The notes under the pieces are model-generated. The model was not told where the DNA came from and searched no databases. It saw only the letters and a list, made by a program, of their open reading frames with translations. This document shows positions 1 through 64,000 of a stretch of DNA of 64,000 nt, piece after piece. Location: positions 58,607,585-58,671,584 of the forward strand of contig NC_060251.1 in assembly GCF_921293095.1 (NCBI RefSeq), written 5' to 3'. A program made the translations under genes and the position numbers. The stretch comes from Ischnura elegans (taxonomy: Eukaryota; Arthropoda; Insecta; Odonata; Coenagrionidae). Numbering within the stretch: position 1 is the first letter of the stretch; every line of letters starts with the position of its first letter.

Positions 1-404
1 AGGGTTTTAGAAGACTTATTTTATTCCTCTCTTCTCAGCACTTCCTCAATACTTACTCGGTCAATCCATTTTGTCTTTATCATTATCCGGTAGCATCACA
101 TTTCAAATGCTTCCAATCATGAATTCTCTGCTCTGTAAACGTTCAAACCTCGCTCTCATAGAGAAACATGCTCCAAATGTAGCACCTGATGTAGCATCAG
201 TAAAATTAAATAATGAAATATTAGTCTACAGGGAACTGCTCATATGTTTTAGTGTGCCTGTTGGGTGTGATATCGATATAATAGATATAAAATTATCCAT
301 GAATTTCGATATCGCGAATGGACATCGCACGGTGTTCAACTGTGCCCAAGGATTGTCGATTTATCTCAGTGCTTCAGCCTGAGGATTGGCTTGGAAGTGT
401 TAGC
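1..404. other. Non-coding, nothing recognised
   Basis: AT-rich stretch with one short open frame on the plus strand (71-382) that has no recognisable domain. I see no repeat, splice pattern or RNA gene in it. Confidence 0.5.
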
Positions 405-530
405 TTAGAGCTCACCCCAGACTTAGCCACAGACGTTTGAAATTAATGGAGGTGTGACCAATTACTTTACCTGGGCCACCTCGTACTACGAGGAGTTTTA
501 TGTTGGAGTTTCCGAACCTGTGGTGGTACG
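405..530 (+). repeat. Dispersed repeat R1, copy 1
   Basis: The segment containing CTCACCCCAGACTTAGCCAC and a later TTTACCTGGGCCAC-type stretch recurs in diverged form and in the same orientation at 48955-49075. Order of the shared blocks is preserved, so this is a true repeat family rather than chance. No terminal structure is visible; the class is unknown. Confidence 0.7.
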
Positions 531-3189
531 CGGTACGCATGTGCGTAGTCACCAGTGGTTCGTTCCATTTCAGTGCCTTACTTTCCCAGTGGGCCTGTTT
601 TTTGACGAGCGTGATTCAAGATTCGTCTGGCTTCCGCTTCGACGTCGGAAAGAGGTTTATAATCTGGGAGTGCTCAAAGTTCGCAAAGGGATTGGAATTC
701 ATTTTTTTCGTAATTTTTCATTATTGGGGTAAAAGTGGGTGAATTGGACCTGCAGGTGAAGGGGTAAATTTTAAAAGAAGCCGAAACACATATGTCCGAA
801 ATTGTGCCGTTTGAGACTGTAGATTAGTTAGTGCTTCTAATGCAATCTTATCCTTCGGGTAGACTCGTGACGAGATCATAATAACTGAATTTATATTATG
901 TTTTTTCTTTCGTACGTGGGGCGCCCACAACAGAGAGGTAAAAAATTGGGTTTTTCAAAATGTTACGAGCATGGTGTCGATTCCTCGGATTTTTTCTTTC
1001 CCAAAAGTGAACTGATGGTTATCAATACTTTTTATTGGATTTGACTGAATGCCAGTGTTAATAGATACAATTTAATTATTATTGAATTAATTATCCCATT
1101 TTCGGCTGAGTAGAAGTAATGCATAAAAATCATGCATTATCATTCTCAAGGTAAATGCATTTTGGGGTACACCAATAAAATGTTTGTGGACAAATTTAAG
1201 TTTATTCTATTTATTCAAACATAAAATCTAGTAAAGAAAAAGTTTATGGCACGAGCTAATATTAATTATTTTAAACGACAGAGAAACCTAGGGAATAAAT
1301 CTATTTAAGATGTAAAAGAAGAAAGCCATATCTTCAAATTTCAAGTCTGCAAGTTGATGATGCATGGCTGTGGGGAAGATGAAACATTTCTTGAATTGGA
1401 GAAAGCTTAAGAAGATATTTCCAAAATTCCAAAAGAATGGACATGACTTTCATAGCAGAGAATCTTGATCAATCATGATGCTGACATAGCCCACCGAAAC
1501 TAAACAGAACATTTTTTTATTACTCACTCAAACTGTGTGAAAAGGTGCGTTGTTCATTTGTTCAACGAAGAAAACGAAATTATTCTCGAAATGTATCATC
1601 GTCTCAAAGCGTGCGCGACCGACGAAAGTTTCGACTCAATTTTCCTTCTTGGCAAGAATATTTACCGCGGTCTACTCATGTATAATACAAAAAAACTTCC
1701 CCGGCCTTATGCTTGAGGGAATATTTTCCTCACAGCTAACGACTAACATCTCTGGGGTGAGTCAGGATATTTATGGCCTCATTAATATTTCGAACCCCTT
1801 TTGAGGAGGAGTCGGCGGTCTTAATCTCCATGCAGAAAGATCTAAAGGAGAAAGATCACAGTCAACATTATGCTGATACTAAAATGACACGAGGTTTTGC
1901 GTTTTAATCTTGTTCGCGGCCGATGGGTTGTGTGTGTGGAATATTTTCATATATTATGACACTCGGCCAACGTGATGAATAAGATTTATGGCCTATAAAA
2001 ATGATAGAATGTATCTCTTAGTAAATTACATCCGGTATTACAGCTTGAAAATACTTTGTAGCTGAATATTAATTACCTTTTCTAGTATCTAATCACGGCA
2101 GCTATAATACCGTGGACTTCAGAAAAACAGTAAGTAGTCCTTGGTCTTCACTCCGTTGTTAATATTAAAAAGTATGTTGAAGGTGAGGTTGACGACAATA
2201 AAGAAACAAAGAAGTACTAGACAAGATTGGCGAGGAGAGGATGCAAGCAAAAAATAGAGGGCGTGTATGGACCACGCGATCATACGTGAGGATGCTGAAA
2301 ACCGTGCTGGAGGGAGTTGATGGAGTGATAAAATTTCATATTCTACAAGTCACATCATTGAGAATGTGGCGTTAGAATTTGCTATCACGGTTATGCGTAG
2401 GGATATAATTTTTTTGACATTGACCTGCACTCTTGTAGAATGAAGGTCTGTCATTATTTGCCTTCAGCAAAGGTGTTGATGGTCAATTGGCCTTTTCAAC
2501 CTGTACGAATAACATCTGTTATAATAATAATTTATATCTGTCGTAGTAGAACAGTGAGCATTTCTGTTGTAGACCATATTTTGTCGCAGTATATCGACAA
2601 GATTGATGCAATGAAAGTAGAAAATAGGGAGGAATGTAATTCATGGATAGACTAATTGGTCATATGCGGAACAGAAGAACATTCAAAAAGGAAAAGGTGG
2701 CCAGTTAAGTTAGTAAAATATTCCACGTAAGCGTACCTCATCCGGTTGACTAGATGTTCTAGTTTGCGTTAACCGGAACAAGGTACAGCGGAAACCTTAC
2801 CATGGAAATATTTTGAAGTTTAAAGGAAAGTAACTCAGAATAACGTCTAGTTTGACTGGTGGCCTTAAATGGAAGAATGCGTTTACTCCAGTTTTCATAC
2901 TCCATAAAATTTTACTTGACTTAACTGACCATAGAAATAAAGCAAGCGACCCATTGCTTAATTTCCGGCATCTTTCAGGGAAAATTGAGTCGAGTCAAAA
3001 ATTTCATCGTTTTTTATGTTTCGCAAAACATAATTCCTCATTTTAACATTCATTGCAAGTTAAAAAAAACGAAAATTTTAGGAGGAGAGGTTTATCTTTA
3101 AAAATCGCGTCGATAATATGTGTTGGTATGCGTTCCGGCACCTAAAATTATTAGAAATTAAGCGCTGAAGTAGCCCATTGCTAAGGAGA
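531..3189. other. Gene-free AT-rich stretch
   Basis: Only short open frames without recognisable domains (for example 1550-1804, 2440-2655 and 2852-3046). I see no repeat pair, inverted repeat or RNA gene that I can support. Confidence 0.5.
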
Positions 3190-3538
3190 AACAAATTTAA
3201 TGTAGAACGACAATTATCCGAATCAATTGGGGCCGTACCCCATTCAGATAATAAAAAAATCGGACAATTAGATTTTCCCCGAAAAAATCCCGATATTTTA
3301 AAGAAAAGATTTAATTTTCGGTTCTGTATGCATTATTTGTGAATCAAAAGTGAACATTTTTACACATTGTATTGCGCATACCACTGAGCTACTACATAGT
3401 TAGTGTTTTATGTTAAGTTGTATAAAAGCAAACGCTTCGCTAGCTTATGGTCTCATGTCTGCTTCAATTTCCACACTGTCGTTATCTTCTTCATCAACAC
3501 TTTTTTCTCTCATACTGTGATAAAGTCCATCATCACCA

Positions 3539-3735
3539 TTGGCCGGTATCAGTGGCGGTGGGATAAAGTCCTCGCCTTCAAAAACCGGAGGTCGCGGGTT
3601 TGAGTCCCGCCTGCGTAGGTCATACCTTTTCAGGGCTTGGACGTTTGTGTATGTCCTCCTTTGTTTATTGTTGATTCCCAGTTGTAAAGGCCGTAAATGT
3701 GCTGTTTACGGAGAGAAGAAAAAAAAATATCATTA
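3539..3735 (+). mobile_element. tRNA-derived SINE, family B, copy 1
   Basis: The head starts GGCCGGTATCAGTGGCGGTG and contains a pol III B-box-like GGTTTGAGTCCC at about 3597-3608 in a tRNA-like context. It is followed by a tRNA-unrelated body (GGGCTTGGACGTTTGTGTATG) and an A-rich end. A related copy lies in the opposite orientation at 50610-50821. The head is not a working tRNA: the acceptor stem does not close and the body continues directly. The SINE sits inside the pogo/Tigger-like relic. Confidence 0.75.
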
Positions 3736-3850
3736 GCGCCTATAGCGCCGACTGGCTTCACGGAGAATAGCCGTAAGTGTGCTGTTTACGGAGAGATGAA
3801 AATTAAAAAAATTAAAATATATCATTAGCACCTATAGCGCCTGCTAGCCT
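3689..3850 (+). repeat. 80-bp direct duplication at SINE tail
   Basis: The block GGCCGTAAATGTGCTGTTTA at 3689 recurs 80 bp on as GCCGTAAGTGTGCTGTTTAC. Each is followed by GGAGAG, an A-rich stretch and ATCATTAGCGCCTATAGCGCC or a close variant. This is a tandem duplication of the SINE tail plus adjoining sequence. Confidence 0.75.
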
Positions 3851-4009
3851 CATGGAGGAGAGAAGAGTAGCGCGCAAAGGCAGAACCGATATTTTTGCGA
3901 ATTTTTTTAGTTTTCGGTTAAAAAAATGGTTCTGTAAGCAATTCGGATAATTGGCGATTCAGATGTTTGGAGTTCGGATAATTGGAGCTCTACTGTATTT
4001 GAGATCCTA

Positions 4010-4738
4010 GGTCAAGAAAGCACGTATAAAGAGAATTCGAGGAAGGGACGACTAGAGGGAGAAGAAGAGGAAGAAAAGGGTGATGAGAATGGGAAATAGG
4101 GAGAGGAAAGGGAACGAACGTCTTGTCGGAAAATATGTATGAGCGTGAGGAGAAGGCGGGTTCGTGTAGTGTCGTCCGTCGTTATCGTCCGTCTGCGGGG
4201 AGACGCGGAGGGGGAAGCCGGGAAACGGGTTGAGGGCCGTGGGGTGTAGGGCAGGGGGGTGCCAACCCGGGGGAAAGGGAAACGGAGAGAGATGCTCGGA
4301 GGGCTGTGTGTGGGGCGGAGAAGTTTCGTCCGGGGGAATGGGGGGGGGGGGGGCAGAAGAAAAACACTCGATATTGTATATAGAGTAGGGACATAACTCA
4401 TGGGACGTCAGTCTTTACCCGGAAAACTTCTCTCTCCGGAACCCCAATTTTTTCCCCTTCCCGTCCTTCTACCCTCGCTGTAGCATTTCCCCTCCGCCTC
4501 CAGAAGGCCTCCGCAGACTATCCCTATGGTAAAAACCCCTCCCCCTCCTCTTGAGCATTATGCTCCGTTCCAATCGCCCTCTTCACCGTCGGGTCCATAT
4601 TCTCTCCCTCTGCCGCGACGGCCTCATCCAATTCCTCCACCTCCAGAGGGCACCATTCCATCATCCAAGGACCCCCTATCCCCGCCTCTGCCTGTCCTGC
4701 GTGCCTCAGCTCCGCCCCCTTCAAGCTACGGACGCGCC
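4010..4738. other. Purine-rich then pyrimidine-rich strand-asymmetric tracts
   Basis: On the plus strand 4030-4360 is dominated by G and A, including a run of G at about 4340-4354. From about 4425 to 4740 the same strand is dominated by C and T. The open frames here (for example 4012-4401 minus and 4524-4850 minus) are proline-, serine- or acid-biased translations of these tracts with no domain. The two halves are not obvious inverted copies of each other. Confidence 0.6.
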
Positions 4739-5325
4739 TAAATATTGAGATTAGTATTGCGAAGGGACCCATGTAGAGATTCACCCCTACGAATATCGAA
4801 TTCTCTTCAGATGCATAGGTACTGTGCCCACAGGGCAGAAAATATTTCATGGATATATATATGCAGTGTATTTAAAATCTTGGATCCTTTATTAAAGCAA
4901 CTACTATGATTGTGTAAACTATTTCATTAATAACCATGCTGTGGTATGTTTCTAAGGGGAAATTATTTAGCGGTAAAGCTGCACTCCGCCTCCCGCTTAG
5001 AGATATTGCAGTACTTTCTATCCACGTATAAATATTGAGATTAGTATTTCGAAGGGGGCCATGAAGAAATTCACCCCTGCAAATAACGTATTCTACAAAG
5101 ATGCATAAGCACTGTGACAAATAGGCAGAAAGTATTTCATAGATGTATATTCACGGAGTATTTAATGCCTTGGATACTTTATTATAGCAACTGCAGTGCT
5201 TGTGCGAAAATATCTAAATAGTAACCCTACGGGGGTACGTTTCCATTCATAATGAGAAAATTATTTAGCTTTAATTCTGCTCTTACCTGCCGCTCAGAGC
5301 TATCGTAGTATTTGCTATCCATATG
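4739..5325. repeat. Diverged 290-bp tandem duplication
   Basis: Two units begin TAAATATTGAGATTAGTATT at 4739 and 5029. They share collinear blocks such as AGATGCATA, GGCAGAAA-TATTTCAT, TTTATTA-AGCAACT and AAATTATTTAGC. The second unit fades near 5325. Divergence is considerable, so the duplication is old. Confidence 0.85.
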
Positions 5326-6212
5326 CTGCTGGTACCGCACTTCCTTAATTACTTTCAATTCTAATACGATAAGCATCTTTAGGGTAATGCTTACGCTAAC
5401 AAGAGTGATCATTTTATTATTTTTATAGTTTATTGCGAAATTTAATGTACGGAAATATTGCCTCGTGGCCTTAAATTTAATTATGATACTTACAGAAATA
5501 TTCCAAATTTGCCAACCGATTCAAAATTGTGAAAAAATTTGAGTTTTTCTTTTGCGTGTATCTGTTTGCATGATAGAACTCACTGAGGAATTTTCAAGGA
5601 TCGAATGTGAACAATTTATTTTTCATCTCGCTAGAATCTTCGGATTTTGTACTGAGGAATAATAAGTTACTTTGTAAAGTATAAGTAGCGTATTCTACGA
5701 AAGGAACTAATTTGGACCTGTTGAGGATAAATTGTGTTTAATCAGGGCATTATCAAAATAAAATACAACTTCTATGTATAATTTATAGTGATGCATTAAT
5801 AAACTAATCAAACAATATAATTCGTGGAAGAAATGCGAGTTAGATGTAAGTTTCTTGACCTAATCATGTTCTGAATCTAAGATATTAGTGTCACCAACAG
5901 GAATTTTTAATGACGAGGTTGCCTTACGAGTCCATAGGGGTGATGCGTAAACAGTCGTTGGTAATTATTATCGATTACTTTGTCAGTCATAGTTTCAAAA
6001 TTTTATTAAAAATTCCATATCATTAATGAGTTTATATTTGGATGCAAATTTCGGAAATGGGAAAACTTAAAACCGCTACTCGCTGTGAGTTCTTGTTATG
6101 ATTAAAATACTACGTGAGACACATATCGCAAAGTTTTTATAACGGAATTTACCATCTCAAAATTGCATTTTAATTTTAGGTGCGTCAAAAACGTTAAATT
6201 ACGAGAGAAAGC
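5326..6212. other. Gene-free AT-rich stretch
   Basis: I see no coding domain, repeat or RNA gene in this interval. Confidence 0.5.
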
Positions 6213-6505
6213 GGGGATCGGGTTGGTGTGATAGCTTCTAACTCGGCGGGCTCGGGCTCAAATCCCGGCGGTGGCAGAGAATTTTCAGAGACTGCCCGAT
6301 CCATGCTTGAATGTTGTGTGGAGGACATTTCAAGCGCAACACTCCGTTCGTCGGATGGGACGTTAAACCGTGGTTCCTTTCGCGCCTTTCGTTAAGAGCA
6401 GGCTAATGCCGACGCCGGGTTTCCCTCCACCCTTCCTTACATACCCCTTCCCTCATGGCGGAAATGACCTCAGCTGTCGGTCGCCTCCTCCAAGTACAAT
6501 ACCAA
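6213..6505 (+). mobile_element. tRNA-derived SINE, family A, copy 1
   Basis: The head GGGGATCGGGTTGGTGTG is followed by a B-box-like GGCTCAAATCCC. The shared body contains GGCAGAGAATTTTCAGAGAC, TCGGATGGGACGTTAAACCG and TCGGTCGCCTCCTCCAAGTA. Three more copies lie at 27077-27353 (minus), 47284-47588 (minus) and 47745-48036 (plus). Flanks ACGAGAGAAA and ACGAGAGGAAA look like an imperfect target-site duplication. Confidence 0.88.
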
Positions 6506-6719
6506 CGAGAGGAAATTCGCCGAAAGGATAAATTTTGGATTCGTTTTTCCTCCGAAAAACATGGGTCTTTAATAAACTCTGGTCTGCACTCTTAAACTTA
6601 CATTTTTTTATTCTTTGAATCTCTTCGGAAAACACGTAATTGTTTTCAGTATTCTCGCCTGGTGTCCTGTCGCCTGCCGCCACACGCCAATTGAGGTTAC
6701 TTGCGGGGTATTATGCAGA

Positions 6720-7257
6720 CAGCGATGAAAAAAGCGATTTTAAATAAAAATCGAGTTTTAAAAGTCAGAGATCGAGGAAATTGAGATCGAGCCATGAACT
6801 TCGAGTTTTAATCGAAATTCCATTTTTCAACGTCAATGTTTACAATTTCGATCGCTATCACCAGCGTCACCACCGGCCTAAGATAACATTATGACAACAT
6901 GCGTAAGACTTCTCCATAACGCCGATAAAATCGGGTAGGCACGCCTAAAATCATCAAGATAGCATGTCAATCAGTTAATCTTTCTTAAAACATTTAGTGA
7001 AGCCAAATTGTTCCTAATGGTGATCACAGAAAACTTTAATGTGTGTGTATTAAAAAAAGTTTACTACTAAAAATTCAAGAATATATTCTCAATAGATAAG
7101 AATGAATATTGACCATGTATTTAGAAAAACTTATAAATAATAACCGTCAACGTTTTTGAATAACCCATATTTTAGTTCAAATTTCGATTTTTGTTGAAAG
7201 TCGATTTTAATTCCGATTGCTCGAAAAATTGTTTTCAGCCGAATTTTTGCATCACTA
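6720..7257 (+). mobile_element. hAT-like MITE, copy 1
   Basis: The left end reads CAGCGATGAAAAAAGCGATT. The right end, reverse-complemented, reads TAGTGATGCAAAAATTCG, giving imperfect terminal inverted repeats of a form common in hAT elements. The interior (for example CGCTATCACCAGCGTCACCA and GGCCTAAGATAACATTATGA) matches the complement of 38457-39033. No transposase remains. An 8-bp target duplication is not recognisable, so the element is old. Confidence 0.65.
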
Positions 7258-7805
7258 CTTTCGGGTTATTATGTGGATGTCTTAAGGCGGCAGTGATGCT
7301 TGTCAGTAGTTTTAGGGGTTGCGGGTATAAACTATATGATAACTTACCCCTTGGGTGAAATAGTCCCAGTCTCCCCTACACACATTTTGGTTTACACGAG
7401 AGAGGGATATGTACGGGGGTTGGGCGAGGGAAAGGGTCCCCTACTTTGCCGCTGGGTCATCATCGTTGATGCATATATTCTCGGCCATTCATCATTCGAC
7501 CCTGTATTTATTCTCACCCACGGCTTTAAAACGCCCGATTCGAGTATTCATTCCCATGTCAGGCTCATTCAGCGTCAAGGAGAAACATATCCGTGCACTC
7601 AAACTCTTCTCACATTAAGTGAAATGAATACATCATCGCCACGTAAACTCTCGAGTGTGAAATTTAGATGGAAATTAGGAAAAAAATAAGCTTGCCTCTA
7701 GAGTACTCATTTATTAACCCAAATAAAGAAGCGTCCGGTGCATTTTCTCTGTCGTTGGCCACTTAGAAAATGTGACTTAAAGTATACTCCGAGTTTAGAT
7801 ATTCA
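7258..7805. other. Unassigned stretch with one 129-codon open frame
   Basis: An open frame runs 7300-7689 on the plus strand, beginning at a non-ATG codon. I recognise no domain, signal peptide or splice pattern. A random frame is the simplest reading. Confidence 0.35.
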
Positions 7806-8240
7806 ACTCGCACGCTCCGCGCGCTCGTTAAGGGGCTCCGCCCCTTAAAAACCCCGGTTCCGGCTTCGCCGTCTACATTTGTGGTCGCTCGAAGACTTTT
7901 AAAGTTCGAATAATCTCGCCTCAGCTAGGGGCCGGCTTCGCCGGCCAGGGGGTAGGGAGGCGCCCCACTCATTCCTCGAAACGGCTTCGCCGTTCCTCGC
8001 TGGAGGGCGACTTCGCCGCCCAGGGGTTGAGTGTGAGTTGAGATGGGTGGAGTCTACAGCGGCTGCGCCGCTTGAACGGCAGGGCGGCTTCGCCGCCCGA
8101 GGGTTACTGAAGCTCCCCCTCGCCTACGCCAGTCACTCCTCGGAACGGCTTCGCCGTTCATCGTTGTGGGGCGGCTTCGCCGCCTTGGGGTCGAGGAGCC
8201 CCCCCGCGGCTGCTCCGCTTAGTCCTCATTAATGCTCTTC
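7806..8240 (+). repeat. Cluster of GC-rich short hairpins with TTC loops (copy 1)
   Basis: At least eight perfect or near-perfect short hairpins lie here, most with the core GGC-TTC-GCC: GGCCGGC/GCCGGCC, AACGGC/GCCGTT, GGGCGGC/GCCGCCC, GAACGGC/GCCGTTC and GGCGGC/GCCGCC. There is also TTAAGGGGC/GCCCCTTAA with a TCC loop and AGCGGC/GCCGCT with a TGC loop. Base composition is sharply more GC-rich than the flanks. This style is commoner in organelle, plasmid and microbial DNA than in insect chromosomes. The same cluster recurs at 10009-10443. Confidence 0.85.
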
Positions 8241-8261
8241 TCCACCGAGAGGGGTGCCCAA

Positions 8262-9215
8262 GGGGATTCGGGGGTTTTAATGTGTCATGCATGCGGTCAC
8301 TAATCGTCCACAGTGATCACGTAGCGATGATTGTAAAGGGTAGTGCAATGCGGAGTAATAGTGGCGACAAGTACCCATAAAAGAAGACTTAATGGCACGT
8401 TTTTCATTTTTTGCGGGGGTTCCAACGGAATACCGGGGGGTTTATACTTGTGTTAAACCAGTGGTCACAAATCGTTCTCATAAATTCCGTGCCGATAAGT
8501 CGTAGGGGTCCGGAACAGTGGTCTGACGATTCTTTTACCTGGAGAGGCGATTTGTTAGAAATTTTTTGGGAGGTTTCACGGGGTTTTCGGGGGTTTTAAT
8601 AAGTGGTAGGGGCACCGGTTAAATTGTGACGAAAACTACTCGGAAAGGCGACTTTAAAATTCATTAATTTTTTTAGCGATGTTCCAGGAGGTGATCGGGG
8701 GTTTCTGGTATTTTTTCCCGTATGGTTTACGGTTGCTCGCCCTCACCTAATATTCCGGACCTAGACCTCAGAGGGGACGGGTAGTGTGGCGTAATGTTTG
8801 CGAGAAGTACCCAAATAGGAGACTAAATGACACATTTTACGTTTGGGAGGGATTTCAAGGGGATACCGGGGGTTTAAATGTGTGTACTCCTGGAGGTCAC
8901 CATCCATTTACATAAATTCCGTGGGGATGAGTCGTTGGGGGCGGTGGAATAGTCACGTAAAGTACCCAAAAAGTAGACTTATATGCAAAATTTTATTTTT
9001 TGGGGGGGTGTATGAGGGTTTACCGGGGGTTTATAGGTTTTTACTGCCAGCGGTCATCAATCGTCCACATCAATTCCGTAGCGATGAGTGGTAAGGATTA
9101 AAGAAGCGGCGGAATTGTGACGATAAGCACCCGAAAAGGCTACTTATATGAAAATTTTAATTTTTTAGGGGGTTTCGGGGGGTTTAAAGTTGACGATACT
9201 ATATGGTCACATTCA
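8262..9215 (+). repeat. Degenerate G-tract subrepeats, about 155-170 bp period (copy 1)
   Basis: Related blocks GGTCAC-AATCGT-CCACA followed by TAAATTCCGT-GCGATGAGTCGT occur at about 8296, 8463, 8898, 9051 and 9206, with a weaker one near 8725. Between them each unit carries AAGTACCC-AAAA, GACTTA-ATG, a T-rich run and runs of four to seven G (such as TACCGGGGGTTTA). The G runs have G-quadruplex potential on the plus strand. The matching block in the second copy is 10465-11418. Confidence 0.8.
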
Positions 9216-10008
9216 TTTACTGTCATTTCTAACAGAAGTGTGCCTTATGACATCCATATTTCGAGAGTAATACAATAAAAAGCAAACCAGTCCCCAAAAA
9301 AAGTGAGTAGTGCCCGCCATTTTTATTTTTTCGCGGTTAAATATATTGAATCATTTATTAAACGTTCATGTTTTCTGAAAGACAATAAAGAAGTGTATGT
9401 AACTACAAAGTTTGAAAGAAATCGGTCAGGTTAAAATTGCCATAATCTTCTATTAGTCTGTTGGAAATCGTAATTTTCGGTGATTTTCGGAATATTTTAA
9501 TTTTTTTCTGAGTAACCAAGGACGACGAAAGAAAATTGTTACCTTCATTTCGTAGACGATGTTATAAGCATATATAATAATCATTTTCGTTATCCTATAC
9601 CTTAAATTAAGTCGAAGGGAGCGGAAGTTATGAAATTTTATTCGAAAAACGAATTTTTGGACGCCATTTTGGCTGCAATTTTCTTAAAAAGAAATTAACA
9701 ACATTACGTAATTACGTGCCCACGTTCGTCAGCTTTCAGGAAATGCATTAGCGATCCGTGTGGCACACACCATTCGCGCGCAGTAAAATAAAAACCGAAA
9801 GACTGTCCCCGAAAAAAGCCCGATTTCGGCCATTTTGTCGTCCTAGCGACGACACGTGGCGGAAACTTCCGGTTTTCGGATTTTTCCTCCGGATCATTTC
9901 GGGTTCCCCGCACGCGTGCCAAATTTCAGCTCTCCAGCACTTCTAGAAGTGGTCGGGAATTTGTATCCATGAGTGAGTCAGTTACCTCAAGGGCTGTATA
10001 TAATAGAG

Positions 10009-12211
10009 ACTCGCACGCTCCGCGCGCTCGTTAAGGGGCTCCGCCCCTTAAAAACCCCGGTTCCGGCTTCGCCGTCTACATTTGTGGTCGCTCGAAGACT
10101 TTTAAAGTTCGAATAATCTCGCCTCAGCTAGGGGCCGGCTTCGCCGGCCAGGGGGTAGGGAGGCGCCCCACTCATTCCTCGAAACGGCTTCGCCGTTCCT
10201 CGCTGGAGGGCGACTTCGCCGCCCAGGGGTTGAGTGTGAGTTGAGATGGGTGGAGTCTACAGCGGCTGCGCCGCTTGAACGGCAGGGCGGCTTCGCCGCC
10301 CGAGGGTTACTGAAGCTCCCCCTCGCCTACGCCAGTCACTCCTCGGAACGGCTTCGCCGTTCATCGTTGTGGGGCGGCTTCGCCGCCTTGGGGTCGAGGA
10401 GCCCCCCCGCGGCTGCTCCGCTTAGTCCTCATTAATGCTCTTCTCCACCGAGAGGGGTGCCCAAGGGGATTCGGGGGTTTTAATGTGTCATGCATGCGGT
10501 CACTAATCGTCCACAGTGATCACGTAGCGATGATTGTAAAGGGTAGTGCAATGCGGAGTAATAGTGGCGACAAGTACCCATAAAAGAAGACTTAATGGCA
10601 CGTTTTTCATTTTTTGCGGGGGTTCCAACGGAATACCGGGGGGTTTATACTTGTGTTAAACCAGTGGTCACAAATCGTTCTCATAAATTCCGTGCCGATA
10701 AGTCGTAGGGGTCCGGAACAGTGGTCTGACGATTCTTTTACCTGGAGAGGCGATTTGTTAGAAATTTTTTGGGAGGTTTCACGGGGTTTTCGGGGGTTTT
10801 AATAAGTGGTAGGGGCACCGGTTAAATTGTGACGAAAACTACTCGGAAAGGCGACTTTAAAATTCATTAATTTTTTTAGCGATGTTCCAGGAGGTGATCG
10901 GGGGTTTCTGGTATTTTTTCCCGTATGGTTTACGGTTGCTCGCCCTCACCTAATATTCCGGACCTAGACCTCAGAGGGGACGGGTAGTGTGGCGTAATGT
11001 TTGCGAGAAGTACCCAAATAGGAGACTAAATGACACATTTTACGTTTGGGAGGGATTTCAAGGGGATACCGGGGGTTTAAATGTGTGTACTCCTGGAGGT
11101 CACCATCCATTTACATAAATTCCGTGGGGATGAGTCGTTGGGGGCGGTGGAATAGTCACGTAAAGTACCCAAAAAGTAGACTTATATGCAAAATTTTATT
11201 TTTTGGGGGGGTGTATGAGGGTTTACCGGGGGTTTATAGGTTTTTACTGCCAGCGGTCATCAATCGTCCACATCAATTCCGTAGCGATGAGTGGTAAGGA
11301 TTAAAGAAGCGGCGGAATTGTGACGATAAGCACCCGAAAAGGCTACTTATATGAAAATTTTAATTTTTTAGGGGGTTTCGGGGGGTTTAAAGTTGACGAT
11401 ACTATATGGTCACATTCATTTACTGTCATTTCTAACAGAAGTGTGCCTTATGACATCCATATTTCGAGAGTAATACAATAAAAAGCAAACCAGTCCCCAA
11501 AAAAAGTGAGTAGTGCCCGCCATTTTTATTTTTTCGCGGTTAAATATATTGAATCATTTATTAAACGTTCATGTTTTCTGAAAGACAATAAAGAAGTGTA
11601 TGTAACTACAAAGTTTGAAAGAAATCGGTCAGGTTAAAATTGCCATAATCTTCTATTAGTCTGTTGGAAATCGTAATTTTCGGTGATTTTCGGAATATTT
11701 TAATTTTTTTCTGAGTAACCAAGGACGACGAAAGAAAATTGTTACCTTCATTTCGTAGACGATGTTATAAGCATATATAATAATCATTTTCGTTATCCTA
11801 TACCTTAAATTAAGTCGAAGGGAGCGGAAGTTATGAAATTTTATTCGAAAAACGAATTTTTGGACGCCATTTTGGCTGCAATTTTCTTAAAAAGAAATTA
11901 ACAACATTACGTAATTACGTGCCCACGTTCGTCAGCTTTCAGGAAATGCATTAGCGATCCGTGTGGCACACACCATTCGCGCGCAGTAAAATAAAAACCG
12001 AAAGACTGTCCCCGAAAAAAGCCCGATTTCGGCCATTTTGTCGTCCTAGCGACGACACGTGGCGGAAACTTCCGGTTTTCGGATTTTTCCTCCGGATCAT
12101 TTCGGGTTCCCCGCACGCGTGCCAAATTTCAGCTCTCCAGCACTTCTAGAAGTGGTCGGGAATTTGTATCCATGAGTGAGTCAGTTACCTCAAGGGCTGT
12201 ATATAATAGAG
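10009..12211 (+). repeat. 2203-bp tandem unit, copy 2
   Basis: Head-to-tail repeat of 7806-10008 at an exact offset of 2203 bp. The right boundary is after TATAATAGAG at 12211, where the sequence changes to ATTACTATTGCG. The hairpin cluster is at 10009-10443 and the G-tract subrepeats at 10465-11418. Apparent identity of the copies implies a very recent duplication or an assembly duplication. Confidence 0.85.
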
Positions 12212-13044
12212 ATTACTATTGCGTGAAAAATATAGCATATATTTATTTTTACTCATTGAATGATCGAGTTTAAATCAAGTTAAAATTGATGATTTGTCGT
12301 CCACTTTTATCTTATTGTGGGGTTTTAGGGGCCAAAGAGACTGAAATTTCCTCAGAGATGACGTATATAATGTGAGCACAATTGATAGAGAAAATACGGA
12401 TTCCTCATACCATAGAGTTTATATTACTAGAGTGTAGAGTATTTATGCCTCATACTATGGCCGAAGGGCCTAGATATATCCCCTGATTGTTTCGTGTCGT
12501 GATAGCAATCTTAGCCCTAAAATTAGGGTGAGTTTTGGTTAAGATAGCGACCTTCTAATAGACAGTTTACCGAGAAAATAGCGTATGCTATATGAACAAC
12601 TGGATAAATTTCCTCGATGTAAAAAAGTTTCCCATTTAATTTTGCGGAAATTTTAGTTTGAAATAATTTTACTGTGATAAATGGAAGGAATGATGAATCA
12701 ATTGATAAAGGAAGATTTACAAAAATGTCAATTCTAAACGTTTTTATAAATTTTATCTTATGAGATAATTGGAAGATATTTATGGAGAGTTATTTTACGC
12801 TCAATCTGGTGGAATTTTGACGTATTAGTAGATTGTAAGTTTGTGAAAATTTTCCGCAAATACTTTAATTTTACCTCACTGCCGGTGTTAATATTTTTGA
12901 GTGTAATACAAAAATATGGAAACCGACTGCAAAGTAAAATTTAAGTATTTGTGGAATATCGATGATTAATTTTAGTATTTTTTTTCCTCTCGACCTCAAT
13001 GTTTAAAATTTATTAGTATCTTGGGGAAATTAAATGCAAATGTT
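12212..13044. other. Gene-free AT-rich stretch
   Basis: I see no coding domain, repeat pair or RNA gene here. Confidence 0.5.
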
Positions 13045-13084
13045 GGCCAACGTTTCTTTATATTCATATATCTTCATCTGGGTT
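13045..13084 (-). repeat. Penelope-type terminal motif (degenerate)
   Basis: Read on the minus strand it has CCCAGATGAAG, an AT-rich stretch and then GAAACGTTGGCC. This is the CTGATGA...GAAACGTTGGC signature seen next to the Penelope-like endonuclease at 54.2 kb, with one change in the first box. It faces the array that follows. Confidence 0.55.
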
Positions 13085-13311
13085 ATGTAAGAATATAATT
13101 ACATAAATTTGAAACATATAGACATAAAAGGTTATTACAATGTTTTTACAATTATAAAATATCTATTTCTAATATATAATTATAAATTAGAAATATATAA
13201 TATTATATTATACATTAGAAATCAGTATTAAATTATTTAAAAAGGAGATATTAGAATTTTGACATAATCGTGTACTCATTAGCGAATTTATGTAGTCATA
13301 TTCTTTCATAA

Positions 13312-14105
13312 TCCTGATGAAGTATACAAATATACGGAAAGGTTTGCAAATATTTGCATTTAATTTCTTAAGACCTACTCTCCAAGACACTAATCAATAA
13401 ATATTTTACTTTGCTTGGAAGATATTTACTTTCATAAACGACAACCAGTTGGAAATCTTTGAGCGGAAAAAATCGTGAGGAGTGAACCACATCGGATGTC
13501 CCCATGCAAGGTGTATAAATATACCGAAACGTTGGCAAAATTTTTCATTTAACCTGTTTAAGAACTACATTCTCAGACATTAATTAACTTTAGTTTTAGT
13601 TCACTTTGAGAGTATTTCATTTTTAGTCGAACCCTAACCAGTTGAAAAATCCTTGAAGAGGAAAAATCTTGAGGAATGAACCACAACGAATTTGCTTAGG
13701 AGATATTTGATTTTTTAAACTAACCTCAACTAGTTGGAAATCTTGGAAGGGAAAAAATCGTGATGAATAAACTACATGAATTTTGCTTCGAAGATATTTA
13801 AATTTTTAAACTAATTCAACCAGTTGGATATCTTTGAAGAGAATAAATCGAGAGGAATGAAGCAAATAGGATTTCCCTTAGAAACGATGGCAAATATTTG
13901 TATTTAATTTCTTCAAGACCTATACTCCAAGGTTATATTTTACTATTTTTACTATTTTACTATCAACTCAAATTTAAATTTGCTTGGAAGATATCCGAGT
14001 TTGCTCAGAAAATGTTCAATTTTTTCAACTAACCTCAACCAGTTGGAAATCTTTGAAGAGAAAAAATCGCGAGGAACGAACCACATCGGATTGCCCCATG
14101 CGTCA
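13312..14105 (+). repeat. Decayed tandem array of Penelope-type terminal units
   Basis: The array opens with TCCTGATGAAGTATACAAAT. Arms GTATA and TATAC could pair just before GGAAAGG. Further starts are at 13510 (stem-like GGTGTATAAATATACC, then GAAACGTTGGC) and about 13882 (GAAACGATGGC). Each is followed by a T-rich block. The internal block AACCAGTTGGAAATCTTTGA, an A-rich run and GAGGAATGAACCACATCGGA recurs near 13443, 13638, 13730, 13818 and 14037. Full units are about 200 bp and some are half units of about 90 bp. No coding remnant is visible. Confidence 0.7.
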
Positions 14106-14716
14106 GCTGAGACGGCGGTCAAGTCGATGAGATCCAATTTAGATCCCCGTTCTGGCTTTCGCCCGACCTCGCCTCAGAGAGCATCAATCCTCGTCTCAGG
14201 CACCTACGCACTCACACACACTCTGCGGTTCGCCGTATGAGGCGAGACTTTGCCCGTTATTCCCCCGGCCTCCTCTCGCCACTGATCAATCCGGCCGAGT
14301 GGGCTTACATGTATGTGTTCTCCCGTCCTTCCCTCCCAAACACACGCAGGCGAGGTCTTCCCCAATAAATAAATGGACGCGGTCAGAACACAGATTCTTC
14401 CGGAGATGAGTCATTCCGGCGGAACGAAATAGAATGACTCCTCCTAAGTGAAATGTCGGATGCGGATTGGCAGATGGGATTAAGTTGGGAAGGAGATGGA
14501 GGAGGGATGTTTGGAAGCAGAAACAGAGGATAAAAGAGGAAGGAAAGGAGGTGGAATGACGGGAGAAGTTAGGCGTTTGAGGAGCACTCACACGGAATTC
14601 ATATAGTTAACTGGGAGACGGGTAGATATTTACTAGGGTAATCACCCACATTAGGTATTACGCCTTTTGTCGAGCGTGTGATTTGAACCATATTGAGTTG
14701 GTTAAGGTGGAAATGT
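14106..14716. other. Mildly GC-richer non-coding stretch
   Basis: The part 14100-14420 is richer in GC and CpG than the neighbours and holds short open frames without recognised domains (13980-14240 plus, 14286-14591 minus). I cannot assign a gene or a promoter. Confidence 0.4.
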
Positions 14717-15224
14717 TATACAGATTGTTTCAGGAGGAATCTGCAATACTTCAGGAGATATTTTTATTGGTAACTGCAAAATATTTCTTATTTAAATATT
14801 TTTCTGAAAACGGTTTTTCTTGGGTATCCAGCCTTTTTGACATTTCTAATGCTCTAGATTTTCAAGGGCATTAAATAATTAATTTTGGACAAAAATGTGC
14901 AATTATAATTGTCTGAAACAATCTAAAAATGGGTAAGATTGCGCAATCGTATTGTTGATAGTGCTTAAAGCGCTCGCATTTTCGTACAACCTGAATTATT
15001 TAAAGCCCGTAAAAATCCAGATAATCAAATAAAATGTCGAAAAAGGAGGATACACTAGAAAAACCGTTTTCATGGAAATTGTAAAGTGCATTAAAATGTT
15101 TGTGTTTCCATAGCTCAGTAAATAAGCAGTTGCGAGCCAATGCTTATGGGCAAAATATGCTTGAAATTATTTACCCCACCACTTCCTGAAGAAATTGCAG
15201 ATTCATCTTGAAACACCCTCTATA
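14717..15224. mobile_element. MITE-like element with imperfect terminal inverted repeats
   Basis: The left end reads TATACAGATTGTTTCAGGAG then GAATCTGCAATACTTCAGGA. The reverse complement of the right end reads TATAGAGGGTGTTTCAAGAT then GAATCTGCAATTTCTTCAGG. The pairing extends about 40 bp. The interior has no transposase. The superfamily is not determined. Confidence 0.75.
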
Positions 15225-16529
15225 AGTGATTCGACGTTACTGAAGGTGCTCATAAGATTCAAGAGGTAACAATATCATCTTTTGGGTATTCAATTTTTAT
15301 AACGTTTAAAGGAAATCGAATTTCAATCAAAAACTTGATTTTTTTCTACGGTTATATTTTTATTGAGGGCTTCTACCAGCTTGAGTAACTGTCTATAAAG
15401 AATATTCCCTAATATTTTCGGCACAAATGTTGAAATAAAATCTGATCTCCTCAAAAACTATGGTGGAAACCCCACAATTAAATCGAACTCATAAGCTTTT
15501 GCGCGTGGGACCATGATTGATTGCTTCTCATCATGCGTATTTAGATTGGAAACACTATTTGCATTGCACTCACGAGGAAGGATTAATATAGGGATTGAAT
15601 AGGGAAAATCTAGAAACCTTATAAACTAGGGAAATATAGGGAACTCTTCGCATGTATTTAATTTTCGAGATGTTTCAATTTCCCGTTTATTAAACGGAAG
15701 TAAATGTGTCTGCAGGTCTCGCATGGAAGACTGTCGTGAAAAAGGAAAATTCGCATGTACGAAAAGCTCTCTCGTTGCAGTCACAAATATGTACATAAAT
15801 AAAATTTGAAATAGCTCCACATGACGTAAGAAAATTCTCAAACTCATTATAAATATTTGAAATCTCGTATCAACGGTGGTCTGCATCTGGAATTTTTAGA
15901 TACCAATTGCTTTCGTCACTTAAAGAATAATACAAATGAATTAATTTTATTTCGGAGCGTCATCCTGGATTTTTTATCTCATGCTTTTTAATTTTATTGG
16001 TTGGGGACGAGAATTCTGTCTGCACTGCCAGCGGACGTTGATGACTGAACCTGATATTTGGGTTAATACCATATTTACTTGGGCAAGCAGCTACATTCTG
16101 CATTCCGCCTTTTTTGGAGTCTTTCATTTCAGAGGTCATTCATTTTTACGCTCTCATTCTCTCTTGTTGAGTCGTTTTGTCTGTGGGACTATGTTTTTTT
16201 CTTCGCTTGACTAGACGTTGACTTCATCACGAATGGCGTAATTCCATATGTGGCTGAGGACGAAGGCGATGACTCCTTCTCTAGATTCCGTTTGCCAGGC
16301 TTGTATTCTGCGACCATAAAGAGGCATTCGTGGAAGATCATGCAGGGGGAGATAAGGTCGCAAAAAACGGACGTCTTCGTTCTTAGAATATGAGGAAAAG
16401 ATAGAACCTGCGTCGAATGTAAAAGAAAAGCCAAAAAAGGAGATGGTATGGCCTAGATGTAGGAAGGAAAAATATAGCTCTTGCATACGTATGTTCCGAA
16501 TGACATGGTGGATTCATTATTCTAAGGAT
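15225..16529. other. Gene-free stretch
   Basis: Several short open frames occur on both strands (15626-15886, 15981-16214, 16189-16486) but none has a recognisable domain or consistent exon structure. No repeat seen. Confidence 0.45.
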
Positions 16530-16775
16530 CACCCAGGTATAACATCGTTTCAGGCTTAATTTTGTGGGATGATGCTATATCCATGGTAAAAACATAAATG
16601 GTTATTTCCACACTATTTTATGTAACAATTAACTATATGCAACAAGAGAGTTTTTATTGGATTACCTTGAAAATGACACAAAGTGTCGAAGCCATGGTCG
16701 GTCGTTAAGTGTTAAATAAATAATAGTGTAGAAATTACCATTTGTGTTTTAATCATGGATATCACCCAGGTGGTA
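16530..16775. mobile_element. Foldback element, family D, copy 1
   Basis: Outer arms are ATATCCATGGTAAAAACATA, AATGGTTATTTCCACACTAT on the left and the complement of ATAGTGTAGAAATTACCATT then TGTGTTTTAATCATGGATAT on the right. Near the right arm is TGACACAAAGTGTC, a perfect small hairpin, followed by GAAGCCATGGTCGGT. The CCATGGTCGG block is shared with 17545-17790 and 24697-24905, defining a family. No coding capacity. Confidence 0.7.
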
Positions 16776-17544
16776 ATTTTAGTAAATAATTATTGTTGCG
16801 AGGGTAACCTCGCGACATCACGAAGTGGAAATCTCATCGTTCCTCGCATCTACTTTACTTGGCATTATATTTATGGAGTTGAAAACTCAAAAGGACCATA
16901 ATTTGGTTCTGTACAAAGCATAATGGAGCCACTCGACTATGGATAGTCATTATTTTAGAGAAATTCTATTTGTTGAGCAATTTACCAGTAAAAAGGGAGA
17001 GTTTTTTAATTTACAGAGGTAATAAAAACTATCCCAAATCCTCTAAAATAGATATCACGATTGATGCTAGATTTAAGTTGTTATTGAAAGAATATTTTGA
17101 CTATGGCAGGCTTTAATAATAAGAAATTTTAAAATCATTTTCTGTTGGAAAAAGTAAAGTCAAAATGATGTAATACGTTCGGCCATACTTAAAATGGAAA
17201 AGAAGTAGTTTTGTGGATTATAATATCTAGCCATCTACGCATTTTCTATCTCAAAATCACCGAATTAATAAAATCATACAGCATTTACTTCTAGTAAAAT
17301 TTTAACTTCTTTTGTGTTTAAAAGTTTAGATTAAAATGTTGCTTTTGGTTAATGACCATCTATCATGTGCATTCTTTTATATACTCCCTCTGAGAGACCA
17401 ACACCTAACTATTTTAGGGTATCTATAGGAGGCCATGATATCCACGGAGTACAGTCATTTCATAGGCTCAGTGCTGTTTCCTGCAGAAACATTCACCTTT
17501 TATGTGGGAGAGTAACTTTTCATATGGGTAGAGTTACTTTTCCA
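16776..17544. other. Gene-free AT-rich stretch
   Basis: Nothing recognised between the two foldback elements. Confidence 0.45.
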
Positions 17545-17790
17545 TATGAAATCGTTTCAGGCTTGACGTGATGGAAACGTGATGTATCCGTGATGAAGTA
17601 TTAACTCCAATTGGAAATTCCATTCTTTAATATATATATAACTTTACCACGTACCATGGTTTCAACACCTTATGTTATTTTCGCGGTAAAAAATGACATA
17701 GTGTTGAAACCATGGTCGATAGTGACGTTATATATTAATGTGTGGAAATTTCCATTTGTTGAAGCTGATAGTAGGTGAATTTACTTTGTT
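17545..17790. mobile_element. Foldback element, family D, copy 2
   Basis: Arms of roughly 75-80 bp run inward from about 17608 and 17768. The left arm contains TACCATGGTTTCAACACC and the right arm GTGTTGAAACCATGGTCG. Both arms carry an AT-rich TTAATATATA block and an outer GGAAATT-CCAT block. The centre is near 17685-17695. The element shares ATCGTTTCAGGCTT with the left flank of copy 1. It can form a long imperfect hairpin in RNA or single-stranded DNA. Confidence 0.75.
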
Positions 17791-17794
17791 GAAG

Positions 17795-18002
17795 TAATGC
17801 ATAGTAATAATAAAAGGCACTTTGAACTTTCCACGGTAGTTTAATTGCTCGGAAATCGGTTTCGATCTATTCTAGGTCATTATCAAGCTCGACCGGTTGC
17901 AGCCGGTTTCAATGATACTGACGTTGAATACATCGAAACCGGTTGCCAAGCAATTAAACCATTGTGGAAAGTGCAAAGTACCTTTTATTATTACTTACCA
18001 TT
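17795..18002. mobile_element. Foldback element with about 70-bp arms
   Basis: The left arm includes TAATAATAAAAGGCACTTTG, AACTTTCCACGGTAGTTTAA, TTGCTCGGAAATCGGTTTCG. The reverse complement of the right arm gives TAATAATAAAAGGTACTTTG, CACTTTCCACAATGGTTTAA, TTGCTTGGCAACCGGTTTCG. The centre (about 17868-17930) holds GACCGGTTGCAGCCGGTTTC. Its layout, GATAATGACC then ATCGAAACCG on the minus strand, resembles the Penelope-type terminal motif, so it may be two such termini head to head. It abuts the family D element. Confidence 0.75.
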
Positions 18003-19369
18003 TGTTGTTTATATTTTATCATGGATACTTTTTCAATGTTCAGCGTCATGGAAATTTCACCGCGGGAATTCCTCCACTTTCCGTATGATACCACCTAAGT
18101 AGAAATCGCAGTCGTCGGCTTGAAAAACACACGAAATTCTTGGATCTTTGACAAATTACTGGTGCGGATACTTGCACTGTGGTCACGATAAGAAGGGAAC
18201 AAAAGTGTCGGAGCAGGAGCGGATTGGGACATAACACTCATATCCATGTTATTTTCCTGCGCTGGTAAAAGTGCGACAAGGCATATGTGCTCTTGCGGTT
18301 CGAGAAGGCAGTTGATATGCAAGCAGAAGTACTCCGCCTTATCGCGCTGTCCTCGTTCTATCCCACCACCCGTTTTCTTGTTTTTCTCTATGGGTCTTCT
18401 GCTACTGGGACACTGGAATATCGCCCTTTACCCTTTCGGTACCCGCCCCAGAAAAGACCCTTATGTCTTCTGTGACCCTTGGATTGTCTCGGACCCTCTC
18501 GGGGAGGGAAGGGATATGAATAATAAGTAATTTCTTCCCTCGAAAACTCGTCAGTGGGTTTGCATTTGAGTACCGTATTTCTCCTACGCTCGGAATTTTC
18601 CATTCGGATGATTTATATTCATCGGAGCAAGTTGAAAGAAGTGCACGTGTGTCATAGCTTTCACATTCCAATTGATATGTCTTTCTAAGGGACAGGACGC
18701 AAGTTGACGGAGTAAGAATAGTCATAAGTGAGACATATCTTTTCGTAGCCGCAAGTTGAGAGCATATTTGAAACGACGCACCTTTGCTGTGTAACCGAAA
18801 TTTATGAAAAATTAAAGAAGCCTTACAATATGCAATAAAATATTATCGATTATAAATTGCCCCAAACTCAGCCATTTAAATTAAAGGACAAAGTTTAGAG
18901 ACCTTGAAATCAAAGATAAAAATAGCTACCAGATTCGCTGTTCACAGTCTTCTCTTCCATTTTGTGAGACTTATGTATAAATAAGTGATGGTAGCTGGCG
19001 TGACTTCGTGGAAATCATCTGTAAGGACCTGAAGAAATTCTTCCTTTCTCTAGGGTTTTTCATCTCATGTGGGAATAGACGAGTTGCCAATTACTCAGCT
19101 CATAATTACTTATTTCGCTCGAATAACGATGTTTTATTTTCTTAACAATAAGTTTGTTGTGGCAATATCGAAATAATATCAGAGTATGAATGGTTTTGTG
19201 ACTGCGCTAATGTTTTATTAACAAAATCAGCGTTTTTATTCCGATGTGCACCGTGAAGCTCATTTCATCATTTTATGAAAAGGGAGAAATTTCTTTCTCC
19301 ACCGTTGAAAGTAGAAGAAAGTTCAAAGGAGAAAATACATAGGGGTAATTATATATGTATTTACTCATA
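18003..19369. other. Gene-free stretch
   Basis: Overlapping short open frames at 18046-18725 on both strands carry no recognisable domain. No repeat pair detected. Confidence 0.4.
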
Positions 19370-19765
19370 TTTATTTTGATTTTTATTTGGATTGAAGGAA
19401 GAACATTTAGCAGTTTGTTTTCTTCGTTTTCATGTGAGGATTAACAAGGATAAAGTTTTATGCTATCCTTTAAGTTCCATTGATCTTCAATCAAGAATTA
19501 ACCTTACTTATTTCTTCAACTACAACTTAATTTCATTATTTTATTGTGTGATTAAAAATCGTTTTTATGCTACCATTACGGGTTGATGTAATAGCTTCGA
19601 GCAGGAACTGACCTGCTGGACATTTTAACTACAGCCAAATTTTATTTATTGTCATGTCGAAAAAGTGGGTTTTAGGAAAGGGAGTAGTGCATTGTGATTT
19701 ATTCTCAAGCTAAGGCCTACGTAAATATATCTTCAAATTAAAACCCACCTCCCCTTAAAAAACGA
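19370..19765 (+). repeat. Dispersed repeat E, copy 1 (about 390 bp)
   Basis: Collinear with 22870-23262 in the same orientation. Shared blocks include TTTATTTTGATTTTTATTTG, TAAGTTCCATTGA, AAGAATTAACCTTACTTAT, TACCATTACGGG-TGAT and TATTCTCAAGCTA-GG-CTAC. Similarity is roughly 75-80 percent by eye. No terminal structure; origin unknown. Confidence 0.8.
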
Positions 19766-20399
19766 CGAAGAGGGGGATTTCATATTCATCTTGTCTCTTC
19801 CGCACAGGTCTCTGTGGTTATAAGAGGGATAGTGCCACTCCGTCTATGATATTTACCCCTTTTTCTACTTATCTCGTGGTCTTGGTCTCATTTGAATTCG
19901 ACTTACTCCCCAAGATTCCGAGATCGGCGCTGAATTCCCAACAAAACTTATGTCAGGCATCTCCTCAGCGTGTACAATATCGGCGACCCGTTGGCTGCGA
20001 TCCAGCCAAGAGGACGCTGCTGCGACCAACAAACCAACACCATTTTTATGGATACGACCTCTTCCCCCCCGTCTTCTCATTTCTTTCTCTGTCACGAATC
20101 CTATCTTCTTTTATCTGCCTTCTTCTATTTTTTTAGCAGCCAAGGGAGTACGACCCGAATCTTTTACTGCCTTTTCCTTCTTTTCCGAAATATTCCATTT
20201 TGCCTCCGTATCTCTTTACCCCAGCATAAAGTATCTCATTGCTCGTATGCCAATGTGGCAGTATCGCATTTCTCCCGGGAAGAGTTCTCGGTGTTGTTTG
20301 AATCAGATTACTGTACATGTTCTACGTCTTTTTCGCAGAAGTTTTGAAGGGCGACGTGCATTTTAGGTTGTCACAAATTCATGTAGAGTTCATTTCAAA
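19766..20399. other. Unassigned stretch with one candidate exon
   Basis: On the minus strand, an open frame running 20095 to 19907 ends exactly at a strong splice-donor-like GTAAGT (19906-19901). Its translation (for example SSWLDRSQRVADIVHAEEMP) is complex rather than low-complexity, but I do not recognise the family. Plus-strand frames over the same bases are equally open. Too weak to call a gene. Confidence 0.25.
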
Positions 20400-20640
20400 T
20401 ATCTTTGCGACTGCGAGGCGGGCCCAAGTTGTTTAAGGGGATGAGGGCGGAGGGCACGTGAGTTCCCGAAAACCAATCAAAGTGCGATAGGCGGAGCCTA
20501 GCCTTCGGAAAATTCAGTCCCTTTCAGACCTCCGTGGTATGCGCTTAGCAAGGAGGTTGTAAATATCTGGAGGCGCTGTTTCCGAGTGTTTAGCGTGGTC
20601 AAAGTTTCGCCATCTTGGTTTGACAATTTTCGGACTGAGT
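20400..20640. promoter_or_regulatory. Promoter-like CpG-rich island
   Basis: The segment contains an E-box CACGTG (20455-20460), a CCAAT box (20473-20477), GC-rich GGCGGAGCC, and a YY1-type site GCCATCTTGG (20609-20618, AAGATGGC on the minus strand). Composition is GC- and CpG-richer than the flanks. Such clusters are typical of broad metazoan promoters. No first exon could be tied to it, so direction and target gene are unknown. Confidence 0.4.
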
Positions 20641-21903
20641 AAAAGAATTTTATTTTTAAATGGCCAAATTTTGTTCAAAAATGCACTTAATTAAGTGAAA
20701 AGTGTTAACATTATCACTAGTATTTAGCCAGTGATTGTCATCTGAGTTTTCCCATCATTCGCGATACTTCTATTAATCTATAAAATCTTGAGTGTATCCT
20801 ATTAGCCACTTTACTGGTGGGGATATCCTTGAAAATATACTTTATTACTGTAATTGCTAAATTTCCGTTCGCTACAAAAAAGAATTAAATACCAGTATAA
20901 GTGCAGGTAAATGACTAGTTTAGCCTCGTAAAATTTTATTTTCAGCTGAGCTAGTCGTAGAACGTAATCGGGGTGATTGATGATAATTTTCCCCGGGAAA
21001 AGATGTTTGTGTGATAACTTCGCGAAATCTACCAATGAAGTAAGAAAAAAAGGTTTACATTGTGCGCTCCATGGTTCATATTAATGTACTAACGAGCTAT
21101 GAGAAAAAAATCACCAAATAGCATTGACCTTTATGGGATTGTCAAATGTTTTGGTCAAAGTGGGCGTGGCTTGTCCTACCCAAGCACCCCCAGTCATACC
21201 ACACTTTGCTCTACGCTCGGAACCAGTGGTGCCCCCTCCAAATATTAACAATCTCCTTGGCGCTTAGTGAGTAAGTTTGCTGTGTTGCCAAGCGCGGAGA
21301 GGGTTTTTGAGGCAGTCTTTCGTTTCGATGCACTGACCAAGACTTTTGAGAAAACATGGCAACGCCCGCCTCTCTTTATCTCCCCATTCCACATCCCCAG
21401 TGTCGCAGGCCCCACCTTCTACTACGATGCTGCTGTAATTATTCCGAGCTTACACGACTGGGCCAGTTGCAAAGATATTTGGAAAGGATCATTGAGTTGG
21501 AATAATCAATTGGCGTACCATCAATCGAGACCGAAGGTTAAATTTAGCCTTTTCTCAATCATTTGGCTTGATAGTGACCCCTGGATCATTTAAACGGTTG
21601 ATGCATTTTTGCGGCAGAATATTGGTCCATATACACTACATGAAACCAGTGATTTTGTACGCAGTCACCCGAAAGGGTGCAAATTTACACCAAGGGCGAA
21701 TTTTTCACTTATAATTCCATACATAAAACATGAGTAGTCATGAAGAGCTTGTCTTGGACCACTAAAATCACACATCTCATATATCATCATATTTTATTAA
21801 ATTCAATTGAATTAAATGGCTTTGATACTCGTACAAGCGTGAATTCTCGTCTTTTAACCTTAAAAATTTCAAGATGAGAGCGTGAAAAAATCGAAGTGAA
21901 ATT
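20641..21903. other. Non-coding or unassigned stretch
   Basis: The part 21150-21330 is GC-richer with a GC-box-like GTGGGCGTGGC. An open frame at 21267-21593 (plus, non-ATG start) has no domain I recognise. The rest is AT-rich. Confidence 0.4.
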
Positions 21904-21944
21904 TCGCCAACGTTTCGTTTTATTTTTAAACCTTCATCAGGGCT
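21904..21944 (-). repeat. Penelope-type terminal motif
   Basis: Minus strand: CCCTGATGAAGG, a T/A-rich stretch with weak GGTTT/AAAAC pairing, then GAAACGTTGGCGAAAT. This matches the signature downstream of the Penelope-like endonuclease at 54.2 kb. No associated coding sequence is seen, so it is a solo remnant. Confidence 0.65.
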
Positions 21945-22869
21945 TGAAATTAAAATGAATATATAATGTTGATGTATAAAAAAATAAAGCATTGTTTTTA
22001 TAATCATTTACACTAAAATAAAAATCAATTAAATAAATGTATTTGTAAATTAACAAAAAAGAAGAAACTAGAATTTTGACATTTACCTTACTTTTCTGCA
22101 ATTTTTTTTGTGGTAACTGGTTTTATGTAGAAACGAGTTAATCGAGTAACTGAGCAATTTTTCGCAAAAAAGAAGGATTTGTATCCTCATGCTGAAGGGG
22201 TAGCGCGTCTCTTCCCCAGCCTTCCTGTTCCCCAAACCTGTCCCGGCCCTCTGGGAATAGTTGCCGTGGCTGTTTCGAAGGCCTTATCTCCCGGTCGAGT
22301 CGGGATAGCGAGGTGCGAGATCGGGCACAAATCATCCCCTATCTCCGTCTCATACGTTCACATATATTCTCTAACCGCACTACCGGAATAAAAAAAAAGA
22401 TTAGGGACGATATTCCCTGCTGCGTATTTCGTGAGCGTAGGCCTCCGTGCTATCGCTCAGTCCTCTTGACACGCGACCCGCTCATATTTTCCTTCAGTCG
22501 GTCTATAAGCTGCCTCGCGTACATTTACGCGTTGCGCAACATTTTTACAAGGAACGTAAAACATGTCTTTAGTGTCTTGGAAAACTGTATTGTTACGCAA
22601 AAAGTATCATATTTATGATTGTTTTAAGTTGTCATTTTGAAGCAGAATGAGGCAAATTTTCTTTCACGTAGCTGACTGCAGGACTGACGTAACTGACACT
22701 GCCGCCTGTGCCAATGATATACACACCTATGCTTGCGCAATACTTGTATAAGAAAAGTGATCAAGTGATAATCATGGTTACCTACGAGGTACCTGCTACA
22801 TAATACCCTGTTTCCGAGGAACTTTCTTTTAGGTTCTATATACGTTAGGTAATACTAAAGTATTTAATC
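21945..22869. other. Non-coding or unassigned stretch
   Basis: 22170-22530 is GC-richer with overlapping open frames on both strands (22138-22335, 22179-22391, 22313-22618), none with a recognisable domain. Confidence 0.4.
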
Positions 22870-23262
22870 CTATTTATTTTGATTTTTATTTGGATTGAAG
22901 GACATCTGGCGGTTTGTTTTCTTTGTTATCTTGTAAGGATTAAAAAGGATCAAGTTTTACGCTATCCCTCAAGTTCCATTGAGTTTCGAGTAAGAATTAA
23001 CCTTACTTATCTCTTCAACTACAGCTGAATTGCAATTTTTTTATTGTCTGTTTGTTTTTATACTACCATTACGGGCTGATCTCATAGCTTGGAGGAGGAG
23101 TTTACCAACTGAGCATTTCAGCAACAGCTATATTTTAATTTATTCATTGTCTTGTTGAAAAAGTGTGTGATGGGAAAGGAATTACTGCATTGTGTTTTAT
23201 TCTCAAGCTAGGGTCTACATAAAAATATCTTAAAAGTAAAACTTTCCTCCCCCTATTTTATA
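22870..23262 (+). repeat. Dispersed repeat E, copy 2
   Basis: Collinear, diverged copy of 19370-19765 at an offset of about 3.5 kb. Confidence 0.8.
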
Positions 23263-23884
23263 AATAATATCAACTCTTTTGGAATGGAATTATCGTTCGT
23301 TGTATATATTTTTTTTATATTTGAATAAAAGATGGGACACTGAGATCACAAAAACAGTGAGAAGATATTAAACTAAGTTTTAGAAAATAAACCAAGAACT
23401 GTCTTCAAGATAAAATCTGGACTGATGGTGAGAAATATGCGGAGAATATTCGATGATAAAAATAATTAAATTTTCCCTTTTCGCTCGGTTTAACCTCATC
23501 GATTTTCTGAAACTCCTAATTTATTCGTTATCAGCACTTTTATTATTAAAGTATCGGTTTCCGCTATCGGAAGGCGAGTTTAAAACTTAGTTTCCACTTA
23601 ATATATCTCGTTTCTTTGCTGATGTTTTTTCAAATAATGGTTTTCCATTACAGTGGTCGTTTAATATGGCATAATTCCTCCGCGATCATCCGTGGAAACT
23701 TTAATCTGTGAGATATTGGAAGAGGGGACCACTTTTATTCCAGTTAAATTCAAACTCTCTCAAAATATCTCCACTTAGTTTTTGCAAGTTTTCCAAATCA
23801 GTTACACTTAATTGAGTGTTCATTTTTTTGCATATAAGGGTGAGTGGATTCCAGTTTTTTCCTCAAATTGATGTGATTCCGGTC
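23263..23884. other. Gene-free AT-rich stretch
   Basis: Nothing recognised. Confidence 0.45.
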
Positions 23885-24535
23885 GTGAAACTATTTAGTT
23901 CCTTCATTTCAACCTGACTGTTTCTTGGCCTGAATTTGGATTTAAATATGCTTTTATATTTGTATCAGGAGACATTGGTACCGATTTATTCATGGTTTTT
24001 AAGCTTAATAGCATGTCTATTTAGCCTACCAGTGTGTAGTGCATGCATTGCTTTAAAGAAGTCGATAAAAAATCATAGCTTGGAAATAAATGCGAATTCG
24101 ATGCAATTTAATTTTACAGAGCAACTTTCAGTTAAAATATTTGTTATTCCTCCCTTTGTTTTCATGGCAAGGAAATCGTCTGTGCATGAGACTAGGAATA
24201 TGACACAATCGCTGTTTTTGTGAAATTGTATGTGTTCCGTGGATTTTCAATTTATTTTTATAGCCTTTATTAGTAATGATTTTGGAGAAAATATATTTTT
24301 CGATATGTGTTATATTTAACCAGTAAATTAAGTTCTATTCTTTGCGCCAGATCAACCACCAATTAATGGTTCGTAAATATATAATTCCTTTATTTCAATA
24401 TGACTGCTTCTTCGCCTGAATTTGGATTTAAATATGCTCCATATTTGTTTCAGTAGCCAATAGTATCTATTTTTTATGGTTCTTAAGCTTAATAACTTGA
24501 TGTCTGTTTACCGTACTGGTGTGGTGGTGTTTTTC
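23885..24535 (+). repeat. Old tandem duplication, about 487-bp offset
   Basis: The block with CTGAATTTGGATTTAAATAT, CATGGTTTTTAAGCTTAATA and a following ATGTCT-TTTA at 23897-24040 recurs at 24384-24530 as CTGAATTTGGATTTAAATAT and TATGGTTCTTAAGCTTAATA. The open frame 23936-24223 is inside unit 1 and is not conserved in unit 2, so it is not supported as a gene. Confidence 0.8.
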
Positions 24536-24696
24536 TGATACCTTTCACATCGTCCTTGGAACTTTATCCTTCTGATTTTTGCATAAAGTTTAAGTGCTGA
24601 TTTCGCATGTATTAGGCGAGCCGCATTAATATCTGAAGCCATTTTACCTCTGGCATGTTAGGGTCAATTTGCAAGATCATAATAAATACTACGCAA

Positions 24697-24905
24697 GTAG
24701 ATGGCTAATTCTGGGTAACGGACAAATATACGTGATCAGCACTATATGTTTTTCAAGGTAACCTCGTCATATGTCAACATATTTATTATGCCATTTTCAA
24801 TTTCGGACCTTGAATTTGATATAATGTGTTAAAACCATGGTCGGAAGTAGAGTTTTGTATGAAAGTGTGGAAATTAATATTTTTAGTTTTTATCGTGTCT
24901 TTATT
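24697..24905. mobile_element. Foldback family D, decayed copy 3
   Basis: Contains TGTTAAAACCATGGTCGGAA followed by GAAAGTGTGGAAATTAATAT, matching the right arms at 16680-16765 and 17700-17765. The left arm is badly eroded. Confidence 0.5.
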
Positions 24906-27076
24906 TTACTTTGAAATGTAATTATGTTAAGTATCTGCATTATATTGTTTTCATTAAAGATTAAAAAATAACACCACGAAAGACAGATTGGTTCTAAAAT
25001 GATAAATTTTCCTCCGTTCGTACCACACTATTTATTGCTAAAATTAACATAGATTCAACGGGAGTGAGAATGATGTGCTCGCACTCAAAAATTCCATCGC
25101 TGTCGGGCATGCTCGCAAGCCAGAAATCTCTCGACCCATTATATCTCTATGATTTTTACCCTTCGACTTTCATCTTTTATATTAATGTCTCTCCGAGAGA
25201 GGGGAAAAGAAAATGAATGTGTTCCTCTTGAATGGAAAGAAACGGAAGTTCGGCGTACGATTCCGAGTCAGGGATTAGGGGGGTGGGGGGTGGGAGGGGT
25301 GGGGTGTTTATTAGGGTGGGGAAGTGGAGGGGGAGGGGGGAAGCTGTGTCCTGGATCGTAAGGAGATTCTCTCCACCAAGCTCTCCCATCTCATAGGACG
25401 TATTTCTCGATCTCTTTCTTTAAAAAAATGTGCCAATATTCACGGAAAAATAAGATGTGTCTTTAGCTATCGAACACGTTGATTGGGGAGTATTTTTGTT
25501 AAATACGCTTAAATTTTGATTTCAATAATAAAAATCTCAATTTTTTTCTGCTAGTTTTTTTTTATCTTATCGAACATTTCGAAATTCCATAATTTGGGCA
25601 ATCGTACGATAGGGTTCGGCGAAAACAACTGCATACATTCGATACGATTTGGTTAGATATGCGATCATGAGACAAATACTACCTCTAAACCATCGTTTAA
25701 CTTCTGCGCTTACTATTTTGCACTTGTTCACTGGATTCTAATTCTCCGAAATAAGGCATTTGCCGGTATATATTATACAAATTCAAATGTAAAGACTTCA
25801 TTTTAACTTCATCATCCGATTGGCGGGAAATTAGCTTTAGGAATTATGCTCATCAGGTTTAAGAGAGGTGAAATCATTCTATTACTACTTTTCGATACTT
25901 AAATATCTTTATTACCTTTTAAATTGTAAGTTTGAGGATGAATTTTAAAAATAATAGAGATTTTTGGGATGAAGATTATTGTGGCATGATTTCTTAAGGT
26001 TATTTCCAATGGATCGTTAGCAAGAAATAGAGTTAATTCATTCAAATTTATTTGAGTACTAATTCCTTGTTTAATTTAAATTATAGGGAAGCACAATGGT
26101 AGTGACTTTCAAGCAGCTACAAATTTTTCTTGATTGTCATTCGTTCTGCTTCATCATTTCTGATGCTTGATGTTTTGTTTTTGATTTTCATGAAAGATAT
26201 TAAATATATTCTTACATTTTAACTGTCCAAAAAGCACAAATATCGATTCAGCCCAAATAGCGATCTAGCTCTACCTTTGCATTTTTACGCCTACGTTTTC
26301 CTATCACAGCCAGCGGTATTTTTTATATCGCGCAGAATTTCTTGTTTCAGTCGTATGATTTATTGTAATCCTTTCCTGCAGTTTTCCAATCCACCAGAAT
26401 AAGAATTTTCTCTTCCTTTTCAATCAACACACCTCCCGTCTTTTACTGATCCAAATCTTAGACGGCTTCAATATGTTTCTTAGTTCTCCTTAAGACTTCA
26501 TCCATTTTGTTTGCCTGAGAAATGTGTGAAGATGTGGAAGCAAAGAGAAGAATGAAGTTGTAAACTACTGAAAGAAATCCGTTTATGCGCTAGGAATTCT
26601 TCAAAGTAGAAAAAACATGGATTTCTCTGCTCTCCATGTTCTTTTAAAGGCTATTGAGTCGTTATTGGTTGTCATATCGTGTTTTCTCAGTCAGTGGTTT
26701 TGGGTAATTTCCCTTGAGAGGCGAGAAAACCTAACGTTGAAAAACACGAGGAACATTGATATGCTGAGCAAGGCTGAATATTTTTTGAATGTGATAGAGG
26801 CGTGAAACTTATTCTAGTTTCATTTTTATCCTCGTTTTAGTTGATAAGATAACTTTAAAATCGTCGCACTATAATTGAAGTGTTGACATGGGAAAGGCAG
26901 AAAGAAAAAAAAAACTCGAAATTTCGTTTTTGTCATGGAGAACGTAGTACATGCACATGTTACATGCATGCATTGCACATTGCACATGACAGTGGAATGG
27001 ACAAGGTAGAAAGTTAATTGGTACAATATATCTGTTGCTACGACTGACAAAGTTTGTACACTAAAATTGAATTTTC
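24906..27076. other. Gene-free stretch, mostly AT-rich
   Basis: Apart from the G-rich tract listed separately, I see only short open frames without domains (for example 26617-26805 and 26826-27050) and no repeat pair. Confidence 0.45.
25273..25343 (+). other. G-rich tract with strong G-quadruplex potential
   Basis: A dense series of G runs: GGGGGG, GGGGGG, GGG, GGGG, GGGG separated by single T or A, then further runs of GGG to GGGGGG. This meets the usual four-run, short-loop pattern several times over. Open frames across it translate into glycine or proline repeats and are not genes. Confidence 0.75.
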
Positions 27077-27353
27077 AGGAGGCGACCGACAGCCGAGGTC
27101 ATTTGCGCCAGGAGGGAAGGGTAGGTAAGGAAGGATGGAGAGAAACCCAGCGTCGGCATTAACCATCTCTTAACGAAAGGCGCCAAGGGGACCACGGCTT
27201 AACGTCCCATCCGACGGACTGCGTGTTGTGCTTGAAATTTCCTCCACATAGCATTCAAGCAGTCTCTGAAAATTCTCTGCCACCGCCGGGATTTGAACCC
27301 GAGCCCACGGAGTGGGAAGCCCACACTATAGCCACCACACCAACCCGATCCCC
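27077..27353 (-). mobile_element. tRNA-derived SINE, family A, copy 2
   Basis: Minus-strand copy. The head near 27353 reads GGGGATCGGGTTGGTGTGGT, the B-box-like GGTTCAAATCCC is at about 27289-27300, and the body ends GGTCGCCTCC near 27078. TACACTAA occurs on both sides (27056-27063 and about 27356-27363), a plausible target-site duplication. Confidence 0.88.
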
Positions 27354-27363
27354 ATTACACTAA

Positions 27364-28079
27364 TATAAGCTCACAATGTTAGCAAACCTCTTTCTGTCGT
27401 CTCCTGAAAAATTCACATTTAGTGACTCACTAACATTTCCATGCCAATGCAATGATTATATAGTATTACGTGGTATCGGTTCAACAAGCTTTTGATTCAT
27501 GCTGTTAAATTCAATTAGAATATTAATGTTTCCATTGAATGTAACACTCACAAAGTAGGAAGATTTTTTAGAAAATATCATTTAAGCTTATGCCTTACGA
27601 AATGATTCCATTTCCACAAATGTACAGAATTTGGAGTTAACATATTGGCCTGTGCTTTAGAAACTGCGCAAACAAATAGATTGCTCTCGTTCATATGAGA
27701 CCTTAAATCGGAAGATTTGCAACTATATGAGTTAGCCTTAGGATCTCTCTCGTAAAAAATCATGTAACTTCTTAGAATGAATAGTAAGTACCTTTTTTAT
27801 CATTAGTATTATTGCGATAACTCCAATTTTTGTTTTTTTTTTTTATTTGGCATCATGGTCTTGTTTGGAAAAATCATAGCATATTGAATTATGAAAGCGC
27901 GCAATGGTAATTACGTTCGAGTAGGCATAGGTTATTATTACGTTTTATACGTTCATTGCTGCTATTTTAGGGAACTGATAGATTTATTGGATTTGAATGA
28001 AAGAAATTAAAACTAATCCTTACTGATAATATGAATTGCGGGTAAAAAAAAGTACATCACCGATCGTAATTTCAACCTT
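27364..28079. other. Gene-free AT-rich stretch
   Basis: Nothing recognised; one 61-codon frame at 27578-27763 (minus) without a domain. Confidence 0.45.
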
Positions 28080-28460
28080 AAGGGACTCGGGGATCATATT
28101 TCCCCTTCGAGTGCAGCACCATTACGCGCGCTCGCCATCTTGTCTCCCTCCTTCCCACTCATCGCATTTCCCCTCTCCTCTCTGAATCGGTGGAGGGAGG
28201 GAGGGAGGGAGAGAGAGCTCACTCTGGCGTGACGTCATCTTCTTGAAAATGGCCGCCGCCGCTAGCCCCGTTTCCGCCCAACCCTCTCTCCTTCACTTCG
28301 CCCTCGCTCGCTAGTCTACCAAGACGCGGGACCCCGCCCCTCGACCTCCTTGATGGCTTTTTCCCCTCCTCCGAGCGGCGGGAGGAATAAAGAGATCTAG
28401 CTTCCCCTCCCTCTCCTTATTTCCTCTCAGAAAAGAAGCTCTCCAAACCCCCCCTCTCTC
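28080..28460. promoter_or_regulatory. CpG-rich, possibly bidirectional promoter island
   Basis: This is the clearest CpG-rich island outside the zinc-finger exon. It has a perfect CRE palindrome TGACGTCA (28230-28237). A YY1/Kozak-like AAAATGGCCGCCGCC lies at 28246-28260 on the plus strand, and the opposing AAGATGGCGAGCGCG lies at about 28128-28142 on the minus strand. A GA-rich (GAGA-like) stretch sits between them at about 28190-28216. Both ATG triplets open only very short frames (about 14-21 codons), so they could be 5'-UTR sites rather than starts. No exon is assigned on either side. Confidence 0.45.
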
Positions 28461-28669
28461 CTTATCTCCTCCTGAACGCACCCATATTGGTCCCCGTTTT
28501 TACAGAGCGGCTCCACATATTTCATGGCTCCGGGGATTCCTGCTGCTACACCCGGAGCTATCCGACTTCTCTCTCTCTTTCTCTCTCTCTCTCTTTATTC
28601 CCCCACCCACACTCAAGCAACCCCCCACTCCCACTTTTATTATTCCCCTTCTCCAACGCCCTCTGCCTC
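28461..28669. other. Pyrimidine-rich tract with (CT)n
   Basis: CT-rich plus strand with a near-perfect (CT)n run at about 28567-28593. Open frames 28487-28843 and 28524-28853 are serine/proline/leucine-rich translations of this tract. Confidence 0.6.
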
Positions 28670-29600
28670 CATCGCATCCTCATTTATATTTCTTCCCTAT
28701 ATGTCCTTTATTATCATCCTTATATCCATCTCTTTCAATTCCCTGTTCCATCGTCTTCCTTCTCTGGGAGAATATGTGGATTTTACTCTCTTTCTTTGTT
28801 CATTTCTTCCTGTTCTTACTCATCCTCCTACTCTTACATCTGATTCACGATGAGTAAGAACAGTGACGCCTGTGGCTTAGTTTGGAGTGAGCTTTACCCT
28901 CACCTACGCAAACGAACCTTGAGGTTGAATCATTGCGTGATTGAGAATGTGCGTAACTACTGCCTTAAATATCTATCGGTATTCTCAGTCTATCCGGATG
29001 CCTCTATCCCTATCGCAATTTCATTTACATGAATTTCTTCACTTTTACTTTTCTTCATTTCTTCACTTCTTTTCATTACTTTTTAATTGTTTTATCAGTA
29101 ATAAGTAAATTGCATAATGCACATTGCAATCAAAATGCATAATTGCTCCCTTGAGTATCTACCTGTATTCCTCACCTATTTGGACGCATTTATCTCCATT
29201 GTAACTATCGCATTTTCATTTCTTTCTTATATGGCCTATCTTATAATCCCTCCATCTCTTTCAATTCCCTGTTCCTTCTCTGGGAGAATATTTGGATTTA
29301 ACTCTCTTCCTTAGTTCATTTCTTTCCTATTCTTACTCATCGGCTGACGATGGAACGCCTTTGTCTTAGTTTGGGATGAGCTTTATCCTAATCTGTCCAT
29401 ACAAACCTTAAGATTGAATCACTGAGTGTGTGAGAATGTGCGTAATTACTACTTCGAATATCTACCGCTAATTCTAGCCTATTTTAACGCATCTATCCCT
29501 ATCGCATCTTCATTTACATGTATTTCTTCCCTGTATGCAAGTTGAAAATGATGTGCGTAATTACTGCCTTGAATATGTACCATTATTCCTAACTTATTAA
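28670..29600 (+). repeat. Decayed tandem repeat, about 490-bp unit
   Basis: Unit 1 (about 28670-29150) and unit 2 (about 29150-29540) share TCTCTTTCAATTCCCTGTTC, TTCTCTGGGAGAATAT-TGGATTT, GCTTAGTTTGG-like and GAGAATGTGCGTAA-TACT-C blocks in the same order. A third partial unit with GTGCGTAATTACTGCCTTGA lies near 29540-29590. The short frames inside are not conserved between units. Confidence 0.8.
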
Positions 29601-32600
29601 AACAAATAAAACCCCCTAGTCCGGTCGCATTTTACCTTTTTTCACAACAAATTTCTCGTTTTTAACGGACGCTAGAACTCGAACATAAAGATTCGAAGAA
29701 AATACTGAGATAAAATTTTCGAATTTGAGATACAGGCAGACGTCGGCAAGGGTCAAAATTGAAATGTGTCACGAAAAATGAATGGTTGATCGGGAATGAT
29801 GTGTTCTCTTACTTTTCACGCTTGGTAGTCGAATAAATGTAACGTAAAGTGAATGGGAAGGTAAGATTTTTAATAATAGTTTACCTACACCCTGAAAAAT
29901 GTTATAATTTTTCGTGAATGGAAACTAAAATAGAACCTAAAAGGATGTTGTTAAATTAATTTTTGTTTGGGTCTCTATCACATCCTCATATATATTAATG
30001 CCATATAAATAAATAATCTCCCACGTTTCTGCATTCTTCTCCACTGCAAGTGTGTACGGGGTTTACAATTTTCCTTACTGTCCCTCCCACACTCAAGTTG
30101 TCTTCCCTTTCGAGCTTTCGCTGGTTCCACAAGTTGTCCTTCTCTTTTCTTACGGATGTCATTGAGACTTATTTTTTGTCATCACCAAATAGAGGAAAAT
30201 GAAATGAACAATAAAATTATGACCTGGAAATCGTTCGCATATCTCATCTTTGTGTCACCTTGTCCTTTCTTATGCGTTCTTATAATATTTTTCCCCAAGT
30301 TTTTTGAGCCTAATTTAAAGTAGAGGAAATTAAAACTTAATTGTCAATACATTTTGAAATTAAATTCCGAATTTTACCAAAGACTTCATTGAAATTCGAT
30401 AAGAAATAGTCTGAATTATTCTTGTTGAAACGAAAAGCAATGAAATCGTCAAGTTAGTTTTTAATGATTAACCTAAATATTTTCATCTTATTCCCATTGT
30501 CAAATAGAAGTTTATGATTGGTAAAAAATATGACGAATATTCATTATTTTATTATGAATATATTCTACCTGATTATTTTTTTAGTTTTAATGGATGCCTT
30601 AGTGAACATAAGTCTATCATATTTTGCTGTAACCTCCGTTTACAATTTAAAATCTTAATTTTCATTTTTATCAATAGCCTGATTGCGTATCCGTAAACTT
30701 GGAAATATCTGAAAAGTCTCTTTGAGAAAGTCGTTTGAGATCCTTTGGGAACTTGTGTGAGGAGTACACTGTAAATGACGCAGGGAAAGTTAGAGAGCTC
30801 ACAAGAAGTCATTTAATTGGTGGTTCTGTGGAGTTATTTTATAATTTAGTGCGCACTAGTGGAGTTACCTGTGAAACAAATAACAACAGTAGTTATGAGT
30901 CATTTGTAATTTATAATTTGACATAGTGGGTCAGCTGAATACAAATGACAACGGAATCAAATCACGCAGATAGATGTTTCGAGTATCAGTCTGTGTGAAA
31001 TAATCACTCCATTTTTTAAAGAAGTTATAGTGACCAATTTAAAACATGTAGTGCCGTAATAGAAACCGTCGCAGCACTTGATAGTAAGCGATTCTTGTAT
31101 ATTTGGTTTGGTCCTTTATTTATTTATGAAGTCATTTAAGCATACACGGTTATTTTTATGCGAACACTTAATTTCCTTCGTGATTTTGGGATATATTTTG
31201 TGAATGCCCCTAAGGTGATTCATAATTTACGTCATATACATACGTTATTTTACTACCCCGTTTGTTTTCACTTTCCATCTCACCAATCGTAGGTTTACCC
31301 TGCTTTGCTGGAACGTGATGTTATGATGATGCCATTTTTTGATACACGATCAGTGGATAAACTAAATCGAACCTTCCTAAGAGTAAAAACACGGAATCGG
31401 AGATGAAAACGCTTAACCCGGGTCCCCATTTAGAAGTGGGGTTAGCCGTTGAATGTCTGGGCTTAAAAAAATACTCTTCGAGTTTCCAAACAGCCTCATG
31501 TATCCTGCGTGAAAATGGCTGACGAGGCATGTTTTTATTTTCTGGGTTTTATCGCTGCCTGTTTCTGGCTATCGCGCTTACTGTTGCTCTATACATCCCT
31601 TCTTTGAGCCTCTCCGACTCCCTCGGGAGATGCAGACTTGATGGTACCAGCGGAAACAAACTTGTAGACCAATATATTATTACGTGATCGCGTTGCATAT
31701 TTTTTATAAAAAATATTGTCAGTAGATGTGAACATACATACTTTTTTTTGCTAGACAATTTGGTTACATCGACTGAGTCTTTGCTTAGCAATTTCTTATT
31801 TCGGGTTTTACTAGTATAATAAAAGAGCTACAAAATATTTTTTTAATAAAACATATTTTACTTAATATCATAGGAGTATTATGAAGCTCTTTAATGAATC
31901 TCGGTCCTTTTTTGAAATGGAATGTAGAAATCCGTGCGATCATTTCGGGGTTCAATTTTTTGTGTTCTCATTGCGACGTAGGTAAATGCTGATACAAGCT
32001 GTATTCCGCAGATATTTTTTTAGAATAACTAACTTACTGAATTGTCGCTTTATGATGGTTATTAGGACTGCTGGTCCTTAAATAATTCGTCTTGAGTTAA
32101 TGAAGAAGTATATGTCACTTCGTTTGTGCGCATTCTTGCGAAATGGTTGTTCTGAGTTATTTCTTCAAGCGCAAATGACGTAGAAGCGTGAAGCATCGGC
32201 TTGAAGACTATCTTGAGATTATTGACGTAGGGAGAGTTAGCTTTTTGCTGATTTGGAGGTGAAATTTATGAAACATAAAAGTCTAGCTTTTCGCTTCGCA
32301 ATCCATGGAATATGGTAACATAAATGAATTATTTTTGAAGTAATGAGACGCTTTCTTTGAAGTATATGAAATAATAAGAAGTTTAATCGGAATTATGTTT
32401 TTATCTTTTGTTTGATTAGGTCTGAAAAATTACATTAATTTTTGGAAAAGTAATATTGTCCAGAAAATGCTTGACGGATCGAAGTCAAAGAATTGTCCGG
32501 ACTGACTAGCAAGAGCCTTACCACCACCTTGTTGCGTTAATTCTCTTCTTTATTCATTTTGTTGCGGTTGAAACAAAGTACACGTCAATGTGTTGGTTTA

Positions 32601-33429
32601 GTATATGGCGTTTCATAAGAATGGTGTAGCACTGAAGAGTCTGACATTGAAAGTCCATTCAAATCTTGCTTGTGTTAAAAATAGTTAAAGTGATATTAAG
32701 TCGGATAAATATGAACACTCTTTTAACAATCATAATCGCCATCCAAGGATTTATTTTCCATTACTGAATTTCCTTATCCCTCTTAGAGTTGTATTTTGCG
32801 TCCAGTTTTTGTATTAAAATGCAAAAACATGAACGAAATATAAGAAAATTATGTCACACCTGTCAGAATATTTCAATAACCGTTTTGAGGCGGTATTTTC
32901 TTTAAGGAGCTTGGAAAAATTTAAGTTTAGTCAATGTAAACTTTAACTATTAGTTGTTGTCTTTTTATCGTCCAACTGTTTGCAATTGCCTCAATGAATA
33001 TTTTTATCATTGCCAATGATTCCCTCGAATGTATTTAAAGTGTTAAAATTTAATTGGAATTTGATTTATATTGAGTGTAGACATTTATGATAATGTGAAA
33101 TAGCATTGAGAATACTTGAGAGCTTGTTTCTTTGACGTTTCCTCTTACCTGTAGAGTATAAAATATGGTGAAATAAGGATTTAAAATATACCAATTCTTG
33201 CGTCTTGATTTTGCCGATATCTCTAATTGTAATATATCGCAAAATTAATTGAGTATAATGAAAAATTCGATCAAAGGATTATATTTAAAAATCCAATTTA
33301 TTATTATGTAATCCAATTTCTGCGATGAATGCAACATTTATGAGACAAAATAATCTTGAATTACGCTCCGAAATCCATGGAATATGATTACAGTAATAAA
33401 TTACAATAATATTCCTCAAGTTATAAATT
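29601..33429. other. Long gene-free AT-rich stretch
   Basis: Only short unassignable frames. A block AATCCATGGAATATG with a CGCT-CG lead occurs at about 32299-32320 and about 33364-33390, suggesting the flank of the following array has an older duplicate. Nothing else recognised. Confidence 0.45.
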
Positions 33430-34260
33430 AGGCTTTTAATAATGTATTTTCGATAACTTGAACCACAGTCATGTTTTTTAACTTGATAAAGTTTTTTGAT
33501 AGTGAAATGAATGATTTTATGTATAATACGATGGCAATGTTATCGTGACCGATTTTATGCCCGAAAATTCCTGCCTTTCTTTTCACATGATGCTATAAGT
33601 TATTAGAGACTCTCAATGGAATATTTAAAATTTCGATAATCTGAATCACAACCACGCCTTTTTTATAATTTGATAAAGATTTTTTAGATATTGAAATGAA
33701 TGATTTAACATATACTATACATATTACGATTACAAAGCTAGTCTACCCGGTTTTATGCACAAATATTCCTGCTATATTTTTTAGATATTGAAATAAATGA
33801 TTTAATATTTACTATACATACTACGATTACAAAGCTATTTCGTTTGATTTTATGCACAAATACTCCTGCTATATTTTTTGATATTAATATGAATGATTTA
33901 ATACCTACTATACATATTACTAGTAGAAAGCTATTATACCCGATTTTATGCGCAAATATTCCGGCTATATTTTTAGATATTGAAATAAACGATTTAATAT
34001 ATACTATACATATTACGATTACAAAGCTAGTCTACCCGGTTTTATGCACAAATACTCCTGCTATATTTTTTGATATTAATATGAATGATTTAATACCTAC
34101 TATACATATTACTAGTAGAAAGCTATTATACCCGATTTTATGCGCAAATATTCCGGCTATATTTTTAGATATTGAAATAAACGATTTAATATATACTATA
34201 CATATTACGATTATAAAGCTATTATACCCGATTTTATGCGCAATATTATTGCCTTCCTCC
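33430..34260 (+). repeat. 96-bp minisatellite with 192-bp higher-order period
   Basis: The phase marker G(A/G)TTTTATGC occurs at 33750, 33846, 33942, 34038, 34134 and 34230, each 96 bp apart. Units at 33846 and 34038 are nearly identical, as are 33942 and 34134, so an A-B-A-B higher-order unit of 192 bp is visible. More diverged units extend left to about 33430, with a marker at 33551. Because 96 is a multiple of three, the array stays open and gives a 174-codon frame (33844-34368) of near-identical 32-residue blocks. I read that as a by-product, not a gene. Confidence 0.9.
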
Positions 34261-34299
34261 TCACATCATGCAATAATATCGAAGAATACTCGCTCGGTT

Positions 34300-34864
34300 G
34301 CGCTTATCTTAGCTTCGGGCGCACGTTATACTCCGCGCAAGAAAACGAGATGGCGGAGGTCTCCATAAGATGAAACAGGGCGCACACGAGAGCACGGCTT
34401 TGGTGTATAGTGTGGCAGGAGGAGGAGAAGGAAGGAGTCGTGAGGGGAAGGTAATGTTGGGCTGGAGGGAAAAAGGCAAGGCAGACGATCTTTTCCAGCC
34501 AGGGCGGAAGAAGAAGTCGTAAAAAAATAAGGGGAAGAGATCCTTTCTTTCCCCACCCACCCCTGCCCATCCGGGAAAGAAGAGAGCAGAGTTTTTCCTG
34601 TGTATATATACTGTTGGTATTTGGCGTGAGGAGAGTGGGGGGATGGGGTTCAGGGGTATAGTGGAAGGGTCAGATAAGGGTATGGGAGTATGGTGGGATA
34701 TATAAGAGAGGAATCAGACGAGGCGGCTTGCGGTTTGGGTCAGGGTGAGTTTTTTGGGGTGGGCATTTTAGGGGATGTGTGGGTGGTCTGAGGTCGGGTC
34801 GGATGTGCTGAGGGGAGGAATGGGGAAAACAGATAGGGACGGGAGGATTTTTTTTGTGTGCGGG
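34300..34864. other. Purine-rich (plus strand) stretch
   Basis: The plus strand is dominated by G and A, with a YY1-like GAGATGGCGGAGG at about 34348-34360 and GGGTCAGGGTG-type blocks. Minus-strand frames (34304-34570 and others) are proline/leucine/serine-rich translations of the tract. It could be regulatory but no target can be shown. Confidence 0.5.
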
Positions 34865-35460
34865 CAGTCTTGTTCTCGTGAGAATGTCCATCAATCGAGT
34901 CCTTCTCCTTTTCCATTTCCTACTTTTTTGTCTATTTCTTCATTCCGCCCACTTTATCCGTAAGGTATACTTGCCACTGAAGTTGCACTAGAGTTGATAA
35001 AAACTAATATTAGAAATGTGATGAGATATTAAATTATCTTATCCTATAATCGATTAGTTTTCTCTCAATATTACTACTTCATCAACTATTTAATTCAATA
35101 TCAAGCTCTCTTAGATAAAGAAGTCGTAAACAAAATTGGTTACCTAGTAATTGCTGTGTGTGAAGAGAGGTGGGAGCAGTTTTGTTCTGCTGAGTCTCTC
35201 CATCATTCGAGTATCTCTTTTTCTCCTCCTCTTTTTCTGTTACCTACCTTTTTGTGTACTTCCTCCACTTCATCCTTAATTATTCAAACGATACCACGTT
35301 TATATCGTAATATCGTTATTATCAATATTCTGCATCGTCTTTCATGTAACTAGGTTAGTTTCCTCTCAATATTTATACTTCCCTACCTATATATTCGATA
35401 ATATGCTCTCTTAGGTTCGGAAGTCGTAAACAAAAATGCTTACCGAGTATTGTTGTGTTT
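34865..35460 (+). repeat. Repeat family F, two tandem units of about 310 bp
   Basis: Units at 34865-35176 and 35177-35460. Shared blocks: TTGTTCT-(C/G)TGAGA-TCCATC-ATCGAGT, a T/C-rich part with CTACCTTTTTGT-TA-TTC, TCTCTCAATATT-and AAGAAGTCGTAAACAAAA. Further copies are at about 35640-35850 and 37330-37530. Confidence 0.8.
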
Positions 35461-35639
35461 ATTGTGCAGAGACTTAAGATATTTTTTTACTTTTTAATTC
35501 TAAGGTTTCCTCTCGTTATCTCGTGCTTTTTTATAACAAGAGTGAAAAGTGGCCTACAAAATCCCTTGATTAAATTTAATTGACATAGCTGATGTTTTGC
35601 GGAAAGTTGGTGAAATTTAGAAAACAATTTATTTTCTAT

Positions 35640-35850
35640 GCCACTACGTACCTCTATTTTTATTTTTAAATTTTTGTCTATTTCTTCATTTTCCTCACTT
35701 TATCTGTAAGGTATTGCAAAGATACCACTTATATATCGTAATATTGATATTATCAATACTCTGCATCCTATACTATTAAACTCAATTAATATCCTCTCAA
35801 TATTTATAATTCATCAGCTGTGTGATACGAAAGTTGTCTTACAGCTGCGA
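35640..35850 (+). repeat. Repeat family F, partial unit
   Basis: Matches the middle of the family: TTTTTGTCTATTTCTTCATT, CTTTATCTGTAAGGTAT, ATATCGTAATATTGATATTA, TCAATACTCTGCATC and CCTCTCAATATTTATA. Confidence 0.75.
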
Positions 35851-37329
35851 TTGAAATAATTTTCAAGACCTCTACTTACGATTTATTTTATTTTCTTTAT
35901 TTTCTTCGAAATATTTTACGCACAAAATCGCGAACTTCTGTGTCCATTTCCTTCAAAAGTCAAAATCAAAAACAACTTTCACTTTGGTTTTCTCCATGTC
36001 AACTTCGAGGCTGAAAGGTATTGAGCAGTATTGAGAGTTTTCTTTATCATTTAGTTACATGTGACAACTAGGTAACCTGTGCGATATATTTGCACTTTCA
36101 CGCGATGAGGGAATAAGTATGTTAAGGAAATTTTATAATTGGGTTTTAAATAGAGAAGATGTATAATAAATTACTTTTATCATAATTATTTTCTTGTAAA
36201 AATATACAAAACATATGAATTCAATACAGGCAAGAGACTTCGATGCTAGGAAGAACAACCATGAACTGTCACTGAATATTGGCACGCAATTACCAAAATT
36301 CTTTATAGACAATATTAGAAGTAACAATGTTGTCCTTTGTAACTTTTTGGTTATATATTTATTTAACACAAATATAAATATCACGGAAAGTGCAAAATCT
36401 AGAAAATGCTGAATACAACTGTCCATGAGATAAAACGGACCTCTCACTCTTATGCATATCAATTTTATGCATTCACCCATGTGTAATCACTACGTGGATT
36501 TCTTACTATTTTCAATTCCCGTTGATAATAATTCTTGAACACTTCCAGCACGATATTTTTATTTATTCGTCGTACACATTATCCTTTAAGTTCCTTACGC
36601 ACGATTCATCGCGATGTTTCTTTTACAGAACATTAAACTTTCTTCATACTTCTGAGATTTTATTTTTAATAGTTTTCCTGCGTGTCAAGTTTTTTTGGTT
36701 TGGTTATGCATTTAACGGGTTTTTAAGCGTTTTTGAAGTTTAGAAAAATAAATTGTGAAGTCGATATGCCTCGATCGAGCAATGGGTATGGAAAAATCGA
36801 AATTTTTAAGTGAAACTTATCGGTAAATAATGTAATTTGAGATTGAGATTATGTTATTTTTGGAAGCTGGTGATTCAACGCTTAAAATGATACTTGATTT
36901 ATCACTGAAGGTGTAGTAATAACGGAGCGTATACGGAAGTACAGAAAAAGACCTATCTGTAATAATATATATGATATGCTATTCGAGATTAGGATGAGTT
37001 AAACAAATTAGTTTACCAAGTATGGTGGATGTATTATGAAGAGAGTTATGTTTTTTACCGAAATAGTTGGCGAAATATAGTCAAAATCAGGTTTAACTTT
37101 CCCGCTTATAATATTTCGTATGAATCTATAAGGAAGAGGAATCAAAATATGCATTGTGAATGTAAATGATGGATCACGATCTTTTTACTTACAATTCAAC
37201 CTCTATTCACAGTGCACACACCAATTGATTTTTAAACAATTTTGTCTAAGGTTTTCTTAGCTAGGAGAGCATAATATTGCATTAAATAGTTGATGAAGTA
37301 GAAATATTCAGATGAAATCAACAGAGTAG
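35851..37329. other. Gene-free AT-rich stretch
   Basis: The 115-codon minus-strand frame at 36133-36480 is rich in Ile, Phe, Leu and Lys as expected of AT-rich DNA and shows no domain. Nothing else recognised. Confidence 0.45.
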
Positions 37330-37530
37330 TTATGTTCTCGTGAGAACATCCATATTTCCGGTCTATGTTACCATATTCCTTTTTTCTATTTCTTCAGTTC
37401 ACTTAATCTGTTAGATATAATAACGATAATTCCTTAGTATCGTAATATGAGTCATTATCAAACAATATCCTCCAACTCGTGTACTACTTAATTCGATAAT
37501 TCCTAGCTAAATATGTCCTTGACGAACTTG
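37330..37530 (+). repeat. Repeat family F, distal copy
   Basis: Begins GTTCTCGTGAGAACATCCAT, then TTTTTTCTATTTCTTCAGTT, ATCGTAATATGAGTCATTAT and ACTACTTAATTCGATAAT, in the same order as the tandem units at 34.9-35.5 kb. Confidence 0.75.
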
Positions 37531-37899
37531 GTTGTTATATCAGGAATAGAGGGTTCTACATAAATACCTTGAATAATTTTAGTTGGTAGAACCAGTTTTT
37601 ATCGGAAAAATAGATGAACAGAGTTTAGTACTGAAATAAGGTAATGATAACAAATGAGATCATATAGGTATTTAGTAGTGCGTTTTAATTTACACTCGAT
37701 GTCAGCTAAGAACATAGATTGAAAACTTTCTTCGGTAAAACTAATATTTTTCGGAAAATTTGTTAAATTGTTTAGAAAACATCATGTACGTCACTGTATT
37801 TATTTTTCCGGCCAGGTATGCTACCAGTTGCACCACTAACTACTAATGTTTGTGAATTCCCAACCAATTGGAAATTTGTGAAGCTCACAATACTCTCCA
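37531..37899. other. Gene-free AT-rich stretch
   Basis: Nothing recognised. Confidence 0.45.
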
Positions 37900-38110
37900 C
37901 GTGTGAGGGAGAGTCAAGAGGAAAATAGTGAAGGGAAGAGGTGGGGGTGGGGGGAGTGATCGAAGTGGGTGGGAGAGGAGAAAATCGAGAGGGAGTTCAG
38001 ATCGATATAAGATGGGAGGGAGGGGAGCGGGCGTATCTATATATATGAGGGAGAGGAGAAATGAGAGGGGTGAGTCTCAAGATGGAGTTTGTGAGAGGGA
38101 AAGACTTTAA
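37900..38110 (+). other. Polypurine tract (G/A on plus strand)
   Basis: About 200 bp almost free of C and T on the plus strand except for a TATA-like TCTATATATATGAGGG. It includes GGTGGGGGTGGGGGGAG. The frame 37928-38110 is a Gly/Arg/Glu-rich translation of the tract. It has triplex or G-quadruplex potential, and GAGA-type regulatory function is possible. Confidence 0.6.
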
Positions 38111-38456
38111 GGAACGCACGCGCCATTTGTGGACGACGGCTTTTCAGCTGCAAAGGAAAAAAAAGCTATCATGCTTATAAAAGACGAAGAAAATAACAAA
38201 AACAGGGGGAGAAAGGCGAGGTTTGGGGTCTCCCGGAGATAGGAGAGGTTTGGGCGAACTAGCAGGATTCACTGACTCATTATTAACTCTGTGAATTTCC
38301 ATCATGAGGTTTCTTTGTTAGTTAACTTTTACTTATACCACTTCTTTTTTTACATAAAGCGAGCAAGTTTCGATGAGTAATCATCGTCATCAGATGTTAA
38401 TTATTATGCATTTATTTTATTGTTGTAACCTAGCAGGTTTTGGGGCTGTATCACCA

Positions 38457-39033
38457 TAATGATGAAAAAATTTGGTCAAAATCGAATTTTGATCGAAATG
38501 AAAAATTCGACTTTTCAGGAGAAATCGAATCTCAAACAAAATATCGATTAACTGAAAAATATCGACGTTTATTTTCCGAAAAACATGTTGGTCGTACAAT
38601 AACGTCCTTATTATTCTTGCGAAAAACATTAAAATAATCATTTGAGTAGTGGAAAAATCCCAATAAATCTACGCAGATTACATGATTGAATTAATAGAAG
38701 TAAACATTTATAAATTCTCGCACGCAAATGTTTTGGGATAACCGCTTGGAACCATTTGTCTCAACTAAAAATTTCAAGATCAACTGATAGAGATACTTTG
38801 TTGATGATCGATGGTATGCCTTACCCATTTTCTGGCCTTAGATAAAAGTCTTTCACTCGGGGTATCATAAGCCGATAGTGACGCTACTGAGATCAAACGA
38901 AATGATCAAGATCGAAGTTGAAAATTCCAGTTTAGATCGATACTCGAAGATCATGGCTCGATATCAATTTCCTCGATTTTTGATCATTAAAACTCGATTT
39001 TCGATTGTAATCGAATCGATTTTTTCATCACAA
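38457..39033 (-). mobile_element. hAT-like MITE, copy 2
   Basis: The left end reads TAATGATGAAAAAATTTGGT and the reverse complement of the right end TTGTGATGAAAAAATCGATT. The interior on the minus strand (TCAGTAGCGTCACTATCGGC, then TTATCTAAGGCCAGAAAAT) aligns with 6840-7010 of copy 1. No coding capacity. Confidence 0.65.
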
Positions 39034-41594
39034 ATTCGTCAATCGTTTTCCGCGTAAGTTTTAATTCCGCTTATTGCGCCAATTCTGTTAATGTATTTTG
39101 CTGTGTACCTATACTGAAAACTTGGCGTGATAGAGAGAAATCAATATACCCTTCGAATTAGGCATCCGAAAGCTGGGCAAATGCAAATTTACGTATTTAA
39201 TGTGGAGGAAAAAGTAGAATATGTCGCCGTAATGCCATAATTCTAGTGCAAATTCTTTCTTCTATCTTTTTTAATGAATTTAAGACTACTTTTTGTGACT
39301 AAGAGGCCTTATGGTACGCTAGTCGTGTTATTCACAGTTCAGACAACGAAATCGAAGAGGCGAATGTCGTAGAGTTCCAAATTTTTGTAGATTTGCGGAG
39401 CCACTCCTCATAAACAACCCACTAAATTCCTGATCCTCACCGTGATGAACTGGGGGTCAGGAGATCCATATAGCGGTTATATCCGTAAATGCTTGCTATG
39501 GACTTAAGACGAATTATGTTGGAAAAAGTTCGGGAAACAGAGGACGTTATGAATGAATTATTTTTTATATGTTATCTCGGTATTTTGTGTTAAGTATAGT
39601 TATATTCGTCGAATCTTGAAGCAGTTATCACAGCGGAGGTCGTCAATTCGCTTTCTCCGAAAATTCCATAGTTCCAAAAATGGTTTTCCTTCTAACTTTT
39701 TATAACTAAAGCAATCAAGTTCTCTCATTCCATTTTTCTGCTACATTTCCCATGACACTCACGTGTGGTTGACGTTGAGGTCCCAGGGGACCGATCACCA
39801 TCCATTGGGAGTTTGTGTGGCCTAATTGCCTTAGGGTCTGTCATGAAATCACATTGGAGATGGTGAACGAAGACCCCAACGGTATGAACGAGATGATTGT
39901 GTTGGGAAGAGGAAATGAAGTTTCGCGGACAATGATAAGCTGAAGAGAAGTTATTGAAGAATTGTACAGGAATGTAATCGAATCCACATTCTGTGGTATT
40001 TATCGTGAATTAAAACGGTAAGTCTTCTTGTTTCCTGATTCCAGGTGGGGTGGATTAAATATGTTTACTGAGCTCGATGAATTTCAATATAATTTCTCTT
40101 ATCAGATTTAGGCAAAATGAACTATCTAACGATAGACCTGCTTTAATGGTTTTTAGTCTAATAGAGTAGAAACTACCATTGCTTTTAATGAATCCCTACT
40201 CACATTGTATTTTACGCATTCAAAATGTAGCATTGATTGTAGCAGTAATACTATCGCCTTATGTGTCAGAAAAAAAAGTACCCGAGAAACATACGTACGT
40301 GATAGAAAATTGAACGAAGAAATTCTTTCTTAATTTAGTGAACAATTGCGGACAAACTATAACATCTAGGGGTGTAAGAAGCAAGAAATATATTTAGTGT
40401 ATTCCAAAACATCTTTGAAAATCCAGTCTGTCAAGAAATAGTTGCATAACAAAAACAATATTGTAATCTAATCTTGCATATAATGTATTCTTACTGAGGT
40501 TATAGGAAGCGGAATTTCGAATGCATGCAGCAGAATTGGAATATATTCTTTCTCCGGAAATATGAATACTTGCTAAAACACCTGCCCCATTATGGGACTG
40601 TGTGACGTCGATTTAGTATAAAATATTACCATGTATTTTAACAACAATTTATTAGGTTATTTTATTAATAGTTAGCTCTTTATTTAACAGTTATCCTCTC
40701 AGATCGAGCATTTGTTCTAAAAGGGTAACTTTTTGTATGCAATTGGCTGATTTCACATTAGCGGTATTGATTTTATTTTCAGTGCATTTAATTAAAAAAA
40801 TATTTTTACTAAAATGAGGCATTAAATCACTCTCGAATGCGACAGAAAACAAGTAGTACGAGAAAATGGTTCCGTGAAAAAGACACAAAGATACACTTTA
40901 ATGGTATAACTTACTGGATGCTAACGAATGGATGCTAGCGTGAATAGATAGAGACATTTACGTCATTCCAAAACTTCTATGAAAAGTAATTCAGTTCAAA
41001 CGTGAGTGGTGGAACGATGACAGTTTCGTAATCCTCACTATAATCTGTTTTATTCTTGTTCTGGTTACCGGAAGTAAGATTCTGAACCAGCCCTGCCTCA
41101 CGCAGCATACTTTGGGATCGTCTTTGTTTTCAAGTTAACTGAACCCTTGCCAAAAAAATCTGTCCCTTGGTACGAGCGGGGCCGGATGTTTTCTTGTGGA
41201 CAGAACGCCTCTCCCATTGTATTGAAATAGTGGACGAGGCCTTTATGGAGCCCAAAGCAGTCGCAGCGGCCAACCGCATTGTCCCACAGTCACATGTTAT
41301 GTCTTCTGCTCGCTCAATGAGCTTCCGAGTGGGAGGGAAAAACTTTGATGATAATAATCCACTCCACCCTTGACCTCGATTCGGTTTCGAAGATGTAACC
41401 TACGTAGGGCTCGCCCAAGAGCGATCTTTCAAGACTATCAGAGCGGGAGACATTGGTTTCTGAGAACCAACTAAATGACTAATGAGGCAGGAACTAGGGT
41501 GGATCAATTGATTTTTTGGGGACGATATTTTACAGGATATCGATGTAGTGTAGAAGATTATGACGTGCGGTAATTTATGTAGTGTGTGCCCTTT
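39034..41594. other. Gene-free stretch
   Basis: A 68-codon plus-strand frame at 41167-41373 in a slightly GC-richer patch has no recognisable domain. Nothing else seen. Confidence 0.45.
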
Positions 41595-42452
41595 TTTACG
41601 TGGCTACTGGCTCCTTTTAACGCCAAGGCTCTGCATAAGACATTTACAATCAATAAAAATGATTTTAATTAGCAAGATTTAACCATAAATCATGCATAAA
41701 ATGATTCCATTATTTATGTACGCAATACGCTTCAATATATCACGAACAAAAGTTTTTGGAAGCATACAGTGAGAATGTTCTCGTTACCATGTATGCTACA
41801 CATCTCGGTTTGAGAGGACAGTATTTGGTCGCGAAAATTCATCAAATGTTGAGTGCGAAATACATATTGCAAACGCAATGCTTCTTGCCGCGAAAGTTCA
41901 TTAAGTAGACGTTTGCGCTTAATGCTTGGTTGCAATTATTTTTTCAGGTTATTTATTTTTAAAGTGTGAAATTTGATGCATTTTAATAAAACTAAAAATT
42001 ACTCTTGATGGTCATTAAATCAATATATCAAATTCAAATTGAAACTCACAGTAAGTGCCATCAGTAGAATGGAAATTCACGAAGGTATGAGTACATACTT
42101 GCAGAGGATACGACTTTACACTTGGGTCATGCTTTCCCTAGCGCTGAACTGCAGATGTCCAATACATTAAGTATTGCGTACATTAATTATGATTCACAAT
42201 TTATTGTTAAATCTTGTGAATGAAGTTAAATAATTTTTACCGATTGCTGTCCTTTCAAAACGATGTTTGTATGGAAGCATGAAAATTCTCTCTGTATCCT
42301 TGAAAAAAGTGTATAGTGAGTGCGTTCAATGTGCAGAAATGATGGTATTATTTTATGCATTCATTAATTTTAATGCTGTGAATTAAAATAATTTTTATTG
42401 GTATTCAATGTCTTAAGTACATACCTTGCTTTAAAAGGAGCCAGTAGCCTTG
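41595..42452. repeat. Long imperfect inverted repeat, arms about 150 bp
   Basis: The left arm contains GGCTACTGGCTCCTTTTAAC, AAGACATT, CAATAAAAATGATTTTAATT and GCATAAAATGATTCCATTAT. The right arm, reverse-complemented, contains GGCTACTGGCTCCTTTTAAA, AAGACATT, CAATAAAAATTATTTTAATT and GCATAAAATAATACCATCAT. Arms lie at about 41595-41740 and 42300-42452. A decayed large foldback element or an inverted pair of one repeat are both possible. Confidence 0.75.
42165..42245 (+). repeat. Short dispersed repeat, copy 1
   Basis: The stretch from ACGTACATTAATTATGATTC-like bases through TTGTTAAATCTTGTGAATGA and AGTTAAATAATTTTTACCGA recurs almost unchanged at 43248-43323. Confidence 0.85.
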
Positions 42453-42849
42453 TATTCACGACAATTAATTGGAGACATGTAATTATTTACATAATTTAAA
42501 GCAATTTTTTGGCAAAAATGTGAAATATTAATAAATTTCAAATGGATTGCTTATTAAAACCTTTTTTTCGCATGATCTTACGCGCTATTTTAAAAATGTG
42601 AAGAATCAATACAATTCTCATGTATTGCTCATGATGAACTTTTTTCGCAAAATGGTCTTGGCATATTTTGCTTTTGGTGAATATACTACCATCAAAACAT
42701 TTTGATCCAAATTCGAAAGGGATCTCTAAATTGTTGAATTGAGATAGACTGACTCATACGGGAAAAAAACTACTGTATACTGCTAACCAAATTCCATTCC
42801 CGTCCATTTATATTCTCAATCTCCCTCCTTATTTCACGGTTTAAAAATG

Positions 42850-43160
42850 ACTTGTGTACCTGCTCCCTCGCCCTGGCACCTTCCGGCGATGTGCTGGGTA
42901 AACATGTGCATGGAAATATGGTAAGCGGAGCGACCACCATCATCCATAATGTTCTCCTCGTAAACCCCCGCACCTTCGGTTCCTCGGGGCAGGGCCCAGA
43001 GAATGGATTCAGAGCGGCGCGGGCGGGAAGGAAGTACGGAGGAATAAGGTGGGCGGAGCAGGGGGGAGGGGGTTCATGGAGGGAACAGAAACGAATGCTC
43101 CCCCGCAGGCACTACTTTGTTTCTGATGGTCATGGAGGGGGAGTAGGTTTAGAGACTATT
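42850..43160. other. GC-rich patch with GC boxes
   Basis: Contains CAGAGCGGCGCGGGCGGGAA, GGTGGGCGGAGC and G-rich runs within AT-rich surroundings. The frame 42852-43211 has no recognisable domain. It might be regulatory but there is no supporting exon. Confidence 0.35.
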
Positions 43161-43247
43161 CTGGGCATATCTCTGCTTCCAATATTTTTTTCCAAAAGGA
43201 GACGTCATTAAATGAATTTAATTTGATCTTTTTCAAAAAGATACAGT

Positions 43248-43323
43248 AAAATTACGTACATTAATTATGATTCACAAATTATTGTTAAATCTTGTGAATG
43301 AAGTTAAATAATTTTTACCGATA
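43248..43323 (+). repeat. Short dispersed repeat, copy 2
   Basis: Near-identical to 42165-42245 over about 70 bp and followed by sequence loosely like the right arm of the 41.6-42.5 kb inverted repeat (GCAATTAA near its end). Confidence 0.85.
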
Positions 43324-43529
43324 TTATATATTTTAAACGAAGTCCTTGCGCTAAAAATTGCCATTAACCATGTATTTACGGCAATTAAGTTGAGGAATAT
43401 GAAGAATAGAAATAGTGACATGATTTCAAGGGCTTTTTTTGGAAAAAATGAAATGAATTATTAAATTCTCACGTCCTTAGCGTATTTTCCTTACTAGAGT
43501 GAATGTTTTCTTTAACTTGGCGATTATTC

Positions 43530-43710
43530 TGAAGATAATTTGTTTAGTTATGGTGGCATATATTTATTTAAATATTTGTCTAATCTATGAATTACAACAA
43601 ATTACGACACATTTAATCCATGAATTACACTCACATTCTGTGCCTTGGAGCTCGGCGGATCTTCGATCGAGTGTTGGCCTACAAGGAATATTTGCACGTT
43701 GATTAAGTCA
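43530..43710 (+). repeat. Dispersed repeat H, copy 1
   Basis: TTTGTTTA-GTTATG, CTAATCTATGAATTA-AAC, ATGAATTACACT, GATCTTCGATCGA-GTTGG and TTGATTAA blocks occur in the same order at 44945-45120. Confidence 0.7.
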
Positions 43711-44944
43711 TTAAGTTATGAATGAATTAATGCTTTTATTATAATTATTATCGATAGTGAACAAGATCATGGTAATAGGTTGTTTTTTCAACTTTCAAAT
43801 AGTGACAATTAGATGGCACGCCTCAGATGGCGCTGTGAATAAGGATAATCAACTCAGTTGTAGTGATTGCATTATATTTAACTCTATTACAATACCATTG
43901 TAGTTAGTAGCGTTTTTTCACCACCATTTCCTCACCGTTCGAGGCGAAGGAAACGAGCAATGGTAGTAGCAGCAAAGAACTCCGTCGAGATCTTCTTAAT
44001 TACTGTTGATCGCTTATAATGTGTATCGTGCGTGGGAGCATAAAAAATTCTCACTTAATCATTAAAAAAGCTTGAGCTTGTCTTATAATTAGTACAGAAA
44101 TTATGGTATCATTTCATGCACAATTAAAAAAAGTTTAAGTTTATTGAATAGCGTGGGATCGGTATGCTGTAGATTGCTCGGTATATCCTCGCAAATCTCA
44201 GTCCTAGCTTTAATTTTGCGGTTTTTTATTTCTACCCCCTAATTTGTCGTCTGTGTTATTTAGGAGTTCCTAATTTGTTGTCTTAGTAATTTTTTTAATT
44301 CTCTATAAGGTTGCACACGATAAAAGATATGTATTATGCAACGGATGCATCGAAGCTATACTTGTTTGGATGAAATAACATGAAGGTCTGCTTTCCATTC
44401 ATTGAATCAAGTAGCCAAGTTTTCAATAGAACGGTGGCTTTTTACACGGCGCAAATATCTTATTGAGGTGTTCACAAGGAATTAACTTGAGGAAAGAAGT
44501 TTATGAATACATGAGTGGGATACTTTTCATAGCATTATCCTACAATCTAGGCAATAAAGAGCGAACAGAGATGTTGACGGTTGCCTGTAATTCCAGGATT
44601 AAACCCAAATAAAGTGAAGTGAAAAAATACCACCGCTCTGAAAAAATGTTTCCCGTGCGTGCATCAACATTGTTTATATGATCCATATTATTGGCCTTTT
44701 ATTTTTTTCGAGCATATCATATTTGAATCATATAACTGTTTTCAAAGCTCCCGACTGTACAATGCACCAAAGTCCACCAGGAATAGGTATTCTTTTAGCA
44801 ACACCTAATTCAGCGGATCGTAGTATCATGACTGAAAAAATCGTTCCCATAACCTTTGATCTACACTATGCATACTAATGTCATAGGATTTCTATGACAC
44901 CGCCAGATTTTACTATCCATTATTTAATTTGCCGTTTATGCTGA
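43711..44944. other. Gene-free stretch
   Basis: Nothing recognised apart from short frames without domains. CAGATGGCGCTG at about 43825 resembles a CTCF-type core but stands alone. Confidence 0.4.
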
Positions 44945-45120
44945 TGATTATTTGTTTATAAGGTTATGCAAACTAAATATTCGGCTAATCTATGAATTAA
45001 AACGCATTACACACGAATAGGAACATGAAATACACTAATAATGTGATGAATTATTCTACACCTTTGCGTTCGGGATATCTTGGATCGATAGTTGGACTAA
45101 TAGGGATCTTGATTGGATTA
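44945..45120 (+). repeat. Dispersed repeat H, copy 2
   Basis: Diverged copy of 43530-43710. Confidence 0.7.
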
Positions 45121-46310
45121 ATTTCCCATGAATGGATACTATAGAGTGTATTCATGGGGAAAATTTGAAGTGATGTATTTATTAGATATGAAGATATAGT
45201 GCTTGCTGCTTTGAAACTGAAGACTCAAATCACTATGAATGGGAATTTTTTCACATCCACACTCATTCAAACTACAAATCTTTCAACGATTATTCTATTT
45301 TGTACCAACTATGTTAGTATTGGTTGTCCTTCTGTGGAGTATACCTGTGGTCCACTTCCTCTTTTGAGCAAGCAACCTTATTCACGCGCCTTCCTGTGAT
45401 ATGTGCCAAGGACCGGGAACTATAGGTTGGCCTCAGGCCGATTCTGTAATTACCGCTTCCATAGAATATTATTTCCTTACCGCTCCGTTTCAAACCGAGG
45501 GCCTATTTTGAACCCCTATGCGTTTCACCCCTTTGCGTTTCACACCCTGTGCGTTTCAGGTTCCTTCTGGCTGATTCGTATGGTGTCTCTTGCAATTCTT
45601 AAATTTCGAGTGTTAGTCCACTAGGGCTCTAGGACTCTAGATTTTATTTATTTCCCATGAATGGATATAGCAGATTATAGCGCATTTGTTAATAGGGAAT
45701 AGTTAAAGTGATAATGTAGTCTTCTTGAGAAATCAGCCGGATCAAGATGGCCATGATGATTTCCCGAGAAGAATTCAACTGCAACATTCGTCAGAAAAGC
45801 ACCAAATCCTTCAGATGTAGTGATGCCTTTATTGTATTTGAAGAGAAGTGTGTTGCTGCTTTGGAACCGAAGACTCAAATCACTCTGAATGGGAATTTTT
45901 CCACATCTACACACTTTATTTTGAATTATTAGAGCTTTCAAAGCTTTCAACGATTATTCTATTTTTGTGCAAACTATGTTATTGCGTTGTCCTTCTGCGG
46001 GGTGGACAAGTAGTCCTCTTCCTCTTTAGAGCCAGCAACCTTATTTACGCGCCTTGCTATGATATGTTGCTAGGACCAAGAACATTGCGGAACATTTTTG
46101 TACAAACTACATTATTGCGTCGTCTTTCTATTGGAAGGATTGGCGGTCCACATTGGCCTTTGGTTGATTCTCTCATTACCACTTCCATAGAACACCATAT
46201 CCGTACCGCTCTGTTTCAAACCGAGGGTCTATTTTAAACCCCTCTGAGTCTCACCCCAGGCCTCTTCCGGCTGATTCGTATGGTGTCTCTTGTAATTCTT
46301 AATTTTTTCA
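45121..46310 (+). repeat. Diverged tandem duplication, 530-660-bp units
   Basis: Units start ATTTCCCATGAATGGATA at 45121 and about 45651. Both contain GAAGACTCAAATCACT-TGA-TGGGAATTTTT, TCAACGATTATTCTATTTT, AACCTTATT-ACGCGCCTT, CTCTGTTTCAAACCGAGG or CTCCGTTTCAAACCGAGG, and CTGATTCGTATGGTGTCTCT. Unit 2 carries an extra block near 45680-45800. The frames at 45403-45624, 45675-45950 and 45848-46237 are not conserved between units, which argues against coding. Confidence 0.85.
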
Positions 46311-47268
46311 GGGGGAGCACGAGGATTTCTTTCTATGCCGTTCCATTCCTTAAGTATCCGGATGTCTTCCAGGCGACGATTATTCAGCGATGAAAATAAA
46401 TAACCTCGGCCGTGGGAAGGACAAAAAAGCTGGAAGTAAGAAGGCCGCGGAGGAAAAATAAGAGATTTTTTATTCTTTCTTTGGTTCTGTCTTTTAATTC
46501 CTTTTATCTTCCCCTTCCGGATGCCGTAAACTTGCTTTTCTTTATTTCTTACTTATTTAAGACTTAACTTCTTCACTTGCGGTATTAGAAGTGTCTCGTA
46601 ATTAGTTCCAGATCTCATTCCTTGGTGGGGTTGGAGTTAATACATGAAATTTTGCGGTGGTAGAGTAAAGAGAGGTCTATCGAGAAGGATAATCATCCAG
46701 TTTTTACAAAAAGAGGTAATTTAATTTAAAGAAATTATTTCTTAACCTCTAAGTTGTCAGTGAATTTATAGCCTTTGATAAAAAATCCATGCATAAAAGG
46801 TTTTTACTGTATGCTATTCTTGAATCTATTTTCAAGAATTTCTATCGTTAAATTTGAAAATGAAGTAAATTGCTGTAAAGTAAATGTTGTAATCCATTGA
46901 CACGTAAAAGTTGTAAACAAGAAAATATTGTAACCGCTTGACATGAAAACTTAAACGTAAAAATGTTGTAACTTCTCTTTTTTTCGGGGTGATGAATGTA
47001 AATAAATAAAACTAACAATTCACTCGCCATTTTAGGTCCGCTTATAAAAGTTGTTTGTACATACATTTCTACTCAATGTGCGTTGATGTCATGTAGTTTT
47101 CTTTCATACTCACTAGGCGTTATAATGGGAGGGCAGAGAAACCATAATCGATTTTCGCTCTTATAATTCCCATTGTGAACTCGCATACATTTATGATACA
47201 CATACGATGAAGAGTGTAAATTAGAAGAATTGCATTGATGTTTAAAGATTAAATGATTGGAGAGCTGC
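46311..47268. other. Gene-free AT-rich stretch
   Basis: Nothing recognised. Confidence 0.45.
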
Positions 47269-47283
47269 GTCAAACCTTTCTTG

Positions 47284-47588
47284 GTATGGTATGGTATTTG
47301 AGGAGGCGACCGACAGCTGAGGACATTTGCGCCATGAGGGAAGGGTAGGTAAGGAAGGGAGGAGAGAAACCTGGCGTCGGCATTAGCCTGCTCTTTACGA
47401 AAGGCGCCAAGGGGACCTCAGCTTAACGTCCCATCCGACGGACGGAGTGTTGCGCTTGAAATATCCTCCACACAACATTCAAGCAGGGATGGGCAGTCTC
47501 TGAAAATTCTCTGCTGCTGCCGGGATTTGAACCCGGGCCCACCGGGTGGGAAGCCAACACTCTAGCCACCACACCAACCCGATCCCCT
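47284..47588 (-). mobile_element. tRNA-derived SINE, family A, copy 3, with 15-bp TSD
   Basis: Minus-strand copy. Head GGGGATCGGGTTGGTGTGGT near 47587, B-box-like GGTTCAAATCCC near 47522-47533, and a 3' end that on the minus strand closes with repeated ATACC units. It is flanked by the perfect direct repeat GTCAAACCTTTCTTG at 47269-47283 and 47589-47603, a classic target-site duplication of LINE-mediated insertion. The intact duplication suggests a fairly young insertion. Confidence 0.93.
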
Positions 47589-47603
47589 GTCAAACCTTTC
47601 TTG

Positions 47604-47734
47604 ATGAATCATGATTGATGATGGAGGTAGTAGATATTATTCTACGACGTATTTTATAAGAGACAATGATACGATAATTGGGAATGATTTTTGTTGTATT
47701 AAACTAATTAGTTGACAGAAACTAGCATTATATA
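47604..47734. other. Spacer between two SINEs
   Basis: Short AT-rich spacer; nothing recognised. Confidence 0.5.
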
Positions 47735-47744
47735 AAGATTAATG

Positions 47745-48036
47745 TGGGGATCAGGTTGCTGTGGTGGTTAGAGTGTTGGCTTTCCAATCCACGGGTGCAA
47801 ATCCTAGCGGTGGCAGAGAATTTTCAGAGACTGCTAGATCCTTGGTTGAATGACGTGTGGAGGGTATTTTGAGCGCAAAACTCTGTCTGTCGGATGGGAC
47901 GTTAAGCCGTGGTCCCCTTGGCGCCTATCGTTAAGAGCTGGCTAATGCCAACGCCGAGTTTTTCTCCACCCTTCCTTACCTAACCTTCCCTCATGATGGC
48001 TCGCAGATGTCGGTCGCCTCCTCCGAATACCATACC
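47745..48036 (+). mobile_element. tRNA-derived SINE, family A, copy 4, with 10-bp TSD
   Basis: Plus-strand copy with GGGGATCAGGTTGCTGTGGT head, shared body and end CTCCGAATACCATACC. It is flanked by AAGATTAATG at 47735-47744 and 48037-48046. Copies 3 and 4 face opposite ways only about 150 bp apart. Confidence 0.92.
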
Positions 48037-48189
48037 AAGATTAATGAAGGAACGATTCAACAAAAATCACTGGGAATTTTAGTGCCAGTGATTCTTGTCG
48101 CATTTTCTGAAACTTTCAGTTTCGCATTGTGAAAAAAATGCTATGAATATATAATAAGCCTAAATATGTGAATTGTATGTGGAGACGAA

Positions 48190-48721
48190 GTCTTTTCATC
48201 TCATTTCCATGATCTTTATCTCACCTTCCTCGTTTGTCTCATCTTCCCTTATCCGAACAGGTCCTCTCAGACTCCTTACATTCCCTCCGCACACTTTTCC
48301 ATCCCCCCACTCCTCTCCCCGCCTTCCATCCCACTTCCCGCATACTTTGTCATCTCGACCCCGTCTTGGCCTCCCCCATTATGCCATACAGCATCCCCTT
48401 GGGCCCCCTCCCCCCACCACCACAATCCCTTCTTCTCCACACCCCCGCGCGCACTCAAATGACGATGACAAATGATTTCCTTTATTCTGCAGAAATAATA
48501 ACCGCCCACCCACCTCCCTCCTCCGCTTCTCTCTCTCTCGCGCGCCAACGGATTTTATTGTGTACTACCCTCGCTTCCTTCCTACGTGTATGCCCGCTCT
48601 GCTTGTTCCTTCCTTCGTCCTTCCTCTTCCCCCATTCAACCTCCATCTTCGTGCTGCCCCATTCAACCCTTCCCGTTTTCCCCTCCTCCTACCCGGACCT
48701 CACGGTCCTTCCAGATTCTAA
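48190..48721 (+). other. Pyrimidine-rich stretch (C/T on plus strand)
   Basis: Strong C/T bias, with TCTCTCTCTCGCGCGCC near 48531. The 206-codon frame at 48234-48854 is Pro/Ser/Leu-rich and reflects composition; overlapping frames in other phases are equally long. Confidence 0.6.
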
Positions 48722-48840
48722 TGCCCAGATCCAGGGATCCATATTGTTGGGAGTGGGCGAGAAAAAGGGAGAGAGAGAGAGAGATGTGCGCATTGTGATG
48801 CTCTTTTGTTTGTTTAGGTGCGTTCCTGTCGGCGTCTGCT
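48722..48840 (+). repeat. Dispersed repeat L, copy 1
   Basis: CCAGATCCAGGGATCCATAT, TGGGAGTGGGCGAGAAAAAG, a (GA)n run and TTTGTTTG-T-GCG-CCTGTCGGC recur in order at 50366-50475 with changes. Confidence 0.75.
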
Positions 48841-48954
48841 ATAAAAGACATTGAATTGGTGGTCATTTGTGTCGGGAGAAAAATCATTGGAAATGGCGGT
48901 CTTTCCTTTCCCTCGGTGATTAAGGTCAAAGGGTGGTATGGGTAGGTGAGGGAA

Positions 48955-49075
48955 GCGCTCACCCCAGACTTAGCCACAGGCGTGTAAATATCACACATGT
49001 AATTCCTTTACCTAGGCCACTTCGTAGTTCGTGGATTATTTTTTTATGGGTGTCCGAAGGCTTCACGCAAGATTT
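48955..49075 (+). repeat. Dispersed repeat R1, copy 2
   Basis: GCTCACCCCAGACTTAGCCA, TTCCTTTACCTAGGCCACTT and GGGTGTCCGAAGG match 405-530 in the same order. Confidence 0.7.
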
Positions 49076-49934
49076 GACACTGGGACGCTCTGCACAGAAG
49101 CCTTCTTAACTGCGTAGGCCTCATTTTATCAATGAACCTTTAAAATCAGGTTTCGCTTAAATATTCTTATATTCAATTCTAAACTATTCCATTTTTATGT
49201 AATATACAAGAAATGTCCCCATAAAAATAATTTTTGCCTTCTATCAGGAAAAAGTGATTAAATACCTTGGGTACGGTGGAAACTGGTTGGTGATGTATAT
49301 ATGTGATGCTATTGACCCCGACAGAGTTCCTCCTGAAAAGGCCTTACGAGATTTATTTGGTACAAGTACTTTGCCGTAGGAAAGCATATACTTCATGATA
49401 CAAGGGCAGTCTGATACCCTTCAGGAAGCGACCAGCATGCGTTCGGATACCCAAACATTGACACGGCGAAATAGCCCATAGGTTAGTAATCACCATGATG
49501 TATAGTTGATGTTTAAAACTATATTGATTAAAAATGGATTGCATGCTACCTATAAATTTAGATAGATAAATATGTCGGAGTTATTGGTACAGCAGCCATG
49601 AAAGTAAAAAAGTACTAAATTGAATTTTACATTTTCGTCTTTGAAAGATCTGCTAATTGTCATGGTCGTCAATATAAATGATAATTCAACATATTTCTTT
49701 GATATCCCCTGCAATCGATAAATGTAAATCATTTTGATAATACTAATTTTTTCATAGTTTTACAACATTATTTATTTTTTATGGAAGTTATTTTTAAAAA
49801 TTTTCATCCAAACGACCAATTATCTGTTAACACCGTGACTATTAACTTGCTTGTTGATGTTGCATGGTATTGCTGCTAAACTAAAAGTTGAAAAGTAATT
49901 TTCACTCGAATTCTGGCAAATTGTAATGTCTGGA
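49076..49934. other. Gene-free AT-rich stretch
   Basis: Nothing recognised. Confidence 0.45.
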
Positions 49935-50330
49935 TCAAAGGGACTGCAAAGAGGAGCCCAATTTCATCTTATAGGAGGGTGATATCTGTTGCTACTTCGG
50001 ATATTTACTATATTCGGATATTTACTATATCCTATGTTGCTACTGTCGCATTTTAATCGGTTTACAAAAATGTCTGCGGCGCGGTGATGAAAGCAATGCG
50101 ATTCGCTTTTTTTATAAATATTTTCCATTATTGTGTTTGTAATTGCGAGGAATAATATTGAAAAGTTATGAATTTGATGTATCGCATCATCATGTACATA
50201 TACATTTCGGTTAACAACCCTGATTAAACTTTATTTCCTCGTGAATCTCGGATCACTTTGTCCGTCAGCGACGAGAGTGGCGAATTCTGTAAACCCTCTT
50301 AAAATGCGCGGTGGGTGACAAACATTAAGA
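49935..50330 (-). repeat. Dispersed repeat J, copy 1 (about 390 bp)
   Basis: The reverse complement matches 56326-56690. It shares TTTGTCACCCACCGCGCATT, CGCCACTCTCGTCGCTGACG, a TCATCACCGCGCCG block and GTAGCAACAGATATCACCCT. The two copies face each other about 6 kb apart. No terminal inverted repeats or tRNA head are visible. Confidence 0.85.
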
Positions 50331-50365
50331 GGCCGATTTGAGTATCCTCTTTTGTAATATTCGTG

Positions 50366-50475
50366 TTCAGGATCCAGGGATCCATATTATTCTGGAGTAG
50401 CTGAAAAAGGGAGAGAAAGGTATAGGCAGTGGGTCCCTTTATTTGCTTGTTTGCATGCCGGCCTCTGTTTTTAAG
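50366..50475 (+). repeat. Dispersed repeat L, copy 2
   Basis: GGATCCAGGGATCCATATTA, GCTGAAAAAGGGAGAGAAAG and TTTGCTTGTTTGCATGCCGG match 48722-48840. Confidence 0.75.
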
Positions 50476-50609
50476 GTGGTCGACACTGTGATCGTATGCA
50501 TTTGAGATCCCCTGTTAATAATGTGAACAGCGCCAGGGAAGTCTATGCTTGGTTCGTGATACATACGATAATTGATAATACTAAGTTTAGATCCCCCTTT
50601 TTCCCTGAG

Positions 50610-50821
50610 ATGGAAGCGTACAAAATTTATTATTTATTATTTAATTATTTATTTCATACACCACCGAAAACAGCACTGTTCGGCCTTTACATCGGGGTTG
50701 ATAATATTTAACAATCACAAACATCCATGCCCTGGATAAGGGTAACTTACCCAGGCGGGACTCGAACCCGCGACCTTTGGTTTGGCAGGCGAGGACTTTA
50801 CCCCGCCGCCACCGAGGCCGG
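50610..50821 (-). mobile_element. tRNA-derived SINE, family B, copy 2
   Basis: Minus-strand head CCGGCCTCGGTGGCGGCGGG near 50821, B-box-like GGTTCGAGTCCC at about 50761-50772, body GGGCATGGATGTTTGTGATT, and a tail of AAATAATTA-like repeats near 50615-50655. It is better preserved than copy 1 at 3539-3735. Confidence 0.85.
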
Positions 50822-51349
50822 CAAATAATTTAAGTCTCCGTTTTTTTAATTCTTTAAAACATGCTCTATGATAGTAAGTTCCTTGAAATATGAAATTACA
50901 TTTGTTTTCTCCCTACAAGCTTTCTGTAAATTTACTTCATTTTTCGGAGCATTTTAAAGCTATATTATCAGTGAGGATGCCCTATCTCCTAGTGATGAAG
51001 GCCTATAAAATAATTAATTTTTTAATAATTTTCTATCTTTGAAAAATGATTCTAATTAACTATGAAATGATTTAAAATATATGTATTTAAATGTTTTCTC
51101 TTCTTCGTAGTCAGTAAATTGTGTACATCTTCCTAAGCATATTAATGCTTGTGTGAGAATAAGCTCGAGGACACATAATTTCTGTGCCAACTATAGAAGG
51201 AATGTTAATGCAATGCAGGGTGGTCGTTGATGTGATAACCTAAAAGTGAATCAGATTCGTGAATTTTTACCTCGAATTCAAGAAGGATCGTTAATTTATT
51301 CATGAGCCATGGGTATCGCGCCTGCATAAGTATACATAGATAGATGCGT
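50822..51349. other. Gene-free AT-rich stretch
   Basis: Nothing recognised. Confidence 0.45.
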
Positions 51350-52320
51350 CATCGTCGGTGTGCGGAGACATTTCCGACGGTCACCCGGGCGCCGTGTTGT
51401 CGTTCCGCTTGGATCCGTATTTCACCCGTTCCACGCTAACATATGACCCATTCTCTCCCCATATTGGCGGCGTGATCCCGGCAAGATTGAGGAACCCTGC
51501 GACCCGGCAAAATGCACGGTTTTAGCGCCAGCAGCACGGCGCCCCCCTCTTTGTCACCGCGGGAGAATATGCAAAGCCCGTAACTCAAAAGCGGGCCTAG
51601 ATAGATATTGATTGCTTCCCCGGACAGGAAGGGAGACTTTTGGCACTCCCCTATCTCTCCAAACGACCATAGCAGTCGCTCTCTTGCATGTTTGCGCGAG
51701 ACGAAGCACGTATGAGTGTCCGACGTGTTATGGCCTCTCGCATATTGGCGGTAGTTTAACGCCCCGGCCTTCCCGTGAACAGTGTAGGTACCCCATATGA
51801 TCGCCGCTCCGATTCTGTTGGGTGAGGTTGTTTAGGAGTGGGGTCATTGTAGTTAAGAGGGTTGGGTGGGTAGGGTTATTCAGGGATGAGAGAGGGAGCG
51901 GCATTTGACGGGGTCAAACCGAGATTGTCCCCGGCGAATGAAGCACCCTCTACGGGTAGTTTGAAGCAACGCTCCACACGCCCCTTCTATCCCGAAATCT
52001 ACTCCAATCACCCCACTCCCTCCCTCAGAGTGCAGAAAAACCCTTCCTTGTAACCCTAAACCCTGGATACGGTCCGTCCAATGCCCTTCCCTCATAATAA
52101 TCTTCTGCCCCCGTACCCTGGCAGGGCATTCCGTGCACTTCCCACCCCACTGTGTGGAGGCAGTTCGCAGCAATTTGATGGAACAGAAGGAAGGCGATGG
52201 AGAGGCTTAACCCTGTGTTATGACGCCGTTAATAAAGAGCAGTGGTGCCAACTTGGCGGATTGCCTCCTCCTCCTCCTTCCTCTAAAATATCTCCCTCAC
52301 CCTAGTTCCATTCTACCCTC
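51350..52320. other. CpG-rich, GC-rich stretch, no exon assigned
   Basis: 51350-51620 is CpG-rich (CACCCGGGCGCCGTGTTGTC, TTTAGCGCCAGCAGCACGGC). 51880-52300 is CT-rich. A short block CATATTGGCGG occurs twice (about 51460 and 51740). Frames here (51612-51800, 51880-52173, 52081-52305) have no recognised domain. It could be regulatory. Confidence 0.4.
51630..51745 (+). repeat. Dispersed repeat K, copy 1
   Basis: GAGACTTTTGGCACTCCCCT, CGACCATAGCAGTCGCTCTC, GCATGTTTGCGCGAGACGAA and GCACGTATGA-T recur in order at 53210-53310. Confidence 0.8.
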
Positions 52321-52442
52321 CTCTCCTCTGCTATTCTTTGTGCGATAGCCACCCCTTTCTGTGCGAGGGATGTCCTCTTTGTACCGTCCTGCTCTCCCTA
52401 TTCTAGGGATTCTAGTCCCGGAATCCCGCATTCCAGAGTCAA

Positions 52443-52679
52443 AAGGCCTGTTTACACGATACATTAACACGTACGAGTTAATGTCTGTTTGCGTGAATGA
52501 TTTTTGTGGACCGGAACGGAACATGTACGAATGCATGAACCAAATTAGAACAGGTTCTATTTTCTGTACATGCATTCGCACAAGTTGGGTCATTACACGG
52601 TGCATTTTGGCGTTCATTCTCGCGTTCATATGTTTAGACATTATCCCGTTCGTGTTAATGCACCGCGTAAACAGGCCTT
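52443..52679. mobile_element. 237-bp MITE with 45-bp terminal inverted repeats
   Basis: The left end is AAGGCCTGTTTACACGATAC, then ATTAACACGTACGAGTTAAT. The reverse complement of the right end is AAGGCCTGTTTACGCGGTGC, then ATTAACACGAACGGGATAAT. Inner parts also pair (ACATGTACGAATGCATGAAC against the complement of TACATGCATTCGCACAAGTT), so nearly the whole element folds back. Open frames on both strands are by-products of the palindrome. A target duplication is not clear; superfamily undetermined. Confidence 0.9.
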
Positions 52680-53209
52680 AACGCACAATTCCAATCCATT
52701 TATCCGCATATCGGGCCATACAAAGTCCAAAGGTTGTATAAAGTCCCAGGGTTGATATATCAGTTCTTACCGCTAATAATTTGGTTACATTATGAGTTTA
52801 TTAAAAGGCACATTTCCTACGACTTTGTTTATTTGGTAAGCTATTGAGAATTGAAGACATGGTTTTTCAAACGGCACAAGTTCAATTGGCAGGAATTCGG
52901 GAATAATATTTTATATGTTATACTCTAGGGCTAGTATAGTTTTGGGTACATTTTTTCCATGATCATTGTGTAACATATATGTACATATTCAAGCAAAGAT
53001 GTGCAAGTAATGGCTTTGATGAAGCGAAAAGAATGTGGTTTATTTTTGAAGAACTTAGTTGACTGAATGTGCGCTTCATTGGCATTCACTGTTTCAATCA
53101 CATTAGTCAATTAGTATAGGGGATAGATGGCTCGTAATAAGTACAACCAGATGTAATTTGCCATTCAGTAAGGTGACGGCAGTGACCTTTCTCGCTATTT
53201 TAATACAAT
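52680..53209. other. Gene-free stretch
   Basis: Nothing recognised. Confidence 0.45.
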
Positions 53210-53310
53210 ACATTGGAGACCTTTGGCTCTTCCCTTTCTCTCCGACGACTATCATAGTCGCTCTATTTCATGTTTGTTTGAGGCGAAGCACTTATGACTT
53301 GGGACATTGT
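53210..53310 (+). repeat. Dispersed repeat K, copy 2
   Basis: GGAGACCTTTGGCTCTTCCC, CGACTATCATAGTCGCTCTA, CATGTTTGTTTGAGGCGAAG and GCACTTATGA match 51630-51745. Confidence 0.8.
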
Positions 53311-54164
53311 TTACAAGAACGTGAGAAGAAAAATACGAGAAGAATACTAATTACATAGTATGTGCCATGTATATCAGTCAGATATTCTATTTTAATTTTT
53401 GGAAGTTGGTTATAGTTGTTAAGGTATTTTATTAAAGCTAAGAATTGATTTATATGTATATATGAAAAGAGTTCTTGTCGTTCAAGCTTTGTCTAACTTG
53501 GGAAAATAAAACATCGTCATTGAAATGGCGGATTATGATTGAGGAGTCCATTTTATGCGGTTAAATGTGTCTCTTATACTTAAAGACTTTATTTTCACAT
53601 TATCCTATAGTTTTTCTCTACATCTTAAAAGTTTACCTTTGTCCCGGAATCCCGGGATTTCAAGAACATGGAAGTAACAATCCCATGATTGCGGGACTGA
53701 GTAATTCCTCCGAGAACCAAAATCCTTTCTTCGTGAGACTCACCCCCAGTTACGGTGGCTTGTCGTCTTTTTTATTTTCTTATCCTCGTTATTATTATTT
53801 ATTTTCCTCTATACTCCCTCGACATCAAGCGAAATGCTTTCGCAATTCTACTTTTTTTCCTTCATTCTTATCCTCCGCATGCTATCACTCACAAAGAGTC
53901 TTCCAAATATAACTGGCTCGGCATCTGGTTTATATCAGATTCTACGCCATATGCCGTAGTTTTATGGCATGTAATCATTGGATGTGTCGTTGCGCTGGAA
54001 TCTCATTGTTTGTTCTGGCACCGCCGACGTTTGCAGCAATGCAGCGATCATTGGCAATGGACTCGTGGGTCACAGAGAAAGGCGAAGAAAGATTTCGTGC
54101 TTTCCCGGCGAATGGACTTGGTAAAGAGTTCTCGGGATCGCCACCGGGTCAGGAACTCCATATC
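53311..54164. other. Stretch downstream of the Penelope-like remnant
   Basis: The part nearest 54164 probably still belongs to the retroelement's 3' region. The plus-strand frames 53755-54222 and 53964-54230 run antisense to it and have no domain. The 3' limit of the element cannot be set. Confidence 0.4.
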
Positions 54165-54165
54165 T

Positions 54166-54205
54166 GCCAACGTTTCGATGTCCGACTCGGTCATCGTCCT
54201 CAGGG
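54166..54205 (-). repeat. Penelope-type terminal motif next to its endonuclease
   Basis: Minus strand: CCCTGAGGA, then a strong stem with arms CGATG/CATCG enclosing CCG/CGG, then AAACGTTGGC. CTGAGGA fits the CUGANGA box of hammerhead ribozymes and GAAAC fits the second box, but one extra base at the stem makes the fit imperfect. It lies about 35-40 bp after the end of the endonuclease frame, so it is a natural reference for the solo motifs at 13.0, 13.3-13.9, 21.9 and 56.0 kb. Hammerhead-type motifs are known in Penelope-like elements; activity here is inference. Confidence 0.6.
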
Positions 54206-54257
54206 CTGTGAATGTCGAGTGAGAATTTGACTTGCTTATATACAGTCACTCTGGTGG

Positions 54258-54761
54258 TCAGGTGACTGCTGATTGGCTGTCGTCAGCGGCATGCTCTGAT
54301 TGGTGGTTTTGCCTAGCCTTTTGTATAGTCTTGAGCACAGGTTTCCAGGTGCTGCTCAGAGCATATCCGGAGTCTCTATTGATGGTATTCTTAGACAGTC
54401 TAATTTCAATAGACTCTTTAATGAGTCGATCCCAAAAGCCATTGGATCGGCATAGCATCTTGGTGTCGTCAAACTTAACAGTATTTTTGCATTCCATCCA
54501 ATGCTCTGCGATGGCTGACTTTTCGGGCTGTCCTAGGCGGAGGTGGCGCTTATGTTCTTTGAGCCGCGTGTCTATAGTGCGGCCCGTCTCACCGATGTAT
54601 ATTTTCCCGCACCCACATGGCACTTGGTAAACGCCAGGTGTCTTCAAGTGCGTTTGGTGCGTCTGATATGCGCTTGGCACAACATATACGAATTTTGCCG
54701 TCGAAAAGGCAAATTTGAGTAAAAATATCATATAAGACCAGTCATCGCATCTATGTCGCAT
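54258..54761 (-). pseudogene. Penelope-like retroelement, GIY-YIG endonuclease domain (5'-truncated)
   Basis: Encodes the C-terminal endonuclease of a Penelope-like element (PLE), the enzyme that nicks target DNA for reverse transcription. In the open frame the domain runs from about residue 40. It shows GVY at 43-45 and YIG at 55-57 (the GIY-YIG pair), a PLE-typical CGC at 49-51 between them, GETGR at 57-61, the conserved Arg at 66 in TRLKEHKR, and a conserved downstream SAIAEHW. The reverse transcriptase that should precede it is absent: sequence upstream of about residue 35 is not PLE-like and the ATG is fortuitous. So this is a 5'-truncated copy. The domain itself is uninterrupted, suggesting moderate age. 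A Penelope-type terminal motif follows within about 60 bp of the stop. Confidence 0.88.
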
Positions 54762-55640
54762 TTATTTGCGCACATCGCATCTATATCGCATTTGCGATTT
54801 TCACGCATCTCTACTCATTGGGTTTTACCATATGCTTTATCAGTCTATTATTTGTAAAGGGATTTATTTGTCCAACAGGGTTATTTATATTGCATAGTAC
54901 TATTCCCGGAGTAATTTAATTGATTTAAATTTTTTATATTATTTCCTGATTAAGCAAGTACTGAATTTTTCGTCAATTTGGAGTTTTCTCTGCAGAAAAT
55001 GCGATTATGCTTCGTTCCTCACCATGATGTTGAGATATTACTCGAAGAGTCGTCGTCTTCTGACAATTTTTTGTTGATTATATTTGGCAGGTTACATATT
55101 TGAAATAATTCTCATTATTCCACGAATTTGAATGAATATTTTCATTGTGCAATTTGTGCATTATGAAGTTTATTTTATTATTCGCAATAATAGATGTGAT
55201 TTTGTAAATTGTTCACCACAGGTATGAAATTCAAAACTTATATATACGTGTAATTTTGTATACAGCTTCTCGTATTGTCTTTCTTTTAAAAGGTAAAATG
55301 TTTATGTTCCGGAATTACTTTCTCCGTTTTTAATTTTTGAAAATTAAAATATAAAAATCATTATCTGGTAAACAAAAATTTAAATGAGCTTGTGATAGTG
55401 ATAATATTTATCTCAGCTGAAGCTACAGAAAATAATTCCTTCTGCTGATCTGCGTTTTCCGAGTTCTCCGGAATCCAATTATGTACGGGAACTTTTCATG
55501 CGCGTAACAATCTATTTTTAGGATATCATGACAACGTATTCAAATGGTAATAAACTTGATAAGCATATTTCAAAATGAATCTGTATCAAACACCATTGAT
55601 CTAAGCTAAATGATATTCCTTCAACGCCAATGCATTTCGA
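54762..55640. other. Gene-free AT-rich stretch
   Basis: Near 54770-54810 the block CGCATCTAT-TCGCATTT is repeated. No reverse-transcriptase remains are visible. Nothing else recognised. Confidence 0.45.
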
Positions 55641-55876
55641 AGTTCTAACAACACGTATCTCAAAAATAGCAACTTTTCAGGAGAGCAAAGACACGATTTA
55701 TTTTTTCTAATTGTACGCAAAAATTAAAAACTAAAAATTCATAAAACCGAAAAAGAAGCATATATTTGCCAACAATAGTTGTTTTTTGCTTGAATTTTAT
55801 TGTTTATTGTCATTACATTTTGTTTAAGATACCTGTGTCAAACCGGCCAAATTTTAAGATACGTGTTGTTAGAACT
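55641..55876. mobile_element. 236-bp MITE with 26-bp terminal inverted repeats
   Basis: The left end AGTTCTAACAACACGTATCT then CAAAAT, and the reverse complement of the right end AGTTCTAACAACACGTATCT then TAAAAT, differ at one position. The interior is AT-rich and non-coding. Superfamily not determined; a target duplication is not obvious. Confidence 0.88.
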
Positions 55877-56325
55877 TAGCCTTCGATATGTAAGACTTTT
55901 CTCATTAGGAAGGACCTGTTGTATCGGAGAAATTTTCAATGAACTTCTTTTTTTTTGTTGCAAAATATGAAGTGTTTCTTTCCCAGAGAATTATTTGGGT
56001 GATGTCATCTCCGAATTTCCACCGGTTAAATTCGTCGTATATCGCCAACGTTTCAGCGGAAGACTCGGCCATTATCATCAGGGTGAATGCTTAACTCATT
56101 CACCCTTATGAAGAATGAAATCTGAATGAATGAAACACATGAATGAAATGAATCTGTCGGAAACCGGTGGAAATCCCTAAAGGACTTCACTCAAACTTCT
56201 CACTAAATAAACGTTTCATATCCTTCGGATTGTTGGTTTCTTCCATCGCCACCCTGCCCTAACTTTAGCTCCAATGACAGAAGAAAAAGGCATGAAACCA
56301 CGAATATAACAAAAAAGGATCTTCA
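55877..56325. other. Stretch with a Penelope-type motif
   Basis: Non-coding; the only recognisable item is the motif at 56044-56092. Confidence 0.45.
56044..56092 (-). repeat. Penelope-type terminal motif
   Basis: Minus strand: ACCCTGATGATAATGGCCGA, GTCTTCCGCT, then GAAACGTTGGCGATAT. Canonical CTGATGA and GAAAC boxes with an imperfect stem between. No coding sequence is attached. Confidence 0.65.
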
Positions 56326-56690
56326 AGCTGGCCTGTAAATGTGTTGTCACCCATCGCGCATTTAAGTGGGTTTACAAAAGTCGCCACTCGCGTCGCTGGC
56401 GGACAAATTGATCCGAGTTTCGCGGGGAAATAAGGTTTAATTAGGGGTGTTAACCGAAATTTATATATACGATAATGTGATCTATCAAATTCATAATTTT
56501 CAAATAATTACTCGAAATTACAGAAATTATATTGCAAAAAATGGGAAAAAAGTGCCCCCATCACCGCGCCGCGGACATTTTTGAAAACCAATTAAAATTC
56601 GACACAAGTAGCAACAGAAATCAGCCTTCTATGGCTGAAATTTGGCCTCCTCTATGCAGTCCCTTGTGTTGAAACATTAGCCGCAGCCAC
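56326..56690 (+). repeat. Dispersed repeat J, copy 2 (about 390 bp)
   Basis: Inverted relative to 49935-50330. Blocks: TTGTCACCCATCGCGCATTT, CGCCACTCGCGTCGCTGGCG, CATCACCGCGCCGCGGACAT, AGTAGCAACAGAAATCAGCC and CCTCTATGCAGTCCCTT. CpG content is higher than the flanks. Confidence 0.85.
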
Positions 56691-57005
56691 CACCATGACC
56701 AGGTTGAAAACCTGACAGAACTTCATTACCTTGCGGTCTCGAGTTTACATTAGCTCATAATCAATATTCATAGATGTTATACTTAATAAATGTTATTTTA
56801 AACCTTATGAAATAACGAATGGTAAATGATCCTCAGCTTACCCACGTCACTTCATATTTGAAATTGTAGCAGAAATCGTGGTAGAATTTATGGCATACTT
56901 TTAACATTTTGTACTTTCAGATTACTTCAGATGGCGAATTAGGTTACGTTGAGTGCATGGAATGGTGGCCGTTAACGGCGATTAAAAAAATGATAAGCTG
57001 CTTCC

Positions 57006-59635
57006 TTAACCTGGATCCGCCCAAAATATTTTTTTTGAGATTAATAATTCATATTCTTGGGGAATGGTAAGGGTCTCATTTTTACTACATTCTGAAAATA
57101 TTACGTTGATCGGTTGTGTAGTTTCCGAGATACAGGCTGTGACATAAATGTCACATTGGGCGGATCTGTTGTCTTTTGGTGCAAGGTAATATTTCCCCAG
57201 AAAAAGCAAATATTTTTCGCATTTGAGCTGCACTGTTCATTTAAATGATAAAAAAAACACTAGAAAAACATATTATTAATTACGTACACTATTTTCAAGC
57301 TTTTGTTTAAATTTAAAGTAAATTGTTTAAAAATTTAGAAATAATTTTCAGAGTTCCGTTGCCTGCGAATCATAAATTTTTCGATGTAAATTGTGATTTT
57401 TTAAGATGTACAAATTTTTTGGATTTTTTCGATGTTATTTCACAAATGTGGGGTATATTTAAATTTATAATGTATATATTACAAACTTGTCAAATACACA
57501 TCAAGAAAAATTATTTTAAATTTATGTAAAGTTTTCGGCAGGAGTGTTGTGAAATTACAGAACCTTGAATTGACACAATCAATGGATTTGTTGAAGGTAC
57601 ATTTAAATAATATTTTTACATGGCTAATAAGTAAAACAGTTGAAAATGCATTTCTCAATTTTGGAAAATACATAGAATAAGTATACATGTTTGAAAAATA
57701 TTCTTACAACACATAAGGGTGTAATACAGTATAAAATTGAATGAAATTTGAATCAATTTGTTTCATATAAACTAAAGATTGATTTAGAGTTCAATGCCAG
57801 CGTATACGTACCATTTTGAGTGGTAAGTAGTAAAGCAATATTTGTCCATATTACATGCATCTCATGCAGTGTATTTGACGGAAGCGCAATGTTCTCCAGC
57901 ACGGCGACGCAATCTTTTGTAATAGTAAAACAGAGACTAATTTATCATTAGCATCGTACCATATTTCACTGTCTGCCTCTGTTGAAAATGAATTAGTACG
58001 GCGGCTATACTTGGCTTTGCATCGATGTATGGTCAGTTATTTTTGCACTATTACACGCTTGATCTCTAATTGTGACATGCAATGACCAGATTTCGCTCGT
58101 GAACAGATTGTGAACAGCTTCAGATTGTGAACAGCTACATCCAAAATCCAAGGAAAAATATTCCACCACCACCACCAAAATTGATTGTCTTCCGCCGAAT
58201 GAATTGCATTCAAGGATGGATACAAAAATACGCAATCATACTCCTGCCAAAAGTTAATTTTCTCAGTGGGAAAAATCCCCCTGAATCGTTCTTTCCATTT
58301 AGTCATCTACGGCGAAGCTCCCACAATTTGTCTGTTATGTCGGGCATCGTATTGTCTGCACAGTGAAGGTATATTCTCATCACAAAGAACCTATTCCTTC
58401 GCCAGGCTACGGTAACCATTGAGTTGTGAGCACCCCCAGAATCTTCCCAGGAGCATCGCTTGGATGGAAACCAGTTACAACCTCATAACAGTAAAATTCC
58501 AATGAAAATTTTCATCTCCTCTTTACTGATGCTAGAAGATGAAAATACAATAGAAGTAGTATAATTATCTAATTCTGCCATGAGAAAAAAGAATGCCATC
58601 CGAAAAAACTAATTAAAAAATTTGTACACTTAATTTTTCCCCCTATTCAGGGAGATCTGTTTCAGGGAATAACCTGTTTCTTACAAAATGACCTTCTTGT
58701 CGCAAATTGGCAGCTTATCTTTTTACTTTTTTCTATTGGAGAAGTGATGTAAGCTTCGTTGACTTCGAATCCTTTTCCTTACATCTAGCTGGTACCGAAA
58801 TTCTTCCGGACTTCTCTTGAAATTCATTAGTATTATCGTTATCAAGCTGAAAAATAAGCTCCACTCTTGCCCGAAGTTGTCTTCCCGTTAAATTTTCCAC
58901 AAGTCCACCAGCCTGGTCATCTGCAATGTCCTCATCAGTGACAGTTGCTGCTTCTGGTGGCTCAAGGTTTATTGTACTTCGCCAAAGTCTTCGTTTTCCG
59001 AAAGCTATTTGGCTTCACACAGTGTAATATCTCTGACCTTTCGATATCCCTAATATTAAAAATTACAATTCAAAAGTAATTACCGGAATAAAAGTTAATA
59101 AACGCAAATTTATCGATTAATTGATAAACAATAAATCTTTTGGCGGGAATACGAAGGAAAAACGTTGAAAATGCAATAAATTCTAACTAGAGCATAAAAT
59201 TCGAAACTTTGAAGATTTGCATAGGGATCCGCCCAATGTGACATTTATGTCACAGTAACATTTATCAGAGTATATTACAGAAATGGAAAGCAATACCAAA
59301 CATATTAATGTATTATTTATAATTTTGTATCATTATGTTGATACATACCAAAAATTGTCGCTGTAGCGCATATAGTTAATGAAAAAATTAAATATTTACA
59401 CAAAGCGAACGTCCATTTTTAGTGTCTAGGGAAGGCACCTAAGTACCAGGGGTACCTAAAGGATAGGTCTTCACTCTCACTTGACAATTCTTACCTTGAA
59501 TTGAAGCACTTAGCTTCCTCTTTCTTATAAGGTATAAAACATAACAATATACCGTGCCCGAACGATGCAAGAGCCATTACAGTGGAGCGATACAGGGTGT
59601 GACATTTTTGTTACATTGGGCGGATCCAGGTTAAG
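57006..59635 (-). mobile_element. piggyBac-like element, complete ends, TTAA target sites
   Basis: Perfect inverted ends CCTGGATCCGCCCAA at 57010-57024 and 59617-59631 are each bordered by TTAA (57006-57009 and 59632-59635), the diagnostic target duplication of the piggyBac superfamily. The palindrome-containing block TGACATAAATGTCACATTGG with GCGGATC is repeated subterminally at 57140-57167, 59227-59254 (inverted) and, degenerate, at 59600-59626. Length between the TTAA sites is about 2.6 kb, a normal autonomous size, and the interior holds a decayed transposase on the minus strand. The enzyme is broken but the ends look intact, so mobilisation in trans is conceivable. Confidence 0.93.
57830..59014 (-). 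pseudogene. piggyBac-like transposase, broken
   Basis: Recognisable in pieces on the minus strand. The N-terminal acidic region at 59014-58733 includes LEPPEAATVTDEDIADD and ENLTGRQLRA, then a stop. About 58582-58320 holds the central N-terminal domain (ISKEEMKIFIGILLL, stop, then RRNRFFVMRIYLHCADN and DKLWELRR). A frameshift leads to MTKWKERFRGIFPTEK near 58306. Then comes WWNIFPWILDVAVHN and MSQLEIKR at about 58180-58050, a C-terminal part of the enzyme. Between FPTEK and the WWNIF piece there is too little sequence, so the catalytic core with the family's aspartates is deleted. Traces of the C-terminal Cys-rich finger lie at about 57990-57830. At least one frameshift, two in-frame stops and a core deletion make it non-functional. 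Confidence 0.85.
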
Positions 59636-61249
59636 GCGGAACTAGTAGCTACTACTTATTTGAGATGTTCAACTCGTTTATATTTTAACAAAAACTTAAT
59701 TATGCGATTGATGTGCTGAGCGTTAATTGCTAGACTAAATATTTTACTTTTACCATCCATTTTATTCGGAATATGTACTTGATATTGCGGAATGGGTGCC
59801 GGATTAATTGAGATAATAATTTTTTGGGTGAAATGCTTTTCCATTGGTATACATAATAAAAAATTTCGCATAAATCCATCATTATTCATATCATCGGTTT
59901 TTAACAGTGAATAAGCTTGTCTGATAGCTATCTTAAATAATTATTTTAAAGATATTGTATCGTAGCAATTGAAGAATCCTTATAGTTCCCCTTTTGATCT
60001 TTTGAAGTTTGACTGTCATAAGTCTAACAAGTTACTATAATCTCTCAAGTGAAAACATTTTCTTTTGAGAAGACCGTTATGAATTTCAACGGATGGATAC
60101 AAGTTCAAATTTCGTATTTAACACCTTTTACTAATCTAATAAATATTTCCAATTACTTTTCAAGATTAACATGTTCACTTTGAGGCCATTTTATTACAAA
60201 ATAAATACTATTGCTTTTAGTTCATACATATCTTTGATTACCATTTATTCATTGTATTTAGCACAGATATATTCAATACATATATTTACATTCAAATTTG
60301 CAACATTTTGAAAGAACGTGCTCAAGAGGACTAGAGTTTTGTCGGGTTTGGACTTCAAATAACATATTTAACAAATAACTTCACATTATTCAAAATCCCC
60401 CGTTGTAAACAATTCACAATTCATAAATAAACGCCAAAGTGAAACACATCGGCTGAACAACAAAAGTGAGAGTTCAATTATAATTGAAATGGATGTAGAA
60501 GATATTTCATGATATAAATAGCAATCGTGATCATACGATGTAATTTAATGGTAACTGAAAAATAATTAACGCCATGATTAGAATGAAAATATATATAATA
60601 CAAAGATATTTAAGGTGACAGTTCTGGAAGGATTAAACAACCGGGTTGTGCAAGGGTTTTTCGACTTCAGCAGTCCATATTATATTGTAAATGTGTACTG
60701 GAGATACAATGCGGTGAGTGAATAAAATTTGACATTTGCATGAACGATCGATGGAACTGGTCAGATATACGAATGATTTTTTAACGAGGTCCCACCGCTA
60801 GCATAAATGAATCCCATTTCATTCACTTATTCCCCGATTTCAGAAAAATTTCGTCTCTGACTTTCGACTGACTTTCGTTTCGACTCTAATACCCTCCCAA
60901 AAAAATAATTTCAACTCTGAGATTAAGTTCATGGTGGTGAATGATATTACAAGTTCTCTGTGGGAGAAAATAATGTATTTGTATCAATCAGAAATCCCGT
61001 TTTGATGAAAATTTGTACGCAAAAGCAATCGAAGACAGTTCTATAATTTTGAATATTTATTTGGATTTTCTGGATTTGATTTATATTTTCTTAATCGTCT
61101 TCAATGAGATCGATAATTTTTTCTAGGAAATTCGAGCAGAGGTTTAAATCAGGAATTGCATAATGGCGGTCATAAAGGGAACCTCAACGAATAAAACGAG
61201 ATTAAAATTTAACAGAATTTCAACGGTAAATTCAATCATTCTCCCTGTT
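59636..61249. other. Gene-free AT-rich stretch
   Basis: Nothing recognised; one 77-codon minus frame at 59656-59889 without a domain. Confidence 0.45.
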
Positions 61250-61620
61250 CATAAGGGTGAGTTTGCAGAAGAGACTTGTGCGTTCAGACTCGTGTCAATC
61301 GGGAGGAGAAGAAGTTCATCGCGAAAGCGCGCCATACTCTGAGACTTCGCAAAGTCTTTATAAGCGAGAAGATGTTCGAGATGGAGAGGTGGGGATGTAT
61401 TCGCTCGAGAGGAGATGGGTCTTTATCTTGAGTTTTCGGTACATTAATTTACAAGGAGTTGTTGATGGGTCTCTAAATAGGCGTGGCGATGGAGGGGGTG
61501 GGGGGTTAGAAGTGTTCAGGGGCGTGGAGGGGAGGGGAGAAATCTTGCGAAGCTGGAGCAAGAATGCGTTGTCAAGGGAAAGCCTGTTACCGAATTGAGC
61601 GTTTAGCGAGTTGGAAACAG
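61250..61620 (+). other. Purine-rich (plus strand) stretch
   Basis: G/A bias with a G-rich core GGAGGGGGTGGGGGGTTAG near 61490-61510. Frames 61257-61598 and 61358-61561 reflect composition. It lies about 1.2-1.5 kb past the zinc-finger stop codon, in the 3' direction of that gene. Confidence 0.5.
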
Positions 61621-62304
61621 AAGGGTGTTGTGTGAAGAGGAAGGCGTTATGATCGTTCCTTGAAAGTCTGCCCGTCTCAACCCTACACCTCCCGTCTTTC
61701 CTTACAGTTGGGGGATCATTTTAGTCTTCTCCGATATTGCCAATTTGTGTCGGGTTAAAGACTCCAGCCAAGGAGGTAACCCTTCCGTGTTCCCCATCCT
61801 AAGAACCTTCCTATCTCTCGTCTCCAGTGTTGAAGTCGTTCTTTTCTTTTTTTAAATCGTCCTATGGTTTATTGTGCTATAATGATACAAGTGCAAAGAG
61901 GGTGCATATTTTTTTCGGGCTGCGAAACTTTCTACACCACATGTCGATAATCAGGCATAATAGCCTGTCACCGCTCATATTGGTAAAAAATGTGTGCATT
62001 GATTACTCGACTATGAGTGTCCACAATGGCTATAAAAACCTTATCAACACTTATGTACAACAAGAATGCGTTGGCATTTCTCCACTCAATACAATCAGTC
62101 AACAATTAATTGAAACAACAATTCGTTTTTGGTTTTTTACATTCTTGAGTTTTGATGGTTGGAGGGAACTTTCAGCTCCACATCCGTGAAAACAGTTCAC
62201 TAACTACAGTTATTTTGTCACAAGTAACTGATTCATGTCCTTGGGACAGTTATCGATAGTCATCTGCTGACGAACATAAGGATCGTTTATCACTGATGTC
62301 AGCC
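61621..62304. other. Unassigned stretch 3' of the zinc-finger gene
   Basis: A 120-codon plus-strand frame at 61827-62189 has no recognisable domain. I see no convincing polyadenylation signal for the minus-strand gene here. Confidence 0.4.
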
Positions 62305-62440
62305 ATTAGTCCGACAACACCATTTTTTGGTAGTGATGTTAATGTTTAACACCCAAAGCCTTATTACCTAGCGTATTTTCCATCTAGTTTAATCTCTCAA
62401 AGTTTACGGACACATCTCTGAGCTGACTGACCAACCGCGG
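62305..62440 (+). repeat. Diverged repeat M, copy 1
   Basis: CCATTAGTCCGACA, ACACCATT, AACACCCAAAGC, ATCTAGTTTAATCTCTCAA and GACACATCTCTGAG recur in order at 63700-63850. It lies 3' of the zinc-finger exon. Confidence 0.75.
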
Positions 62441-62802
62441 AGAACTACAAAGCTAGAATTATTCTTCTTGCACAAAACGAGCGGTTTGATTGAAAAGGAC
62501 TTGATATCCACCAGGCATTGCCCGCAAGAATACTGTTCCTTAGATCACTGTCTCTCATTCATTCGGAATACGTTGATTTATAATAAACCAAGAGCAGCCG
62601 GTCTCAGTCATTATATTGAAAATTGCGTTAGCAGCCAATCATTGAGACGTGAATCTCTTCGGCTTATGCACACCGTTCAAGTTCCGTCTCGAAAACAATG
62701 CCTTCCCCAGGGTCTGAAGCTACGTGGTCCCTCAGGGTGCGGTGCTCGGCTCAGTGCGTTTACAATGTCTGTTTTCCCCGACCGTGTTCCGGGGAGCCGA
62801 GC
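62441..62802 (-). other. Probable 3' untranslated region of the zinc-finger gene
   Basis: The sequence directly after the stop codon on the minus strand is expected to be 3' UTR. The opposing plus-strand frames (62468-62968, 62724-63314) are antisense to the exon. No clear AATAAA on the minus strand was found, so the transcript end is unknown. Confidence 0.35.
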
Positions 62803-63366
62803 TCACTTCCTCCCCTTGCTGCACCCTGACCTCCGCACCTTCCCGCCTGCCGCCCTGCCTACCGGCATCTCGTCCGCACCCTCGACCGCACCCCCAGCCA
62901 CGCCCACCTCCTCCTCCCGCTCGTCCTCGTCCTTGTCCTGGTGTGCGGTCATGTGCCGCGTCAGGTGATGCCGCTCCCGGAACGTCTCCGCGCACACCGG
63001 GCACCTCAGCATCTTGCTCTCCTCCCTGCGTCTCCGTGCCGCAGCCGAGGCTTCCGCTCCCGCGCCCGCGACGCCGCCTCCGAGGCCGACGGCGGCCGCT
63101 GCAGCCGCAGCCGCTGCGGCCTCCCCTTTGTGCTGCGAGCGCATGTGGTAGACGAGGTCGGAGGTCATGCGGAAGGAGACGTTGCACTTGGCGCAGACGT
63201 TCTGCGCGGAGGGCAGGCCCAAGGCGGCCAGGGAAGCTGGGAGGACCGAGGAGGCCACCGCGGCCAGGTTGGCTGCGGCGGCGAGGTTGGCGGCGGCTGC
63301 GTACGGGTAGCTGACGAGCCCCGCCGATTCTGGGTGGTATCCTGGCACAATCCCACCGGCCCGCAC
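62803..63366 (-). CDS. PRDM8-like: C2H2 zinc-finger protein of PRDM8/ZNF488 type, last coding exon
   Basis: A 187-codon terminal exon ending at TGA 62805-62803. The first codon is GTG directly after a splice acceptor (AACCAG), so the true start lies in upstream exons beyond the window and the exon begins in phase 0. Finger 1 spans residues 58-79 (CAKCNVSFRMTSDLVYHM, with C58, C61, H74, H79). Finger 2 spans 122-142 (CPVCAETFRERHHLTRHM, with C122, C125, H138, H142). The spacer has a run of ten alanines and a basic RRRREESK. The tail after finger 2 is acidic then basic and longer than the few residues I recall in vertebrate PRDM8. The SFRMTSDLVYHMRS and FRERHHL-RHM signatures are those of the C-terminal finger pair of PRDM8 and ZNF488, nuclear transcriptional regulators acting with histone-modifying partners. 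The PR/SET part and any earlier finger would be upstream. The exon is very GC- and CpG-rich compared with the rest of the window. Confidence 0.88.
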   Translation of the reverse strand: MRAGGIVPGYHPESAGLVSYPYAAAANLAAAANLAAVASSVLPASLAALGLPSAQNVCAKCNVSFRMTSDLVYHMRSQHKGEAAAAAAAAAAVGLGGGVAGAGAEASAAARRRREESKMLRCPVCAETFRERHHLTRHMTAHQDKDEDEREEEVGVAGGAVEGADEMPVGRAAGGKVRRSGCSKGRK

Positions 63367-63390
63367 CTGGTTAAATAAATTAAGATAAAT
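63367..63390 (-). promoter_or_regulatory. Splice acceptor of the zinc-finger exon
   Basis: Minus strand: TTTATCTTAATTTATTTAACC then AG at 63368-63367. It is T-rich with a branch-point-like TTAAT. It sets the exon start at 63366 and explains why no ATG is needed there. Confidence 0.7.
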
Positions 63391-64000
63391 TAAAATATGC
63401 AGAAAATGTATTACCAGACTTGGTATGGAGAGAAAAATCTCTATAGCATCACCTCACATTGGCTGGTCCTCTCTTTCTCGTGAAAAATTAAATTAACTCT
63501 TCCTGACCCTACGTGAAATAGTTCATAATGTAGGGCGAATATTTTCTCAAGCCTGGCATCTACTTTTACTTGAGCACAAAGAGTGTAAATCAGCAATAAA
63601 GAAAAATGCAGTGCCTGATGTGGTACAGAATATGTACAGCATCCTATACAACCTCCCCAGTAAACATACATTTAGAAGAGCCTTAGGTTGTTATTTACGT
63701 TTACCACTGCAGTTGACCATTAGTCCGGCATGACCATTGCTTTGTTTAGCATCCAAAGCATAATAAACACCTTACTTAAATTTAATATACTTCTAGTTAA
63801 AACTCTTCAAGCAAATGGCCACGTCTCTGAGATTAACTTTGAATGAATCTACTGAGTCAAAGCGTTTTGATTGGTGATATGATTTTTAGGATGCTAAGTG
63901 TATTATTTTGTACATGCTACAGTCATCGAAATACCTTACGTTGCTTGGATGGGTGGATTTGAATGTGCGAAAGAGATGTGAATGAACGAACACAAGTAAG
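63391..64000 (-). other. Intron upstream of the last zinc-finger exon
   Basis: Expected intron of the minus-strand gene. No further exon is recognisable before the window ends. It contains repeat M copy 2 at 63700-63850. Confidence 0.5.
63700..63850 (+). repeat. Diverged repeat M, copy 2
   Basis: GACCATTAGTCCGGCA, GACCATTGC, AGCATCCAAAGC, TTCTAGTTAAAACTCTTCAA and GGCCACGTCTCTGAG align with 62305-62440. The pair sits in direct orientation on either side of the exon. Confidence 0.75.

Follow-up and report, generated by a model that had tools for sequence, protein, structure and literature searches.

A sequence of about 2.2 kb that occurs twice, head to tail, in the damselfly Ischnura elegans is probably a non-autonomous Helitron-like rolling-circle transposon, carried on the minus strand and sitting as a perfect dimer at an A|T target. 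The window referred to throughout is the whole 64,000-nt stretch of DNA that was analysed, and all coordinates count from its first letter. The evidence comes from the edges of the repeat, from the termini and their flanks, and from an unusual row of small hairpins at the 3' end of each unit.

The tandem repeat

Base-by-base comparison within the window reveals an exact run of 2,204 nt, in which 7806-10009 equals 10009-12212 at an offset of 2203. The run is made up of the period of 2203 plus one common A (+ strand), which is found at all three edges (7806, 10009 and 12212). The initial annotation had described a 2203-bp head-to-tail duplication without any difference at 7806-12211; the exact run bears this out, with coordinates correct to within one base, and the Helitron-like reading shifts the element to 7807-12212. 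Outside the repeat, identity at the same offset is only 18-38% (mean 26%, from 233 bins of 250 nt lying wholly outside), so both edges are sharp. The one-nucleotide ambiguity at the edges also permits an alternative parse of the units, and this is counted against the Helitron-like reading. The units and their joint are as follows.

7807..10009, minus strand: putative Helitron-like unit, 3'-most copy of the dimer, defined by exact repeat, sequence and flanks (sense strand runs from 10009 to 7807)
10010..12212, minus strand: putative Helitron-like unit, 5'-most copy of the dimer, identical to 7807..10009 (sense strand runs from 12212 to 10010)
10009..10010, minus strand: head-to-tail junction GCGAG|TCTC joining the two units

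Similarity and end-pattern searches of the window found no third copy beyond these two. The identity of the two units means that the event was recent or that the copies have been homogenised, and nothing further.

Termini, flanks and target site

Read on the minus strand, the unit runs TCTCTATTATATA…TTAAGGGGCGGAGCCCCTTAACGAGCGCGCGGAGCGTGCGAG in both copies; its sense-strand start, TCTCTATTATATACAGCCC, and end, CGCGCGGAGCGTGCGAG, are likewise identical between them. On the same strand the flank ahead of the dimer ends in ...CAATAGTAA and the flank beyond it starts with TTGAATATC, which places the dimer between a host A and a host T, in the target sequence GTAA|TTGA (a single locus).

12213..12213, minus strand: host A (T on the + strand) ahead of the 5' end, A|T target
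7806..7806, minus strand: host T (A on the + strand) past the 3' end, A|T target
12194..12212 (second copy 9991-10009), minus strand: 5' terminus TCTCTATTATATACAGCCC of the first copy, from a pattern search of the window
7807..7829 (other copy 10010-10032), minus strand: 3' terminus AACGAGCGCGCGGAGCGTGCGAG, ending CGAG and not CTRR, from a pattern search

At up to 3 mismatches, each terminus matches the window at just these two places, with 0.03 matches expected for TCTCTATTATATACAGCCC and 0.00 for AACGAGCGCGCGGAGCGTGCGAG. No target duplication was found at the dimer flanks at repeat lengths of 1-11 nt. Nor was a terminal inverted repeat found between the first and last 60 nt of the unit (best 9/15); in an ungapped comparison of the first and last 120 nt the best inverted matches were 9/12 and 10/15, against shuffle means of 9.2 and 10.3. 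Of the interpretations first offered for this sequence, the data agree best with a non-autonomous mobile element that spreads by rolling-circle copying. The accompanying statement that it has no recognisable transposon ends does not stand; the suggestion of a foreign origin is considered below. The minus strand shows a 5' TC, an A|T target and 3' subterminal hairpins, and these ends were overlooked because they lie on that strand.

The termini also bear on whether the second unit is real. If the genome held one Helitron-like copy and the assembler had added another, drawing for example on reads that came from circles or tandem copies at other places, the 100% identity over 2,203 bp would be accounted for. 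We regard such an assembly duplication as unlikely because both edges coincide with Helitron-like termini: the repeat stops exactly on the inferred ends of the transposon, which an overlap error would not favour, and the junction is a natural end-to-end joint.

Site-specific recombinases can be considered as well. A circle integrated by such an enzyme (from a Crypton-like or serine-recombinase element) would also give tandem copies, and the one base (A, + strand) common to all three junctions resembles a recombination core. Site-specific recombinase elements of the Crypton-like kind share a core of several bases at their junctions. The 1-base core here falls below the length that such enzymes are known to use, and the 5' TC, the A|T target and the 3' hairpins would be left unexplained, which makes this origin improbable; no recombinase match was found in 5 scanned frames of the unit, although a non-autonomous element would have none anyway.

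Hairpins at the 3' end

The 3' end of the unit carries two hairpins close to the terminus, which form part of a longer zone rich in hairpins; eight further C(GNA)G hairpins lie upstream of them on the same strand.

7828..7848 (other copy 10031-10051), minus strand: 3' subterminal hairpin TTAAGGGGC-GGA-GCCCCTTAA, 9-bp stem, 21 nt long, ending 21 nt from the 3' end
7810..7824 (other copy 10013-10027), minus strand: terminal hairpin GCGCGC-GGA-GCGTGC, 6 pairs with one G-T, 15 nt long, ending 3 nt from the 3' end
7807..8229 (other copy 10010-10432), minus strand: hairpin zone, last 423 nt of the unit, from the triloop hairpin scan

The scan counted triloop hairpins alone, with a stem of at least 4 bp and at least 3 G or C among the inner four. 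The zone contains 15 of them; read on the sense strand, ten are C(GNA)G hairpins and none is of the complementary type C(TNC)G. The loops of the ten are GAA (7), GGA (2) and GCA (1), and one of the ten has a stem of a mere 4 bp; the remaining five comprise four with 4-bp stems and one alternative register of the terminal hairpin. In 1,000 shuffles of the zone the C(GNA)G count averaged 0.14 and never exceeded 2. In the unit's first 1,780 nt there are 4 triloop hairpins (C(GNA)G 0, C(TNC)G 1). A further 57 lie in the rest of the window, where, counted on the + strand, four are C(GNA)G and none is C(TNC)G. Since C(TNC)G is absent there too, the missing complement is weak on its own, and it is the density of C(GNA)G that stands out. 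The heptamer GCGAAGC occurs 6 times on the sense strand of the unit and 0 times on the other; the outside 59.6 kb has 3 and 2.

The ten C(GNA)G hairpins, trimmed to 15 nt (8 distinct) and chosen because they pair, show two-sided changes at 4 of 6 stem pairs. Their covariation score is 0.583, compared with 0.197 in shuffles, and was reached by 0 of 500. Two of the five covariation measures are less clear, the count of two-sided changes being reached by 16 of 500 shuffles and the count of pair types by 23 of 500. Because the hairpins were selected for pairing, the covariation indicates that the stems have diverged while the loop type was kept, and is no independent proof of folding. A single ancestral palindrome may have given rise to all ten by copying, in which case their common strand would need no selection to explain it. 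Mini-hairpins with GNA loops are described as extraordinarily stable, nuclease-resistant DNA structures, with GCGAAGC melting at 78 C (PMC4686876).

Chance occurrence of the end signature

The unit edges were set by the repeat and not by a motif search, so the signature at the ends can be compared with chance. On both strands of the window, 123,000 frames of 2,203 nt were scored for A|TC…|T together with, inside the final 45 nt, a stem of at least 7 bp that includes five or more G or C. The A|TC…|T pattern was present in 644 frames and the GC-rich 3' stem as well in only 2. One of these is the unit itself (10010-12212, minus) and the other (8161-10363, plus) straddles the repeat and borrows its hairpins, leaving 0 outside the element. 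With two registers and two strands open, we estimate that A|TC…|T would arise by chance in about 2% of cases (4 x 0.5%), and the chance of its arising together with the hairpin is estimated to be far below that.

Composition, coding capacity and relatives

The unit has a GC content of 46%, compared with 38% in the rest of the window, where stretches of unit length, taken at steps of 500 nt, have values between 30 and 50%. Along the sense strand GC rises from 38% (nt 1-850) through 45% (851-1780) to 65% (1781-2203). A composition foreign to the flanks had been claimed for the unit; taken whole, the unit lies inside the local range, and the odd part is the hairpin zone. A second internal region consists of C-tracts on the sense strand, which are the G-runs reported earlier.

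8256..9330, sense nt ~680-1754 (other copy 10459-11533), minus strand: G-tract zone (C-tracts on the sense strand), from repeat comparison

It is built of about 7 degenerate sub-repeats of 108-171 bp that are 45-72% alike, within limits set by the analyst. Judged by their divergence, the sub-repeats are probably much older than the dimer.

The unit had been said to have no coding capacity. Its longest stop-to-stop frame is 109 aa, and 5 of the longer frames (109, 89, 87, 76 and 73 aa) were scanned, none of which matched Pfam at E<=0.1; the frames beyond these five are of 80 aa or less. In these 5 frames there was no remnant of a Rep/helicase and no match to a recombinase, replication or capsid protein. 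Over the whole window, no Rfam family reached its gathering score and no tRNA gene was found (bacterial settings), so a tRNA-derived origin is unsupported. The window also contains a GIY-YIG remnant and a C2H2 exon-like frame.

Relatives were sought in prokaryotic, viral, phage and plasmid collections. Similarity searches with the unit DNA gave 0 matches in phages and 0 in plasmids, and end patterns gave 0 in prokaryotic genomes (2 patterns) and 0 in viral contigs (5 patterns, near-exact ends required). The foreign origin raised by the initial annotation thus finds no support; these misses carry little weight and say little about distribution, since none of the collections is of animal genomes. 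In the literature, no paper was found that joins Helitron with TCTCTA, and searches on mini-hairpins, GNA loops and multiple hairpins found none that mentions Helitron. Among the matches listed for GGCGAAGCC with transpos, none is on Helitrons by its title and one is on REP-associated transposases.

Two further origins can be weighed against these data. Small circular single-stranded DNA viruses commonly have head-to-tail multimers and stable hairpins in their genomes, and an integrated concatemer of such a virus or its satellite would share both features with the dimer. We hold this to be very improbable: the scanned frames lack any replication or capsid match, the phage search and the five viral-contig scans were empty at the stringency given above, and the internal sub-repeats are old and degenerate. 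Least probable of all is an incipient satellite that arose by unequal exchange and owes nothing to a transposon. The tandem identical units and internal sub-repeats would suit it, but unequal exchange requires a pre-existing duplication and would not set both edges on A|TC and the end of the 3' hairpin.

Relation to known Helitrons

Canonical Helitrons have a 5' TC and a 3' palindrome, and they enter between A and T without duplicating the target (PMC4067079; marks also drawn from PMC13286980). The unit has the 5' TC, an A|T insertion without target duplication (at one locus) and no terminal inverted repeats. It lacks the 3' CTRR, both copies ending in CGAG, and the position of its hairpins is irregular, with 21 nt at 21 nt and 15 nt at 3 nt from the end, where a canonical hairpin has 16-20 nt at about 10-15. 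Because CGAG replaces CTRR, the element is called a Helitron-like variant and not a canonical member; to judge from its sequence, it would work like a Helitron. A silkworm study describes Helitron-like families without the TC and CTRR marks, which its own search missed (PMC3789558).

Several described systems can be set beside the unit, on the features that their accounts give. With the canonical Helitron (Helitron1) and non-autonomous insect elements, among them Hel-2/BmHel-2 (PMC4344730) and the Hel1A-like family (PMC6544945), it shares the 5' TC, A|T insertion, lack of target duplication, 3' stem-loop and non-autonomous nature, and with Hel-2 an internal tandem repeat (PMC4344730). Unlike these, it ends in CGAG instead of CTRR, has ten C(GNA)G hairpins and forms a dimer. 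It is also much longer, at about 2.2 kb compared with 250 bp for the Hel-2 consensus (PMC4344730) and 162-257 bp for Csup_Hel1 consensus sequences (PMC6544945). Xuan1, an active non-autonomous wheat Helitron, is similar in size (2,513 bp) and likewise has no transposase; it prefers AT dinucleotides and forms circles (PMC13286980). However, Xuan1 ends in CTAG and has a single hairpin, of 17 nt, placed 11 nt from that end, and its authors detected no tandem copies in the genome (PMC13286980).

In the case of Helraiser/Helibat1 of bats, the likeness lies in the exact joint of the 3' end to the 5' TC, as found in its circles, and in a hairpin near the 3' end (PMC4778049, PMC5876387). The identity of the Helraiser loop matters (PMC4778049), and in the present unit the loop class is constant while the stems vary on both sides. 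Helraiser differs in being autonomous, in its CTAG end and in having a single palindrome, of 19 bp, situated 11 nt from that end (PMC4778049). The Helraiser loop falls outside the GNA class, and circles form without the hairpin (PMC4778049), so that a GNA array is no general mark of Helitrons.

Helentron, HINE and Helitron2 elements belong to the same rolling-circle class, with hairpins near the termini and, in some, internal tandem repeats; three copies in Metarhizium acridum stand in tandem (PMC4067079, PMC5148889). Their inverted repeats are described as subterminal or asymmetric, and their targets as T-rich, TT or TNAT|T (PMC4067079, PMC5148889). Membership of this group was rejected: the target GTAA|TTGA (one locus) is not of these types, and inverted repeats of 12-16 bp were found neither in the ungapped comparison of the 120-nt ends with shuffles nor among 3 inverted pairs from the repeat search. 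Bacterial REP palindromes with tyrosine (RAYT) transposases offer a lead only. The paper containing the GGCGAAGCC string deals with palindromes linked to a single-strand transposase (PMC2817692); REP palindromes are bacterial and dispersed.

Proposed mechanism

An enzyme (Rep/helicase) supplied by an autonomous relative would nick at the 5' TC and peel off the sense strand, and the 3' hairpins would normally halt it at the CGAG end. A dimer could then arise in either of two ways: one round might run through the first stop and end at the second, or a second copy might enter the new A|T that arises at the 5' edge of the first copy, where the host A meets the T of TC. Going by sequence, run-through and re-insertion would both yield exactly the observed structure and cannot be separated. 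Once the sense strand is displaced and single-stranded, its series of GNA mini-hairpins would fold and act as an extended stop or strand-processing signal.

Work on Helraiser provides a basis for this proposal. Only its plus strand is transposed, and its 3' hairpin is a terminator that can be bypassed (PMC4778049, PMC5876387); in its circles the 5' TC is joined directly to the 3' end (PMC4778049). The GCGAG|TCTC junction is a joint of this kind. Changing the Helraiser loop (with its closing pair), or swapping in the whole hairpin of another element, did about as much damage as removing the hairpin; with an exchanged stem about 90% of activity was kept, and the hairpin is dispensable for circle formation (PMC4778049). 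Both head-to-tail junctions and tandem arrays have been reported from the genomes of plants and bats (PMC5876387), and forming a dimer is therefore in itself established behaviour. In Metarhizium acridum, three tandem copies led the authors to propose the same two routes (PMC5148889).

We also put forward, tentatively and as the less probable case, that this is a Helitron variant with CGAG in place of CTRR, in which the single stop hairpin has grown into a series of ten C(GNA)G mini-hairpins, all on one strand. Folded on the transferred strand, they might make up a tail of exceptional stability that signals the end or starts second-strand synthesis. If the CGAG stop is leaky, run-through would be favoured, and with it dimers able to seed satellites.

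Significance

Recent, exact dimers of a Helitron-like element are informative about how rolling-circle transposons build up copies at one site and may seed satellites, and about run-through versus re-insertion as the origin of such dimers. The strand-specific array of mini-hairpins, with loop class constant and stems varying, offers a testable claim about the displaced strand and the recognition of the terminator. If the Helitron-like reading is true, screens that require CTRR would miss such a family.

Other repeats and reading frames in the window

Within the Helitron-like unit, positions 8256-9330 hold degenerate, G-tract-bearing sub-repeats of about 160 bp, although one sub-repeat measures only 108 bp. 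Elsewhere, a tandem array at 33679-34247 is built on a 96-bp unit, with higher periods of 192 bp and 288 bp (matches of 84-91%), and is overlapped by a 208-aa stop-to-stop frame at 33742-34368. Also dispersed through the window is a repeat some 290 bp long, whose four copies are 79-87% alike:

6213-6504, dispersed repeat copy
27073-27353, dispersed repeat copy
47287-47587, dispersed repeat copy
47746-48037, dispersed repeat copy, in opposite orientation relative to that at 47287-47587

Two minus-strand frames have domain matches. The frame at 54258-54761 (-), which matches GIY-YIG only weakly (20.5 bits versus a curated 22.6; E 6e-4), is probably a retroelement remnant. The frame at 62803-63453 (-) holds two C2H2 zinc-finger stretches (E 1.2e-7), sits within GC-rich sequence, and is likely a host-gene exon.
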